Notes under the pieces: model-generated
What the model was told of the DNA's origin: nothing
The model's input: the letters and a program-made list of their open reading frames with translations, nothing else
The model's database searches: none
Translations under genes and position numbers: made by a program
Source: an uncultured bacterium
GTDB lineage: Bacteria > Bacillota > Clostridia > Lachnospirales > Lachnospiraceae
Direction of reading: 5' to 3'
NCBI GenBank assembly: GCA_947175015.1
Contig: CAMWLE010000002.1
Span: forward strand, 1-64,000
Length of the DNA stretch: 64,000 bases
In this document: positions 1-64,000 of the stretch, piece by piece
Layout: the number at the start of each line of letters is the position of its first letter
Numbering within the stretch: the stretch's first letter is position 1

Positions 1-257
1 GTTGCTGGAGGTCATGAAGAAAGTTTTGCTCAGGGGAAATGGCGCCGCTTACCTGCCTAAGATAATTGAAGTTATGGATTGCGCTCTGTATCATGAACCA
101 GGATTGTCGGTGGATGAATTAGTTGACAGGGTGGTGTGTGAAATTGAACGGGAAGATAATTTCTGGGTGATTATGAGTAAAAGAGAAGAAATTAGAAAAA
201 ACGAAAAAGAGTGACGACCTGATATCTGACACTTGTTTTGATATGGATTGAAAGATA

Positions 258-479
258 TCATTTTGTCGTAGGAGTATAAAAACGTTGCACAGTCTTGAAA
301 TTATGAGAAGTGCAGCGTTTTTTGACTTTATAGGATACCGTATTTTCTTCCTGGGTGCTATTTTTAAATTTTTGGAAAATATCATCAGATTTCAATTCGT
401 CTACAACTTGTTGACCATTTACAATTTCTGCATAAAAGAGGTAACATCCATAGCGAAAGCACCCATATTCCACTGTCAT
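258..479 (-). CDS. small hypothetical protein translationally coupled to the upstream nucleotidyltransferase gene
   Basis: ORF track 258..518 (-); the internal ATG at 479 overlaps the nucleotidyltransferase stop as ATGA and is preceded by GGAGGAGTTAAG. Product MTVEYGCFRYGCYLFYAEIV... Confidence 0.4.
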   Translation of the reverse strand: MTVEYGCFRYGCYLFYAEIVNGQQVVDELKSDDIFQKFKNSTQEENTVSYKVKKRCTSHNFKTVQRFYTPTTK

Positions 480-1144
480 CTTAACTCCTCCATGCGAATA
501 AAAGCATTTTGACACCATGTAAACAGTAATGACATTGCTTTATCAAAATCAAAATCGTCATGTAGTTCCGCAAGTTCCAAAATCGTACGATCATCTTTTG
601 AAACTTGTTCTTTTAATTCTTTCTTTGTCACAACAAATTTTCCACTTTCAAGATAATACAAATTCTGAATCAGGAAAAAGAAACTTTTACAAGTTATACG
701 AAACTTCGCTATATTTTTTTCCCTGTCCGCATGAATATAACGGTGGCATAGTTCGTGATAGAGATTCCCTAAGCTCATTTTTACATAATTGATTTCGTCC
801 TCCATTGTTGCAGTCGGCAAAAAATCTTTAAGCGTTCCGAAAATGTCTTTGGTAGTATAAATAAGCTGGCAAACTTCTAACGGATTCCAACGAGTAAGTT
901 CATCTTTACCGCATATAAATCCGCATGATTTTTCAAAATAGCCGATACTCTTCAAAATATCTCGATATTTATCCATATCTTTAACTGAAAAGTGATCAAT
1001 GATAATCATTATGTCAATATCGCTGTTTTCGTTTGCTTCCCCACGAAGATAACTGCCTTGCAATCCAACATATAATAATCTATTGTCAAATGCCGATTGG
1101 CAAGCCATAATTAATTTGTGTAGATAATCATTTAAAATAATCAT
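476..1144 (-). CDS. nucleotidyltransferase-domain protein
   Basis: 222 aa with pol-beta-type NTase signature GSYLRGEANENSDIDIMIIID; AT-rich. Confidence 0.75.
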   Translation of the reverse strand: MIILNDYLHKLIMACQSAFDNRLLYVGLQGSYLRGEANENSDIDIMIIIDHFSVKDMDKYRDILKSIGYFEKSCGFICGKDELTRWNPLEVCQLIYTTKDIFGTLKDFLPTATMEDEINYVKMSLGNLYHELCHRYIHADREKNIAKFRITCKSFFFLIQNLYYLESGKFVVTKKELKEQVSKDDRTILELAELHDDFDFDKAMSLLFTWCQNAFIRMEELR

Positions 1145-1433
1145 TTTTCGCTCCTAATTTCTTCTTGTCATTTTCAACAACGCAGACAGTATATCATATC
1201 ATCTAATATATTTCCATATCTTTTCAACAGAATGAGGTATGGTTCAAAGATTTCTCCACTTATTAGTCCCGTTCATATTTTAGCCTTTAAAATGTTGGAA
1301 AATATAGTTTGCCTTTGCGAAGAGAAAGCTTTTAAGTTCCGGATTTAAGTTTCCAGGGCGGAATAACTTGATATCAGACTTTTTATTTTGACAAGTATTG
1401 GATAGAGGAATATAATAATTGAGAGGCAATCAT

Positions 1434-1535
1434 ATGAAAAAAGTGAAGTACAAAGGTAAATTGCAAATTATGTATAAAGCATCTCAATCAGAAGTCATTA
1501 TCAAAGGAAAATCATTATCGGAGGGAAAGTCATGA
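1434..1535 (+). CDS. candidate 33-aa small ORF overlapping the truA start
   Basis: ATG at 1434 reads MKKVKYKGKLQIMYKASQSEVIIKGKSLSEGKS and stops with TGA at 1533-1535, forming an ATGA overlap with the truA ATG at 1532. Confidence 0.35.
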   Translation: MKKVKYKGKLQIMYKASQSEVIIKGKSLSEGKS

Positions 1536-2269
1536 AGAATTATAAATTTATAATGGAATATGACGGTACCCGCTACTATGGCTGGCAGCGTCAGCCTGGG
1601 CAGAATACCATACAGGGGAAGTTGGAAAGTGTTCTGGGGCGGATGTGCGACAGCCGGGTAGAGGTAATCGGTGCGGGGCGTACAGATGCAGGTGTTCATG
1701 CCAGGTCGATGGTGGCCAATGCCTATTTGGAGACAGAGAGTTCCTGTGATGAGATTCGGAATTATGTGAATACATATTTGCCTGAAGATATTGTTGTTAA
1801 GGAGGTGCGTGAGGCATCTCCCAGGTTTCACGCCCGTTATAATGCGATTGGCAAGACTTATTGCTACACCTGTTATGACGGGGAGGTGAAGCCTGTTTTT
1901 GACAGGAAATATTATACCCCTTTGGAAGAGCATCCCGATTTGGAGCGTATGCGGCAGGCGGCAGCGGTTTTGGAAGGAGAGCACGATTTTAGGAATTTCT
2001 GTGTCAATCCCCGGATGAAGAAGTCCACAGTGCGGCTGGTGGACAGGATAGAGATAGAGCGGGAGGGCGGTTATCTGCGGTTTATTTTTCATGGAACAGG
2101 ATTTTTGCAGAATATGGTACGGATTATGGTGGGGACATTGCTGGAAGTGGGGAATGGCAGGATGAGTGTGGAACAGGTAGAAAATGTGCTTGCCAATCCG
2201 GAGAGGCAAAAAGCCGGTCCGACGGCTCCGGCGCAAGGTCTCTGCCTTATGGGGGTGGATTACGATTGA
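1532..2269 (+). CDS. truA: tRNA pseudouridine synthase A
   Basis: 245 aa; EYDGTRYYGWQRQP, GAGRTDAGVHA and FLQNMVRIMVGTLLEVG motifs. Confidence 0.95.
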   Translation: MKNYKFIMEYDGTRYYGWQRQPGQNTIQGKLESVLGRMCDSRVEVIGAGRTDAGVHARSMVANAYLETESSCDEIRNYVNTYLPEDIVVKEVREASPRFHARYNAIGKTYCYTCYDGEVKPVFDRKYYTPLEEHPDLERMRQAAAVLEGEHDFRNFCVNPRMKKSTVRLVDRIEIEREGGYLRFIFHGTGFLQNMVRIMVGTLLEVGNGRMSVEQVENVLANPERQKAGPTAPAQGLCLMGVDYD

Positions 2270-2421
2270 TAAGGAAAGATTGACAAGGATATGAAGATGT
2301 TCCAAGGCATTTGAATGGTGCTGTCTAAGGAAATTGAAGGCTTCACACGGAAGAATGTTCTGAGAAATGGGCATTCTTCATCTGAATTTGCGTCATCGAA
2401 AAGCGGTGACATGGAGGGAGT

Positions 2422-3723
2422 ATGGAGAGTTCTTTCATGGAAATTTTGCGGGAGCATAGGAACAGATATCCACTGATGGAGCCGCAGGATTATGGAAAAT
2501 TAATATTTCAGAGTGTATTTGGTCCGGAACATATGGTAGTGAATCGGCAGATGGTTCGGGAGTATATGGCGGAAGAATTTTCCGGTATGACAGAAAATGC
2601 TTTGTCACAGGTCCCGGAAGATATCGGGAATGGATTATGCCGTTTCCCTTTGTGTGCATGTCCATCCATGGAAGCGGCGGAACTGTTGACAGATTTGTTT
2701 GTATTGACGGCCAAAAAAGATGGTGGTACCGGTGCCGAAAAAAAGGATAGATTACTGAAAGAATTTAAGGATAAACTGGAACAGGTAAAAGTATTGAGGA
2801 TACCCGGAATGGAAGCGTGGCTGCAGCAATGGAAGGAAAAGGGATATCCTGCAGTACATCACAGCAAGGCATATAATGAGGCGTATCATCCTCATTACCG
2901 GCTTCTGCGGAAGGAATATGCGATTTATTTTCCGGTATTGTGGGAAATATATAAATTGACATTGGAAGCTAAAGAAGACAAAGTTCCTGAACAAAGAGAG
3001 ATATCAGGCCGGGAACAAGAGACGATTTCAGGCTGTAAACGAGAGACGGTATCAGGCCAGGAACAAGAGGTGGTATCGGGCCGGGAACAGGATGGGAAGC
3101 GGGCAAAACAGTATAAAAATTCTGTAGTCATAGGTATTGATGGGCGATGCGGCAGTGGTAAGACAAGTTTTGCACAGATGGTTGCCGGAATTTTTACATG
3201 TAATGTGATTCACATGGATGATTTCTATCTTCCTATGGGAGAGCGGGCAGAAAACTGGATGGAAGTACCTGGAGGAAATATGGATTTTGCTCGTCTGCAT
3301 TCGGAGATTCTGACTCCGGCGCAGCGGGGTGAAGAGGTGTTTTATCGGCCTTATCATTGTCAGGAGGGAGTGTATGGAGAGGCATCACAGCTTGCGCAGT
3401 GTCAGATGCTCATAGTAGAGGGCAGTTATTCACATCATCCTCTTCTGTCAGATGCTTATGATTTGAAGGTCTTTCTGACTTGTTCTAAAGAGGTACAGAC
3501 GAAACGGCTGCAGAAGCGTGAGGGCAGTTACTTTGAGATGTTTGAGAAGCGATGGATTCCCATGGAGGAAAATTATTTTCAGTATTATGATGTGGAAGCA
3601 GGCAGCGACCTGGTGGTGGAGACAGATGATGTTTTTTTGTCCGCCCAATCAAATGCTGGTAAAATTCCGAAAAATGGGTATCCTAACTGTCATGAACAGA
3701 AAAAAGATATTTCAACCATTTGA
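2422..3723 (+). CDS. two-domain protein with C-terminal uridine kinase-like P-loop domain
   Basis: 433 aa; VVIGIDGRCGSGKTSFAQ Walker A and VIHMDDFYLP in the C-terminal half; separate N-terminal domain (FQSVFGPEHM...). Confidence 0.75.
   Translation: MESSFMEILREHRNRYPLMEPQDYGKLIFQSVFGPEHMVVNRQMVREYMAEEFSGMTENALSQVPEDIGNGLCRFPLCACPSMEAAELLTDLFVLTAKKDGGTGAEKKDRLLKEFKDKLEQVKVLRIPGMEAWLQQWKEKGYPAVHHSKAYNEAYHPHYRLLRKEYAIYFPVLWEIYKLTLEAKEDKVPEQREISGREQETISGCKRETVSGQEQEVVSGREQDGKRAKQYKNSVVIGIDGRCGSGKTSFAQMVAGIFTCNVIHMDDFYLPMGERAENWMEVPGGNMDFARLHSEILTPAQRGEEVFYRPYHCQEGVYGEASQLAQCQMLIVEGSYSHHPLLSDAYDLKVFLTCSKEVQTKRLQKREGSYFEMFEKRWIPMEENYFQYYDVEAGSDLVVETDDVFLSAQSNAGKIPKNGYPNCHEQKKDISTI
2989..3096 (+). 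repeat. in-frame 24-bp tandem repeat, 4 units, in the inter-domain linker of the kinase-like protein
   Basis: Units encode EQREISGR / EQETISGC / KRETVSGQ / EQEVVSGR / EQDG; (a/g)t(a/t)tc(a/g)gg recurs at 3001, 3025, 3049 and 3073. Confidence 0.9.
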
Positions 3724-4243
3724 CTATTATGTGCTGTTATTTTTTTCACTTGCTTTTATTGGCTGGCTGTGGGAGGTAACTTTGTTCTTTTTTACAGATC
3801 ATGCTTTTATTAACAGGGGTGTATACAGGGGACCTTACCTGCCGATTTATGGTGTCGGCGGGATTTTGTTGTGCTTATGTTTTCGTACCTTGCGAAAAAG
3901 ACCTTTCCTGGTATTCGGATTATCGTTGATTGTGTGTTCTGCTGTGGAATACTTGACCAGCTATTTCCTGGAATTGCGTTGGGGAATCAGGTGGTGGGAT
4001 TATAGCGGACATTTTATGAATATCAATGGAAGAATCTGTCTGTTAGGAGCGGTTATTTTCGGGTTGGCCGGGACAGCATTGGTCTGCTTGTTGCTGCCCC
4101 TTTATGACAAATTATATCAAAGGATGTCAGGGAGATGGCGTGCAGCGCTCTGTCTCCTGTTGTTAGTCGTCTTTGTGGCGGATGCTACTTATTGTGCAGT
4201 GCGGCCAAATGTAGGGAAGGGGATATCCTGGAGCGGAAAATGA
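3692..4243 (+). CDS. putative ABC transporter permease-like integral membrane protein (PF06541-type)
   Basis: ORF 3518..4243; likely start at ATG 3692 (MNRKKIFQPFDYYVLLFFSLAFIGWLWEV), overlapping the end of the previous gene; several TM segments. Confidence 0.65.
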   Translation: MNRKKIFQPFDYYVLLFFSLAFIGWLWEVTLFFFTDHAFINRGVYRGPYLPIYGVGGILLCLCFRTLRKRPFLVFGLSLIVCSAVEYLTSYFLELRWGIRWWDYSGHFMNINGRICLLGAVIFGLAGTALVCLLLPLYDKLYQRMSGRWRAALCLLLLVVFVADATYCAVRPNVGKGISWSGK

Positions 4244-4414
4244 AAATGGGACATGTGGTGAAACGTCTCTTTTTTGAATTAGGAATGGAAAAAAACGTAG
4301 GGATATGGTAAAATATCAGCAGTTATTTGGAACTCAGCTCTATGGATAGAGAAAAGGGGTTGGGATCGTCAGCCGGGCAAGGGGGATGTACTGTATAGAG
4401 GTAGAAAGTTACTA

Positions 4415-4442
4415 TGCCAGCGAGGAGCCGAAAGCGCTGGCA
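4415..4442 (+). other. 8-bp perfect inverted repeat upstream of the hybrid histidine kinase
   Basis: TGCCAGCG-12 nt-CGCTGGCA. Confidence 0.4.
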
Positions 4443-4474
4443 AAGAGACCAATTGACACCACAAAGGGAGGAAA

Positions 4475-6808
4475 ATGATGCAATCAGAAAAACAAAAGAA
4501 GAAGACCACTGTTTTGGCCATAGGGGGCGGAATTGTGCTGGTGGTGCTTCTTCTTATTGCGATACTATGTATGACAGAAGGTGCGAAAACAGGCAATGGT
4601 CAGACTGTTTACATACTGGAAAAGATAGGGATAGAATCTCAGGAGGCTCTGCACAGGTTTCTGGTTCTGATTGCCGTTGCTGCGGCTGCGGTGCTTCTGA
4701 TATTTTTGATACTGGTGCATCACTCCGGGAAAAATACAAGGATTCTTCTGGGACAGGAAAAGGCAGACAAGGCTCGGTTCAAGGAGGCCCTTGCCCAAGT
4801 CGAGCGGGAGCGGATCGCCATGGAAAATATTCAGGCAGCGTTGGGTTCCGGCCCCTGGAGTATGGAGTTTAACGAACACGGAGAGATCATCTCCTGTATC
4901 TGGACTGATGTGTTTCGCAATATGTTAGGATACGAGAGCGAAGCAGATTTTCCAAACAGGCTGGATTCCTGGTCAAATTTGCTGCATGAAGAGGATAAAG
5001 AGTATGTAATGAAGGAGTACTGGGATACGGTAAGGGATTATACCGGCCAGAAGACTTATGATGTGAAATATCGACTTCTTACCAGAAACGCAGGGTGGAG
5101 ATGGTTTCATGCAGCCGGCCGGCTGTCCAGAAGAGAGGATGGCTCTCCGATTACCTTTGTGGGTTTTTTCGTAGATATTGATGATGAGAAGAAGATGGAG
5201 GCAAAGCTGGAAGCGCAGAGGGCGGATCTTCAGGATGCGCTGGCTGCAGCGCAGCATGCAAACCAGGCGAAAACCACGTTTCTCAACAATATGTCTCATG
5301 ATATCCGGACCCCCATGAACGCCATTATAGGCTTTACATCGCTTGCTGCCGCGCATATCGACAATACGGAGCAAGTACAGGACTACCTGAAAAAGATTGC
5401 CGTCTCCAGCAATCATCTGCTGAGTCTGATCAATGATGTGCTGGATATGAGCCGCATTGAAAGCGGAAAAGTAAAAATTGAGGAAAAGGAGAGCTCTCTT
5501 CCGGAAATTCTGCATGACTTAAAGACCATTGTACAGGCAGATATCATGTCGAAGCAATTGGATTTCTATATTGATACGGTGGATGTGGTAAATGAACATG
5601 TTTTGTGCGACAGGCTCAGGCTGAATCAGATTTTACTGAATCTGTTGAGCAATGCCATGAAGTTCACAATGCCGGGCGGTATGGTAAGCGTCCGGATTCG
5701 GCAGAAGAGAAATGCGCCGGAAGGCTATGCAGCTTATGAATTTCAGATAAAAGATACGGGAATCGGAATGAGTCCGGAATTTTTAAAGCATGTTTTTGAC
5801 CCCTTTGAACGTGAGAGAACAAGTACGGTCAGCGGGATACAGGGAACCGGGCTTGGCATGGCAATAACCAAAAACATTGTGGATATGATGGGCGGTACCA
5901 TCTCAGTGGAAAGTGAGGTGGGAAAAGGAACCACGTTTACGGTAGCCCTGCAGTTTAAAATCTGTTCCGGTCCGGTGAATCAGGAAACGATACCTGAGCT
6001 GCAGGGGCTTCGGGCGCTTGTGGTGGACGATGATTTTAATACCTGCTCAAGTGTGACTAAGATGCTGGCCGATATCGGTATGCGGCCGGACTGGACGACA
6101 TCCGGCAAAGAGGCACTGCTTCGGGTAAAGCTGGCCGGGGAGCAGAATGACGAGTATGCCGTGTATATTATAGACTGGCTCATGCCGGATATGAATGGAG
6201 TCGAGGTGGTGCGGCGGATTCGAGGGCTGATCGGAGAGGAGACACCTATTATCATTCTGACTGCCTATGACTGGTCGGATATTGAAGAAGAGGCAAGAAA
6301 AGCAGGCGTCACGGCGTTCTGTTCCAAACCCATCTTTTTATCAGAGCTCAAGGAGATATTGGAGTCGCCGTTTGCAGCCAGGAATTCGGAAGAAGCATTG
6401 CAGGAGACGTTTTCCTTCCAGGGAAAGAAGCTTCTTCTGGTGGAGGATGTGGAATTGAACCAGGAGATAGCTGTGGCGATTCTTCAGGAAGCCGGCTTTG
6501 AGGTGGACGTTGCGGATGACGGCGCCGTTGCAGTAGAACGGATGAGAGAGGCGGAACCAGGCCGGTATGATCTGATTTTGATGGACATCCAGATGCCGGT
6601 AATGAACGGTTATGAAGCAACAAAACAGATTCGGGCCATGGAAGATCCGGATATTGCAGGTATCCCCATTGTTGCCATGACGGCCAACGCTTTTGATGAA
6701 GATAAGAAAGCGGCGATGGAAGCCGGTATGAATGGTCATATTGCAAAACCTATTGATGTTTCCAAACTGCTGGAGCTTTTATGGGAGATAGTAAAACCGG
6801 CCGAATGA
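4475..6808 (+). CDS. hybrid sensor histidine kinase (TM, PAS, HisKA/HATPase, two receiver domains)
   Basis: 777 aa; NNMSHDIRTPMNAI H-box, DTGIGM/GTGLGMAI ATPase boxes, two REC domains (ALVVDDD...IIDWLMPDMNG; LLLVEDVELN...LILMDIQMPVMNG). Confidence 0.93.
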   Translation: MMQSEKQKKKTTVLAIGGGIVLVVLLLIAILCMTEGAKTGNGQTVYILEKIGIESQEALHRFLVLIAVAAAAVLLIFLILVHHSGKNTRILLGQEKADKARFKEALAQVERERIAMENIQAALGSGPWSMEFNEHGEIISCIWTDVFRNMLGYESEADFPNRLDSWSNLLHEEDKEYVMKEYWDTVRDYTGQKTYDVKYRLLTRNAGWRWFHAAGRLSRREDGSPITFVGFFVDIDDEKKMEAKLEAQRADLQDALAAAQHANQAKTTFLNNMSHDIRTPMNAIIGFTSLAAAHIDNTEQVQDYLKKIAVSSNHLLSLINDVLDMSRIESGKVKIEEKESSLPEILHDLKTIVQADIMSKQLDFYIDTVDVVNEHVLCDRLRLNQILLNLLSNAMKFTMPGGMVSVRIRQKRNAPEGYAAYEFQIKDTGIGMSPEFLKHVFDPFERERTSTVSGIQGTGLGMAITKNIVDMMGGTISVESEVGKGTTFTVALQFKICSGPVNQETIPELQGLRALVVDDDFNTCSSVTKMLADIGMRPDWTTSGKEALLRVKLAGEQNDEYAVYIIDWLMPDMNGVEVVRRIRGLIGEETPIIILTAYDWSDIEEEARKAGVTAFCSKPIFLSELKEILESPFAARNSEEALQETFSFQGKKLLLVEDVELNQEIAVAILQEAGFEVDVADDGAVAVERMREAEPGRYDLILMDIQMPVMNGYEATKQIRAMEDPDIAGIPIVAMTANAFDEDKKAAMEAGMNGHIAKPIDVSKLLELLWEIVKPAE

Positions 6809-6885
6809 ATGGGCCAGTGGGAAAATAGTGGATTGGTTTCTTTTGCGGAAGGGGATACTGAATAGAAAGATACGTCAACGAAACA

Positions 6886-7362
6886 GTGAAGCAGCACTTG
6901 TGGCAGTCGGGGGATAAAATGATATATTGGGCGTGTATGCTGATTATTTTGGTTATTTTTTTCGGCGATTTGTGGGTGAAAAACAAAATAGAAAAAGACA
7001 GAATAGAGAAAAGTATAGGTGGACGCATTTTGATACGAAGGCATCATAATAGAGGTTTCGTATTCAACTGGGGGCAGAACAGCCGCCGAATGGTGGCGGC
7101 GCTGTCCGTGGTGCTGTCTGTATTGATGGCAGTGGTATTCCTGTTCAGCCTTGGGCACAGGGGAAATCACCTGATGCGTGTGGGACTGGCTTTTTTGCTT
7201 GGAGGCGCTTTCAGCAATACATATGATCGGTTGAAGCGGCAGTATGTGGTGGATTATTTCAGTTTCAATGTGAAATGGAAGCGGCTCCGGTGTATTGTGT
7301 TTAATCTTTCTGATTTCTGCATTATGACAGGTGCGTTGCTGATGGTTATCGGAACAATTTAG
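6886..7362 (+). CDS. divergent signal peptidase II-like protein
   Basis: 158 aa, likely start at 6919 (MIYWACMLIILVIFFGDLWVKN); HNRGFVFNWG, NTYDRLKRQYVVDYF and FNLSDFCIMTG resemble LspA motifs. Confidence 0.7.
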   Translation: MKQHLWQSGDKMIYWACMLIILVIFFGDLWVKNKIEKDRIEKSIGGRILIRRHHNRGFVFNWGQNSRRMVAALSVVLSVLMAVVFLFSLGHRGNHLMRVGLAFLLGGAFSNTYDRLKRQYVVDYFSFNVKWKRLRCIVFNLSDFCIMTGALLMVIGTI

Positions 7363-7529
7363 TGATGCTGATTCCATGTCAATTCTCCTGTTTCGCATTT
7401 TATACCTGCGCTCACAAAACTGTTACGAAGTCTGCCCTGTCGCCCGACTCATGAGCAGTAAACGCTATGAGCCGGCGGCAGATTTTATCGCTTGTGAGTG
7501 TATATTGTCGTATGATCAAGTGTTGTGCA

Positions 7530-8477
7530 TTATGTTGCTTCATTTGTCCGGATGATGGTTCCGGCATTGCCTTTTAGGGCATCTTTTACCTGATTCATGG
7601 AGGTGATCAATACTTTGCCGGCGGGAACCTTTTCCAGATAGGAGACAGCGGCTTCAATCTTGGGCAGCATGGTGCCGGCTTCAAATTGTCCCTGGGCGAT
7701 GGCCTCTTTTGCTTCGTCCAAGGTCAGGGAAGCAATGGGTGTTTGTTCCGGACTTCCGAAGTTCCTGTAAACGCAGTCCACATTGGTAAGGATGATCAGT
7801 GCTTCACAGGATAAATCCGCAGCCAGTTTTCCGGCAATGGCATCTTTTTCAATGACAGCAGAAGCACCTTTTAAAATATGCTGTTGTTCAATTACCGGAA
7901 TTCCGCCGCCGCCGCAGGCAATAACCACCTGGTCTGCATCCGCAAGGGTGCGGATGGCTTCGATTTCTACAATATCAATGGGGCGGGGAGCAGCAATCAC
8001 ACGGCGGAAGCCTTTGCCGGGATATTCCTTTACATAATTGCCCTTTTTGGTTTCAATTTCTGCATCCTCCCGGGACATATAGCGGCCGATGACTTTGGTT
8101 GGTTCATAAAATGCTTCGTCATAAGGGTCTACCGTGACCTGAGTCAGGATGGTGCTGACAGGTTTGGAGATGCCCCGTGAGAGCAGCTCGCTGCGCAGGG
8201 CGTTCTGGATGTCATATCCCACATAGCCCTGACTCATGGCGGAACAGACACACATGGGCGCAGGCGTGTAATCAATGTAGACACGACGCAGTTCCGTCAT
8301 GGCTTTATGGATCATGCTGACCTGCGGGCCGTTGCTGTGAGTGATGGTAAGCTGGTAGCCGGCTTCTATAAGGTCTGCCAATGCTCTGGCAGTTACTTTT
8401 ACCGCATCTCGCTGTGCGCCTGTTGTATAACCCAGGGCGTCATGCCCCAAAGAAACAACTACTTTTTTCCTGCTCAT
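7530..8477 (-). CDS. arcC: carbamate kinase
   Basis: 315 aa; VVSLGHDALG, THSNGPQV, VIACGGGGIPV, EAGTMLPKIEAA. Confidence 0.93.
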   Translation of the reverse strand: MSRKKVVVSLGHDALGYTTGAQRDAVKVTARALADLIEAGYQLTITHSNGPQVSMIHKAMTELRRVYIDYTPAPMCVCSAMSQGYVGYDIQNALRSELLSRGISKPVSTILTQVTVDPYDEAFYEPTKVIGRYMSREDAEIETKKGNYVKEYPGKGFRRVIAAPRPIDIVEIEAIRTLADADQVVIACGGGGIPVIEQQHILKGASAVIEKDAIAGKLAADLSCEALIILTNVDCVYRNFGSPEQTPIASLTLDEAKEAIAQGQFEAGTMLPKIEAAVSYLEKVPAGKVLITSMNQVKDALKGNAGTIIRTNEAT

Positions 8478-8494
8478 ATATTGTGTTCCTTTCT

Positions 8495-8562
8495 ATGCTG
8501 CAATTTGTGCCATGCTGCAATTTGCGCTATGTTACAATTCGTGCTTTTATACAATTTGTGAT
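8495..8562 (-). repeat. 17-bp tandem direct repeat, 4 degenerate units, directly upstream of arcC
   Basis: atgctgcaatttgtgcc / atgctgcaatttgcgct / atgttacaattcgtgct / tttatacaatttgtgat. Confidence 0.85.
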
Positions 8563-8892
8563 GTTGATGACGCTTCCGGTCATGCCGTCATGACAGCCTT
8601 GTGCGAAATCGATGCTTTTGCGAGTGCCCTTTTCGCAATGCGATTCTCCGTGACCAGTAACATTGTAACATATTTTGCCCAAGGTGTATAGGTTTTTTGT
8701 ATTGCTTTTTCTTCGGGAAAAGTGTATGCTAACAATAGGGAAGAGGCATGGTATTGGAGTCAGATGGTGTGTGGATGGTGTATTGTAAAAACGGAATGGA
8801 AACAGTATAGGCTGTTGTGCGGGCGATGAGGAACAAATTGCCGCAAGCTGCAGAAATTGCTGCAAATAGCTATTGAATAGGAGGCAAAACGT

Positions 8893-10926
8893 ATGGAAAA
8901 GAAAATACTTTTTCCGCAAATTGGTGGTTTGGTTCACGGTGGTGACTATAATCCGGATCAATGGCTGGATAGGCCGGACATTTTGGAAGAGGATGTGCGG
9001 ATGATGAAGAAAGCCGGCGTCAACTGTGTGACGTTGGGGGTGTTTTCCTGGGCAGCGTATGAACCGGAAGAGGGAAAATTCAATTTTGAATGGATGGAGA
9101 AAATAATTGAAAATCTATATCAAAATGGGATTTATACCATATTATCCACACCTTCAGGCGCTCGTCCCGCATGGCTGGATGCGAGATACATTGAGGCAAT
9201 GCGTGTGGACAGGAAAGGGGTACGTGACCATCACGGCAGACGTCATAACCACTGTATGACTTCTGACAGATACCGGGAGAAAGTGGCTATTATTGACAGA
9301 ATGCTGGCGGAGCATCTGGGCAGTCATCCGGGTGTGATTATGTATCATATCTCCAATGAATTGGGCGGAGAGTGTTTTTGTCCCCGATGTGTCCAAAAGT
9401 TCCAAATGTATCTGGCAGAGCGGTATGAATATGATATTGACAGACTGAATACGGAATGGTGGACTTCTTTCTGGAGCCACCACTATAATAAGTTCTCCGA
9501 AATCGAGCCTCCCTTTGAAAATGGTGAGACCAGCGTGATGGGGCTGAATATGGAGTGGAAGCGTTTTACCACCTGGAATATGAATGATTTCATGCAGTTT
9601 GAGATTGATGTGCTGCAGAGTGTCACACCGGATGTTCCGGTGACAACGAATTTTATGTGTCTGTTCGGTGGACTGGATTATCGGAAAATGGCGCCGAAGC
9701 TGGATGTGATTTCCTGGGACAATTACCCTGCCTTTCATAATGACAAGGAAACTTTTGCGGAGACCATGTCAGATACGGCTTTTCAGCATGCGGTAATGCG
9801 TTCCCTGAAACGTGACAAGCCATTTATGATGATGGAGAGCACACCCAGTTTGGTAAATTGGCATAAGGTGAATAAATTGAAGCGTCCCGGTGTACATAAG
9901 CTTTCCTGTCTGCAGGCGGTGGCCTGCGGTTCCGATTCTGTGCAATATTTTCAGTGGAGAAAGGGTCGGGGGTCTTATGAACAGTTTCACGGGGCGGTAG
10001 TGGATCATAACGGCACAGATGATACCAGGGTGTTTGGTGAAGTGGCGGAAGTAGGGGAGCTTCTGAAAAAAATTGCGCCTGTTGCAGGCACTACGGTTCC
10101 CACAAGGGCGGCGTTGCTGTTTGATTGGGATAATCGTTGGGCCATTTGGGACGTGAAGGCACTATGTCAGGAGACGAAAAAGTATGAGAAGACCTGTATC
10201 GGTATCTGGCAGGAATTTATGAAACTTGGTATAGATATGGATGTAGTGGGATCTGATGAGGATTTGAGCCGCTATGATGTGGTAGTGGCGCCCATGCTGT
10301 ATTTGCTGCAGCCGGGAACGGCGGATAATTTGCGTACTTTTGTGGAAAGAGGCGGTCAGTTGCTTGCCACGTATTTTACAGGGTATGTGGATGAAGCACA
10401 GCTTTGTTATCTGGGCGGATTTCCGGGAGATGGCCTGAAGGAATTGTTTGGCATTATCAGCGAGGAGATTGATTCCTATTATCCATCCGACAGAAACGGT
10501 ATTGCAATGAAGGATGGCAGTCAATGGGAAGTTGTGGACTATGCGGAAATTCTGCGGGTACAGGATGCGGAGGTGCTTGGCACTTATACGGATGATTTCT
10601 ATCAGGGCAGTGCGGCGGTGACTTGCAAGAGCCATGGAAAGGGCAAGGCGTATTATGTGGCCGCCAGGACCAGTGCAGGGGAAATGCGTCCGCTGTTTGA
10701 GAAGATGCTTGGGGATGCAGGTGTTCCGATCAGGAAGCTTCCGGAAGGTGTGGAGTATCATGTGCGTAGCGGAGAAGAGGGCAGCTTTGCGTTCTATCTG
10801 AATTGTACTACGGAGCCGGTGAAGATTTCCGGTGTGCATGGTCTGGATATGGTGACGGATAGGGAAGTCAAGGAAGAAATAACGCTGCCGGGATATGGTG
10901 TTGCGGTCATAAAGCAGCCTGATTAA
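8893..10926 (+). CDS. GH42 beta-galactosidase
   Basis: 677 aa; GGDYNPDQW N-terminus, YHISNELGGECFCPRC, MMMESTPSLVNWH; GH42 architecture. Confidence 0.9.
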   Translation: MEKKILFPQIGGLVHGGDYNPDQWLDRPDILEEDVRMMKKAGVNCVTLGVFSWAAYEPEEGKFNFEWMEKIIENLYQNGIYTILSTPSGARPAWLDARYIEAMRVDRKGVRDHHGRRHNHCMTSDRYREKVAIIDRMLAEHLGSHPGVIMYHISNELGGECFCPRCVQKFQMYLAERYEYDIDRLNTEWWTSFWSHHYNKFSEIEPPFENGETSVMGLNMEWKRFTTWNMNDFMQFEIDVLQSVTPDVPVTTNFMCLFGGLDYRKMAPKLDVISWDNYPAFHNDKETFAETMSDTAFQHAVMRSLKRDKPFMMMESTPSLVNWHKVNKLKRPGVHKLSCLQAVACGSDSVQYFQWRKGRGSYEQFHGAVVDHNGTDDTRVFGEVAEVGELLKKIAPVAGTTVPTRAALLFDWDNRWAIWDVKALCQETKKYEKTCIGIWQEFMKLGIDMDVVGSDEDLSRYDVVVAPMLYLLQPGTADNLRTFVERGGQLLATYFTGYVDEAQLCYLGGFPGDGLKELFGIISEEIDSYYPSDRNGIAMKDGSQWEVVDYAEILRVQDAEVLGTYTDDFYQGSAAVTCKSHGKGKAYYVAARTSAGEMRPLFEKMLGDAGVPIRKLPEGVEYHVRSGEEGSFAFYLNCTTEPVKISGVHGLDMVTDREVKEEITLPGYGVAVIKQPD

Positions 10927-11023
10927 GGTAGTGTGAGATGAGTAGAGCAGCCTGATTAGGGTGGTGTGAAATGAGTAGAGCAGCCTGATTAGGGCGGCAT
11001 GAAGTAAGTAAGGCAGTATGATT
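10914..11023 (+). repeat. 33-bp tandem repeat (about 3.3 units) spanning the GH42 stop codon
   Basis: Units start at 10914, 10947, 10980 and 11013 with gcagcctgatta(a/g)gg...; the first unit contains the stop codon. Confidence 0.88.
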
Positions 11024-11046
11024 GAGCTGCCGGGTAACATATGATG

Positions 11047-11123
11047 AAAAACAGCCGTTGGCGGGAATTGGGGTTCTTACTTAAGATAGAATAAGAGCCG
11101 CAGATCGCCGGACGGCTGTTTTT
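11047..11123. terminator. long hairpin between convergent GH42 and aroA genes
   Basis: aaaacagccgt ... acggctgtttttg; T-run on the + strand and A-run at the other end, possibly bidirectional. Confidence 0.65.
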
Positions 11124-11201
11124 GATAGCAGGAAAATTACCTCCATAAACAAATGTTTTTAAAAAGTGTTATGCACAATTTTGCGGTGAAATCACAGAAG
11201 G

Positions 11202-12581
11202 TCAAACTGATTGGCGAAGCTGTGATACAACATGGTCAAGCACTGTGAAATAGTCTTCAAAGGTTTTGCGGCAGCAGCCGGGATTGTCAATCACAATGCC
11301 GGGACTGCGCAGCCCTGTAAGGGAAAAGCCCATTGCCATGCGGTGGTCGTCATAAGTTTCTACCCTGGATGGCTGCGGCCGGCCGGGATAGACGGTAATG
11401 CTGTTCTCATAGGCTTCACATCGGATGCCCATTTTGGTCAACTCCGTGATAATGGCAGACATACGATTACATTCCTGATAGCGGATGTGGCCAATCCCTG
11501 TGATGGTGGTGGGAGAATCTGCATAAGGAGAAATGGCCGCCAGGGTGATCGCCTGATCGGAGCAGGCAGACATATCTGTTGTAATGCCATGGAGGATACC
11601 GTCTGTCGGTGGATGTACCAGAATGCCCTGGGAGGATTCTTCGGCAATACATCCCATTTGTTCCAAAATCCTGATAAATGCCACATCACCCTGAAGGGAA
11701 TTGAAGTGTACATGATGCACCAACACAGGAATATTTAAAAGCGGACTCAGCGCATAGAAATAACAGGCGGCGGACACATCCGGCTCAATTTGGTAATTTT
11801 GCGCCTGATAATGCTGGCCGGCTTTTGTGAGGAAGGTATTGGGGGAGCATTGTTCCGTATGGACACCGAACTGCATCATCATTTTCCTGGTCATATCAAT
11901 ATATGCCATGCCATGGGTGCCTTCTATATGAATGGTAAAATCCTGCTCACACAGGCATGAGGCGATCAGCAGGGCGCTGAGAAACTGACTGCTGGATGCT
12001 ATGTTGACCAGAATATGATTTTGCAGAAATCCGTGTCCATGCAGGGTGAAGGGGAAATGTCCTTCATTGTCTGCGGAGTTCGGGATTACTTCACAGCCAA
12101 GGGCCTTCAGGGAATCCAGTAATGGAGCCATAGGTCGTCTGCGCATCTGCTCTGAGGCATCCATATGGTAAGTGCCCTGAGAAAGCCCCAGGTAAGCGGT
12201 GAGAAAGCGGGCGGCAGTTCCGGCGCTGCCCACATACAGGTTTGCCTCACGAAAGGGAACAGCGCCGCCCTGTCCCCGAATAACAATGGTTCGTTTAGAT
12301 TCATCCACATGGGTTTCAAATCCCAGAGTTTGCACACATTTCAGAAAATGCCTGGAATCGTCAGAAAATAACGCGCCGTACAGTGTGGATGTGCCATTGG
12401 CCAGGGTGGCGAGCAAAAGCGCCCGGTTGGTAATGCTTTTAGAACCGGGAACGCTGACTGTTACAGGGGAAACTATGGGACGTTCACGTTTTTGCAGAAT
12501 ATCATATAGATAAGGAATTTCGTAAGTATTTGGTGTCGGCATAAAATGACGTGTCCTTTCTTCAGTCGCATAAGTTCTCAA
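11202..12581 (-). CDS. aroA: 3-phosphoshikimate 1-carboxyvinyltransferase (EPSP synthase)
   Basis: Likely start 12542 (MPTPNTYEI); VPGSKSITNRALLLA, GSAGTAARFLTA, DDHRMAM. Confidence 0.93.
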   Translation of the reverse strand: MRTYATEERTRHFMPTPNTYEIPYLYDILQKRERPIVSPVTVSVPGSKSITNRALLLATLANGTSTLYGALFSDDSRHFLKCVQTLGFETHVDESKRTIVIRGQGGAVPFREANLYVGSAGTAARFLTAYLGLSQGTYHMDASEQMRRRPMAPLLDSLKALGCEVIPNSADNEGHFPFTLHGHGFLQNHILVNIASSSQFLSALLIASCLCEQDFTIHIEGTHGMAYIDMTRKMMMQFGVHTEQCSPNTFLTKAGQHYQAQNYQIEPDVSAACYFYALSPLLNIPVLVHHVHFNSLQGDVAFIRILEQMGCIAEESSQGILVHPPTDGILHGITTDMSACSDQAITLAAISPYADSPTTITGIGHIRYQECNRMSAIITELTKMGIRCEAYENSITVYPGRPQPSRVETYDDHRMAMGFSLTGLRSPGIVIDNPGCCRKTFEDYFTVLDHVVSQLRQSV

Positions 12582-12611
12582 GTAATAAGGTATTGCAAAT
12601 GTACAATTTAA

Positions 12612-14060
12612 TTACAGGGTGGCCGCTATCATGTCTATTACAAGTCTGCGGACCTCTTCTTCGGAAGCCCGGCCTTTTACCAGAGGATCTTCCATAAATG
12701 CCTCTACCACCAGAGGGATGTCTATGGAAGCCTTTTCCAGCATGGGGACTGTATATGTGTATTTTTCGTCCTTCTTGAATTCCTGTTTCCTGATGGTGCC
12801 TGTGAGCACTGCCTGCATGATCCGCTCATGGTTTGTTATGTGGGGCATCAGCAGTTCTCTGACAGGTTCGGGGACGTTGCCGGCCAAAACAGGACGAATG
12901 GATTCTCTTTCAAACACTGCATTGGTTTCCACGATTGCATTTGGGGGCAGGTTGCGAATCTGAAGCCCGGTGTTGGGGATATTCACATTGCTGACCACCC
13001 GTTCCAATCCGCATAAAGCCTTGATTAACAGGATGCCTTCTTCACCGGTGGGGGTCAGGGGAAGCTCTTCCTCTCCATTCACAAGCCTGTGGGAACGGGC
13101 CAGGCGCTCCTGAAGATCCTGTTTGCGCCAGGAAACGGCTGTCAGATTGAATTTCCAGGAAGCGACTGTTTCAGGATTCTTCAAATATTCCTCTCCCGGC
13201 ATGAATTCAGCCAGATGACGATCCCCTGCGGCGGCAATGAGACCATAGCGGCGGAATAAGTCCATCTTCACCCTGTGACAGCAGCCGAAAGTGGAACTTA
13301 CCCAGTTGGTGTCTTTTTCCTGGAAGCCCTCTTCAAAATGGGCATCAATATAACGGTTGTAAACCGGGAATAAGTCAATGCCTTTGTAACCGGCATAATC
13401 AAACCAGGTAAAATGGTTGATGCCCAGGACATTGACATGGATGTCCCGTCGGTCAATGTCCTGTATTCCCAACTCCTTTTCGGCAATACCGGCCAGAACT
13501 CTCTGTGTACCGAAGACTTCATGACAGCAGCCGAAAGCTTTGATTTGGGGAAACGCCTCATAGAGTGCCTTCACACATAAGGACATGGGATTGGTATAGT
13601 TGATGACCCAGGCGGCAGGGCAATACTCCCTGATGGCATTGGCAAATTCCAGAAACATGGGAAGAGTGCGGAGCGCCCGCATCATCCCGCCGGGGCCTGC
13701 TGTATCTCCCACGGATTGATAGATTCCCAGCCGTTCGGGCATGTGGACATCTGTTTCCATCTCGTCAAAGGTTCCGGGCAAAATGGAAATTACCACGAAA
13801 TCTGCGCCTGTAAGGGCATCAGCCAGAGATTCTTTGACGCAATAGTGCCATTTGCCTGGAGTATTCCGGCGCTCGGTGGTTGCGTTTCCGATGATCTCGT
13901 TGGATTTAGCCGCATCACGGTCAATATCGTAGAGACGGATGGTGCCTGATATGGCTGGTTCCATTGCCAAATCCGTCATGAAAGTCCATGCCCAGCCCCT
14001 TGACCCTCCACCGATATAAGCAATCTGAATATCTTCCATATGTTTATTATTATATCTCAT
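12612..14060 (-). CDS. GH4 family glycosidase (alpha-galactosidase/alpha-galacturonidase type)
   Basis: IAYIGGGSRGWA NAD-binding start, VINYTNPMS, CCHEVFGTQ, GINHFTWF; likely start 14039 (MEDIQIAYIGGG). Confidence 0.85.
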   Translation of the reverse strand: MRYNNKHMEDIQIAYIGGGSRGWAWTFMTDLAMEPAISGTIRLYDIDRDAAKSNEIIGNATTERRNTPGKWHYCVKESLADALTGADFVVISILPGTFDEMETDVHMPERLGIYQSVGDTAGPGGMMRALRTLPMFLEFANAIREYCPAAWVINYTNPMSLCVKALYEAFPQIKAFGCCHEVFGTQRVLAGIAEKELGIQDIDRRDIHVNVLGINHFTWFDYAGYKGIDLFPVYNRYIDAHFEEGFQEKDTNWVSSTFGCCHRVKMDLFRRYGLIAAAGDRHLAEFMPGEEYLKNPETVASWKFNLTAVSWRKQDLQERLARSHRLVNGEEELPLTPTGEEGILLIKALCGLERVVSNVNIPNTGLQIRNLPPNAIVETNAVFERESIRPVLAGNVPEPVRELLMPHITNHERIMQAVLTGTIRKQEFKKDEKYTYTVPMLEKASIDIPLVVEAFMEDPLVKGRASEEEVRRLVIDMIAATL

Positions 14061-14351
14061 ATTATCTCTCCTTTTTGCTCCTTCTCGCTCCTTCTCACTT
14101 CTGCTAATCCAAAATCAATTATTTATGTATATATTCATTATGTAACATTGGGCCCAAAATAGCAAGTGCGTTCTTGTGCGTTTCAAAAGAGAATGAGAGG
14201 GTGCATTTGGCTCTTAATCATTGCATCGTCCTCCTTTCTTCCGTCCCGCCGCATAAATAAAGGCTTCTTTATAATCCGTTTGGATTAACCGTCCAATGAC
14301 AAAAAAAGTATTTCCTGCTATGATGAAAAAAATGAATCAAGGAGGCAACTT

Positions 14352-14717
14352 ATGAAGATTAGAACGGATTTTGTGACCAATTCCAGCAGCAGCAGCTTTA
14401 GCCTTGCGAGGAAGTTAGAGCTGACGGAGAAGCAGAAGGAAGCCATTATTCAATTTGTAGAGAGGACCATGTTCGGGGAGGATATTCTGACAGAGAAGGC
14501 GGAAGTTGATAGGTTTATGGAAGAAAATTATCTCTCGGAAGAATATAAGGATACTATCTGCAAGGCGCTTGACGAAGGAAAATACATATACCATGGTGTG
14601 GTTGATTTCGAGGAAGGTGACTATGGACTGGCGGAGCTGTACTGTGAACTTTGGAAGGCAATAGAAGAGGCAGACAGTGAAAATTTCACAGGCATTGATA
14701 CGGATCTGAGTTATTAA
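14352..14717 (+). CDS. small acidic protein with N-terminal MKIRTDFVTNSSSSSF motif; candidate partner or substrate of the downstream radical SAM/SPASM enzyme
   Basis: 121 aa; good RBS (aaggaggcaactt atg); 174 bp before the next gene on the same strand. Confidence 0.75.
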   Translation: MKIRTDFVTNSSSSSFSLARKLELTEKQKEAIIQFVERTMFGEDILTEKAEVDRFMEENYLSEEYKDTICKALDEGKYIYHGVVDFEEGDYGLAELYCELWKAIEEADSENFTGIDTDLSY

Positions 14718-14740
14718 AACAGTAATTGTTCGGCAATACC

Positions 14741-14781
14741 CGGAATGACATCCGGCTGTATAGCAGACAGAGGTCATTCCG
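14741..14781 (+). promoter_or_regulatory. intra-operonic hairpin between the NSSSSSF gene and the SPASM-enzyme gene
   Basis: cggaatgac (14741-14749) and gtcattccg (14773-14781) are perfect reverse complements; no strong T-run follows. Confidence 0.6.
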
Positions 14782-14890
14782 TTTGTATAGGATGGAAGTT
14801 GATGCAGTTTTTGTCAACAAATGGATTTGAATAGAAGATATTACTTCGGTGGTACAGGGTGGATGAAATAGAAGGAGGTATCGGGAGTAA

Positions 14891-15967
14891 ATGCGAAGAA
14901 GAGCAGATCCGGTAAATGGATTTATATCGGTATTTCATGAGAAAACTGGATTTTATTACAGGAGTAATGTGATAGAGCAGGGGCGAGACACAGGAAGAGA
15001 GCCTTTTATGGCACAGTTTCCGGAATTGCTTGATGTGGGGATTATGGGACATTGTATTCATGGTATGAGCGGGATGTGCATATCAGCCCGTGTACAGTGT
15101 TATCAAAATGGTCTCTATATTGCACAGCCCAATATGACCATGGAGGATTTTACATCCATTGTCAATCAGTGCAGAGGAAAAGTATACCAATTTGCTTTGG
15201 GGGGAAGAGGGGACCCGGATCAGCATGAATATTTTGAAGACATACTGAGGTTGTGCGTTGAAAATGAAATTGTACCCAATTTTACCTCTTCGGGATTTGG
15301 ATTTACAGAGAAAATTGCGCAGTTATGTAAAAAGTATTGTGGTGCGGTGGCTGTGAGCTGGTACCGCAGTCCCTATACATTGGACGCAATACGCATGCTC
15401 CTGGCAGCAGGGGTTAAGACAAATATTCATTATGTGCTGGGAAAACAGAGCATACAGGAAGCCATAGAGCATTTGGAGTGTGATGATTTTCCAAAGGGGG
15501 TGAATGCTGTCGTTTTTCTGCTGCATAAACCTGTAGGGTTGGGGGAAGGAGGGAATGTCCTTACCTGTGAAGATGAGAAGATCAGGCAATTTTTCGCACT
15601 CATAGATGGGAAAAAGCATTCTTTTAAGGTTGGGTTTGATTCTTGTACAGTTCCTGGACTGCTTCAATTTACAAATCATATTGATTTCAACAGCATTGAT
15701 ACCTGTGAAGGGGCAAGGTGGTCAGCCTATATTACACCGGATATGAAGATGCTGCCCTGCAGTTTTGACTGTGAGGACAGGAGATGGTGTGTGGATTTGA
15801 GGACGCACTCCATACAGGAAGCCTGGGAGAGCAATACGTTTTCTGCATTCAGGGACATTTTGAAACGGGCTTGTCCGGAGTGTGGGGACAGGGACCATTG
15901 TATGGGCGGCTGTCCCATCCGGCGGGAAGTAGTGCTGTGTAAGAAAAAGGCAGGAACATCATTCTAA
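14891..15967 (+). CDS. radical SAM/SPASM-like maturase with non-canonical N-terminal Cys spacing
   Basis: 358 aa; N-terminal GHC-X7-C-X6-C (GHCIHGMSGMCISARVQCYQ), FALGGRGDPDQHEYFEDIL, C-terminal C-X2-C-X5-C-X3-C (CPECGDRDHCMGGC). Confidence 0.75.
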   Translation: MRRRADPVNGFISVFHEKTGFYYRSNVIEQGRDTGREPFMAQFPELLDVGIMGHCIHGMSGMCISARVQCYQNGLYIAQPNMTMEDFTSIVNQCRGKVYQFALGGRGDPDQHEYFEDILRLCVENEIVPNFTSSGFGFTEKIAQLCKKYCGAVAVSWYRSPYTLDAIRMLLAAGVKTNIHYVLGKQSIQEAIEHLECDDFPKGVNAVVFLLHKPVGLGEGGNVLTCEDEKIRQFFALIDGKKHSFKVGFDSCTVPGLLQFTNHIDFNSIDTCEGARWSAYITPDMKMLPCSFDCEDRRWCVDLRTHSIQEAWESNTFSAFRDILKRACPECGDRDHCMGGCPIRREVVLCKKKAGTSF

Positions 15968-17578
15968 CACATAAACGAAATAATGCAGGTCATGACGTAA
16001 GAGTGACCAGGAGTTTATATGTTCATTCTGTGCCACCAGGCGGTCCAATATCTCTTCGGGACCATCCATATATACGATTAGTTTCTCTGCCGTTTTCAGT
16101 GCATCATTTTCAATAATGGTTGCCTCCTCATCATACCGTATAAAGATAACACGTTCATAAGGCCATGTTTCATTTGCAATATACCATGTCTTATATCTTG
16201 TATTCTGGTCATATATCATCACAAGAGGATACTGTGCATTGTCACGGGCATATTGGAGGGTTTCGGCTTTCTCCCGATATAAAAACAGTATATTCCCCTG
16301 CAGATGTCCTGCAGCAGACGGTATCAAAATGACCACAGCAAGTATGAGGGAGAGAATCGTTTGTGTATGTTCGCCGGGCAGATAATCTTCTGCCTGCAAA
16401 ATGACCTTAGAGATGGTATAGGCGATCAATGGCAGAAGCAGTGCGGCAACAGGATAAAAATATCTGCTGGAGGCATCGCCCAAATAAAGGGATGTCTTAC
16501 TGGTAACCCAAACGGTAATCATTCCTGCGGCCAGCCCGATTCCAAGTATGGCGAAATTGGTCTGCGGCATTGGTGCGCCCTGGCGTTTGCGCTTTATAAT
16601 GAATAGTGTACCTGTCAGCAAAGCAGCGATTAGAAGCCCCAAAATGGGGTACAGCATTCCGGCGAAGAAATTCTTGTTTAGAACGGGCAGGAATAGTTTC
16701 AACATTGCAAACAGATCTGTTCCCAGAAGGGTGGCAAAAGCACCTTCTCCCCGTTCACCTGAAAAAATCTGACTTAAAGACGCAGGAAAAGTCAGAATTG
16801 CAAGTCCAATGGCGGCTATCAGAGATATCCCATAAATCAGCATTCTCAGAAAGCATTTTTCTTTGTATAACAGTTGACGAATCAACGCATATAAGCAAAA
16901 TCCCAGCGTCAGGAAAAACGGAAGGTAGAGACAGAAATAATGTGTCAGAAAAGCAAAATAGCATGTTGCGGCGCCGCATAAGGTAACAACCGCAAAGCGT
17001 TTTCTGCTGCTTATTATGCTCTGCATCAACATCACAAAGACATTGATATATAGAACAGTCCACATGACACTCATACAATACATTCTGGTAAACATGGCAT
17101 TGCTGATGAAAGCAGGGTGGATCGCATACAGGAGTCCGGTAAGCAGTGACAGAAAATAACGGTGTCTGCTTTTGTCCATTTGATAAATGAAGCAAATAAT
17201 TCCGCCGCATGATATCAGGGAATAACAGGCGTTTAACAGTATGCCGAACCATTTATAAAATGAGTACGGGAATAAAGACATAACAAAATGTAAAGTCAGA
17301 TAAAATAAAGGGGGATGTACATCTAATTTCTGTATGTCTATTACACTGGCAAAATCAAATCTATGTTCATCTGTAACATAAAAATAGGACTGCAGTTCCA
17401 TCCCGCTTTTCTCTTGAATGGGACCATAGGGATTGATTACATTATGTCCGGTACTGGTGGAATAGGTATAATATTCATCTTCATGAAAGGCTTCTTTTTG
17501 TGTTCCATAGAAAGCAATGAAAAACAGATGAATTACAAGCACTGCGGCAGCGATCCCGAAGAATTTTTTCTTTGTCAT
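15959..17578 (-). CDS. polytopic membrane protein, GT39/dolichyl-phosphate-mannosyltransferase-like
   Basis: ORF 15959..17746; likely start 17578 (MTKKKFFGIAAAVLVIHLFF); EDEYYTYS early acidic motif and many TM segments. Confidence 0.65.
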   Translation of the reverse strand: MTKKKFFGIAAAVLVIHLFFIAFYGTQKEAFHEDEYYTYSTSTGHNVINPYGPIQEKSGMELQSYFYVTDEHRFDFASVIDIQKLDVHPPLFYLTLHFVMSLFPYSFYKWFGILLNACYSLISCGGIICFIYQMDKSRHRYFLSLLTGLLYAIHPAFISNAMFTRMYCMSVMWTVLYINVFVMLMQSIISSRKRFAVVTLCGAATCYFAFLTHYFCLYLPFFLTLGFCLYALIRQLLYKEKCFLRMLIYGISLIAAIGLAILTFPASLSQIFSGERGEGAFATLLGTDLFAMLKLFLPVLNKNFFAGMLYPILGLLIAALLTGTLFIIKRKRQGAPMPQTNFAILGIGLAAGMITVWVTSKTSLYLGDASSRYFYPVAALLLPLIAYTISKVILQAEDYLPGEHTQTILSLILAVVILIPSAAGHLQGNILFLYREKAETLQYARDNAQYPLVMIYDQNTRYKTWYIANETWPYERVIFIRYDEEATIIENDALKTAEKLIVYMDGPEEILDRLVAQNEHINSWSLLRHDLHYFVYVLE

Positions 17579-18055
17579 ATCTATTACTCCTTGGCATTTC
17601 ATTGATAGTTTGTCTTGCTGCTGGCGGCAAGACGGGAAGTGTGATAATGTTGTTGTATAGTATCCGAGCATTTTCACAATCTTGATTTGAGTGTCACAAG
17701 TGGGATGTTTGCACATCTTACTGTGAAATTGAAGGGCATTTTTCATCCGGATTTATCATACAACGTACCATGAGGCATGTCAAGCAAGACAAAGTGCTGT
17801 ATGGCTGCCTTTTTCGTTTTCTGTGCAGCAGTTACTGGTCACGGAGTGAACAGTGACCATTTACGTAATGTTTGTCATAAGATTTAAAAGATTGTGTGGA
17901 ATTCTTTCCAGTATTATGTTAAAATAAGGGTAAAATATGGGAAGGATAGGCGACTTCTCATAAGAGGGGGTCTGTATGGGCGCAGAATGCGGATTCTATG
18001 GAAGGGTGGTGTGCCCGTTCTATAAAAGAACTGCGCAGAAGAGAGGAGAAGCAAA

Positions 18056-19777
18056 ATGAGTTTTATGGATGAGTTTAATTTCTGGCTGGAAGATGACTAT
18101 TTCGACCAGGACACGAAGAATGAATTGCTTGCCATCCGCAACAATCAGGAAGAAATCGAAGAGAGATTCTACAAAGAGCTGGAATTCGGCACAGGAGGAC
18201 TTCGGGGAATTATTGGTGCCGGTACCAATCGTATGAATCTGTATACAGTCCGTAAGGCAACACAGGGCCTGGCTAACTTTATTGTAAAGAAAGGAACGGA
18301 ATCAAAAGGGGTGGCTATTGCCTATGATTCCAGGAATATGTCACCTGAGTTTGCAGATGAGGCAGCATTGTGCCTGGCGGCGAATGGCATCAAAGCATAT
18401 GTGTTCGACTCTTTGCGGCCTACGCCGGAGCTTTCTTTTGCGCTTCGCACTCTTGGCTGTACAGCGGGAATTGTTGTGACGGCAAGCCATAATCCGCCGG
18501 AGTACAATGGTTATAAGGTATATTGGGAGGATGGTGCGCAGGTTACGGCGCCTTATGATAAGCAGATCATTGAGGAAGTGCAGAGTATAAAGGACTATCA
18601 TACAGTAAAGACTATGCCTAAGGCTGAGGCTCTGGAAAAGGGTATGTATCAGGTGATTGGCAAGGAAATTGACGACGCATATATGGCAGAGCTGAAGAAG
18701 CAGATCATTCATCCTGAAGTGATTGCGGAAATGGCTGATGATATTAAAATTGTATATACACCTCTCTGCGGTACAGGAAATCTTCCGGCAAGGCGTATTT
18801 TGGCAGAGCTTGGCTTTAAGCATGTCTATGTAGTGCCGGAGCAGGAGAATCCCGATCCGAAATTTACCACATTGGATTACCCCAATCCGGAAGATCCGAA
18901 GGCATTTACCTATGCACTTCGTCTGGCGAAGGAAAAGGATGCGGATATTGTGCTTGCCACAGATCCGGATGCGGATCGTCTGGGTGTGTATGCCAAGGAT
19001 ACGAAGACGGGCGAGTATGTGCCGTTTACAGGCAATATGTCCGGTATGCTGATTGCGGAATATATATTAAGAGAGCGTACTGCTACAGGTACCATGCCGG
19101 AAAATCCTGCATTGGTAACTACAATCGTGACCACCAATATGACCAATCCGATTACCAGCGCTTATGGTGTCAAATTGATCGAGGTACTTACGGGATTCAA
19201 ATTTATTGGTGAGCAGATTAAGCTTTTTGAGCAGACCGGCAGCAATCATTATGTGTTTGGCCTGGAAGAGAGCTATGGCTGTCTGGCAGGTACTCATGCA
19301 AGGGATAAAGATGCCATTGTAGCAGTGATGTGCCTTTGTGAGGTGGCTGCTTACTGCAAGAAACAGGGTAAGACACTGTGGGATATGATGTTAGATACTT
19401 ACGAGAAATATGGTTATTATAAGGAGTCACAATATACGATTACTTTGAAGGGAATTGATGGTTCGAGGCAGATTGCGGAAATCATGGATAAGCTTCGCCA
19501 GAATCCGCCGAAAGCTTTCGGGGATTTGAAAGTGTTGAAGTTCAGAGATTATCAAACAGACCGTATTGTCGATATGTCTACGGGCCAGGAAGGGAAGACA
19601 GGCCTGCCAAAGTCCAATGTATTGTATTTTGAACTGCCTGATGATGCTTGGTGCTGTGCACGTCCCTCCGGTACGGAACCGAAGATTAAGTTCTACATGG
19701 GCGTAAAAGGTACCAGCCTCGCAGACGCACAGGCAAGACTTGAGAAATTGACCGAGGATCTGAAAGCAGTACTGTAA
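18056..19777 (+). CDS. phosphoglucomutase/phosphomannomutase
   Basis: 573 aa; GTGGLRG, VVTASHNPPEYNGYKVYW, DPDADRLGV, CARPSGTEPKIKFY. Confidence 0.95.
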   Translation: MSFMDEFNFWLEDDYFDQDTKNELLAIRNNQEEIEERFYKELEFGTGGLRGIIGAGTNRMNLYTVRKATQGLANFIVKKGTESKGVAIAYDSRNMSPEFADEAALCLAANGIKAYVFDSLRPTPELSFALRTLGCTAGIVVTASHNPPEYNGYKVYWEDGAQVTAPYDKQIIEEVQSIKDYHTVKTMPKAEALEKGMYQVIGKEIDDAYMAELKKQIIHPEVIAEMADDIKIVYTPLCGTGNLPARRILAELGFKHVYVVPEQENPDPKFTTLDYPNPEDPKAFTYALRLAKEKDADIVLATDPDADRLGVYAKDTKTGEYVPFTGNMSGMLIAEYILRERTATGTMPENPALVTTIVTTNMTNPITSAYGVKLIEVLTGFKFIGEQIKLFEQTGSNHYVFGLEESYGCLAGTHARDKDAIVAVMCLCEVAAYCKKQGKTLWDMMLDTYEKYGYYKESQYTITLKGIDGSRQIAEIMDKLRQNPPKAFGDLKVLKFRDYQTDRIVDMSTGQEGKTGLPKSNVLYFELPDDAWCCARPSGTEPKIKFYMGVKGTSLADAQARLEKLTEDLKAVL

Positions 19778-19941
19778 TCTCAGGTGCGGAGCAAGAGATT
19801 TGGTTGTTGAGAGTAGTATGATAAGTTCCCTGTTGGACTGTTGTAGTTGTTATGATATGCTGCAAGCATAATGTAGCGGCTATGACAATTGGGCAGGGAA
19901 CTATTTCTATCATGCAGCGGATGGAATATTGAGGAGATGGA

Positions 19942-21285
19942 ATGAAGCTGGGGGATGTAAAGAAAACAGTATATTTTCTGGAGCGTAATGGCTTGAAAAA
20001 AACCTGGTATGCTGTCAGGGAACGGCTGGATGAAAGGAAAGGGCCGCAGTATGAATGGATTCCACCAGCAGAGGCAGAATTGGAGGCACAGCGCAGTCAT
20101 TGGAAGCAGGCATATTTTTCTGTTACATTTAGCATTATAACGCCCGCATATCGAACTGCGGAAAAGTACTTAAGAGAATTGATAGATTCTCTGCAGCGGC
20201 AGACATACCCTCAGTGGGAATTGATATTGGCGGATGCCACAGAGGATGACAGTGTAAGACAGGTGGTGCAGACAATACAGGATTCCCGGATTCGTTATAT
20301 TCATTTGCAGGAAAATGCCGGAATTGCCGGGAATACCAATCAGGCACTTAAGTTTGCCGCAGGAGACTATGTTGGGTTACTGGATCATGATGATGTGCTG
20401 ACGCAGAATGCCTTATATGAGATGGCAGCCCAGATTGAGCAGGGAAAAAAGCAGGGGCGTGAGCTGCAAATGCTCTACTCCGATGAAGATAAATGTAATG
20501 GGGACAGGACGATATATTTTGAACCAAATAAAAAAGAAGACTTTAATCTGGATTTGCTGTTGAGTAATAACTATATCTGTCATTTTCTGGTGATGAAGCG
20601 GGAATTGATGCAGAAGCTGGGGCTTAGATTGGAATATAATGGTGCGCAGGACTATGATCTGGTGCTGCGGGCAGCGGCAGAGCTGCAAGAGAGAGAAGAA
20701 TCCATTGTGCATATTCCCAAGGTGCTCTATCATTGGCGGTGTCATGCGGCTTCCACCGCAGAAAACCCCCGCAGCAAGCTCTATGCTTATGAGGCCGGCC
20801 GCAGAGCAATTCAGGATTTTGTCAATCGGGCAGGGTGGAAGGCAGAAGCGGTGGATACTTCCCATGTAGGATTTTATGCACTGCAATATCAGGGAAGTCT
20901 CTTCCAAAGCAGGCAGGATGTGGGAGCTATAGGAGGCAGAGTGGTACAAAACGGCAGATTGATTGGCGGCAGGATGACGAAAGAGGGAAAGGTCTTCTAT
21001 GAGAATTTGCCGGTGGGGTACAGTGGTTATCTGCACCGGGCGGCGCTGCAGCAGGAGGCGGTTGCTGTGGATATCCGCAATATCCGGGTGCGAGAAGAAT
21101 GTCAGGACATATTCCAACGAATCACAGGGGTTCCATACCAGACGGTTCCGGGGAAAGAGTATTTCGATGCTGCGCTTCTGCCGCAGAATTGCGACTTGAT
21201 ACAAATGAGCCTGGCTCTTTGTGCCGCCATCAGGGAGGCTGGGTATCGTGTTTTGTACTTGCCGGAATGTGCAAAGAAATTCTAA
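19942..21285 (+). CDS. GT2 family glycosyltransferase
   Basis: 447 aa; FSIITPAYRTAEKYLRELIDSLQRQTYPQWELILAD, GLLDHDD, NGAQDYDLVLR. Confidence 0.85.
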   Translation: MKLGDVKKTVYFLERNGLKKTWYAVRERLDERKGPQYEWIPPAEAELEAQRSHWKQAYFSVTFSIITPAYRTAEKYLRELIDSLQRQTYPQWELILADATEDDSVRQVVQTIQDSRIRYIHLQENAGIAGNTNQALKFAAGDYVGLLDHDDVLTQNALYEMAAQIEQGKKQGRELQMLYSDEDKCNGDRTIYFEPNKKEDFNLDLLLSNNYICHFLVMKRELMQKLGLRLEYNGAQDYDLVLRAAAELQEREESIVHIPKVLYHWRCHAASTAENPRSKLYAYEAGRRAIQDFVNRAGWKAEAVDTSHVGFYALQYQGSLFQSRQDVGAIGGRVVQNGRLIGGRMTKEGKVFYENLPVGYSGYLHRAALQQEAVAVDIRNIRVREECQDIFQRITGVPYQTVPGKEYFDAALLPQNCDLIQMSLALCAAIREAGYRVLYLPECAKKF

Positions 21286-21488
21286 GCCAGCATAAAAGGA
21301 CATATCAAACCCTCTTTGGACACGGACTAAGAACTTCCAGGTCTGCTATGCAGAGCTTTTTCACATGGAAGAATGCCAAGTGAGCAAGCTCACTTTGTGC
21401 AGGTATTTTTGCCGCAGATTGTTTGTGCCGCCGTTTGCGGCATGCCGGGAAGTGTTAGGGGGAAATTGAGATAGGAGACACTGAGAGA

Positions 21489-22457
21489 ATGAAGAAGGTA
21501 ACGGTCGTTATTCCTAATTATAATGGGATGAAGTTTATAAGAGAATGCCTGGATGCCGTATTGAATCAGGATGTGGGGACACCGGATTATCAAGTGCTGG
21601 TGGTAGATAATGGCTCGGGGGATGGGAGCCTGGAATTGATTCATTCGCAGTTTCCTCAGGTGCAGACCATTGCGCTTACTTCCAATACCGGTTTCTGTCA
21701 TGCCGTCAATGTGGGAATTCGGGCAGCGAATACGCCATATGTTATATTGCTTAACAATGATACCAGGGTAGCTGTTCACTTTATCAAGGCGTTATATGAT
21801 GCCATAGAAGCAAAGCCGTCTGCCTTTTCTGTCAGTGGGAAGATGCTCATGTGGGACAATCCGGATCGAATTGATGATGCAGGCGACAGATATTGTGTTC
21901 TTGGATGGGCATATGCACGCGGAAAAGGGAAGCCGGCAGCGGATTTTGAAAAATCTTCGGAAATTTTTTCCTCTTGTGGGGGGGCTGCCATTTACAGAAA
22001 AAGTATATTGAATCAAATAGGCCTCTTTGATGAGGCTCATTTTGCGTATTTGGAAGATTTGGATATTGGATATCGTGCAAAATTGCATGGATATAGAAAT
22101 TATTATGAACCTTCTGCGGAAGTCATTCACTATGGGAGCGCCACCAGCGGCTCTCGATATAATACATGGAAGACTTCGTTAGCTGCAGCCAATAGTATCT
22201 ATGTCATTGCGAAAAATATGCCATTGCTGCAGATACTTTGGAATCTGCCCTTTCTTATGTTGGGATTTTTCCTGAAATTTCTTTTCTTTTGTAAAAAGGG
22301 AATGGGAATGATATATGTGAAAGGATTAAGGGATGGCTTCAAAAAATCTTTTGCCAATTCCGGGCATGACAGGAAGCAACAGGGAAAACTGGTAAATTGT
22401 CTCGCTATTCAATGGCAGCTTTATCTCAATGCCTTTAGAATTCTTAAGAAATATTAA
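21489..22457 (+). CDS. GT2 family glycosyltransferase
   Basis: 322 aa; TVVIPNYNGMKFIRECLDAVL, VVDNGSGDGS, LLNNDTRV, YLEDLDIGYR. Confidence 0.9.
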   Translation: MKKVTVVIPNYNGMKFIRECLDAVLNQDVGTPDYQVLVVDNGSGDGSLELIHSQFPQVQTIALTSNTGFCHAVNVGIRAANTPYVILLNNDTRVAVHFIKALYDAIEAKPSAFSVSGKMLMWDNPDRIDDAGDRYCVLGWAYARGKGKPAADFEKSSEIFSSCGGAAIYRKSILNQIGLFDEAHFAYLEDLDIGYRAKLHGYRNYYEPSAEVIHYGSATSGSRYNTWKTSLAAANSIYVIAKNMPLLQILWNLPFLMLGFFLKFLFFCKKGMGMIYVKGLRDGFKKSFANSGHDRKQQGKLVNCLAIQWQLYLNAFRILKKY

Positions 22458-22519
22458 GAAACAACTTCATAAATTCCTAAGTTGCACTTTTTATAATAAT
22501 ATAGTAAGGTATATTTCAG

Positions 22520-23935
22520 GTGGCGCTTATGATAAAAGACAATCAGAAAGTATTCAACCGCTTAATGGTGGTTGCGGATGCTGCTATTACAGCAACATCG
22601 CTCATGTCAGCCTATTTTTTTAAATTTTATATTTTAAATGATGGGCCGGGTGTGGGGGTGCTTCCGGCAGGCGATTACCTTATGCTGCTGCCATTTCTGG
22701 TTCCCATGTACATGTTGTTGTATTATGCCAATGATGTATACTCGCCCAAGCGGACAGTGCGGCGGCGATTTGAAATTTATGGAATCATTAAGGCGAATAC
22801 CATCGGAATCATGGCATTGATTATTATTTTATATATGATCATCCGTGAGATTAATTTTTCTCGCTCTGTGATGGCGTTTTTTTATGTTTTTAATGTTTTT
22901 TTAACGTCCTGTTTTCGATTGGCTCTGCGCAAGGGGCTGCGCACGATTCGGTCCAAAGGTTATAACCTGAAGCATATTTTGCTGGTGGGGTATTCGCGGG
23001 CTGCGGAAGAATATATTGACAGACTTATGGACAATCCTCAGTGGGGATATGTGGCATGTGGGATTCTGGACAATCATATTCCGGCAGGTACGCTTTACAA
23101 AGGAGTAAAGGTACTTGGCAGTTTGGGAAATCTTGAAATTATTCTGCCGGAGAATAAGATGGATGAGATTGCGATTACATTATCGCTGAAGGATTATGAT
23201 TATTTGGAAAGTATTGTGTCTACCTGTGAAAAATCGGGAGTACACACAAAATTTATTCCCGATTACAACAGCCTGATTCCCAGTAAGCCTTATACAGAGG
23301 ATTTAATGGGGCTTCCGGTAGTGAATATCAGGTATGTTCCTCTGACGAATACCGGGAATATTTTTTTAAAACGTGTGATGGACATTGTGGGGGCCCTGGT
23401 GGGAATCGTAATTACCTCACCTGTCATGTTAGCTGCTGCGTTGCTGATAAAGCTTACCAGCCGCGGGCCTGTTATTTTCAAGCAGGAGAGGGTTGGACTC
23501 CATAACAGCTCTTTTTACATGTACAAGTTCCGCAGTATGGAGCTGCAGTCTCCCAAGGAGGAAAAGAAAGCCTGGACCGTGAAGGATGATCCCAGAGTGA
23601 CTGCTGTGGGGAAATTTTTGAGGCGCACCAGTTTAGATGAGCTTCCTCAGTTGTTCAACATCTTAAAGGGTGATATGAGTCTGGTGGGGCCCAGACCGGA
23701 AAGGCCGCTTTTTGTGGAGAAGTTTAAAGAAGAAATTCCCAGGTATATGGTAAAACATCAGGTAAGGCCAGGGCTTACAGGATGGGCACAGGTAAATGGT
23801 TTGCGGGGGGATACTTCCATTCGGAAACGGGTTGAATATGATATATATTATATTGAAAATTGGACCATATGGTTTGATCTTAAGATAATCCTGATGACAT
23901 TTTTTACAGGATTTATCAACAAAAATGCGTACTGA
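22520..23935 (+). CDS. undecaprenyl-phosphate sugar phosphotransferase (polyprenyl glycosylphosphotransferase)
   Basis: 471 aa; N-terminal TM region and C-terminal KRVMDIVGALVGIVI ... FKQERVGLHNSSFYMYKFRSM ... RRTSLDELPQLFNILKGDMSLVGPRPE. Confidence 0.95.
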   Translation: MALMIKDNQKVFNRLMVVADAAITATSLMSAYFFKFYILNDGPGVGVLPAGDYLMLLPFLVPMYMLLYYANDVYSPKRTVRRRFEIYGIIKANTIGIMALIIILYMIIREINFSRSVMAFFYVFNVFLTSCFRLALRKGLRTIRSKGYNLKHILLVGYSRAAEEYIDRLMDNPQWGYVACGILDNHIPAGTLYKGVKVLGSLGNLEIILPENKMDEIAITLSLKDYDYLESIVSTCEKSGVHTKFIPDYNSLIPSKPYTEDLMGLPVVNIRYVPLTNTGNIFLKRVMDIVGALVGIVITSPVMLAAALLIKLTSRGPVIFKQERVGLHNSSFYMYKFRSMELQSPKEEKKAWTVKDDPRVTAVGKFLRRTSLDELPQLFNILKGDMSLVGPRPERPLFVEKFKEEIPRYMVKHQVRPGLTGWAQVNGLRGDTSIRKRVEYDIYYIENWTIWFDLKIILMTFFTGFINKNAY

Positions 23936-23950
23936 TAAGGAGAAGGGATT

Positions 23951-25027
23951 ATGGCAGCGAGAAGAACGAGAGGAAATCAAAAGGGAAAAATTATTTTATT
24001 TGCTGTGGAGATTGTCATTATCATTTTTATGGTGGTGGTTTTGTATCTGGTGATGAACAGCAAGGCCGGGGAAGGACCCAAGTTGTCCAATTTGGACCCG
24101 ACAGTGGTGGAGATACATGATGAGGTGAAGCAGCAGACAGAAGAGGGCGGTACCATGCATGGCTATATGAATATCGCATTGTTTGGTCTGGATGCGGAGA
24201 CGGACAGCCAGCTTTTCAGCAACAGCAGAAGTGATGCTACTATGATTGCCAGCATTAACCTTGACACAGGGGATATTAAACTGGTCAGTGTATATCGGGA
24301 TACTTATTTGAATATTGGTACGGATAAATATCAGAAGTGCAATGCAGCCTATTCTTTTGGAGGTGCAGAGCAGGCAGTTAAGATGCTGAATATGAACCTG
24401 GATATGAATATCACCAATTTCGTTGCAGTGGGTTATAAAGGTTTGAGCAGTGTTATTGACGGATTGGGCGGTGTTTATGTGGATGTTGACAGCGAAGAAA
24501 TCAAGCATATCAATAATTATCAAATTGGTGTGGCAAATGTACTGAAATGTGATTATACACCGGTTGAAAACACAGGATACCAGTTATTGAATGGTTTACA
24601 GGCATCAGCGTATTGCCGTATACGTCAAACCGCAGGCAGCGATTTTCAGCGTACTGCCCGCCAGAGGGAAGTGCTGAAGGCGATTGAAGAGCAGGCTAAG
24701 AAAACGGATTTGGCTACTTTGACGAAGGTATTCAACGATTGCATAGGTAATATTTATACCAGCCTTGATTCTAAAGAGATTCTGGAGTTGCTGAAAAATA
24801 TCGGTAATTATAGAATTGTGGAGGAAGATGGCTTCCCGCAGGAAAATATGCGTGGGAATGCAAATGTTGGAGCTTATGGTGCCTGTGTTATCCCTACAAG
24901 CCTGGAGGAGAATGTGGTGTGGCTGCATCAATTCCTGTTTGATGATCAGGACTATACAGTTACGGACAGTGTAAAGGAATACAGTCAGAAAATCAAGTCG
25001 GATACAGCTGCATATCTTCAAAAATAA
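23951..25027 (+). CDS. LytR-CpsA-Psr (LCP) family protein
   Basis: 358 aa, N-terminal TM; NIALFGLDAE, RSDATMIASINL, VSVYRDTYLNIG, GLQASAYCRIRQTAGSDFQRTARQREVL. Confidence 0.92.
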   Translation: MAARRTRGNQKGKIILFAVEIVIIIFMVVVLYLVMNSKAGEGPKLSNLDPTVVEIHDEVKQQTEEGGTMHGYMNIALFGLDAETDSQLFSNSRSDATMIASINLDTGDIKLVSVYRDTYLNIGTDKYQKCNAAYSFGGAEQAVKMLNMNLDMNITNFVAVGYKGLSSVIDGLGGVYVDVDSEEIKHINNYQIGVANVLKCDYTPVENTGYQLLNGLQASAYCRIRQTAGSDFQRTARQREVLKAIEEQAKKTDLATLTKVFNDCIGNIYTSLDSKEILELLKNIGNYRIVEEDGFPQENMRGNANVGAYGACVIPTSLEENVVWLHQFLFDDQDYTVTDSVKEYSQKIKSDTAAYLQK

Positions 25028-25106
25028 GATGTATTGGGGTGAAATGTATGGGAAGGGGGCTTTTGGCTCCCTTTCTTGAATTGTCGTTTCTACGGATTTT
25101 CATCAG

Positions 25107-26051
25107 ATGAAAAAGGGGTGTGGCTATTTGAAGATTGATGTGATTATTCCCACATATAAACCAGATAAGGCACTTTTCCGTCTTTTGGATAGCCTGGAGA
25201 GGCAAACAGTGCCGGTTCATAGTATTATTCTAATGAACACAGGAAAAAAGTATTTTGAGCAACTGGTATCCGGAAGTGGTTTTGAACATAAGTACCCCAA
25301 TGTCAGGGTGTATCATATATCTAAGAGAGAATTTGATCATGGAAGAACAAGACATCAGGGGGTGCAGTATGCACATGGGGATGTTTTTCTGATGATGACC
25401 CAGGATGCAAGACCTGTGAACCAATATCTTGTGGAGCGATTGACCAAAGCTTTGAAGAAAAATGTGGCAGTGGCTTATGCCAGACAATTACCCGCAGGGA
25501 ATACTTCGGAATATGAGAAAATATCCAGGGCATTTAATTATCCGGAGAAATCTCAGGTAAAAACAGCAGCGGATCTGGAGAGGCTGGGCATCAAAACCTT
25601 TTTCTGCTCCAATGTATGTGCTGCGTATCGTAGAGATATCTATGAGGAATCAGGCGGATTTATCAGGCATACAATTTTTAATGAGGATATGATATATGCC
25701 GCAGGTGCCATTGAGCGAGGATATGGGATAGCCTATGTGGCCGAGGCCGAAGTGGTGCATTCTCATAATTACTCTAATTGGATGCAGCTACGGCGCAATT
25801 TTGACCTGGGAGTATCGCAGGCAGATCATCCGGAGGTATTTGGGGGTGTGGCATCAGAAGCGGAAGGGAAGAAGCTGGTAAAAGCGGCATGGAAGTATCT
25901 TAAAAAAAGAAAGTGTTTGTATCAATTTCCTGGCTTTTGCCTCCAATGCGGTTTCAAATATGCAGGGTATTTTCTGGGAAAGCATTATAAGTGCATTCCA
26001 AAGAGCTTAATAATGCGCATTACGACGAACAAAGAATATTGGAGACTTTAA
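25107..26051 (+). CDS. GT2 family (rhamnosyltransferase-like) glycosyltransferase
   Basis: 314 aa; DVIIPTYKPDKALFRLLDSLERQT, FDHGRTRHQGVQYAHGDVFLMMTQDA. Confidence 0.9.
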   Translation: MKKGCGYLKIDVIIPTYKPDKALFRLLDSLERQTVPVHSIILMNTGKKYFEQLVSGSGFEHKYPNVRVYHISKREFDHGRTRHQGVQYAHGDVFLMMTQDARPVNQYLVERLTKALKKNVAVAYARQLPAGNTSEYEKISRAFNYPEKSQVKTAADLERLGIKTFFCSNVCAAYRRDIYEESGGFIRHTIFNEDMIYAAGAIERGYGIAYVAEAEVVHSHNYSNWMQLRRNFDLGVSQADHPEVFGGVASEAEGKKLVKAAWKYLKKRKCLYQFPGFCLQCGFKYAGYFLGKHYKCIPKSLIMRITTNKEYWRL

Positions 26052-26129
26052 AACAGTCTCGGAACGGAAGGGCGCTGAAGTGCAGAGACGGAACTTGAAA
26101 TAAAACAGAACTTAAAATAGGAGGATATT

Positions 26130-27980
26130 ATGTGCGGAATTGTAGGTTATATCGGTAAAGAATTGTCTGCTCAGGCGGCACCAATTATCTTGGATGGATT
26201 GGCAAAACTGGAATACAGGGGGTATGATTCTGCGGGTATGGCGATATATGACGGAGAAAAAATTAATACCCGGAAAGCCATCGGGCGGCTGAAGATTCTG
26301 GAAAATCTCACCAGAGGGGGAGAAGATATGCCGGGGGCAGCGGGAATCGGACATACCAGATGGGCAAGTCATGGAGCTCCCAGTGATATCAACGCCCATC
26401 CTCATACGAATGCCGCAGGAACCATTGCGGTTGTACACAATGGTATTATTGAAAATTACATTTCTTTGAAAAAGAAACTGGCTAACAAGGGATTTCAATT
26501 TGTATCAGAGACAGATACGGAAGTATTGGCTCATCTGTTGGAATACTATTACAAGGGAAATCCGCTGGAAGCCATCACAAAGGTGCTTCATCGTGTAGAG
26601 GGAGCCTATGCGTTGGGAATTATGTTTGCGGATCATCCTGAAGAAATTTATGCCGCGCGTAAGGACAGCCCGTTGATTGTGGGACAAAATGAGTCCGGCA
26701 GCTTTATCGCCTCAGATGTTCCGGCCATTCTGAAATATACCAGAACAGTTTATTATATGGACAATCAGGAAGTAGCGGCGCTTCGTGGAGATGGTCTGCG
26801 CTTTTATTCGTTGGATGAGGAGGAAGTAGAGAAAGAGCCTGTCACCATAGATTGGGACTCAGATGCCGCAGAAAAAGCAGGCTATGAGCATTTTATGTTA
26901 AAGGAAATGTATGAGCAGCCTAAGACCATCATAGATACCATTTCTCCCAGGCTTCAGGGGACGAAAGGGAATGTGAGTGATATTGTGATAGAAGAGCTGC
27001 ATATGACAGATGAGGAACTTCGGGCAGTACAAAAGATACACATTGTTGCCTGCGGTTCTGCTTATCATGCAGGTGTCACCGGAAAATATGTATTGGAGGG
27101 ACTGGCGCGGATTCCTGTGGAAGTGGATTTGGCAAGTGAATTCCGTTATCGTAATCCGATTCTGGGAGAGGGCAGTTTGGTGATTGTTATCAGTCAGTCA
27201 GGAGAAACCGCAGACACCATGGCGGCGCTGCGTGATTCCAAAGCCAAAGGTTACAAGGTGCTTGGTATTGTAAATGTGGTGGGGAGTTCCATTGCCAGAG
27301 AAGCCGATGCCTGCCTGTACACCTGGGCCGGCCCGGAGATTGCCGTAGCAACCACCAAGGCATATAGCGCGCAGTTGGCGGCGCTCTATTTGCTGGCGAT
27401 GAAATTTGCAAGAGTCAGAGGACTGATGTCTGATGAGGTATTTGCAGGACTTTTGGCCGACTTGCGCCGCCTCCCGGATCAGATTGAATTGCTTCTGGCA
27501 CAGAAACAGTCCATACAGCATTTCGCTAATCGTTATCTGGGTGCAAGGGACATCTTCTTTATCGGCAGGGGCATTGATTATGCTATTTCTCTGGAAGGTT
27601 CCCTGAAATTAAAGGAGATTTCTTATATTCATTCGGAGGCATATGCGGCAGGCGAATTAAAGCATGGCACCATTTCACTGATAGAGGATGGGACATTGGT
27701 GGTGGCGGTATCCACACAGCCGGAACTGTATCAGAAGACCATAAGCAATATTCAGGAGGTAAAGGCAAGGGGAGCATTTGTCATGGCAGTGACAAATGAA
27801 GAGAATAAGGCAATGGAAAAAGTGTCAGATTATGTGGTATCCATTCCGGAGACCAATCCATATTTCGCCAATTCACTTGCCATTATTCCATTACAACTTT
27901 TTGCATACTATGTTGCAGTGGGCAGGGGATGCGATGTGGATAAACCAAGAAACCTGGCGAAATCCGTAACGATAGAATGA
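26130..27980 (+). CDS. glmS: glutamine--fructose-6-phosphate aminotransferase (isomerizing)
   Basis: 616 aa; MCGIVGYIG, LEYRGYDSAG, HTRWASHGAPSDINAHPH, SQSGETADT, C-terminal DKPRNLAKSVTIE. Confidence 0.97.
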   Translation: MCGIVGYIGKELSAQAAPIILDGLAKLEYRGYDSAGMAIYDGEKINTRKAIGRLKILENLTRGGEDMPGAAGIGHTRWASHGAPSDINAHPHTNAAGTIAVVHNGIIENYISLKKKLANKGFQFVSETDTEVLAHLLEYYYKGNPLEAITKVLHRVEGAYALGIMFADHPEEIYAARKDSPLIVGQNESGSFIASDVPAILKYTRTVYYMDNQEVAALRGDGLRFYSLDEEEVEKEPVTIDWDSDAAEKAGYEHFMLKEMYEQPKTIIDTISPRLQGTKGNVSDIVIEELHMTDEELRAVQKIHIVACGSAYHAGVTGKYVLEGLARIPVEVDLASEFRYRNPILGEGSLVIVISQSGETADTMAALRDSKAKGYKVLGIVNVVGSSIAREADACLYTWAGPEIAVATTKAYSAQLAALYLLAMKFARVRGLMSDEVFAGLLADLRRLPDQIELLLAQKQSIQHFANRYLGARDIFFIGRGIDYAISLEGSLKLKEISYIHSEAYAAGELKHGTISLIEDGTLVVAVSTQPELYQKTISNIQEVKARGAFVMAVTNEENKAMEKVSDYVVSIPETNPYFANSLAIIPLQLFAYYVAVGRGCDVDKPRNLAKSVTIE

Positions 27981-28107
27981 GAGAAAATCCTCATTTCCTT
28001 CACTCTTCACAATCCTTTCAAAAGAAAAACACATTTTTGTCACAATTTCGAGATATACTGTGTTCATCAAAGGAAATGAAACAGTATTTTTCGAGGAGGT
28101 AATCGCT

Positions 28108-29460
28108 ATGTATGATAATGAAATTTATTCCAATTCTGAAACAGGGAGATATACAGAATACCAGACCGGCAGTACTGCAGATCATTCGGTAAATCCGGAG
28201 CAGGTGGCAGGCAGCGGAAGCAGTACCGGAAAAGAGAAGAAGAAAAAGGGTAGTGTTCGCAAAGTGGTGTTGAGTGCAGGAATGGGATTGGCATTTGGAT
28301 TGTTTGCAGGCGGCGGCTTCTATGCAGTGAAGGTTGGAACAGATCAGTTAGCGCAGGCAGAGAATCCGAACGCAATGATTATGGATGAGACGGGGATTCA
28401 GAGTACAGGAGGCAATGGTGGACTGACGAATATCAATCAGATTACTTATGTCACAGATGATGTGTCCGATGTGGTAGAGGAAGTAATGCCGGCCATGGTG
28501 TCAATTATTAACAATTATACCAATACCGGCACAGGCATGACTATTTGGGGACAGAGATATGATTACAGTCAGCCAGGTGTATCCAGCGGCTCAGGTATTA
28601 TTTTGGCGGAAAACGAAAATGAACTTTTGATTGTGACCAACAATCATGTGGTGGAGGATACGGATGAGCTGCAGGTTATTTTTATAGATGGTTCCACAGC
28701 CATCGCCAATGTAAAGGGACTGGATGCAGAAATGGATCTGGCTGTGATTTCCGTAGCGCTGGATACTTTGTCCGAAGAGACCAGGAATGCCATTACTGTT
28801 GCTACTTTGGGCAATAGTGATGATCTGAAGCTGGGTTCTCCTGTCATTGCTATTGGCAATGCGTTAGGATATGGACAGTCTGTTACAGGCGGAATGATTA
28901 GTGCATTGAACCGTGAGATGACAGCGGAGGATGGCTCCACAGGAATCTTTATCCAGACCGACGCAGCGATTAATCATGGTAATTCCGGCGGTGCGCTGCT
29001 GAATATCAACGGTGAGGTGATTGGCATTAACTCCAGCAAGATGGACGGTTATAGCGTGGAGGGTATGGGATATGCTATTCCGATCAGCTCCGCCAGTCCA
29101 ATCATTGCGGAATTGATGGAACGTCAGACCAGGACGGAAATGGTAGCCGAGGAAGAAAAGGGCTATATGGGAATTTCCATGCGGGATGTTACCGCGCAGT
29201 ATGCGAGCATGCTGGGGATTCCTCAGGGAATTTCTGTGCAGGAGATAGAAGAAGGTTCGGCTGCTGAAAAGGCAGGCATGATGAAGTATGATATCATCGT
29301 GAAGTTTGACGGGCAGAAGGTATCCACAGGTGAAAAATTGCAGGAGACAGTGAGATATTACAGAGCTGGCGAGACTGTGACAGTAACAGTGCAGCGCCTT
29401 GTCAATGGTGCTTATGAGACCATTGACCTGGAAGTAACGTTGGGAAGCAGGGCGCAGTAA
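28108..29460 (+). CDS. HtrA/DegP-like trypsin-fold serine protease with PDZ domain
   Basis: ORF 28060..29460; likely start 28108 after aggaggtaatcgct; VTNNHVVEDTDEL, DLAVI, QTDAAINHGNSGGALLN, PDZ GYMGISMRDVT. Confidence 0.93.
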   Translation: MYDNEIYSNSETGRYTEYQTGSTADHSVNPEQVAGSGSSTGKEKKKKGSVRKVVLSAGMGLAFGLFAGGGFYAVKVGTDQLAQAENPNAMIMDETGIQSTGGNGGLTNINQITYVTDDVSDVVEEVMPAMVSIINNYTNTGTGMTIWGQRYDYSQPGVSSGSGIILAENENELLIVTNNHVVEDTDELQVIFIDGSTAIANVKGLDAEMDLAVISVALDTLSEETRNAITVATLGNSDDLKLGSPVIAIGNALGYGQSVTGGMISALNREMTAEDGSTGIFIQTDAAINHGNSGGALLNINGEVIGINSSKMDGYSVEGMGYAIPISSASPIIAELMERQTRTEMVAEEEKGYMGISMRDVTAQYASMLGIPQGISVQEIEEGSAAEKAGMMKYDIIVKFDGQKVSTGEKLQETVRYYRAGETVTVTVQRLVNGAYETIDLEVTLGSRAQ

Positions 29461-29561
29461 GATAGCGGTAAAAAGGCAGGCAGGAAATAATAAGGCTAGG
29501 CGCCAGAGTAAGAATAAAACCAGAATAAAATAAGAATGAAGTAAGAATAAAACAACAATAA

Positions 29562-29612
29562 AATAACAATATCCCAGGTATGCCTGCCATGGCTGCCTGG
29601 GATATTGTTATT
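29562..29612 (+). terminator. 17-bp perfect-stem hairpin after the HtrA gene
   Basis: AATAACAATATCCCAGG ... CCTGGGATATTGTTATT. Confidence 0.7.
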
Positions 29613-29805
29613 TCAGGTATTTTAACATATGGGCATATCATTTTTCGGAATATAGAAAAGGTTGACATAAAGTTACGGCATAAAAAGAGTAAGGAGGAAT
29701 GTTGAATTGTCCTGGTTGACTTCTATCCGGCTTCATTCTATAATACTCTTGTATTACATATGCTTTTCTTCATGTTCAGGAGAAAAGCAAAGAAATGAGG
29801 AATCT

Positions 29806-30912
29806 ATGAAAAAAGAAAAAAAACCAAAGACACACAAATTTTTTAAATTTATCCGCAGATTTTTTCTGGTGGTGCTGTCGTTTCTGCTGATAACATTTGT
29901 AGGCGCATATGCTGCTCTGTGGCTGATCTGTCATGGTCCCAGTCCTGCGGCGAGAGATTTGTTTGTGTCGACCATACTGGAAACGGGGCAGATGAAATTT
30001 CTGGCCTCCTGGTATTTCAATGAAGAGGAAATACTTGCCATTACCGGCCGTAACGGCATGACTCACAATGAGGAAGAAGTGAATCCTGATATGATCGTGA
30101 TTCCGACGCAGGGGGCTGCAGTGAGTCCTGACGAGGAGGAGCAGGAGCTTCCGGATGTGGAGATTGTGGAAATTTCCGGTCATTCCTTTTTTGCCAAACT
30201 GATGATCATTCGTGACCCGGCAAGAATCAGGCTTGCTACAATTTATCCTTGGTCTGATGATGCACATAGCAAGAGCGGGTTGACATTAGAGCAGTTGGTG
30301 CAGCAGGAAGATTGTATCGGCGGGGTGAACGGCGGTGAGTATCAATCTCTAGGCAACTGGGGCGGACAGCCCAAGGGACTTGTGGTATGCAGCGGAGAAA
30401 TTCAATATAATGTACCCCAGGCGGGGGATGTTATGATCGGCTTCAATGAGGATAATGTGCTGATCATTGCGGATACGGGGCATTTATCCGCAGGGCAGGT
30501 AGAAGCGTTCGTCGCCGACAATCAAATTCGGGATGCTGTGAGTTTCAAGGATATTGATGATGGAGATGATAATCACTTTACCAAGCTTATTATCAATGGT
30601 ACTGCTACGGAATTCAGCGGAAGCGGAAGCGGTGCCAACCCACGTACGGCAATCGGACAGAAGGCCGATGGGACGGTACTTCTGTTGGTAACGGATGGCC
30701 GTGGGGCCGGGGGGCATTTGGGCGCCACAGCAAGGGATCTGATTTCCATTATGCAGGAATATGGCGCGGTGAATGCTGCAAATCTGGATGGCGGCAGTTC
30801 TTCCGCCATGTATTATGACGGTACATATGAAATGTCCAGTGTGACACTGTATTATGCCACATCTTCCTGGTTGCTGCCCACCGCATTTGTGGTAGATAAG
30901 AAGGAGGAGTGA
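29806..30912 (+). CDS. phosphodiester glycosidase (NAGPA-domain) family protein, membrane-anchored
   Basis: ORF 29707..30912; likely start 29806 (MKKEKKPKTHKFFKFIRRFF); GGVNGGEYQ, NPRTAIGQKADGTVLLLVTDGR, NAANLDGGSSSAMYYDG. Confidence 0.85.
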   Translation: MKKEKKPKTHKFFKFIRRFFLVVLSFLLITFVGAYAALWLICHGPSPAARDLFVSTILETGQMKFLASWYFNEEEILAITGRNGMTHNEEEVNPDMIVIPTQGAAVSPDEEEQELPDVEIVEISGHSFFAKLMIIRDPARIRLATIYPWSDDAHSKSGLTLEQLVQQEDCIGGVNGGEYQSLGNWGGQPKGLVVCSGEIQYNVPQAGDVMIGFNEDNVLIIADTGHLSAGQVEAFVADNQIRDAVSFKDIDDGDDNHFTKLIINGTATEFSGSGSGANPRTAIGQKADGTVLLLVTDGRGAGGHLGATARDLISIMQEYGAVNAANLDGGSSSAMYYDGTYEMSSVTLYYATSSWLLPTAFVVDKKEE

Positions 30913-30915
30913 CAA

Positions 30916-32040
30916 ATGGCTGCTTATAAAAAGAGGAAATTTCCTGTATTTTTGTTGGGATATTTTATATTTTTAGTGGTACTGACTGGTTTTTGGGCCT
31001 ATGTGCTGAGATATGTGAGGGATAGTCTGGTCACTTATGAGGCTTCTCAGCCGGAACGGATCATGGAGAACTTTGTCAGGGAATTGGAAGAGGGAAAGGT
31101 AGAGGATCTGATTATCTTCCCTGTTGCGCAGAACAGATTTGAGGATATGGATATTGTGCAAAATCGTTATATGTCATATCTTGCCGGGCAGAATATCAGC
31201 TATGAAAAGGCGCCCGGAAGCTATGATGTGCAGAAACCGGTTTATAATATCTATGCCGGTGACCGGAAAGTGGCTTCTGTGGCTTTGAGGGAGGTATCCT
31301 CGGAGCCGTTGATGTTTATTCTTGCTGTGCAGGAATGGGAGATTGTTTCTGTGGAGCCTGTACTTGATACAGGGGAAAAGAATTTGCTGATACATGTTCC
31401 TGATAGCTGTACCGTTCAAATAAACGGAATTACAGCGGATGAACGGGAATTAACAGGAAACAAATGGGATATGGAAGAGTTTGAATATGCGGCGGAATAT
31501 GTGTCGGTGCCTTATCTTGTAGAGTATGAGATTTCCAATCTGTTTGAAGCGCCGGAGGTGGTGATCAGGGACAGCTATGGACAGGAGATGGAATATACGG
31601 AAGAAGAGGGTATCATAGAAGCGGTTGCTTTTCCCAGCGGACAGATAGAGCAGGCGTTGGCAGATTATGTATTGAAAAATGCGAAAAATTACTCGGATTT
31701 TTTCTCGGGTGACCTTGCCGGCGGTAGAAACAGTGTGGAACCCCTCAGGTATATGTTCCCAAAAGATTCCTATTTCCTGGAGCAGGCCGATCATTACCGC
31801 AGATATGATCTATGGATGTACAGTCAGCACCAGGCGCCTACTTTTGCCAATGAGAGTGTGACCAATTATGTGAGATATTCAGAAGACTTTTTCTCATGTG
31901 ATGTGTATTTTGAGAAGACAATGGTACTTACTAAGACAGGCGAAGTACGGACGGTTGTCACAAATGACAAATACTATTATGTCAATATAGACGGCAAGTG
32001 GGTGGTTGTGGATATGAGAACGATACTTGGAGATGAGTGA
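30916..32040 (+). CDS. conserved hypothetical membrane-anchored extracytoplasmic protein
   Basis: 374 aa; single N-terminal TM (FPVFLLGYFIFLVVLTGFWAYVL), 3 bp after the previous stop. Confidence 0.65.
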   Translation: MAAYKKRKFPVFLLGYFIFLVVLTGFWAYVLRYVRDSLVTYEASQPERIMENFVRELEEGKVEDLIIFPVAQNRFEDMDIVQNRYMSYLAGQNISYEKAPGSYDVQKPVYNIYAGDRKVASVALREVSSEPLMFILAVQEWEIVSVEPVLDTGEKNLLIHVPDSCTVQINGITADERELTGNKWDMEEFEYAAEYVSVPYLVEYEISNLFEAPEVVIRDSYGQEMEYTEEEGIIEAVAFPSGQIEQALADYVLKNAKNYSDFFSGDLAGGRNSVEPLRYMFPKDSYFLEQADHYRRYDLWMYSQHQAPTFANESVTNYVRYSEDFFSCDVYFEKTMVLTKTGEVRTVVTNDKYYYVNIDGKWVVVDMRTILGDE

Positions 32041-32140
32041 GAATACGGTAGGGGGGCCTGATATTCTGATATTGCCTTTTGTGGCGGGGGGACAATGAGG
32101 GAACTTGGATTTGGCAAGAATCAGGCAGGAGGCGATTAAA

Positions 32141-34840
32141 ATGCAGGATATATATATGTTTCGTGGGAATTACATCGTATATCAGGGTAAGCATATTGCA
32201 CTGGATAGCAGTTCGCTTCTTTTGGACGGCAGTTTGGACGATGATACAACCAAAATGTATACATATGTATATCATGATCTAAAGACAGTGTTGGATGTGG
32301 TCAACAGGCAGGAAAAGGATGGGAAACAGATTACGGTGTATATTGCACCTTACGTCTATTGGATTGATGACCCGGATGCTGAGGACACGGTATGTCCGGA
32401 GGAAGGGTATGGGGAACCATATGGTATGGTGGTGGATTGTGATTCTCTTAAACTGACAGGTCTGACGGATACACCATCTGAGGTGGTGCTGGCTGGAAAC
32501 AGAGGACAATCCCATGGCGCGATGGGGAATTATACCATGTTCTATTTTCGCGTGAGGCACCTGGAATTGGCGAATCTGACCCTGGGGAATTATTGCAGTG
32601 TGGATTTGGAGTATCCTTCCTTGCCAACATTGAGTCATAGGAAGCGGACGGGAGTGTTCACGCAGGCGCAGTTGGCGAAACAATCAGGGGACAAGTTTTT
32701 GGCCCGAAATTGCCGTTTTGTCAGCAGATTGAATTTATGCCCTGTCTGTGGAGGTGAGAGGTGCCTATATGATCATTGTCATTTTGAATGTACGGATGAT
32801 GCTTTAAATGGCAGGGCGGTGTATGTGGGATGCGATTTTGCGTTTTATGGGAGCAGACCATTGTATGACACCAGGGATTCAGGTGCGGTTTTCCTCGGAT
32901 GCCGGTTTCAGGGCAGAACCCAAGGGGACGGGATGGAACGAAAACAATATTTTACCAAGGAAAGCGGTCCGGTGACAGTGGTGGATTGCGAATATTGGTG
33001 CGAAGCGAACGAGATGCGGGAGCCGGAGTCTCGGATTGCGTGGACAAAATATCCCCGTCCCGGATTAAAATGTTATCAATATGAGATGTGGTTTGATGAA
33101 AGTTCTGTTAATCGTTGGCAGTCCGGCTTGCTTGTAAAGGCGCATAATTCCTCGCGCAAATTGATTTCTATCGGTGGGGAGGGTGCACCGGAAACGGTTT
33201 CCATGAAAGGGAAGGAATTGCTGTATGGATATCGTCTGGAGACGGAAGAGGGCATTGTCTATAATACATTTAATTTGTTAAGAGGCATGGATGGGTGGGA
33301 CCCTATGGAAATGAAGGCATATGCTGTGGAGGCGGGAAAAGACAGGATACCTACGCTGCTCAGGGTGGAGGTTGTCGGAAGGGTATCGGAACAGGCTGTT
33401 GGGGAGGCGGGAAGGGTTAGTATCATAGGAAAAGAAGGAGTCGTATTACGGGCAAGGGCCTTTTATTATTATGGGAAAGAGGCAGAGCATGTACAGATTT
33501 CCTACCAGGTCAGTGAACAGGATAAGGCGTATATAAAATTGACGGAATATGGTGATGGAAGTTGTCTGGCAGAAGGGGATAATGATGATGAGATAGAGCG
33601 AAAGGTGTTGGTTCTGGCTGCCACACCGGAGGGGTTGGAAGGGGCAGTGGAATTGACAGTGTATCCGCAGCTTATGGAGGCACCGGATTTTTTAGAGGCG
33701 CCGGAGATGATACAGGAAGAAAAGGGAAGCTGTTGTATCCGTTACAGGCTCGCTTTGGAGGGGTATAAAGACAGGTCTGTTATTTCCTGGTATCGCTGTG
33801 AAGATGCGGAGGGAAGAAATCCTGTGTTAACTGCGGTGACCAGAGAGAATGAACCATTGCAGACATATCCCTTGACAGACGGAGATGTGGGATATCATCT
33901 GATGGCGAAAATGGTTCCATGCCATATGCGCAGCAGGCAAGGGGAGGCGGTGGTGTTGGTTTCCGGAAGGCCGGTCTTCGAGGAAGATATTTTGGAAAAG
34001 CAGTGGGAGACAGAAGATGGTATCCAAAAGATTATGATATCTACGGATTTTCGCAATATGCCTGCAATATCACAGGAGAAGGTGCGCCCTGGTTTTTGGA
34101 CGGTGGATTGTCGGCGGCCTGGGGATACGTTGAATTTCGCAAAGTGGGCAGAGGTAGATAGTAGAGAGTATGGCGGTGAGCATGACAGAGAGCAGGCCGT
34201 AGAGTGTAGCGGGAAGTATGGCAGAGAGTGTAGCAGGGAGCATGCCAGAGAGCCATGGAAGTATGGACAGACAGGGAATGGAAGTGTAGGTGTCGGATTA
34301 TATCAGAATGTGCAGGGGGCCAGGTTATTATATACACCGGTGGAAGGCGTATATGGAGATATGAGGCTGCGGCTTCTGGCAGACCCGGCCAAGACAGCCG
34401 GACAGGGATTTGGCAGTGCCGGTCAGTATATGGATATTTGTATTAAGTTTGATACATTATCACTAACTGGGTATGGAGTGCGGATAGTCCGAACAAAAGA
34501 AGCATCTGATGGTGTCCGGTTTGTCCCGGTACAGTATGACCATGGAGAGGTGCGGCTGCTGAAGGAAGGAGTCATGACCTCCTGTTATTGTACGGGATGC
34601 GAAATTGTGTTATCAGCCAGGGGTGGTCGTTTGATGATTCATGGGGAGTCAAAGATGGTGGACGCCATGGAAAGAAAATGTCGATATGAGGCTGTGGCGG
34701 ATATGATGGTGGAGATAGAAGAAAATTCTTACGGCGGAATTGCCATATGGCATACCGGTACGCCTGGCACCGGTGGCTGGCAGAATACGACCATGCTGCA
34801 TTTCCTGGAAGTAAGTGTGAAGGAAAGGATGGCAGAATAA
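32141..34840 (+). CDS. pectinesterase-like right-handed beta-helix protein with Cys-rich insertion, no signal peptide
   Basis: ORF 32105..34840; likely start 32141 (MQDIYMFRGNY); beta-helix-like repeats, CPVCGGERCLYDHCHFEC cluster. Confidence 0.55.
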   Translation: MQDIYMFRGNYIVYQGKHIALDSSSLLLDGSLDDDTTKMYTYVYHDLKTVLDVVNRQEKDGKQITVYIAPYVYWIDDPDAEDTVCPEEGYGEPYGMVVDCDSLKLTGLTDTPSEVVLAGNRGQSHGAMGNYTMFYFRVRHLELANLTLGNYCSVDLEYPSLPTLSHRKRTGVFTQAQLAKQSGDKFLARNCRFVSRLNLCPVCGGERCLYDHCHFECTDDALNGRAVYVGCDFAFYGSRPLYDTRDSGAVFLGCRFQGRTQGDGMERKQYFTKESGPVTVVDCEYWCEANEMREPESRIAWTKYPRPGLKCYQYEMWFDESSVNRWQSGLLVKAHNSSRKLISIGGEGAPETVSMKGKELLYGYRLETEEGIVYNTFNLLRGMDGWDPMEMKAYAVEAGKDRIPTLLRVEVVGRVSEQAVGEAGRVSIIGKEGVVLRARAFYYYGKEAEHVQISYQVSEQDKAYIKLTEYGDGSCLAEGDNDDEIERKVLVLAATPEGLEGAVELTVYPQLMEAPDFLEAPEMIQEEKGSCCIRYRLALEGYKDRSVISWYRCEDAEGRNPVLTAVTRENEPLQTYPLTDGDVGYHLMAKMVPCHMRSRQGEAVVLVSGRPVFEEDILEKQWETEDGIQKIMISTDFRNMPAISQEKVRPGFWTVDCRRPGDTLNFAKWAEVDSREYGGEHDREQAVECSGKYGRECSREHAREPWKYGQTGNGSVGVGLYQNVQGARLLYTPVEGVYGDMRLRLLADPAKTAGQGFGSAGQYMDICIKFDTLSLTGYGVRIVRTKEASDGVRFVPVQYDHGEVRLLKEGVMTSCYCTGCEIVLSARGGRLMIHGESKMVDAMERKCRYEAVADMMVEIEENSYGGIAIWHTGTPGTGGWQNTTMLHFLEVSVKERMAE
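34165..34266 (+). repeat. in-frame degenerate 45-48 bp repeat inside the beta-helix protein gene
   Basis: agtatgg recurs at 34167, 34215 and 34260; encodes YGGEHDREQAVECSGK / YGRECSREHAREPWK / YGQ. Confidence 0.65.
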
Positions 34841-35119
34841 AACATTTGAAAACAGGATGTTGGTAAATTGGAAAGGAATATAGCTATAAAAAATAAAATC
34901 TTCTTGTCGCATATTGTATTTTGAACATGCAATGTCGCATACTATGGTTATTGACGATTTTATTGTGTATGCCGCAATGTGCGGACGGAAGTTGCGATTC
35001 ACAGATTGGCATTGAATAAAGAAGTACTGTATAAAGTAAGTATGTATTCAGGAAAGGATGCCAAAAGATGAGCTGTTATGGATATTGCAGATGTGAATTG
35101 CGGCCGGATTGGAGGAAAC

Positions 35120-35896
35120 ATGGAAGAATTTATTATTTTATCAATTCCTTTTCTGGGTACCACCCTTGGAGCGGCTATGGTGTTCTTTATGAAAGCGAAA
35201 ATGAATCCGCAGTTGGAAAAGTTATTGCTTGGTTTTGCCGCCGGTGTTATGATTGCCGCATCTGTGTGGTCGCTTTTGATTCCTGCCATTGAGTTGGTGG
35301 AGAAGAAGGGGGGAAAGGCCTGGTTTCCGGCAGCGACGGGATTTTTGCTGGGTGTAGGCTTTTTGCTGCTGCTTGACAGCCTGGTACCGCATCTTCATAT
35401 AGATGATGAGAGACCGGAAGGTGTGAAATCTAATTTGCAGAAAACTACCATGCTGGCATTGGCGGTAGCACTTCACAATCTGCCGGAGGGTATGGCGGTG
35501 GGGGTAGCTTTTGCAGGGGCGATGACAGATGGAACCGGTATGACCCTTGCAGCAGCGCTGGCGCTGGCCATAGGCATTGCCATTCAGAATTTTCCGGAGG
35601 GAGCTATTATTTCCATGCCCCTTAGAAATGTGGGGGCTTCCCGGCCGAAGGCGTTCTGGTTTGGTGTGTTATCCGGCGTGGTGGAGCCAATAGGGGCAGT
35701 GGTGACTATTCTGCTGGCAGAACAGATTGTGCCGATACTGCCTTACTTTCTGGCTTTTGCGGCAGGGGCTATGATCTATGTAGTGACAGAAGAATTGATT
35801 CCTGAAGCCCAGGCAGGTGAACATACTAATATTGGTACTATTGGTGTGGCTGTGGGCTTCGCTATGATGATGATATTGGATGTGGCGCTGGGATAA
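35120..35896 (+). CDS. ZIP family metal transporter
   Basis: ORF 35078..35896; likely start 35120 (MEEFIILSIPFLGTTLGAAMVFF); ALAVALHNLPEGMAVGVAF and IGIAIQNFPEGAIIS metal-binding helices. Confidence 0.92.
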   Translation: MEEFIILSIPFLGTTLGAAMVFFMKAKMNPQLEKLLLGFAAGVMIAASVWSLLIPAIELVEKKGGKAWFPAATGFLLGVGFLLLLDSLVPHLHIDDERPEGVKSNLQKTTMLALAVALHNLPEGMAVGVAFAGAMTDGTGMTLAAALALAIGIAIQNFPEGAIISMPLRNVGASRPKAFWFGVLSGVVEPIGAVVTILLAEQIVPILPYFLAFAAGAMIYVVTEELIPEAQAGEHTNIGTIGVAVGFAMMMILDVALG

Positions 35897-35948
35897 GTGT
35901 GAAGGATGGGAAAAATTGCTGTAAACGGCAATGGAATAGGAGAAAAAT

Positions 35949-36677
35949 ATGCGGATATTGGTGATACGACATGGGGACCCGGATTATGAGAAGGATTCCC
36001 TGACAGAGAAGGGCTGGCGAGAGGCAGAATTGCTGGCAGAACGGATTTCAAAACTTGATGTGGCAAAATTTTATTGTTCCCCTCTTGGCAGAGCAAGGGA
36101 CACGGCAGCGGTTACCTTAGAGAAAATGGATAGAACAGCGGTTACCTGTGACTGGCTGAGAGAATTTCCGCCGTTGATTAACCGGCCTGATAATACGAAA
36201 ATGAAAAAAATTTCCTGGGACTGGCTGCCGGAGGACTGGACGGCAGAAGCGGCATATTTTCGGCGGGATCAGTGGTATGAAACGGAAATTATGCGGGATG
36301 GAAAGGTGGGCGAGACCTATCAGAAAATTATTCATAGTTTTGATACATTGCTGGCAGAACATGGGTATGTAAGAGAAGGGGAGTATTACAGAGTGGAACG
36401 GCCAAATCGAGATACCATTGTGTTCTTCTGCCATTTTGGTCTGGAATGTGTGCTTTTAAGCCATCTTATGAATGTGTCTCCTATGATACTCTGGCATCAC
36501 ACTTGCGCTGCGCCCACGTCTGTGACTACGGTTGTCACGGAAGAGCGCAGAAAGGGCAAGGCAGTGTTCCGAGTAAGTGCCTTCGGCGATATTTCTCATT
36601 TGTATGCGGCAGGTGAGGCACCGGCCTTTTCAGCACGATTCTGTGAAACGTATGACAGTGATGAAAGACATGATTGA
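35949..36677 (+). CDS. histidine phosphatase family protein
   Basis: 242 aa; MRILVIRHGDPDYEKDSLTEKG (RHG), FYCSPLGRARDTA, FCHFGLECVLLSHL. Confidence 0.88.
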   Translation: MRILVIRHGDPDYEKDSLTEKGWREAELLAERISKLDVAKFYCSPLGRARDTAAVTLEKMDRTAVTCDWLREFPPLINRPDNTKMKKISWDWLPEDWTAEAAYFRRDQWYETEIMRDGKVGETYQKIIHSFDTLLAEHGYVREGEYYRVERPNRDTIVFFCHFGLECVLLSHLMNVSPMILWHHTCAAPTSVTTVVTEERRKGKAVFRVSAFGDISHLYAAGEAPAFSARFCETYDSDERHD

Positions 36678-36731
36678 TTTAGGTAGAATGAGTTGTACTG
36701 CAATATTTGAAGCGTAAAAAAATTACCGCTT

Positions 36732-36766
36732 CTATCCGGCGTGGGATTGCCGGATAGGGCGGGTTT
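36732..36766 (+). terminator. intrinsic terminator-like hairpin
   Basis: ctatccggc-gtgggatt-gccggatag followed by ggcgggtttt. Confidence 0.65.
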
Positions 36767-36792
36767 TCGTCGATTCCATTCCGTTTTATTAT

Positions 36793-37101
36793 TCATGTAC
36801 CTATCCAGCAAATTGCAATGATAATAGATTCAACAATGAGACGAATCATATGATGATGAATATGAATATTATTTTGCTTTATCCCATTGATAAGTGTACC
36901 AACGGAAATAAGTATCATACTGATAATCAAAATGATAATTAAATTTTTGCACCAAATCATGTTTAACAATGCGTATGCCAGAATGAACAACCCTCCAATT
37001 GCTATGAGTGCGGAGGATATATTTTTTGACTTGTTTTTTATTACTGCAAACAGCATTAATACCGCATAGAGTATTGCGATAACAGTTCCGCAAATTTTCA
37101 T
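36793..37101 (-). CDS. small integral membrane protein (three-gene XRE/DUF2975 cassette)
   Basis: 102 aa hydrophobic protein immediately downstream of the XRE gene. Confidence 0.55.
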   Translation of the reverse strand: MKICGTVIAILYAVLMLFAVIKNKSKNISSALIAIGGLFILAYALLNMIWCKNLIIILIISMILISVGTLINGIKQNNIHIHHHMIRLIVESIIIAICWIGT

Positions 37102-37102
37102 G

Positions 37103-37318
37103 TTAATCTCCCTTTATTCTTTTATATTCCAAAATATCTCCTGGCTGACAATCAAGGACATCACATATTGCTTCTAAAGTTGAAAAGCGGATTGCACTAA
37201 TTTTTCCTGTCTTCATTTTGGATAAATTCACATTGGCAACACCCACTTTTTCTGATAATTCTTTTAAAGACATTTTTCGATCTGCCATTACTCTATCTAA
37301 TCTCATAATAATTGGCAC
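37103..37318 (-). CDS. XRE/YozG-like HTH transcriptional regulator
   Basis: 71 aa; LDRVMADRKMSLKELSEKVGVANVNLSKMKTGKISAIRFSTLEAICDVLDCQPGDILEY. Confidence 0.9.
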   Translation of the reverse strand: MPIIMRLDRVMADRKMSLKELSEKVGVANVNLSKMKTGKISAIRFSTLEAICDVLDCQPGDILEYKRIKGD

Positions 37319-37327
37319 GTCATCACC

Positions 37328-37876
37328 TCATAAAGTTTCATCTGATTCTTGTTGTAAATCGCAACCATAGCTAAATATGTAGGAAATGCAATAAATTACC
37401 ATACCAATTATCAGTCCGACAACATTAACTCTCCAAGTCAATTCTCCAATGGTGTAATAATCTACCAATGCGTCAGAATAACTTCCCACAATACTTAAAA
37501 TAATAGTTATGATTGCAAGTTTTTTAATTCGTATGGTATTTTGATGTAAAAATGGTGTGTAACCTTTTTGGATATCATGAAAAATCGCATGAAGATAAAA
37601 TACAATGAATGATATCAGTACTGTATCTATCAGCATAAAAACAAACATGAACAGAAGTGACTTCGGAGCAATACTTATAGTAGTTCCATTGTTTGCCGTG
37701 ACATGAAATGCAGCAAGAAAAGATGATCTCATATTTTCACCCGAAAACATCAAAATACAAATCGCAGACAATGCTAACATGATTACAATACTTGATACAA
37801 TCATTCCCAGCTTGAGAATAACAGTTAGTTTTTTACTTACATTAACAATTTTTTCTTGATTTGATATCATTTTCAT
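37328..37876 (-). CDS. DUF2975-like integral membrane protein
   Basis: 182 aa, four predicted TM segments, paired with YozG-like HTH gene as is typical of the family. Confidence 0.7.
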   Translation of the reverse strand: MKMISNQEKIVNVSKKLTVILKLGMIVSSIVIMLALSAICILMFSGENMRSSFLAAFHVTANNGTTISIAPKSLLFMFVFMLIDTVLISFIVFYLHAIFHDIQKGYTPFLHQNTIRIKKLAIITIILSIVGSYSDALVDYYTIGELTWRVNVVGLIIGMVIYCISYIFSYGCDLQQESDETL

Positions 37877-38198
37877 TTTGCACCTCCTATATAACGATTA
37901 TAGGACATAAATTTATGATAGTCAATAATTTTTATATGATTATCGTTAATTATTGGAAAAATATTTTATAACTTATGTTTTTTTGACATATAGGAGTATT
38001 TTGTGGTATAACTGTATCAGGAGGATTTTATCAGTTGGAAAACTTATATAATTGAAAAAATCTGAATACTATGTTATCATAGTGGTAGGTGTGAAGGATA
38101 GAACTGTTGCTGAGGCAGATTTTATCTCACCTATGGTTACAGTATGGGAGGATGCCCTTGGATGATATGTGCGTGGGGGCGCACAGATGGGAGTTAGT

Positions 38199-38909
38199 AT
38201 GAGGATAGAACGTGTGGATGACAAGACAGTGAAGTGTTTTTTGTCCAATGAAGAGTTGGAAGAGTACGATATTGACTATAAGGATTTTATTCTGCGCAGT
38301 GATAAGGCAAGAGAGATTGTGCAGGAGATTATTGAGCAGGCAGAGGAATTGGTGGGTTATAAGCCGCCGAAATTTGCATTTGATCTTCAGATTATGATGC
38401 TGCCTGACCAGGGCTTGATTCTCACCTTTTCCGAGAGGGACCCGGAGATTAAGGAAGGGGATCAGTTTATTGAATGTTTGAAGGAAATGAAGCGGATACT
38501 GCAAAGAACCCGAGAGAAGCTGGGGCAGGCAGGTAATGCGGAAACATTAGAGGCTCTGCCGGAAGCCGGTGTGGATAGTATGCAGGGCGGGGGCATGGCA
38601 TCCCGGAATCAGCAGGAAAACCGGCCGGGTTTTGCGGTGTTTGTCTTCTCCGATATTGGAAAGGTGATGGAATATGCGGCTGCTTTACCGTCTAACTTGC
38701 AGGTAGAGTCTGCATTGTATGAGATGAACGGGTTGTATTATTTGTATCTTCTGAAAGGGCGTGCCTCCTATGAGCGATACAGCAGGGCTTGTATTCAGGC
38801 ATTGGAATTTGGTGCCCTTTATGCGGCCCATGAAGATCAGGCATTGCAGTTAAGAGAGCATGGAGAATGTCTGATTGCGGAAAAGGCAGTGAAAAAGCTG
38901 CGGGGATAG
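38199..38909 (+). CDS. mecA: adaptor protein MecA
   Basis: ORF 38169..38909; likely start 38199 (MRIERVDDKTVKCFLSNEELEEYDI); acidic linker and conserved C-terminal domain. Confidence 0.88.
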   Translation: MRIERVDDKTVKCFLSNEELEEYDIDYKDFILRSDKAREIVQEIIEQAEELVGYKPPKFAFDLQIMMLPDQGLILTFSERDPEIKEGDQFIECLKEMKRILQRTREKLGQAGNAETLEALPEAGVDSMQGGGMASRNQQENRPGFAVFVFSDIGKVMEYAAALPSNLQVESALYEMNGLYYLYLLKGRASYERYSRACIQALEFGALYAAHEDQALQLREHGECLIAEKAVKKLRG

Positions 38910-38997
38910 TAGAGGATGTCATGATTTATGATGTGATGGAGCAGGCGGACTTGGCAGGACTGCTGTTACTATAATTAATGTTGTTACAGTGAATTTA

Positions 38998-39028
38998 AGG
39001 CTTCCAGGAGGTTTCTTGGGAGCCTTTT
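38998..39028 (+). terminator. intrinsic terminator after mecA
   Basis: aggcttcc ... gggagcctttttc. Confidence 0.75.
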
Positions 39029-39231
39029 TCTATGAAAAACAACGCTAATATGATATTAAAATTGTGTAGCAAAATTTTGAGATTTAAGGAAAACATATGG
39101 GAAAGTAAAAGTATATATGGTAGAATAATGTCCATATGTGATAGGTATTTCTGGCAGGAAACTTATGATATATGAAATAAAAAACAGAAGAATGTGGAAA
39201 ACGAAAGAATTGTAAGAAAGGGGAATTAAAA

Positions 39232-40983
39232 ATGGAGAAGAATTTTTTTGATATTGCAGTTGTAGGAGAGTCTATGTCTGGTAAAAGTACCTGGATAGCA
39301 AATTTGTATTCAGAAGAAATAACAGAAAAATTAACGGCTATTTTTCAACGAAATAATGAAGGACAGACGAAAATTGCAACACACTATATACTTGTTGAAG
39401 ATGAAACAGCGAAGTTGGTTGTAAGCGATATTGGCTGGAATAGGGAGGTGCTGGAAGAAAACAGGCAAAAGCAGCAGAAAGCGGCATTAAAAATATTAAG
39501 TGATTTTTTTGAAATTCAGGAATCGGATGAAATGACTGAAGTTTTGTGTAGCAATGTATGTAAAGACAAGCTTAAAAATATGGAGCCTGAAAACGTGTTG
39601 GAAATTATAATAAACAGTGAAGCGGTGTCAGAATCAGGTATCATTTCATTTATTGAGTTAACGGGTGGTGCGAGTAAGGAAGCATGCCAAATATTAAGAA
39701 GATATAAAACAAATCGTATTTGTATAAGGGATACAAGAGGATTTTTGGATGAAACAGAAGATAAAATGGTAAGTTTTCTGAAGCACAGCAAGAAAGAGCA
39801 AAATGAAAATAAAGAATACGAAAATCCGGAATTTTCAGTAGAGTGGAAGGAAGAAGATTATATACAAAAATTATTAGATGACAGAGGAATCTGTGGTATT
39901 GATGCTTGTGTATTTATGAGTATCGCAAATGCGAATGCATTAAATAAAAAGAATGTGAAGGGGATATATGGGCCGCTGATCAGGGAACTGCTCATGAAGT
40001 ATCCTACATTTCTGGTTCTGCGGGATACATCATTCACAAAGGAAATGGCAAAGGAAGAGAATAAGACTTATACTGAGGTTTGTGACGTAGTATTAAGTGA
40101 TGAATTTTTTTCCGGCTTTGATAGTATCAGGGATTTGCTGAATGAGTTTGGATTGAATGAACACTCATCAGATTATAAGGTAGAAATCGCACATAAGCAT
40201 TATAAGGAATTGTTATTAGCTAATATTGCACAAAAGAGATTAGATGAGGATGGTTATATTTATCGAAAAAGTGCAGTGGGTGTTTTGGATGAGGCTATTA
40301 AGGGTATCGTGAAATATTATGAAGATATTGATGAGGCAACAAAATGTATTAATAAAATCATGGGAAATCATTCAGATATTATGAAGGCTATATTTGATGA
40401 GTATTTTGACGGTGAGATGAGAGACTTGCAATGTAGATATTACAATAACCTGTATCGATATTTGCCAAATTATTTGGCAGGTAAAATACAGGGGGTATAT
40501 TATGGCGGGCTTGTAGGAGCCAGGGGCGGACTGACGACACCCAAAGTTGGAGGAGGTCATGTTGGAGATGCGGCAATTGATCTGATGGAAACAGCGTACG
40601 ACATTAAGGAATATATATATGGAAAATTAGTAGATAGTTTAACAAGTGAAATAGAAGATTATTGCAGAACAGTTTTACCTGAAGATGCTGATATCAATAT
40701 TGCGGTGTCGGGTATGAAGAAGAAAATTATCGAAAAAATGCAGCATGAATTAGATACAAATTTTGAACGGTTAAGTATAACGGGAAGAATGATTCCCAGA
40801 AAGTATTTACTTTGCGCATATCAAACAACTCGTGAAGATTTGGAGATAGATGAAAAATGTATAGGAAAGTATCTGAAAGAACTTGAAAGCAGATTTCCGG
40901 AACAGGAATGGGAAAGAGAAAGATGCAATGTATCAGCGCTGAAATATATTACCTGGCAGCTTATAAGAGAATCTTTTTCATAA
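39232..40983 (+). CDS. P-loop NTPase/GTPase-like protein of unknown function
   Basis: 583 aa; Walker A GESMSGKS, ICIRDTRGFLDE (G3-like DxxG), Gly-rich C-terminal segment; notably AT-rich. Confidence 0.7.
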   Translation: MEKNFFDIAVVGESMSGKSTWIANLYSEEITEKLTAIFQRNNEGQTKIATHYILVEDETAKLVVSDIGWNREVLEENRQKQQKAALKILSDFFEIQESDEMTEVLCSNVCKDKLKNMEPENVLEIIINSEAVSESGIISFIELTGGASKEACQILRRYKTNRICIRDTRGFLDETEDKMVSFLKHSKKEQNENKEYENPEFSVEWKEEDYIQKLLDDRGICGIDACVFMSIANANALNKKNVKGIYGPLIRELLMKYPTFLVLRDTSFTKEMAKEENKTYTEVCDVVLSDEFFSGFDSIRDLLNEFGLNEHSSDYKVEIAHKHYKELLLANIAQKRLDEDGYIYRKSAVGVLDEAIKGIVKYYEDIDEATKCINKIMGNHSDIMKAIFDEYFDGEMRDLQCRYYNNLYRYLPNYLAGKIQGVYYGGLVGARGGLTTPKVGGGHVGDAAIDLMETAYDIKEYIYGKLVDSLTSEIEDYCRTVLPEDADINIAVSGMKKKIIEKMQHELDTNFERLSITGRMIPRKYLLCAYQTTREDLEIDEKCIGKYLKELESRFPEQEWERERCNVSALKYITWQLIRESFS

Positions 40984-41101
40984 TACACAGTGGTGTACAC
41001 CGAAGCATTCCACTTGAAGAAAGACAGTATATGTGGTAGAATGGCTGACGGGTGGTATAAGACAACATCTCATGCCGCTGATTTCAGAAAAGAGAGAGGT
41101 A

Positions 41102-42151
41102 ATGGGAATGAATGCCTTGGAAACGGTTATTATTATCCCAGCATATCAGCCGGAAAATAAGATGATTCGTTTGATACAGGAGCTGCAGAAGACGGGATTT
41201 GAACGGATTTTGGTGGTGGATGATGGCAGCGGGCCGGAATATGCTGAGATTTTCCATGAGGCGGAAGCACTTGGATGTATGGTGGTACAGTATGAGATAA
41301 ATCAGGGAAAGGGTGCGGCAATTAAGACGGCGTTAGGTGAGGCCGCTGCAAAGTGGGGGAAGGAGCAGGGGTATATTACGGCGGATGCCGATGGACAGCA
41401 TTTGCCGAAAGATATTTTGAAAGTGGCTCAGGCACTTGTGCAGAAGCCGGATACTTTGATTATGGGAGTGAGGGATTTTGGCGGTGAGGATGTGCCGACC
41501 CGCAGCAGATTTGGAAACCGAATCACCAGTGTATTCTTCCGCCTGATCAGTGGGGTTGCCTGTCCGGATACACAGACCGGACTTCGAGGAATTCCCGCAC
41601 CGCTTTTGGAGCTGGCGCTTTCAGAAGAGGGGGAGCGGTATGAATATGAGATGAACTTCCTGATGGATGCAGTACGCAAGGCACCAATGGATATGGTGCC
41701 CATTGAGACAGTGTATGAAGAGAAGAACCGGACATCTCATTTTCGGCCTGTGGCGGATTCTATCCGGGTCTATGGAAGATTTGTACGGTTTTTGCTGGCA
41801 TCTCTGGCGGGGGCAGTGGTGGATTGTCTGCTGTTTGCACTGTTTACTTTGTTTTTGATGTTTGCGCAGACAGAGAAAATTTTCCTTGCCACAGCCATGG
41901 CCAGGGTGGGGTCAGGTATCGTTAATTTTCTGCTGAATCGACGTTTTAGTTTCCGAAGTCGTATGCCGGTGGGAGGGGAGATATTCCGGTATATGATACT
42001 GTTTCTGGGACAGATGTTGGTCAGTGCGGGACTGGTTTCGCTGTTGGCATACCTGCTGCCCATGCTTTTGGCGAAAGTGATTGTGGATACGATACTGTTT
42101 TTTCTTAGTTTCAGGATACAGAAAAACTGGGTTTTTGCGGCGGACAAATGA
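41102..42151 (+). CDS. GT2 dolichol-phosphate-mannose-synthase-like domain fused to a GtrA-like membrane domain
   Basis: ORF 41033..42151; VIIIPAYQPENKMIRLIQEL, VVDDGSG, ITADADGQH, C-terminal four-TM GtrA region. Confidence 0.88.
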   Translation: MGMNALETVIIIPAYQPENKMIRLIQELQKTGFERILVVDDGSGPEYAEIFHEAEALGCMVVQYEINQGKGAAIKTALGEAAAKWGKEQGYITADADGQHLPKDILKVAQALVQKPDTLIMGVRDFGGEDVPTRSRFGNRITSVFFRLISGVACPDTQTGLRGIPAPLLELALSEEGERYEYEMNFLMDAVRKAPMDMVPIETVYEEKNRTSHFRPVADSIRVYGRFVRFLLASLAGAVVDCLLFALFTLFLMFAQTEKIFLATAMARVGSGIVNFLLNRRFSFRSRMPVGGEIFRYMILFLGQMLVSAGLVSLLAYLLPMLLAKVIVDTILFFLSFRIQKNWVFAADK

Positions 42152-42242
42152 AGAAAAGCTAATATTTCTTATGACATGTCTGTGGATTTCTTTCGGAATT
42201 TTTTAGATTTTTCTGGGGGCATATTAAGAAAGGGATGCTATA

Positions 42243-42276
42243 CTAAAGCGTGTTTGAGAGGTCAAACACGCTTTAG
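42243..42276 (+). promoter_or_regulatory. 15-bp perfect-stem hairpin upstream of the glycosyltransferase gene, just after a TATACT -10-like box
   Basis: CTAAAGCGTGTTTGA-gagg-TCAAACACGCTTTAG; upstream atgctatact. Confidence 0.7.
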
Positions 42277-42314
42277 ATTTATAGTTATAACATGTATGGG
42301 AAGGTGAATGTGCA

Positions 42315-44054
42315 ATGAATATCTTGATATTGACTGGAAAATTTGGTATGGGTCATTGGAGTGCCTCTCAGTCACTTCGGCAACAACTGCTGCACAGTTT
42401 CCCTGATGCAAGGGTGGAGGTGGAGGATTTTCTTACTTATGCAATGCCAAATCTCGCCGAAACTATGTATAAAGGATTCAATATGGTGGTGACTTATGGA
42501 AGCCATCTGTTTAATGCATATTATAAAATGACTGCTATGGGGCATCCTGATGCCAGGCCGCCCTTTGAAGGGTTACTTTTGGATAAGTTGGCGGAGTTGC
42601 TGCATCAATATCAACCGGATGCGGTAATCGCAACGCATCCTTTGTGTGCCCAGTTGGTGTCGCGATTGAAGGAACAAGCGCGGGGGAAGGGAGCGTATGG
42701 TCTGGATCTGCCTTTGATTACTTGTGTTACGGATGTGAGTTCGCATCCGGAATGGATCAATCAGAACACGGATTGCTATTTGGTTGCCAGCAGAGAAGTT
42801 CGTCAGGAATTGGTGAAGAAGGGAGTGGAACCTTCGCTGATATGTGTCACCGGGATTCCGGTAAGGGAAGAGTTTCGTCATTTAGAACGCTGTGGAATGC
42901 AGGATGAAGAAGCAGAAGAAAATGGGGGTTCTGCCGCGAACAATGCAGAACCGGAGAGCATAAAGCAGAGAATGGCTTCTGCCGTGAATCCTGTCAGCTC
43001 GGAAAGTGCAAAGTCAGGGGAGGATTTTGTAAAGTGTAATGTCGGAACGGAAAATACAAAGGTAAAAGAACCTTCTATCCATGATTGTTATAGAATGGAT
43101 AGTATAAAAACAAAGGAAGAAAAAAGTGATGCTTCCTTGAGCCGTCATGGAGTAGAAAATGGAAAGGCAGCCAGGAATGTTTCTTCAGCTCATTATGGAA
43201 TGAAGAGTGAGGGGGCAAGTGAAAGTCTCTCCTGGGCGTCTTGTGACAGGAAAGGCGCAGTGGCAAATAAATATGTGCTTTCGGACAGTTGTGGAAAAAT
43301 CAGTACACAAGTGAAGTGCCTGTCTCTATTTCCAACCATAGCGGCAGCGGTACAAGGACAGAACACAATCGTTCCCAAAGATAATAGAAGAGGGAAAAAG
43401 CGGGAAGTACTGATTATGGGAGGCGGCTTGGGGCTTTTGCCTAAGTCGGACGATTTCTATGATTCTCTTAACAGTTTGCCTGATACCCACATTACGATCA
43501 TTACGGGACATAACATGAAATTGCGCAGACGTCTTGAGGGACGGAAGTGCCTTGAGGGGGACATAGACCAAGATAGGCACAAAGACCAGGAAGAAGACAC
43601 AGACCAAGGTAGATGCAAAGACCAAGATAGGCGCAAACGCCAAGATAGGCGTAAACGCCAAAGTAGGCGCAAACGCCAAAATAGGCGTTGGGAAAATATT
43701 GAGGTGGTGGGTTATACCAACAAAGTGTGGGAATATATGTCACGAGCAGATTTGATTGTGACAAAGCCAGGGGGAATTACATTGTTTGAAACTATTTTTG
43801 CACAGGTTCCCATCTTGACATGGCCGCCTACATTACAGCAGGAAAAGGGCAATGCTTGTTGGCTTATGGAGGAAGGCATTGGCTGGGTAGCGGAAAATAA
43901 GAATTGTGTGGAAGAGATTCGGGAGATTCTCATGGATGATGAGCGGTTGTCCAGGGCACGATATCGGATGGGACAGTTGAAGGAGCAAATGAAGGCGGAG
44001 AGCTTAAACGGATTGATGGAAGTCATTGCTAAGAGTCAGGGGGCAGCCGTTTGA
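42315..44054 (+). CDS. MGDG-synthase/MurG-like (GT28-type) processive glycosyltransferase with two large insertions
   Basis: 579 aa; N-terminal GKFGMGHWSASQSL and C-terminal VVGYTNKVWEYMSRADLIVTKPGGITLFE; insertions at about 42895-43395 and 43535-43694. Confidence 0.85.
   Translation: MNILILTGKFGMGHWSASQSLRQQLLHSFPDARVEVEDFLTYAMPNLAETMYKGFNMVVTYGSHLFNAYYKMTAMGHPDARPPFEGLLLDKLAELLHQYQPDAVIATHPLCAQLVSRLKEQARGKGAYGLDLPLITCVTDVSSHPEWINQNTDCYLVASREVRQELVKKGVEPSLICVTGIPVREEFRHLERCGMQDEEAEENGGSAANNAEPESIKQRMASAVNPVSSESAKSGEDFVKCNVGTENTKVKEPSIHDCYRMDSIKTKEEKSDASLSRHGVENGKAARNVSSAHYGMKSEGASESLSWASCDRKGAVANKYVLSDSCGKISTQVKCLSLFPTIAAAVQGQNTIVPKDNRRGKKREVLIMGGGLGLLPKSDDFYDSLNSLPDTHITIITGHNMKLRRRLEGRKCLEGDIDQDRHKDQEEDTDQGRCKDQDRRKRQDRRKRQSRRKRQNRRWENIEVVGYTNKVWEYMSRADLIVTKPGGITLFETIFAQVPILTWPPTLQQEKGNACWLMEEGIGWVAENKNCVEEIREILMDDERLSRARYRMGQLKEQMKAESLNGLMEVIAKSQGAAV
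43566..43691 (+). repeat. in-frame 18-bp tandem repeat (7 units) within the glycosyltransferase gene
   Basis: Hexapeptides DQDRHK/DQEEDT/DQGRCK/DQDRRK/RQDRRK/RQSRRK/RQNRRW. Confidence 0.93.
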
Positions 44055-44056
44055 AA

Positions 44057-44211
44057 GAGATCATTTTGGAATTCGGAACGAGTGTCTGCCATGGTGACAA
44101 GGAAGCAACAGTGAGAGGTTATTTTTAGATTTGGAATGAGTGCCCGCAAGAGTGGACAGAGCAGCAGTTGAAAAGAGATCGTTTTGAATTTGAAATGGAA
44201 ATCCGCCGGCG
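44057..44211 (+). repeat. degenerate 58-60 bp tandem repeat (about 2.6 units) between glycosyltransferase and flippase genes
   Basis: gag(a/g)t(c/t).tttt..a.tt.g.aa.ga.tg.c.gcc pattern starting at 44057, 44115 and 44175. Confidence 0.6.
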
Positions 44212-44229
44212 GCGGGGGGAGGTAGCAGT

Positions 44230-45348
44230 ATGATGCAGGGAAAGAAAAACTGGTTGGGATTGTTGTTGATGGCGGTGCTTATGGGGGTGACGGGCACAGT
44301 ATTGCTCAAGGGTCAGCCAGTCAGCCTGTTGGTGGCCAGTATGAAACATCTGAAGCCGCAGTTTCTATTGTTGGGACTTTTGATGATGTTGGGATTTGTG
44401 GGGTGTGAGGCATTGTGCAGTTATCAAATCCTGGGCAGATTAGGACATAAGGTTCCCTATCGTCATTGTCTGGGATATTCCTTTGTGGGATTCTATGTGA
44501 GTTCTATTACACCTTCTGCTACGGGAGGGCAGCCGGCACAGATATACTATATGAGTAAAGATCAGATTCCGGCAGCCCACGGAGCGTTGAACATGATGCT
44601 GATTGCCTCTTGTTATCAGGTTGCTACCTTGCTGTGGGGAGGGGGAATCTGGTTTGGTGTTCCGGCTGTCCGTGACCGGATGGACGGCGGACTGGGACTT
44701 TTACTGCTCTACGGAGCCGGTATGATGGTTCTGCTCACGGTGGGCATGGTGATGGTAATGTTTTTGCCGGGCCCCACACGGCGTATTTGCGAAGGCGTGT
44801 TGTCCGTGCTTACCAGAACTCGCATTCTTCGCAATCCGGAATCTGCTCATGAGAAGCTGGAGCATCAGTTGTCCGAGTATGCCAGGGGCGCAGACTGTGT
44901 GAAACATAATCCCGGCCTGGTGCTGCGTGTGCTGGTGCTGTGTCTGATTCAGCTTGGGCTGGCTTTTTCCGTACCCTGGGCGGTGTATCTTGCATTCGGG
45001 TTAAATGGGAGTAGTTGGCTTCAGGTTGCGGGTGTGCAGGCACTGTTGACATTGGCAGTGTGCAATCTGCCTCTGCCGGGTGCGGTGGGCGCTGCTGAGG
45101 GAGGCTTTGTGTCCGCATTTGTATCTATATTCGGTGAAAGTATGGTAACACCGGCAATGCTGATTTCCAGAGGAATCAGTTTCTATATGTTTCTGCTGGT
45201 GAGCTTTGTGGTGGCGATAGCTGTGCATCTGCGTACCAGCCGTGAGGCCAGGGAACGTGCGCTGGAGGAAATGATGGCAAACCAGACAGGCACGAGAGTG
45301 AAGGCAGTGCGTAAATACTTAAGTGCCAGAGCAGAAGGGGAAATATAG
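44230..45348 (+). CDS. lysylphosphatidylglycerol synthase TM region/flippase-like family (YbhN-like) membrane protein
   Basis: 372 aa, many TM; SSITPSATGGQPAQIYYM and LPLPGAVGAAEGGF motifs. Confidence 0.85.
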   Translation: MMQGKKNWLGLLLMAVLMGVTGTVLLKGQPVSLLVASMKHLKPQFLLLGLLMMLGFVGCEALCSYQILGRLGHKVPYRHCLGYSFVGFYVSSITPSATGGQPAQIYYMSKDQIPAAHGALNMMLIASCYQVATLLWGGGIWFGVPAVRDRMDGGLGLLLLYGAGMMVLLTVGMVMVMFLPGPTRRICEGVLSVLTRTRILRNPESAHEKLEHQLSEYARGADCVKHNPGLVLRVLVLCLIQLGLAFSVPWAVYLAFGLNGSSWLQVAGVQALLTLAVCNLPLPGAVGAAEGGFVSAFVSIFGESMVTPAMLISRGISFYMFLLVSFVVAIAVHLRTSREARERALEEMMANQTGTRVKAVRKYLSARAEGEI

Positions 45349-45356
45349 TCTGGTGT

Positions 45357-46187
45357 CTAGGTTCTTGCATTCATGAGATTACTGGAGGAATATCTTCTCA
45401 GGCCCCGGTAGAAGGTAAATATCGCCGCTGTCAGAAGTAAGAACATAAAGCCTAGTACAATAAACAGTTGACCCACATCAAAATTTACCATAAGATGTAC
45501 CGGCAGGTAAATGGACATGCCTGTGGGAATAATCAGGTAGAGGAGAAATTTTACCGCGCCTTTAAAGATACCATCCGGATAGGTGGAAAAGTTTACCATG
45601 CTGCTCACCAGGTTGTTCCCAACCATGTCTGCCCGCACGAACCAGAAGGAAAAACTTCCCATAAGCAGGGCATAGGCTGTCAAAATAGTTGCTCCGGTTA
45701 CTGTAAATAGCAGGAATAATAGAAGGTTCCGGAAGCTGAAGCAGAAAATACACAGGATGCACAGCCCATATAAAAGGTCTCCAATGGAGGAAGTGCTGGT
45801 GGCCGAAGTCATGACACCCAACAGAACATTTTTCGGCTGCACCAGATAAGAATCCAGTTTGCCGTTTATAATCAGTTCGGAGAGGGAAAATACCCGGGCG
45901 AACAGAAGATGGGCCAGACCATAGCTGCTGGCAGACAGGGCCCACTGCAGCATAACCTCGCGCAAGGTATAACCGCCGATGTCTTCTTTCAGACGAAATA
46001 AAATAATCCATTGTATCAGGAAAGCGGCATTGTTGAGCATCATAAAGATGATATTGGTAAGGAATGTGACTCTGTTGAGCATCCCACGCATAATATTGTA
46101 TTTGACGGAGAGCATACATACCTGTAGTTGGTTTTTAACCGTTGTTATCGTATTAATTCTTTTTGACATATTAATTTTCGTTATCAT
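45357..46187 (-). CDS. ABC-2 type transporter permease subunit
   Basis: 276 aa, six TM-like segments, co-directional with the next permease and ATPase. Confidence 0.8.
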   Translation of the reverse strand: MITKINMSKRINTITTVKNQLQVCMLSVKYNIMRGMLNRVTFLTNIIFMMLNNAAFLIQWIILFRLKEDIGGYTLREVMLQWALSASSYGLAHLLFARVFSLSELIINGKLDSYLVQPKNVLLGVMTSATSTSSIGDLLYGLCILCIFCFSFRNLLLFLLFTVTGATILTAYALLMGSFSFWFVRADMVGNNLVSSMVNFSTYPDGIFKGAVKFLLYLIIPTGMSIYLPVHLMVNFDVGQLFIVLGFMFLLLTAAIFTFYRGLRRYSSSNLMNART

Positions 46188-46188
46188 G

Positions 46189-46980
46189 TTAACCTCCGTT
46201 GACGTATAATTTTTTTACTCCCTTTCCATAGAGAAAGAACATGAGGAGGATACCTAATCCCAAATATAGAACTTGTGCCAGAAGAATTTCCAGATATTTA
46301 TCCATCTGAAAATCTACCAGCAGTTTTGCCGGACCATAGCAAACTGTGTAGATAGGTGTCAGCTTTAGAAGCGGTTGTAATGTTTCGGGAAATATTTCCA
46401 CAGGGAATATGGTTCCAATCACCAGTATCAGTTTGTCATAGATCCATTGGAAGGGATTGGAGTCTTCAATCCAGAAGGAAATCAGGCTGATGCACAGTTT
46501 GAAGACTCCCTGGATGGTGATGCCAAGGATGACACTGGGAATTGCCGCAAGCAATGTGATGATATGAAAATCCGGCAGACGGCCAACCATGATTACACCA
46601 ACCGCTGCGGCGAATACGGCATAAATGGGCAGCCGTATACTCCATTCACCAGTATATTTTGTCAGTATATACAGGGTATAGTGATAAGGTTTATTCATCA
46701 GATAGGCGATATTACCGCCTTTGATATCCGCGGTAACCTGATTGGTTACGGTGGCTGTCCTGGTGCCGAACCAGATGGTTTCGGTTATCATCACATACCA
46801 TATCATCTGCTGTCTGGAATATCCGGCGATCAGATCGGCGGGATTGCTGTACATATAATTCCAAAGCTGCATTAAAATAAATACAATCATAAAATAAGTG
46901 ATAAATCCCATGATGACGTTCATGGCATATTGTAGATTTTCCATAAGTATGGAGCGGTAAATAACCGCATATTTTCTCAT
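46189..46980 (-). CDS. ABC-2 type transporter permease subunit
   Basis: 263 aa polytopic; YRSILMENLQYAMNVIMGFITYFMIVF; next to ATPase. Confidence 0.8.
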   Translation of the reverse strand: MRKYAVIYRSILMENLQYAMNVIMGFITYFMIVFILMQLWNYMYSNPADLIAGYSRQQMIWYVMITETIWFGTRTATVTNQVTADIKGGNIAYLMNKPYHYTLYILTKYTGEWSIRLPIYAVFAAAVGVIMVGRLPDFHIITLLAAIPSVILGITIQGVFKLCISLISFWIEDSNPFQWIYDKLILVIGTIFPVEIFPETLQPLLKLTPIYTVCYGPAKLLVDFQMDKYLEILLAQVLYLGLGILLMFFLYGKGVKKLYVNGG

Positions 46981-46997
46981 TTATTTTTCCTCCTATT

Positions 46998-47233
46998 CCA
47001 GTGCCGTCCCTACGCTCCAACGCCCTTACATGGAAGAAATTTGCATCTGCAAAGTGCGCATCTGAAAATTTCTTCCGGGCGTTTCCGCTGCGGGACTGAT
47101 TCCCAGTGCCGTCCCTACGCTCCAACGCCCTTACATGGAAGAAATTTGCATCTGCAAAGTGCGCATCTGAAAATTTCTTCCGGGCGTTTCCGCTGCGGGA
47201 CTGATTCCCAGTGCCGTCCCTACGCTCCAACGC
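46998..47233. repeat. 105-bp tandem repeat (2 full units plus about 26 bp of a third) between ABC ATPase and permease genes
   Basis: ccagtgccgtccctacgctccaacgc recurs at 46998, 47103 and 47208; each unit carries aagaaattt/aaatttctt inverted arms. Confidence 0.95.
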
Positions 47234-47239
47234 TCCATT

Positions 47240-48220
47240 TCATACTTTTTCTGAACTGTAGATTTCCATAATAATGTTTTCCAGTGGGACATTTGAAATA
47301 TTAATATCTTCCACATGTTCTGTGTCAATATTGTGGAGTGCGTCATTGATTTTTATTACCGTTGTGTCCACTTCCAATTTTATGTGGCTGCCCTTTTGTT
47401 TTAATAGGGTAATTCCGTTTACCTGGGGCAATGCTGTTTCCTCCTGCAGCTTTACTTCCAGGATTTTCTTGTTCAAATAATGGTATTTCAAATGTTCCAT
47501 AGAGTCATCCAACACAATCTGGCCGGAATTTACAATGATAATACGTTTGCAGAGCTTTTCAATATCACCAATGTCATGGCTGGTTAAAAATATGGTAGTG
47601 TGCAGTTCCCGATTCATCTGTTTAATCAGGGAGCGGATATTTTCCTTTACCACCGGGTCCAGCCCTATGGTGGGTTCGTCGAGGAACAGTACTTTAGGCC
47701 TGTGGATCAGTGACGCCACAATCTCACAGCGAATCCTTTGTCCAAGAGAAAGATTCCGCACAGGAGTATTCAGAAAGGAACCCAAATCAAAGGTGTCCGA
47801 GAGCATTCCGATACGTGATTCAATTTCATTCGCCCCAATATCATAAATAGCACCAAAGAAGCGGAAATTGTCATAAGGGGTCAAATGGGTCCACAGTTGT
47901 TCCTTCTGACCAAATACGGTTCCGATCTGATAGGATAGAGCTCTGCGCTGTTTCGTGGGATCAATGCCAAGCACTTCCACTTTTCCGCCATCGGGATAAA
48001 GGATTCCTGTGAGCATTTTGATCGTTGTGCTCTTTCCAGCTCCGTTCGGGCCGATAAAAGCAAGCATTTCCCCTTCTTGAACAGAAAATGAGACATTGTT
48101 GACCGCATTGATTTCTTCGGTCTGTGGGTGGAAAATTGCCTTAAGGCTTCCTCTCATGCCCTTTTCCTTCTGTTTTACACGGAAAGTTTTTGATAAATGC
48201 TCTGCTTCGATGACGTTCAT
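47240..48220 (-). CDS. ABC transporter ATP-binding protein
   Basis: 326 aa; FIGPNGAGKSTTIKMLTG Walker A, NLSLGQRIRCEI signature, VLFLDEPTIGLD Walker B. Confidence 0.95.
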   Translation of the reverse strand: MNVIEAEHLSKTFRVKQKEKGMRGSLKAIFHPQTEEINAVNNVSFSVQEGEMLAFIGPNGAGKSTTIKMLTGILYPDGGKVEVLGIDPTKQRRALSYQIGTVFGQKEQLWTHLTPYDNFRFFGAIYDIGANEIESRIGMLSDTFDLGSFLNTPVRNLSLGQRIRCEIVASLIHRPKVLFLDEPTIGLDPVVKENIRSLIKQMNRELHTTIFLTSHDIGDIEKLCKRIIIVNSGQIVLDDSMEHLKYHYLNKKILEVKLQEETALPQVNGITLLKQKGSHIKLEVDTTVIKINDALHNIDTEHVEDINISNVPLENIIMEIYSSEKV

Positions 48221-48391
48221 GGTTGTGTCCTCCTGTTCTATAGCCGTTTACGGCACTTTGTTCTGCAATATGTCCCCAGGTGCTATATTGCATGGGGCAT
48301 CTGCGTTTTCAGTTTCTTACGAGCGATAGCTGTCATGGTCATTGTGACAAACTTCATCGCTTGTGAGTATAGGAAGATTTGAATTCAGAAT

Positions 48392-48443
48392 AAAAAAAGA
48401 ACCGCCTTGTCATATACACTTTGTGTATATACCCAGCGGTTCT
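48392..48443 (-). terminator. intrinsic terminator downstream of thrS
   Basis: AGAACCGC-cttg-TCATATACAC-ttt-GTGTATATA-ccca-GCGGTTCT; T-run on the minus strand. Confidence 0.8.
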
Positions 48444-48779
48444 CATTTTATCCTGATCGCCGCATAGCCAAAAAAGACTTTTCTTCTTACGGCCATGCGC
48501 TGTTCTGATTCTTGTCGGAATTCAGGTTATGACCATAATGTGAAAAATCTGCTGCAATGAAATGGACGGGATAAATTGTTCAAAATTCAGGTTAAACATA
48601 TCATATTCTCCTGTTTCAGTACCATATCTGATTACTGGCACTTTTTTTCTAAAAATTTTAGATAGCATATCATAAAATTTTATACAATGCAAGCTTTTTT
48701 TAGATTTTATTTCTTGAGCTCTACAAGCTGCATGACAAAAAACGGATTCGTAATTCACCGCAATGCAGTGATATATTTT

Positions 48780-50534
48780 TCAGATGCCTTCTTCACGAAG
48801 AAGTTCCAGCAAGTGGTTTACTGACATACTTCCCAAATCACCCTCATCTCTTCTGCGGACGGAGACATTACTGTTTTCAACTTCTTTCTCGCCAACCACA
48901 AGCAGATAGGGTATTCTTTCCAATCTTGCAGCCCTTATTTTGTAACCTATTTTCTCAGCTCTGCTATCAATTTCACAGCGTAAACTCTCTTTTTTCAAAA
49001 TACTTTCAATTTCTTTAGCATAGTCGATGAATTTATCTGAGATAGGTAATATTTTTATCTGCACTGGGGAAAGCCATAACGGAAATTTACCGGCAAAATG
49101 TTCAATCAAGATGCCTATGAACCGCTCAATGGAGCCAAACACCACCCGGTGTATCATAATGGGGCGATGCTTGTTGCCGTCTTCACCAATATATTCCGCC
49201 TCAAAACGCTGTGGAAGCTGGAAATCCAACTGAATTGTTCCGCATTGCCATGTCCTTCCAATAGAATCTTCTAAATGGAAATCAATTTTCGGGCCATAAA
49301 ATGCGCCGTCACCTTCGTTTACAACATATGGCAGTTCGATAGCATCCAATGCGTTTATCAAACCATTTGTCGCCATTTCCCAATCTTCATCACTTCCAAT
49401 AGCATTTTCCGGTTTTGTGGATAATTCTACATGGTATTTGAAACCAAAATTTGTATACACCTCATCGATCAAACGGACCACACCTTTTATCTCGTCCTGT
49501 ATCTGCTCTGGTGTCATAAAAATATGGGCATCGTCCTGGGTACAACAACGAACACGCATAAGACCATGTAAGGTTCCGGATTTTTCGTTTCTGTGTATTA
49601 ATCCCAACTCACCAATGCGCATGGGAAATTCACGATAAGAATGGGGCTCCATCTTATATACAAGCATACCGCCCGGACAGTTCATAGGTTTTATGGCAAA
49701 ATCTGCTTCGTCAATCACGGTGGTATACATATTCTCTTTGTAATGCTCCCAATGTCCTGATGTTTCCCAGAGCTGGCGGTTCAACATGATTGGAGTTGAT
49801 ATTTCCAGATAGCCCTCCCTGGTATGAATCTTACGCCAATAGTCAATCAGCAAATTTTTTAGTATGAGTCCTTTAGGAAGAAAGAAAGGAAATCCCGGGC
49901 CTTCCTCCAATAATGTAAACAAGCCTAACTCTTTTCCTAATTTTCGATGGTCTCTCCTTTTGGCCTCTTCCAGCCGGTTTAAATAGTCTTCCAGCATATC
50001 GCTGCTTGGAAATGATGTGCCGTATATTCTGGTAAGCATTTTATTTTTTTCATTCCCACGCCAGTACGCACCAGCAACAGATAACAGCTTAAAAGCCTTA
50101 ATTGCGCTGGTATATGCCACATGTGGTCCGGCGCACATCTCTAAATATTCCCCCTGTTGATAAAAGCTGATTTCTTCATCTTCCGGCAGGTCTTTTAGCA
50201 TTTCAATTTTATATGGCTCGTTTCTTTCTTCCATAACTGACATTGCTTTTGAACGGTCTGTTGTAAAATGCTTAAGCTGTAAATTCTGTTTCACAATGTT
50301 TTTCATCTCTGCTTCAATTTCAGCGAAGTGCTCTTCTGAAAAATGGAAGTCAAAATCGAAATCGTAGTAAAACCCGTCTGCAATCGCCGGACCAATGGCG
50401 CATTTGGTATGGGGATACAATCGCTTGACTGCCTGAGCCAAAATATGTGCTGTTGTATGCCGAAAGGCATTTCTTCCCAATTCCTCTTCAAAAGTTGCTT
50501 CCTGGATGGAACCATCCTTCATCTTAATCTTCAT
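48780..50534 (-). CDS. thrS: threonyl-tRNA synthetase lacking most of the N-terminal TGS domain
   Basis: 584 aa; HTTAHILAQAVKRLYP editing domain starts about 28 aa from the N-terminus; MNCPGGMLVY, GLMRVRCCTQDDAHIF. Confidence 0.93.
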   Translation of the reverse strand: MKIKMKDGSIQEATFEEELGRNAFRHTTAHILAQAVKRLYPHTKCAIGPAIADGFYYDFDFDFHFSEEHFAEIEAEMKNIVKQNLQLKHFTTDRSKAMSVMEERNEPYKIEMLKDLPEDEEISFYQQGEYLEMCAGPHVAYTSAIKAFKLLSVAGAYWRGNEKNKMLTRIYGTSFPSSDMLEDYLNRLEEAKRRDHRKLGKELGLFTLLEEGPGFPFFLPKGLILKNLLIDYWRKIHTREGYLEISTPIMLNRQLWETSGHWEHYKENMYTTVIDEADFAIKPMNCPGGMLVYKMEPHSYREFPMRIGELGLIHRNEKSGTLHGLMRVRCCTQDDAHIFMTPEQIQDEIKGVVRLIDEVYTNFGFKYHVELSTKPENAIGSDEDWEMATNGLINALDAIELPYVVNEGDGAFYGPKIDFHLEDSIGRTWQCGTIQLDFQLPQRFEAEYIGEDGNKHRPIMIHRVVFGSIERFIGILIEHFAGKFPLWLSPVQIKILPISDKFIDYAKEIESILKKESLRCEIDSRAEKIGYKIRAARLERIPYLLVVGEKEVENSNVSVRRRDEGDLGSMSVNHLLELLREEGI

Positions 50535-50574
50535 GTTATCTTTCCTCCTGAATAAAGTTTATAGATTCACATAA

Positions 50575-50851
50575 GAAAAATTCACATAAGAAAAGCACTC
50601 TTAAAGACACTTGTCATGTATCTTTAAGGGTGCTTATTGCACGGTTCCACCTTAATTTTTCACTTCAGATTCTATCAAATCATAACCTTTAACGCAGGTA
50701 TACGGTAATGCTTACGTCTACTTTCGGCATTACAGCTCGAGAATGGTTTTCACATATAATCCACATAAACATCTTCCACCAAGTGATGCTCTCTCTGTCT
50801 GCGATTCATATGCTACTTGTTTCCGTCGTCGCTTTTTCTTATGCGAAATCG
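50575..50851 (-). promoter_or_regulatory. T-box leader upstream of thrS
   Basis: Minus strand AAGGTGGAACCGTGC (50639-50653) T-box sequence; terminator stem AAGCACCCTTAAAGATAC/GTGTCTTTAAGAGTGCTT at 50593-50635; candidate ACC (Thr) specifier at 50745-50747. Confidence 0.88.
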
Positions 50852-50857
50852 CTTTTT

Positions 50858-50886
50858 ATTGTAACATTGCTATGGTTGATTGTCAA
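50858..50886 (-). promoter_or_regulatory. sigma70/SigA-type promoter of the thrS T-box leader
   Basis: TTGACA-17 nt-TACAAT on the minus strand. Confidence 0.85.
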
Positions 50887-51209
50887 GAATTTCTGCCTCC
50901 TGTCCGGACTATTGCGATTTGGATGTGGATGAGTCGTTTCATAAGGTCATAAACTGCATGAAACCGTATGCCCGGAGGCAATGGCGGAGAAGAAAGCAAC
51001 CATAGTCATTGTATTTTGCCGGAAAAAAAGATATGATGGACTTGAACTTTGGCGTCATGGAGTACATTGCTTTCCGCAGGCGATGAGCCAGGCGAATGCG
51101 TCAGCGGTTATTTGGCGCATATGGCGAGATATTTGCTTTACATGTTTGTCCGGGGAATGAATGGGTAAATGGCAGCCAAAAGAAATATTTTATACAGGAG
51201 GCAAAGGGT

Positions 51210-53012
51210 ATGGCAGAAAACAGGTTGATTGGGGCATATCCGGTTATTGGGATTCGCCCCACGATTGACGGCAGGCGGGGGCCCTTGAAGGTCAGAGAAT
51301 CTCTGGAAGAACAGACCATGAACATGGCAAAAAGCGCCGCAAAATTATTTGAGGAAAATATTCGCTATTCTAACGGGGAGCCGGTGAAAGTGGTCATTGC
51401 GGATTCTACCATAGGGCGTGTGGCAGAAGCTGCGGCCTGCGCAGACAAGTTTCAAAAAGAGGGCGTATCCATCACATTGACAGTTACGCCCTGCTGGTGT
51501 TATGGTTCCGAAACCATGGACATGGACCCTATGACCATTAAGGGTGTATGGGGATTTAACGGCACAGAACGTCCAGGTGCGGTGTACCTGGCAGCAGTAT
51601 TAGCGGCACATGCACAGAAAGGACTTCCGGCGTTCGGCATCTATGGACATGATGTACAGGAGGCAGATGCCACGGATATTCCGGAGGATGTAAGGACAAA
51701 ACTGCTCCGATTCGGCCGGGCGGCAGTGGCAGCGGCCACCATGCGGGGCAAATCCTATCTGCAGATTGGTTCCGTGACTATGGGAATCGCCGGTTCCATC
51801 ATTGACCCGGCATTTATGGAAGAGTACCTGGGAATGCGTATGGAATCCGTGGATGAGGTGGAAATCATTCGCCGTATGAGTGAAGGTATCTACGATGTGC
51901 AAGAATATGAGAAGGCCCTTGCCTGGACGAAAGAAAATTGTAAGGAAGGTTTTGACAAGAATCCTGAGTTTGTGAAGAAGAGTGATGAACAGAAGGAGAA
52001 GGATTGGGAATTCGTGGTGAAGATGGCATGTATCATCGAGGACCTGATGAACGGCAATCAGAAATTGCCAAAAGGAAGGGAAGAGGAAATGGCAGGTCAT
52101 AATGCCATTGCAGCAGGCTTCCAGGGACAGAGGCAGTGGACGGATTTCTATCCCAACGGTGATTTCGCAGAGGCAATACTGAATTCTTCCTTTGACTGGA
52201 ACGGCGCCAGGGAGCCTTATATCCTTGCTACGGAAAATGATACCTTAAACGGAATCGGTATGTTGTTTATGAAACTTTTGACAGGCAGAGCACAGATTTT
52301 CGCTGATGTCCGCACTTATTGGAGTCCGGAGGCAGTGAAGAAGGCTGCGGGTTATGAACTGGAAGGTGTGGCAAAGGAGGCAGGCGGCTTCCTGCATTTG
52401 ATTAATTCCGGTGCAGCATGCCTGGATGCCTGCGGTGAGGTAAAGGATGCCAGAGGGCATGGTATTATGAAGCCTTTCTGGGAAATGTCGGAGGCCGATC
52501 AGAAGGCTTGTCTGGATGCTACTTCATGGTGTGCTGCTGACAACGGATATTTCAGAGGCGGCGGTTATTCCTCCCGTTATGTTACCCGTTCCGCCATGCC
52601 TGTGACCATGATACGTTTGAATCTGGTGAAGGGACTGGGGCCGGTGCTGCAGATTTGTGAAGGCTATACGGTGCAGCTGCCCGATGAGGTGACGGATGTT
52701 TTGTGGAAGCGCACAGATTACACCTGGCCTTGCACATGGTTTGCCCCCAGGACTACGGGAAATGGTCCCTTCAAGACTGCCTATGATGTAATGAACAACT
52801 GGGGTGCAAACCATGGTGCTATCAGTTATGGACATATTGGTGCGGATCTGATCACTTTGGCCTCTATCCTGCGAATTCCGGTGTGTATGCACAATGTTCC
52901 TGAAGAGGATATCTTCCGTCCCGCCGTATGGAACGCTTTCGGTATGGACAGGGAAGGGCAGGATTACAGAGCATGTGCCGCTTTTGGCCCCATGTATCGG
53001 AATATCCGATAG
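51210..53012 (+). CDS. fucI: L-fucose isomerase
   Basis: ORF 51096..53012, likely start 51210 ([24 protein letters not shown]); [46 protein letters not shown] match FucI closely. Confidence 0.95.
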
Positions 53013-53042
53013 AAAATGGAGCGGATGTCATCCGATCATGCG

Positions 53043-54758
53043 CTACGCCTCTTCCAACAATAAAATGGTGTCATACATTACCATGCCGTTCTGATTCTCC
53101 AGCAGAATGGTATTTTCGCCGGCTTGCAGCCTGTCAGGGGTAATGGGAATCTCAATACGGCGGTAACGTCCGCTTAGGGTAGCGCTGCGGTATATGGCGC
53201 CGTCATTGACCAGGAAGGTCTCATTGATCAGGTGCTCCGCTCCTTCCCCATTCAGCAGAACTTTCAACAGACCCTCTTTTGCCCCGGCAATGGCAATCAC
53301 CAGTTTGCAGGCAGCAGCAGGAAGCTTATCAAGATGAAAATGGATATACCAGGTGCCCGGTTTGGTCTGTGCGTAGTACCAATCATCTGCTTCTCTGCTG
53401 CTTCCTATGGTAAAATGCAACGTCTCCGGTACCAGTCCGGTCCATTTGTAATTGCGCAATTCTCCGGCATAACGGTATCCCTCGCATGTTCTGGTGGCTT
53501 TGCCCAGCTGCCACAGTACCTTTGCAGGCGGCAGCTTCCAGGTAATGGGTGGAAGGGTCTGCTGCGGCGATGAGACTGTGAGGCCGCCGATGTGTAGCTG
53601 TTCTGTGTTGCTGCCTCCGGTCTGGTAGGCGTAGAGGGCATAAGTGCCGAATCGTACATGTTTCAGTGTAAAATATCCTTCTTCGTCAGTGGTGGTATCA
53701 TAAATATAGTCTGCGGATTGACACTCAATATTGAGGCTGTTGTTAAAACTGTGATTCTCATCTTGATCCAGGCTGTCTTTTCCCAGAATAACAGTGGTGT
53801 TCCGGCAAGGGCTGCCGTCCTCGAAGAGCAGTCTGCCTGTGACCTCGCTTCGCACCAGGGGATAGAGAGGGTCATCCACCCACTGATAAGGCCATTTCTT
53901 CTGTTCCTCCGCAGCCACATGCAGGGCATCCTGGTAGAGTGCCTCCGGGTCGTCACCTTCATTAAAATACTGATAAAATGGTCCGTAGAATTTCTTCCAG
54001 CCGATGGGAACATGGAAGGCGCCGGTGCCAAAATGGGAACCGGTAAAGTAATTCAGTACAATGCCGTCATAATGAACCAACAATTCTTGCTTCATGGGGC
54101 CGCCGGGATAATATTCCGTGGAGACAGGAATGACAAAAAATCCATATCCATGCCCATATTGTCCCCAGGCCGGATTCTTGGAGAAATATCCGGCATAATC
54201 ATACTTGGAATAGACATCGCCGTTTGTGTATTTCTCTCCGTCAGGAAGCCGGAAGGTTTCATCGAATAATTTCTCGTATTGTTCCATATATTTATGGGTG
54301 GGTTGCAGACCATGGCGTTCGTTGTTGTAGGCATGGTCGAAAACCCTGCTGCCGCAACGATAGACAATGCGAAATTCGGACAGCTCAAATTCCGTATCCG
54401 TATTGTTGGCACCGATCACATAGGAATAATAGCCGCTTTCACCCTGCATCATAATAATGTGGTATTCAATGGCCAGATACCCTGTGGCATCCACATAAGC
54501 CACATGGACCATTTGCTCATTGGAGGAAATTACCTTGAGATGAGGGGTGCGGTATTTGCGGAATGCGCCCGCAGCGTGGTAATCCACATAAAAGACGGTT
54601 TTGCCGTCCGTGTCGGAACGCTCCGGGGTGTTGCAGACCAGTTCTTTGCCGTTCAGGACGATAGAGCCAATGGTGCCGTCCTCTTTCCAGCAAAGAGTCA
54701 GAATGCCATTAGAAATGGTACAATTGTTGCCTGAGGTAGTTAATGTAACAGGTTTCAT
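53043..54758 (-). CDS. PL4-like rhamnogalacturonan lyase, no obvious signal peptide
   Basis: 571 aa; three-part layout with catalytic region, FnIII-like VTGRLLFEDGSPCRNTTVILG...DEEGYFTLKHVRFGTYALYAY, and C-terminal jelly-roll-like region. Confidence 0.75.
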   Translation of the reverse strand: MKPVTLTTSGNNCTISNGILTLCWKEDGTIGSIVLNGKELVCNTPERSDTDGKTVFYVDYHAAGAFRKYRTPHLKVISSNEQMVHVAYVDATGYLAIEYHIIMMQGESGYYSYVIGANNTDTEFELSEFRIVYRCGSRVFDHAYNNERHGLQPTHKYMEQYEKLFDETFRLPDGEKYTNGDVYSKYDYAGYFSKNPAWGQYGHGYGFFVIPVSTEYYPGGPMKQELLVHYDGIVLNYFTGSHFGTGAFHVPIGWKKFYGPFYQYFNEGDDPEALYQDALHVAAEEQKKWPYQWVDDPLYPLVRSEVTGRLLFEDGSPCRNTTVILGKDSLDQDENHSFNNSLNIECQSADYIYDTTTDEEGYFTLKHVRFGTYALYAYQTGGSNTEQLHIGGLTVSSPQQTLPPITWKLPPAKVLWQLGKATRTCEGYRYAGELRNYKWTGLVPETLHFTIGSSREADDWYYAQTKPGTWYIHFHLDKLPAAACKLVIAIAGAKEGLLKVLLNGEGAEHLINETFLVNDGAIYRSATLSGRYRRIEIPITPDRLQAGENTILLENQNGMVMYDTILLLEEA

Positions 54759-55180
54759 AACGATAATCCTCCTATTAATGTTCCCGTATCCGGTTTCGGA
54801 ATGTACCCCTTTGGTGCATTCCTTTTTTCTTTTATTCTGACATAAAATATAATATCATAAAATTGCTATAATTGCTGTTTTGGATAAAAATACCAACGGG
54901 GAAAAAAGCACTGGAAAGGAGCGTGACAGGAAAAAATAATGGGAAAAGTGTGGTATAAAGAAAAAGATTTGTGTAAAATGGCAAGGATAAAAAAGCAATA
55001 AGAGCAATGTGGCGAGCAAATAGAGCAATTCCTAAGGAATTGTTTTACAGGTAAAATGTAAATACTATTGATATCGGATGCAGTTAAATCTAACTGCAGG
55101 TTTTGAGCGCTTGTGTTATTATTAGTGAAGACAAAGGGGATTCCGGAAGTTTATCATAAGTCAGGAGGATGGAGACAAGT

Positions 55181-56290
55181 ATGTTGAAACAGGAAAATGT
55201 AGAAAAAATGGAGCGGTACATTGAGGACTTTTATAAGGACCTTAGCAGAGTAAGGACGGACAAATGGAATTATGAGGATGGATGTATTATGATAGCAGCC
55301 ATACAACTTTATGAGGCGACAAAAAATACTCGGTTTCGGGATTTCGTGGTGGAATACATAAATGAATATGTGACAAGCGAGGGTGAAATTCTCCACTACA
55401 AGAGGGAGGATTACAAGCTGGATGATGTGAATCCGGGCAGGGCGATTTTGTTTGCCTATGAGCAGACCGGGGAGAAAAGATACCAAAAGGCGATGGAGCT
55501 TCTGCTTCGGCAGTTGGAAGAACAGCCAAGAACAGAAGCAGGCAATTTCTGGCACAAGAAGATTTATCCCAATCAGGTATGGCTGGACGGATTGTTTATG
55601 GCGCAGCCTTTTTATATGGCATGCAATACCAAATTTGGGAAGAAGGATCGCTATGTGGATATCTGCGGGCAGTTTGAAGTGGTGAGGGAGAAGATGTATG
55701 ATCGGGAAAAGGGGCTTTATTACCATGGTTATGATGAATCCCGCAGCATTTTCTGGGCCGATAAGGAAACAGGCTGTTCTGCTAATTTCTGGTTAAGAGC
55801 CATTGGATGGTATCTGGTTTCACTGGTGGATACCATGGAAGAGATGGACGCCTGGGTGTATGACCATTTCAGGCAATTGACCGAGATTTATAAGGAGGGT
55901 ATCACCGGAATTCTCCAGTATCGTGACCAGAAGAGCGGATTGTTCTACCAGGTAGTGGATCATGGGGAGATTGCGGGGAATTATCTGGAAACTTCAGGTT
56001 CTGCCATGGTAGCGGCCTCCATCTTGAAAGCGTGCAGGCTGAAAGTATTGCTGGAAGAGAAGTACCAGCATATTGGAGAAGAAATATTGGAGGCGGTGAT
56101 TGCGCAGAAGTTAGTGGACGGACATCTTGAGGATAGCTGCAGTGTGGCAGGCCTTGGACCGAAGGAAGGCAGAAGGGATGGCAGCATTGCGTATTATTTG
56201 TCCGAACCCATCAAGACAGATGACGGCAAAGGGGTTGCAGCCACATTTATGGCATATGCGCAGTATTTGAAGCTGCAACAGTGCAAGTAG
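55181..56290 (+). CDS. GH105 unsaturated rhamnogalacturonyl hydrolase (YteR/RhiN-like)
   Basis: ORF 55169..56290; WNYEDGCIMIAAIQLYEAT, WLDGLFMAQPFY, NFWLRAIGWYLVSLVDTMEEM, ETSGSAMVAASILKA. Confidence 0.9.
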   Translation: MLKQENVEKMERYIEDFYKDLSRVRTDKWNYEDGCIMIAAIQLYEATKNTRFRDFVVEYINEYVTSEGEILHYKREDYKLDDVNPGRAILFAYEQTGEKRYQKAMELLLRQLEEQPRTEAGNFWHKKIYPNQVWLDGLFMAQPFYMACNTKFGKKDRYVDICGQFEVVREKMYDREKGLYYHGYDESRSIFWADKETGCSANFWLRAIGWYLVSLVDTMEEMDAWVYDHFRQLTEIYKEGITGILQYRDQKSGLFYQVVDHGEIAGNYLETSGSAMVAASILKACRLKVLLEEKYQHIGEEILEAVIAQKLVDGHLEDSCSVAGLGPKEGRRDGSIAYYLSEPIKTDDGKGVAATFMAYAQYLKLQQCK

Positions 56291-56305
56291 CGAGGGAAAT
56301 GGTTT

Positions 56306-57160
56306 ATGAAGAGGCCTAAGAATATTTTAGTGAGGAAAAGTTATACACCGCCCCAGGAAGGCGAGCAGAAGCATTATCTCCACATGAATGACAATCATGA
56401 GTTGTATATGTTGATTCAGGGGGATGTGACTTTCAGTATTGACGGAAGGCTCTATCACTTGGAGCCGTATGATGTGTTACTGATCAGTAATCAGGAAATT
56501 CATTGTGTTATGGTCAACAGTGAAATGGCGTATGAACGGATTTGCATTTATTTTAGGCCAGAGTATTTTCAGCAGTTTTCTACAAGAGATTATAACCTTT
56601 TGAGCGCTTTTGACAATAATGCTCATATGACAAGGGGCAACAAGATTGACTATGAAAATGTACAAAAGCGTGGTCTGGATCAGTATTTTGTGGAAATGTA
56701 TGAACACTATATGGCCAAATTGCCGGAGAGAAGTATTCAGCTTACCAGTTTGCTTCTTCATATGCTGCTGGAGATTAATAAAGCATATGAGGAAAGCAGT
56801 CTGATTGAACGTATGGAAGATAAGAGCAGCGGCCATAGTGAGAAAATCAATGACATTATCAGATACATTTCAGAGAATCTTGCGGAGAAGATTACATTAG
56901 ACGATTTGACGAAGAGATTCTATCTGAGCAAATATTATCTGTGCCACGAATTCAAAAGGGCAACGGGTTTTACCGTGTTTGATTATATCCGGTATAAGCG
57001 TATCCTGAGCGCTAAGATGAAGCTTCAGAACGGACAGGTGATTAATGAAGTATGGCGCGAACTGGGATATGAGGATTATTCCAATTTTTACCGGACGTTC
57101 AGGAAAATAACCGGTATGTCACCTAAGGAATATATGGAGAGTGTGGGAAAGAGGAAATAG
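56306..57160 (+). CDS. AraC family transcriptional regulator
   Basis: 284 aa; cupin-like N-terminus and C-terminal FYLSKYYLCHEFKRATGFTVFDYIRYKRI ... YEDYSNFYRTFRKITGMSPKEY. Confidence 0.95.
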   Translation: MKRPKNILVRKSYTPPQEGEQKHYLHMNDNHELYMLIQGDVTFSIDGRLYHLEPYDVLLISNQEIHCVMVNSEMAYERICIYFRPEYFQQFSTRDYNLLSAFDNNAHMTRGNKIDYENVQKRGLDQYFVEMYEHYMAKLPERSIQLTSLLLHMLLEINKAYEESSLIERMEDKSSGHSEKINDIIRYISENLAEKITLDDLTKRFYLSKYYLCHEFKRATGFTVFDYIRYKRILSAKMKLQNGQVINEVWRELGYEDYSNFYRTFRKITGMSPKEYMESVGKRK

Positions 57161-57164
57161 GAAT

Positions 57165-59615
57165 ATGAGGGATAGACAGAATGATACGTTGATAATGCGT
57201 TCTCCGGCAGCCTGGCATAGAGATATGTACAGAGAGGCGGCGCCGGCAGGGAACGGGTTGATAGGAGTGCTGGTCTATGGCGGTATCAGTCAGGAGAGGA
57301 TTGCCGTCAACCATGCCAGGTTGTGGGAACAGGGCAGGCGGCAGGAATTGCCGGATGTGCACGAGACGCTTGCCCGGACCAGGGAAGCCATTGACAGAGG
57401 GGATTATTGGGGCGGGAACTGGTTTGGCGCCAATGCGCTGAAGGAACAGGGATATTCTCCCAGGTTGGGCAATCCGATTCCGGTGGGGGATTTGGTGCTT
57501 GAGATGGAAGGGCGGGAGATGTTCAAACATTACCGCCGGCTCATACACATGGAAACCGGGGAAGTGGAAGTGACCTGGCAGGAGGGAACCGCACATTTCA
57601 CCAGGAAGGTATTTGTGTCCAGAAAGCGGGATTTGGTATTCTGCCAAATTCATTCTGACGGAAAACCGTTTTCCTGTCAGGTGGGATTTCGCAGTCATGA
57701 AACCTGGGAGGATGACGCTAAGAAAAAGTGGGAAGCGCAGACACCGGAGAGCTTTGGAGAGGGGATGAACTTTGGTTTTCAGGCGCAGCATGAGGATGGG
57801 ACATGGTATGGGCTTCTGGGCGGTATCAGGACGGATGGCAATGGGGTGCAGCGTGAAGGAATCCTTCATGTGACGGGAGCCACTCATATGGTGATTGTCA
57901 TAAGGCCGGTGGTGTTTTCCGCGTATGCGCTGAAGCCTATGCTGCAGGAGGCATGGGAGGAAGCGCTGTTTGATTATGAGGCGCGCAGGGAAGAACATAT
58001 ACGGCTGCACAGGCCTCTCTATGAGAGCGCAGGCCTTTCCCTGGCCGAGAGCAAGGATACGGCCAATGAGGACCTGATTGCCCAGGCATATGAAGACGAG
58101 GCATCGGCAGAACTTCTGGAAAAGCAATGGAAGTTCGGCAGGTATTTGATGATCAGTGGTACCAGAGAGGATGGAATGCCGTTTTCTCTTTATGGGTTGT
58201 GGCATGGCAGATATAAGATGCCCTGGCCGCACAATATGGCAAATGAGAATGTGCAGATGATATATTGGCACACTTTGTCCGGCAATCTTGGGGACAGCAT
58301 GAAGACATTGATTCATTATTATGTGAGCAGAATGCCTCAGTTCCGGGAATGTGCCCGGAAGTTATTCGGGATGCCGGGAATCTATCTGCCGGCGGGGACG
58401 ACCCCGGAACATTGTTATCCAACGCAGATTGTTCCGGTCATTCTGAACTGGATCGGATGTGCGGGCTGGCTGTCGCAGATGTTTTACAGGTATTATCAAT
58501 ATACGGGGGATGAGGAACTGCTGCAGAAGGAAATTCTTCCTTTTATGTTGGAGGCAGGATTGTTTTATGAACACTATATTGTGCGGGATGAGAAGGGGAT
58601 GGTGCGGATTTACCCTTCTGTATCGCCGGAAAATACGCCGGGAAATCTGATTCCGAAGGAGCAGCCGGATATGGCGCATCCCTGTCCTTCTGTGGAAAAT
58701 GCAACCATGGATATTGCTATTTTGAAGGAACTGTTTACGAATCTTTTGGATGTGTCAGAGCAAACAGGATTGTATACGGAGAAACAGGAATTGTGGAAGG
58801 ATATTATCGAACATCTGCCGGCGTATGATGTGACGGCGGATGGTGATGTCAGGGAATGGCAGAAGGATGGATTGGAGCAAAGGTATCATCACAGGCATCT
58901 TTCTCATATTTATCCGCTGTTCCCGGGGACGGAGATCGTTCGGGGCAGGGAGGATGAACAGACGGTGAGGGCATTTGAGAAGGCGGTAGATAAGAGAATT
59001 CTCGGTGCGCAAACCGGTTGGTCCCTGTCTCATATGGCATGTATCTATGCAAGACTTCAGAGACCGGACAAGGTGTTGGAATGTCTGGACATTATGGATA
59101 AGGCATGTCTTCTTCGGAGTTTCTTTACTTTACATAATGACTGGCGCGGTATGGGGCTGACACTTGGAAAAGGGTCTTCTGCTCCTGTACAGTTGGATGC
59201 AGCCATGGGGATTGTGCAGGCATTGCAGGAATGTCTGTTGTTCGTGGATCAGAATTGTGTAAAGATTCTTCCGGCACTGCCGCAGCGGTTGGGTAAAGGG
59301 AGCTTATGGGATTTCCGGTTTATGACAGGTGTGATTTCCATGTGCTGGAATATGGAAGAGAAGCAGCTTCATGTTGAACTTCGTGCTCTGCGGCATACGG
59401 ATATTACTGTGATTCTGCCGTCCTGGGCAGAGCATGTGCGGTGTGTCAAGGGCAGTCCAAAGGATGCGGGAGGCTGTGAAGAGAAGAGCATGGAAATGAA
59501 GAGTGCTGCAGAAATGAAGAGTGCTGTGGAAATGAAGGGCGCTGCGGAAATGAAGAATGCTGTGAAAGTAAATATGGAAACAGACGAAATTATAACTATG
59601 ATAGCCGGCAGGTGA
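57165..59615 (+). CDS. GH95-like alpha-L-fucosidase/alpha-L-galactosidase
   Basis: ORF 57141..59615; likely start 57165; WHRDMYREAAPAGNGLIGVLVYG, NHARLWEQG, AQTGWSLSHMACIYARL, AAMGIVQALQECLL. Confidence 0.82.
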   Translation: MRDRQNDTLIMRSPAAWHRDMYREAAPAGNGLIGVLVYGGISQERIAVNHARLWEQGRRQELPDVHETLARTREAIDRGDYWGGNWFGANALKEQGYSPRLGNPIPVGDLVLEMEGREMFKHYRRLIHMETGEVEVTWQEGTAHFTRKVFVSRKRDLVFCQIHSDGKPFSCQVGFRSHETWEDDAKKKWEAQTPESFGEGMNFGFQAQHEDGTWYGLLGGIRTDGNGVQREGILHVTGATHMVIVIRPVVFSAYALKPMLQEAWEEALFDYEARREEHIRLHRPLYESAGLSLAESKDTANEDLIAQAYEDEASAELLEKQWKFGRYLMISGTREDGMPFSLYGLWHGRYKMPWPHNMANENVQMIYWHTLSGNLGDSMKTLIHYYVSRMPQFRECARKLFGMPGIYLPAGTTPEHCYPTQIVPVILNWIGCAGWLSQMFYRYYQYTGDEELLQKEILPFMLEAGLFYEHYIVRDEKGMVRIYPSVSPENTPGNLIPKEQPDMAHPCPSVENATMDIAILKELFTNLLDVSEQTGLYTEKQELWKDIIEHLPAYDVTADGDVREWQKDGLEQRYHHRHLSHIYPLFPGTEIVRGREDEQTVRAFEKAVDKRILGAQTGWSLSHMACIYARLQRPDKVLECLDIMDKACLLRSFFTLHNDWRGMGLTLGKGSSAPVQLDAAMGIVQALQECLLFVDQNCVKILPALPQRLGKGSLWDFRFMTGVISMCWNMEEKQLHVELRALRHTDITVILPSWAEHVRCVKGSPKDAGGCEEKSMEMKSAAEMKSAVEMKGAAEMKNAVKVNMETDEIITMIAGR
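59493..59564 (+). repeat. in-frame 18-bp tandem repeat (4 units) at the 3' end of the GH95-like gene
   Basis: gaaatgaagagtgctgca/gaaatgaagagtgctgtg/gaaatgaagggcgctgcg/gaaatgaagaatgctgtg = EMKSAA/EMKSAV/EMKGAA/EMKNAV. Confidence 0.95.
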
Positions 59616-59670
59616 GTATGGTGATAGGAACATGACGGCAATGGGAAAATCAAGAAGGGAGCGTAAGAAA

Positions 59671-61758
59671 ATGGCAATAGACAGATATGCGTTAGTGTCG
59701 CGGCACAATCCGGTTTTGGAGGCGGTTGATGTGGATTCTCCGCTGACTGTGGGCAATGGGGAACTTGCTTTTACGGTGGATGTAACAGGGCTTCAGAGCC
59801 TTTATCAGGAATATTTGGATACCTGCCCTTTGTGTACCATGTCTCAATGGGGGTGGCATACGAAGCCGGTAAGCGGGGAGCGCTACGATTATACGTTAAA
59901 AGATTTGGTCATGACGGAATTTGATTATCACGGCAGAAAGGTGATCTATCCCAAGAATCCTAAGCCGGGCAATGAAGAGGTTTATGAGTGGCTGCGGAAG
60001 AATCCGCACAGGCTGAATCTGGCCAGAATCGGACTGGAATATGAGAATGAGGAAATCGGGGCGGACAGGCTTAGTGAAATACATCAGGAACTGGAATTAT
60101 ACAGTGGTATCATAAAGAGCAGATTCGTGTTGGAAGGAGAGGTATGTCAGGTAGAAACTGCCTGTGATAATGGGAATATGTCACAGGGGAGTTACAATAC
60201 CATAGGCGTGAAGGTGAAATCTTCTCTTCTCCAAAAAGGAGTGCTGTCTCTTGGGATGACATTTCCTTATGGTTCTCACCAAAAGAGTGCTTCTGACTTT
60301 GACAGTCCAGAGCTTCACAGTACGGAGATTCTGCGTCAAACCGGGAATTGTCTGGTGCTGAAGCGCACACTGGACAGAGATATTTACTATGTGACGATTT
60401 CCATGGGGAAAGGGGTACAGGCTCTGATTGGCCCGCAGACCAAAGTGGAGGGGCATAAGGTCAGCTTCAGGACAGAGGAGGAGATGTTGGAGCTGAGCAT
60501 CCGTTTTTCACTGGAAGTACCTGCCGAAACGGCACAGACCCTTTCCGCAGATGAGATACAGGAGCGCAGCCGCATATATTGGAAGGATTTTTGGGAACAG
60601 GGCGGAATCATACAGCTTCATAACAGTCCGGACCCCAGAGCGGAAGAGCTTGAGAGAAGAATTATTCTCTCCATGTACCTGCTGGCGGTAAATTCCTGTG
60701 GTTCCGCGCCGCCCCAGGAGACAGGACTCACATGCAATAGCTGGTACGGGAAAATGCACTTGGAGATGTACTTCTGGCACTGTGCATGGGCGCCTCTATG
60801 GGGACATACGGAATTGCTGGAGAGAAGTCTGCCCTGGTATCTGGAGCATTTGGATGCGGCAAGGGAGAATGCGGCAAGGAATGGCTATCAGGGCGCAAGG
60901 TGGCCTAAGATGATCGCTTTGGAAGGCATAGACAGCCCTTCTAAGGTTGCCCCCATGCTGCTCTGGCAGCAGCCCCATATTATCTTCATGCTGGAATTGT
61001 GTTATAGGGAGAATCACAGCGAGGAATTCCGCAGGAAGTACTGGCCTCTTGTGAAAGAGTCGGCAGACTTCATGGCGGATATTGCGGTATATAACGAAGA
61101 AAAGAAATGCTTTGAGCTGGTGGCGCCGGTGATTCCGGTACAGGAGTGTCACAGGCCGGAAGAGACATTGAATCCTGCATTTGAGGTGTCTTATTGGAGA
61201 TGTACGCTGGAAATTGCAGTGCGTTGGGGAAAGGAACTCGGAGAGGAATGGGATGCAAAATGGGAGGAAGTCGGAAGCCAAATGGCGTCTCTGACGGCAC
61301 AGGATGGTGTTTATCTGGCACATGAAGAATGTCCTGCCACCTATACGGTCTACAATCATGATCACCCGTCCATGCTGATGTCTTATGGGGTTTTGGCGGA
61401 TGAACGTCTGGAGCCGGAGATTATGAAAAATACTCTTGAGAAAGTGATTGATTGCTGGAATTATCCCTCTCTGTGGGGATGGGATTTCGCGGTCATGGCT
61501 ATGACTGCTACCAGGCTGAACACACCGGAACAGGCAATAGACATTCTGTTGAAGGATACCCCTAAGAATGATTATGTGGTGAGCGGCAATAATCGTCAGA
61601 AGCTTAGAAAGGATCTGCCTTTGTATCTGCCGGGCAATGGCTCTCTTCTGCTTGCGATTCCCATGATGGCGGAGGGATATGAAGGGTGTGACAGAACTTG
61701 TCCCGGATTCCCGGAAGGATGGATTGTAGAGGCGGAAGGGTTGCAGAAGTATATTTAA
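59671..61758 (+). CDS. six-hairpin (alpha/alpha)6 glycosidase, GH65-like, substrate unknown
   Basis: ORF 59632..61758; likely start 59671 (MAIDRYALVSRHNPVL); VGNGELAFTVDVTGLQS, NSWYGKMHLEMYFWHCAWAPLWGHTELLERSLPWY. Confidence 0.65.
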   Translation: MAIDRYALVSRHNPVLEAVDVDSPLTVGNGELAFTVDVTGLQSLYQEYLDTCPLCTMSQWGWHTKPVSGERYDYTLKDLVMTEFDYHGRKVIYPKNPKPGNEEVYEWLRKNPHRLNLARIGLEYENEEIGADRLSEIHQELELYSGIIKSRFVLEGEVCQVETACDNGNMSQGSYNTIGVKVKSSLLQKGVLSLGMTFPYGSHQKSASDFDSPELHSTEILRQTGNCLVLKRTLDRDIYYVTISMGKGVQALIGPQTKVEGHKVSFRTEEEMLELSIRFSLEVPAETAQTLSADEIQERSRIYWKDFWEQGGIIQLHNSPDPRAEELERRIILSMYLLAVNSCGSAPPQETGLTCNSWYGKMHLEMYFWHCAWAPLWGHTELLERSLPWYLEHLDAARENAARNGYQGARWPKMIALEGIDSPSKVAPMLLWQQPHIIFMLELCYRENHSEEFRRKYWPLVKESADFMADIAVYNEEKKCFELVAPVIPVQECHRPEETLNPAFEVSYWRCTLEIAVRWGKELGEEWDAKWEEVGSQMASLTAQDGVYLAHEECPATYTVYNHDHPSMLMSYGVLADERLEPEIMKNTLEKVIDCWNYPSLWGWDFAVMAMTATRLNTPEQAIDILLKDTPKNDYVVSGNNRQKLRKDLPLYLPGNGSLLLAIPMMAEGYEGCDRTCPGFPEGWIVEAEGLQKYI

Positions 61759-61933
61759 AAGTATGTGATAAAGCGGAAATTCCGAAAAAGCAATTCGTGC
61801 AATGTTGGAAGCAATATATACCATTGCGGAGACTGTGAGAAATGATAAAATTTATATTAAAGATTGATGAGTAACTTATCATTTTGCATAAAACGGTTGT
61901 AGCAGAGACGAAAAGTTTGGGAGAAAGTGCTAA

Positions 61934-64000
61934 ATGAAAAAAACAGGGTTATTAGAAAAGTGGAGTAATTTGAAAAAATGGCAGAAAGCTGCAGCGATAG
62001 TAGTGTGCGTTGTGATTGTTGTGGCATTGCTTTCCATGTTTGGCGGCGAAGAAAGTCAGAGAATGTCAGGCGTGTCTTTTGAGGCGAAGGATACTTATGA
62101 TGACGATAGGTATGTAAGTTATATCAGCCGGTACAAGGAGGCAGGTTATCATGGCGCCGTGATCGAAGTGGATCTGACGAAGGATCTTGTGGCTGGAGAA
62201 GGCGAGAATGCTGTGATACAGGAGTATGAGGGCCGCAAGGCACTTCTTACTTCTGATGAAGGTTCTGTCACATGGAACGTGGAGGTGAAGCAGGCCGGTC
62301 TGTATACCATTGCACTTGACTATTATACTGCCGAAGGATATGGCGGTAATATAGAGAGGAATCTCTATATAGATGGGGTGTATCCTTTTGAAGAAGCAGA
62401 GGGTGTGGAATTCACCAGAGTATATGTGGATGCGGTGGAAAATCCCAGCGGAATGCTCAACCGTCCTGATCAGGAAGAACGATTCAGATGGGTTTCCGCC
62501 TATGTAACGGATTCCATGGGGTATTATACACCTGCATTGAGCTTCTATTTTACGGAAGGTAAGCATACCATAACCCTTGAATCTGTGAAGGAGCCTATGG
62601 CAATTGCTGCCATAACACTTACATCAGAAGATGTGGCGCCGGCATCCTATGCGGATACACTGGCAGCAACCCGTGAGGCCGGAGCGCAGGATGTATCAGG
62701 GGCGTTGGAGAATGGTATCTGTGTGATTCAGGCAGAGAATACCTATGAGAAAAGCTCCCCTACATTATATGCCAAGGCAGATACTTCATCTACGAAGAAT
62801 CAACCCTACAGTTATACACAGAAGCTGCTGAATACTGTGGGCGGAACTCCCTGGCAGTATGCCAATCAGTGGATTAGCTGGGAATTTGAAGTGCCCCAGA
62901 GCGGTTATTATAATATCGGTGTTCGGGCAATGCAGAACTTTTCACAGGGACTTTACTGCAATCGTTCTGTTTACATAGACGGTGAGCTTCCTTTTGAAGA
63001 AGCCGGCAATGTTCATTTCTACCTAAGCGATGACTGGCAGACATTTTCCTTTGGAGAGGATGGCGGAGAGGAACCCTGGCGTTTCTATCTGGAGGCAGGC
63101 ACTCATACCATCACTTTAAAAAATACCATGGGAGATATGGTGAATATGCTTACGGAAGCAGATTCCATTCTTGAGAGCTTATCGGCGATTAACTTGGAAC
63201 TGTTGGCTATTTTGAGTATTTCGCCCGATACGGACAGGGATTATCAGATTGCATTGTATCTGCCGGATACGCTGAAGGAGTTGAAGGAGGATGAAGCTCG
63301 TCTCCAGAGCATCTGTGATGCTATGATGGCAATGACAGGGGAGCGCGGTTCTCTGACCTCTCAATTGGAGCAGTTGATTGGTATTGTACATAAAATGTAT
63401 ACCAAGCCGAATCAGATTGCAAGCAATTACAGTCGTTACAGGGATTTGGTGGGAGGCTTCGGCGAGTGGATCAACAATGCCAGAATGCAGCCGTTGCTGT
63501 TGGATTATCTCTATGTGGCAGAAGTTGGCACCGAAATAAAATCAACCAATGATACCATCTTTCATGTGCTGGCATCTCAGGTGATGGGTTTTATTACTTC
63601 ATTTACAGATGATTACAGTGTGCTTTCTACTGTGGATGAGGATGCGGAAAATTCCATTACCGTGTGGATTGGTTCCGGCCTGACAGGTGGACGTGACCAG
63701 GCCATGGCGCTGAACCAGATGATTGTGGATGGATTTACCAAGGAGACCGGAATCAGTGTGAATCTGCAATTGGTTCCTGCCTCCACTTTGAAGAACGCAG
63801 TATTTGCAGGGCGCGGGCCTGACCTGGCATTGCAGGTGGATCAGGTGGAACCGGTTGATTTCGCTGTCCGTGGAGCCGCATATGATTTGACGCAGTTTGA
63901 GGATTTTGAGGAAGTGGCAAAGCGTTTCCCGGAGAGCGCAGTGGACCCTTTTGAATATAATGGCGGTATTTATGCTATGCCGGAGACCATGTCTTTCCCA
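61934..64000 (+). CDS. 3'-truncated, TM-anchored extracellular solute-binding protein with two N-terminal CBM-like domains
   Basis: Manual translation from ATG 61934 gives 689 uninterrupted codons to the window edge: MKKTGLLEKWSNLKKWQKAAAIVVCVVIVVALLSMF...; C-terminal ENSITVWIGSGLTGGRDQAMALNQMIVDGFTKETGISVNLQLVPASTLKNAVFAGRGPDLAL. Not in the ORF track because no stop lies inside the window. Confidence 0.85.
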   Translation, partial: MKKTGLLEKWSNLKKWQKAAAIVVCVVIVVALLSMFGGEESQRMSGVSFEAKDTYDDDRYVSYISRYKEAGYHGAVIEVDLTKDLVAGEGENAVIQEYEGRKALLTSDEGSVTWNVEVKQAGLYTIALDYYTAEGYGGNIERNLYIDGVYPFEEAEGVEFTRVYVDAVENPSGMLNRPDQEERFRWVSAYVTDSMGYYTPALSFYFTEGKHTITLESVKEPMAIAAITLTSEDVAPASYADTLAATREAGAQDVSGALENGICVIQAENTYEKSSPTLYAKADTSSTKNQPYSYTQKLLNTVGGTPWQYANQWISWEFEVPQSGYYNIGVRAMQNFSQGLYCNRSVYIDGELPFEEAGNVHFYLSDDWQTFSFGEDGGEEPWRFYLEAGTHTITLKNTMGDMVNMLTEADSILESLSAINLELLAILSISPDTDRDYQIALYLPDTLKELKEDEARLQSICDAMMAMTGERGSLTSQLEQLIGIVHKMYTKPNQIASNYSRYRDLVGGFGEWINNARMQPLLLDYLYVAEVGTEIKSTNDTIFHVLASQVMGFITSFTDDYSVLSTVDEDAENSITVWIGSGLTGGRDQAMALNQMIVDGFTKETGISVNLQLVPASTLKNAVFAGRGPDLALQVDQVEPVDFAVRGAAYDLTQFEDFEEVAKRFPESAVDPFEYNGGIYAMPETMSFP

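Follow-up and report, generated by a model that had tools for sequence, protein, structure and literature searches.

The modification of encoded peptides by radical S-adenosylmethionine (SAM) enzymes is already known, and the maturases responsible usually act on one precursor family. SuiB (streptide cyclase), anSMEcpe (anaerobic sulfatase maturase), PqqE and SkfB, the closest described enzymes, share with the one considered here the fold, the SPASM cysteines and a genetically encoded substrate, putative in our case, beside the enzyme. In contrast to them, our enzyme, which is ~15% identical, shows an expanded CX7CX6C motif; its presumed substrates, for the most part folded and some 60-580 aa long, have only an N-terminal tag in common, and this tag contains neither a K-W pair nor a C/S-X-P-X-R motif. 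An anSME-type system would call for a sulfatase substrate bearing the latter motif, and no sulfatase family was detected among the scanned cargos, as we name the part of each protein beyond the tag. The typical layout of a RiPP, a short precursor with a leader and a protease-released core, is not met either: the tagged proteins have a median length of ~134 aa, a folded cargo domain is predicted for the one studied here, and no protease was observed among the recurrent neighbours.

The nearest published idea that we found is that of the VMAP ternary conflict systems, which include radical-SAM/SPASM modules with an FxSxx peptide (Kaur et al. 2020, PMC7159879). There too a radical-SAM/SPASM gene stands beside a short conserved motif of F and S in the setting of a conflict system; however, that motif lies in a C-terminal peptide and is accompanied by a metallopeptidase, whereas the present one is N-terminal, nearly invariant and borne by many cargos, so that position, partners and spread all differ. 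No set of C-terminal FxSxx, metallopeptidase and VMAP partner appeared among the recurrent neighbours of our loci. The system formed by tag and enzyme is undescribed in Pfam, NCBIfam, PHROGs and PADLOC, as well as in a literature search of open-licence PMC papers. PHROG 7293 (the enzyme) and PHROG 7397 (a tagged protein of phage RB43) are both listed with unknown function, and we found neither a link between them nor any description as tag or maturase. What is new is that many cargos share a tag, and that the cluster motif is expanded.

Results

The window, that is, the whole stretch of 64,000 nucleotides that was analysed, harbours a two-gene cassette in which the gene of a 121-aa tagged protein is followed, after a gap of 173 bases, by that of a 358-aa radical-SAM/SPASM enzyme, each preceded by a good ribosome-binding site (Table 1). 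The initial annotation, made from the letters alone, had noticed both genes on the same strand and a C-terminal SPASM signature in the second; the genes are indeed there, and the signature proved real (C328-X2-C331-X5-C337-X3-C341-X8-C350), with Pfam SPASM (E 2.9e-4) right at its curated cut-off and TIGR04085 (27.6 bits; cut-off 27) above it. For the 121-aa protein, whose tryptic N-terminal peptide is TDFVTNSSSSSFSLAR, scans of Pfam, NCBIfam and PADLOC gave no significant match.

Table 1. Coordinates of the features of the window cassette and of a related plasmid operon
Feature	Position	Strand	Remarks
Promoter-like site 5' of the tagged gene	14296..14324	+	weak consensus match; as frequent in shuffled sequence, no excess
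Shine-Dalgarno AGGAGG of the tagged gene	14340..14345	+	read from sequence
Tagged protein gene, 121 aa	14352..14717	+	cargo cluster 0 (chromosomal type)
N-terminal tag MKIRTDFVTNSSSSSF of the 121-aa protein	14352..14399	+	conservation over 204 distinct tags; predicted flexible
Inverted repeat between the two genes	14741..14781	none	18-nt arms, 83% complementary
Shine-Dalgarno AGGAGG of the enzyme gene	14873..14878	+	read from sequence
Enzyme gene, 358 aa, radical-SAM/SPASM	14891..15967	+	
Expanded radical-SAM cluster motif C55-X7-C63-X6-C70	15053..15100	+	
SPASM region, C272 to C350	15704..15940	+	
Plasmid four-gene SMEK-NACHT operon	L168 2553-7005; L170 2550-7005		

The canonical SAM-cluster motif CX3CX2C is absent from the window enzyme, a point that the initial annotation did not raise, and Pfam Radical_SAM did not match it, probably because the expanded motif stands in its place. 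The SPASM auxiliary-cluster pattern C..C..CX2CX5CX3C..C is satisfied by C272, C290, C328, C331, C337, C341 and C350. An AlphaFold model of the enzyme reached a mean pLDDT of 95.5 (98-sequence alignment), and its best PDB matches in Foldseek were SuiB (E 2.6e-11), anSMEcpe (E 6.5e-11), PqqE, the sactipeptide maturase 5why and SkfB, with a probability of 1.00 for SuiB, anSME and PqqE, as expected of a radical-SAM barrel fold. These five modify peptides or proteins; BtrN, which does not, was also in the top 20. Homologues 34-41% identical to the window enzyme have the CX3CX2C motif in its canonical form, and the ones that were scanned match PF04055 (Radical_SAM) at E 9.4e-14 (the 34%-identical one) and 3.3e-9; because of both features we assign the family to the radical-SAM enzymes. 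Judged by its homologues, the window clade is thus a radical-SAM family with insertions between the SAM-cluster ligands, SAM cleavage itself being inferred. A different assignment, with C63 and C70 as outer ligands and the middle cysteine lost, was ruled out, since the canonical and RB43 homologues show two insertions in CX3CX2C.

Across the family the SAM-cluster motif occurs as CX7CX6C, CX3CX2C (in Agrobacterium, Rhodobacter and environmental-phage homologues), C-X-C-X3-C-X3-C, CX5CX6C and, in RB43, CX7CX2C. All 58 members of the expanded-motif class retain C55, C63, C70 and the SPASM cysteines, and C55, C70, C252, C272, C290 and C331 are invariant in the 100 aligned enzymes. Environmental-phage enzymes mostly lack C328, C337, C341 and C350, as if one auxiliary cluster had been retained in that clade, an assignment inferred from the cysteines only. 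The tree comprises canonical members as well as the window enzyme, which belongs to a supported clade of 49 sequences, most of them from Bacillota, surrounded by phage sequences. This clade also includes Synergistota, Chloroflexota, Actinomycetota, Thermodesulfobacteriota and other bins, a mixture of phyla that suggests wide transfer as far as the tree can tell; several of its sequences come from metagenome bins, and single placements may be contamination. Two phage-borne enzymes (L121 6429-8786 and L124 6438-8771) contain an in-frame insert exactly at the conserved ALGG motif, with the intein features of Cys as first residue and HN then Cys at the end. A Coriobacteriales contig (L048 7388-8400) carries a second, broken copy of the enzyme on the opposite strand.

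Scans with the enzyme yielded 68 genome loci and 80 viral loci, most of which carry tagged proteins on the same strand. In the phylum, the enzyme was found in 10 of 398 genomes, all ten with the tag nearby, and the tag was seen in none of the 388 enzyme-negative genomes; agreement this close would arise by chance with a probability of 4e-20, a figure that assumes independent genomes and ignores the kinship among them. This is the co-occurrence that the initial annotation had put forward as a check of its proposal, and the outcome was strongly positive. A relaxed tag pattern matched 12 of the 398 genomes, namely the ten enzyme-positive ones and two others, whose translations, MKNNRRFMRNCT and MKLREVFMRNST, ruled them out as tags. 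Similarly, in a family draw of 200 genomes the enzyme was present in every genome with a true tag. The short pattern FV.NSSSSSF with loose serine codons produced chance matches in 6 of 200 genomes, which was overcome by lengthening the pattern and tying it to the start codon. Of the 143 fetched loci whose enzyme is intact, 122 carry the strict tag, all 222 tags lie on the strand of the enzyme, and four genomes in which the tag seemed to be missing at the enzyme locus do contain it at some place in the genome. Conversely, the enzyme was identified in 61 of 72 viral contigs recovered via the tag (20 of 21 among those >=100 kb); the 11 contigs without it are mostly fragments, one being of 122 kb. 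No strict tag was found at 9 of 24 well-flanked environmental-phage loci, at least two of which show relaxed forms. The pairing of tag and enzyme is not chance. Among the recurrent neighbours there is no third conserved cassette gene; they comprise an HTH-type regulator at 22 of 63 genome loci and, in environmental phages, conserved phage genes.

The consensus of the tag is MK-x-[RK]-x-D-F-V-T-N-S-S-S-x-S-[FY]. Among 204 distinct tags K2, N10, S11, S12, S13 and S15 are invariant and F/Y7, V8, T9 and F/Y16 almost so, conservation dropping past approximately residue 18. In the wider set of 354 tagged proteins S, T, A, C, V, E and H all occur at residue 14, and residue 15 also differs in a few members, which reduces the constrained core to [FY]-V-T-N-S-S-S. 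TCN and AGY codons are mixed at every serine position of the 204 tags, indicating selection on the protein. In the model of the window protein (89 relatives) the tag has no secondary structure and a pLDDT of ~48 over residues 1-10, next to a cargo folded with confidence; it looks like a free tail and is accordingly predicted to be flexible and to lie outside the folded cargo. Residue 4 is R in 188 of 189 tags accompanying expanded-motif enzymes and K in 38 of 39 accompanying CX3CX2C enzymes. Cargo clusters 0 and 1 pair with both enzyme classes and follow this rule without exception in the counted cases, so that the tag tracks the class of the enzyme and not the family of the cargo, although part of this correlation can be put down to linked genes being inherited together.

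Past residue 18, the 354 distinct tagged proteins fall into 52 cargo clusters (BLASTP, 1e-3) under a nearly invariant tag, which points to a general tag and not to one substrate; remote kinship between clusters remains possible, and three clusters are single short fragments. The initial annotation had imagined one small protein whose N-terminal run of five serines could be a site recognised or modified by the adjacent enzyme. The association of tag and enzyme and the constrained F-V-T-N-S-S-S core bear out part of this idea, but the fourth and fifth serines are replaceable and some 50 cargo clusters, instead of one substrate, bear the tag. The cargos had no convincing family in Pfam, and the predicted cargo fold had no match in the PDB below E 1. 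C-terminal ends are conserved within clusters and differ between them (DLSY, SHH, HMG, GRNG, ESHH); those in SHH, HMG and ESHH, for example in clusters 1, 9, 10 and 12, may bind metal or contact the tag. Two loci (L305 4673-6166 and L306 4318-5826) encode tagged proteins of ~480-500 aa with the variant SSSES, and in both genomes the gene of a ~315-aa protein lies 3' of the tagged gene.

The pairing spans several bacterial phyla and many large phages. Whereas chromosomal cassettes usually hold one tagged cargo, large phages have up to seven different ones per enzyme, and phages carry sets of small acidic tagged proteins. All 26 large phage contigs carry 1-7 tags, with few exceptions clustered near the enzyme, and in gut-type phage loci 1-7 tagged genes adjoin it, always on its strand. 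In the T4-like cultured coliphage RB43, two proteins, CCL97581 and CCL97586, open with MKIRSGFVSNSSSSSF, the tags falling exactly at annotated start codons, and their genes are 20-24 kb away from that of the enzyme. The enzyme was detected in 174 phage records and the two tagged proteins in 175 and 174, with nearly the same make-up of host genera; these records belong nearly all to the RB43 group. For the window enzyme the PHROG match is phrog_7293 (E 2.4e-19), while RB43 protein P0002 is phrog_7397, to whose first 19-20 residues other tagged proteins match. The second RB43 protein has the SHH end of cargo cluster 1 and a PHROG in common with one member of that cluster; a head-tail adaptor PHROG is matched by the cargo of one of the two RB43 proteins. 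The tagged protein starts with MK[LI]KMDFVSNSSSTSF on two plasmids, pAt of Agrobacterium and one of Rhodobacter, and an alphaproteobacterial plasmid enzyme, 34% identical to that of the window, lies beside a SMEK-NACHT gene. In the four-gene operon of these plasmids a SMEK-NACHT gene, whose product resembles Avs2, and the gene of a 121-aa protein come before those of a tagged protein of 131-132 aa and a canonical radical-SAM/SPASM enzyme.

Discussion

Our analysis leads us to propose, with a probability of roughly 0.7 and in the absence of biochemical data, that the two genes encode a maturase and its substrate, the enzyme binding the tag and oxidising or cross-linking the F-V-T-N-S-S-S core. 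The proposal builds on computed results, namely the genes, the fold, the co-occurrence, the independence of the tag from the cargo and its co-variation with the enzyme class. Once bound to the flexible N-terminal tag, the enzyme would cleave SAM and generate a 5'-deoxyadenosyl radical, which would abstract a hydrogen from a residue in the core; the electron would then be handed to an auxiliary Fe-S cluster, and the outcome might be a two-electron oxidation or a cross-link, as brought about by anSME, SuiB or PqqE. The tag would be portable, a single enzyme acting on the tags of different cargos. Contact between enzyme and tag, the placing of the modification in the tag, the kind of chemistry, SAM cleavage included, and any role of the cargos are inferred without experiment. 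Both the proteins nearest in fold and the conservation of the auxiliary-cluster cysteines favour oxidation or cross-linking, and the extreme constraint on the tag makes us favour it as the modified site rather than just a docking site.

The tag could nonetheless be no more than a recognition leader at which the enzyme docks in order to modify the cargo elsewhere, for instance at the conserved C-terminal ends. N-terminal leaders are usual among radical-SAM peptide maturases and the ends of the cargos are conserved within clusters; as these motifs differ from cluster to cluster, a phage enzyme with 5-7 cargos would need several unlike sites, and the core of the tag is under far stronger constraint than docking alone should call for, so we consider a mere leader unlikely. 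The phage sets of small acidic proteins and the head-tail adaptor match of one RB43 cargo would also suit a targeting or packaging signal, comparable to the capsid-targeting sequences of T4 internal proteins, with the enzyme acting elsewhere and being linked by chance or shared regulation. Against such a signal, whose likelihood we judge to be quite small, tag and enzyme are also paired on chromosomes and plasmids where their surroundings showed no virion genes, and the variants of the tag follow the enzyme class.

Two further explanations carry very little weight. The window enzyme, having neither CX3CX2C nor a Pfam Radical_SAM match, might have lost radical-SAM chemistry along with the canonical motif and only bind tagged proteins as a chaperone or inhibitor, which is hard to reconcile with cysteines kept throughout its class (C55, C63, C70 and those of SPASM in 58/58) and family (C55 and C70 in 100/100). 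Even less tenable, and already disfavoured, is that the shared start is a nucleotide signal for translation start, regulation or recombination: it is always found at a start codon, but N-S-S-S-S-S is coded in 167 different ways among 204 genes, with free mixing of TCN and AGY codons that no single silent change interconverts.

One may tentatively go further, at somewhat less than even odds, and regard the tag as a general, portable N-terminal modification tag: dozens of unrelated proteins would receive one and the same novel side-chain chemistry from a single expanded-motif radical enzyme, and large phages would arm whole groups of accessory proteins in this way to be used in their hosts. Conflict between phage and host is the most likely setting in the phages and in the SMEK-NACHT operons; the context of the latter suggests a defence role, which has not been shown, and makes the four-gene plasmid operon a candidate defence system.

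A single family of enzymes seems to work with a tag common to ~50 cargo clusters, several phyla and several phage groups, and the presence of canonical and expanded SAM-cluster motifs within this family renders the evolution of the motif testable. RB43 in E. coli offers an immediate experimental system. Should the tag prove to be modified, chemistry and biotechnology would gain a new type of protein modification, with a transferable tag already in place, and a large stock of unannotated phage genes would acquire a common theme.
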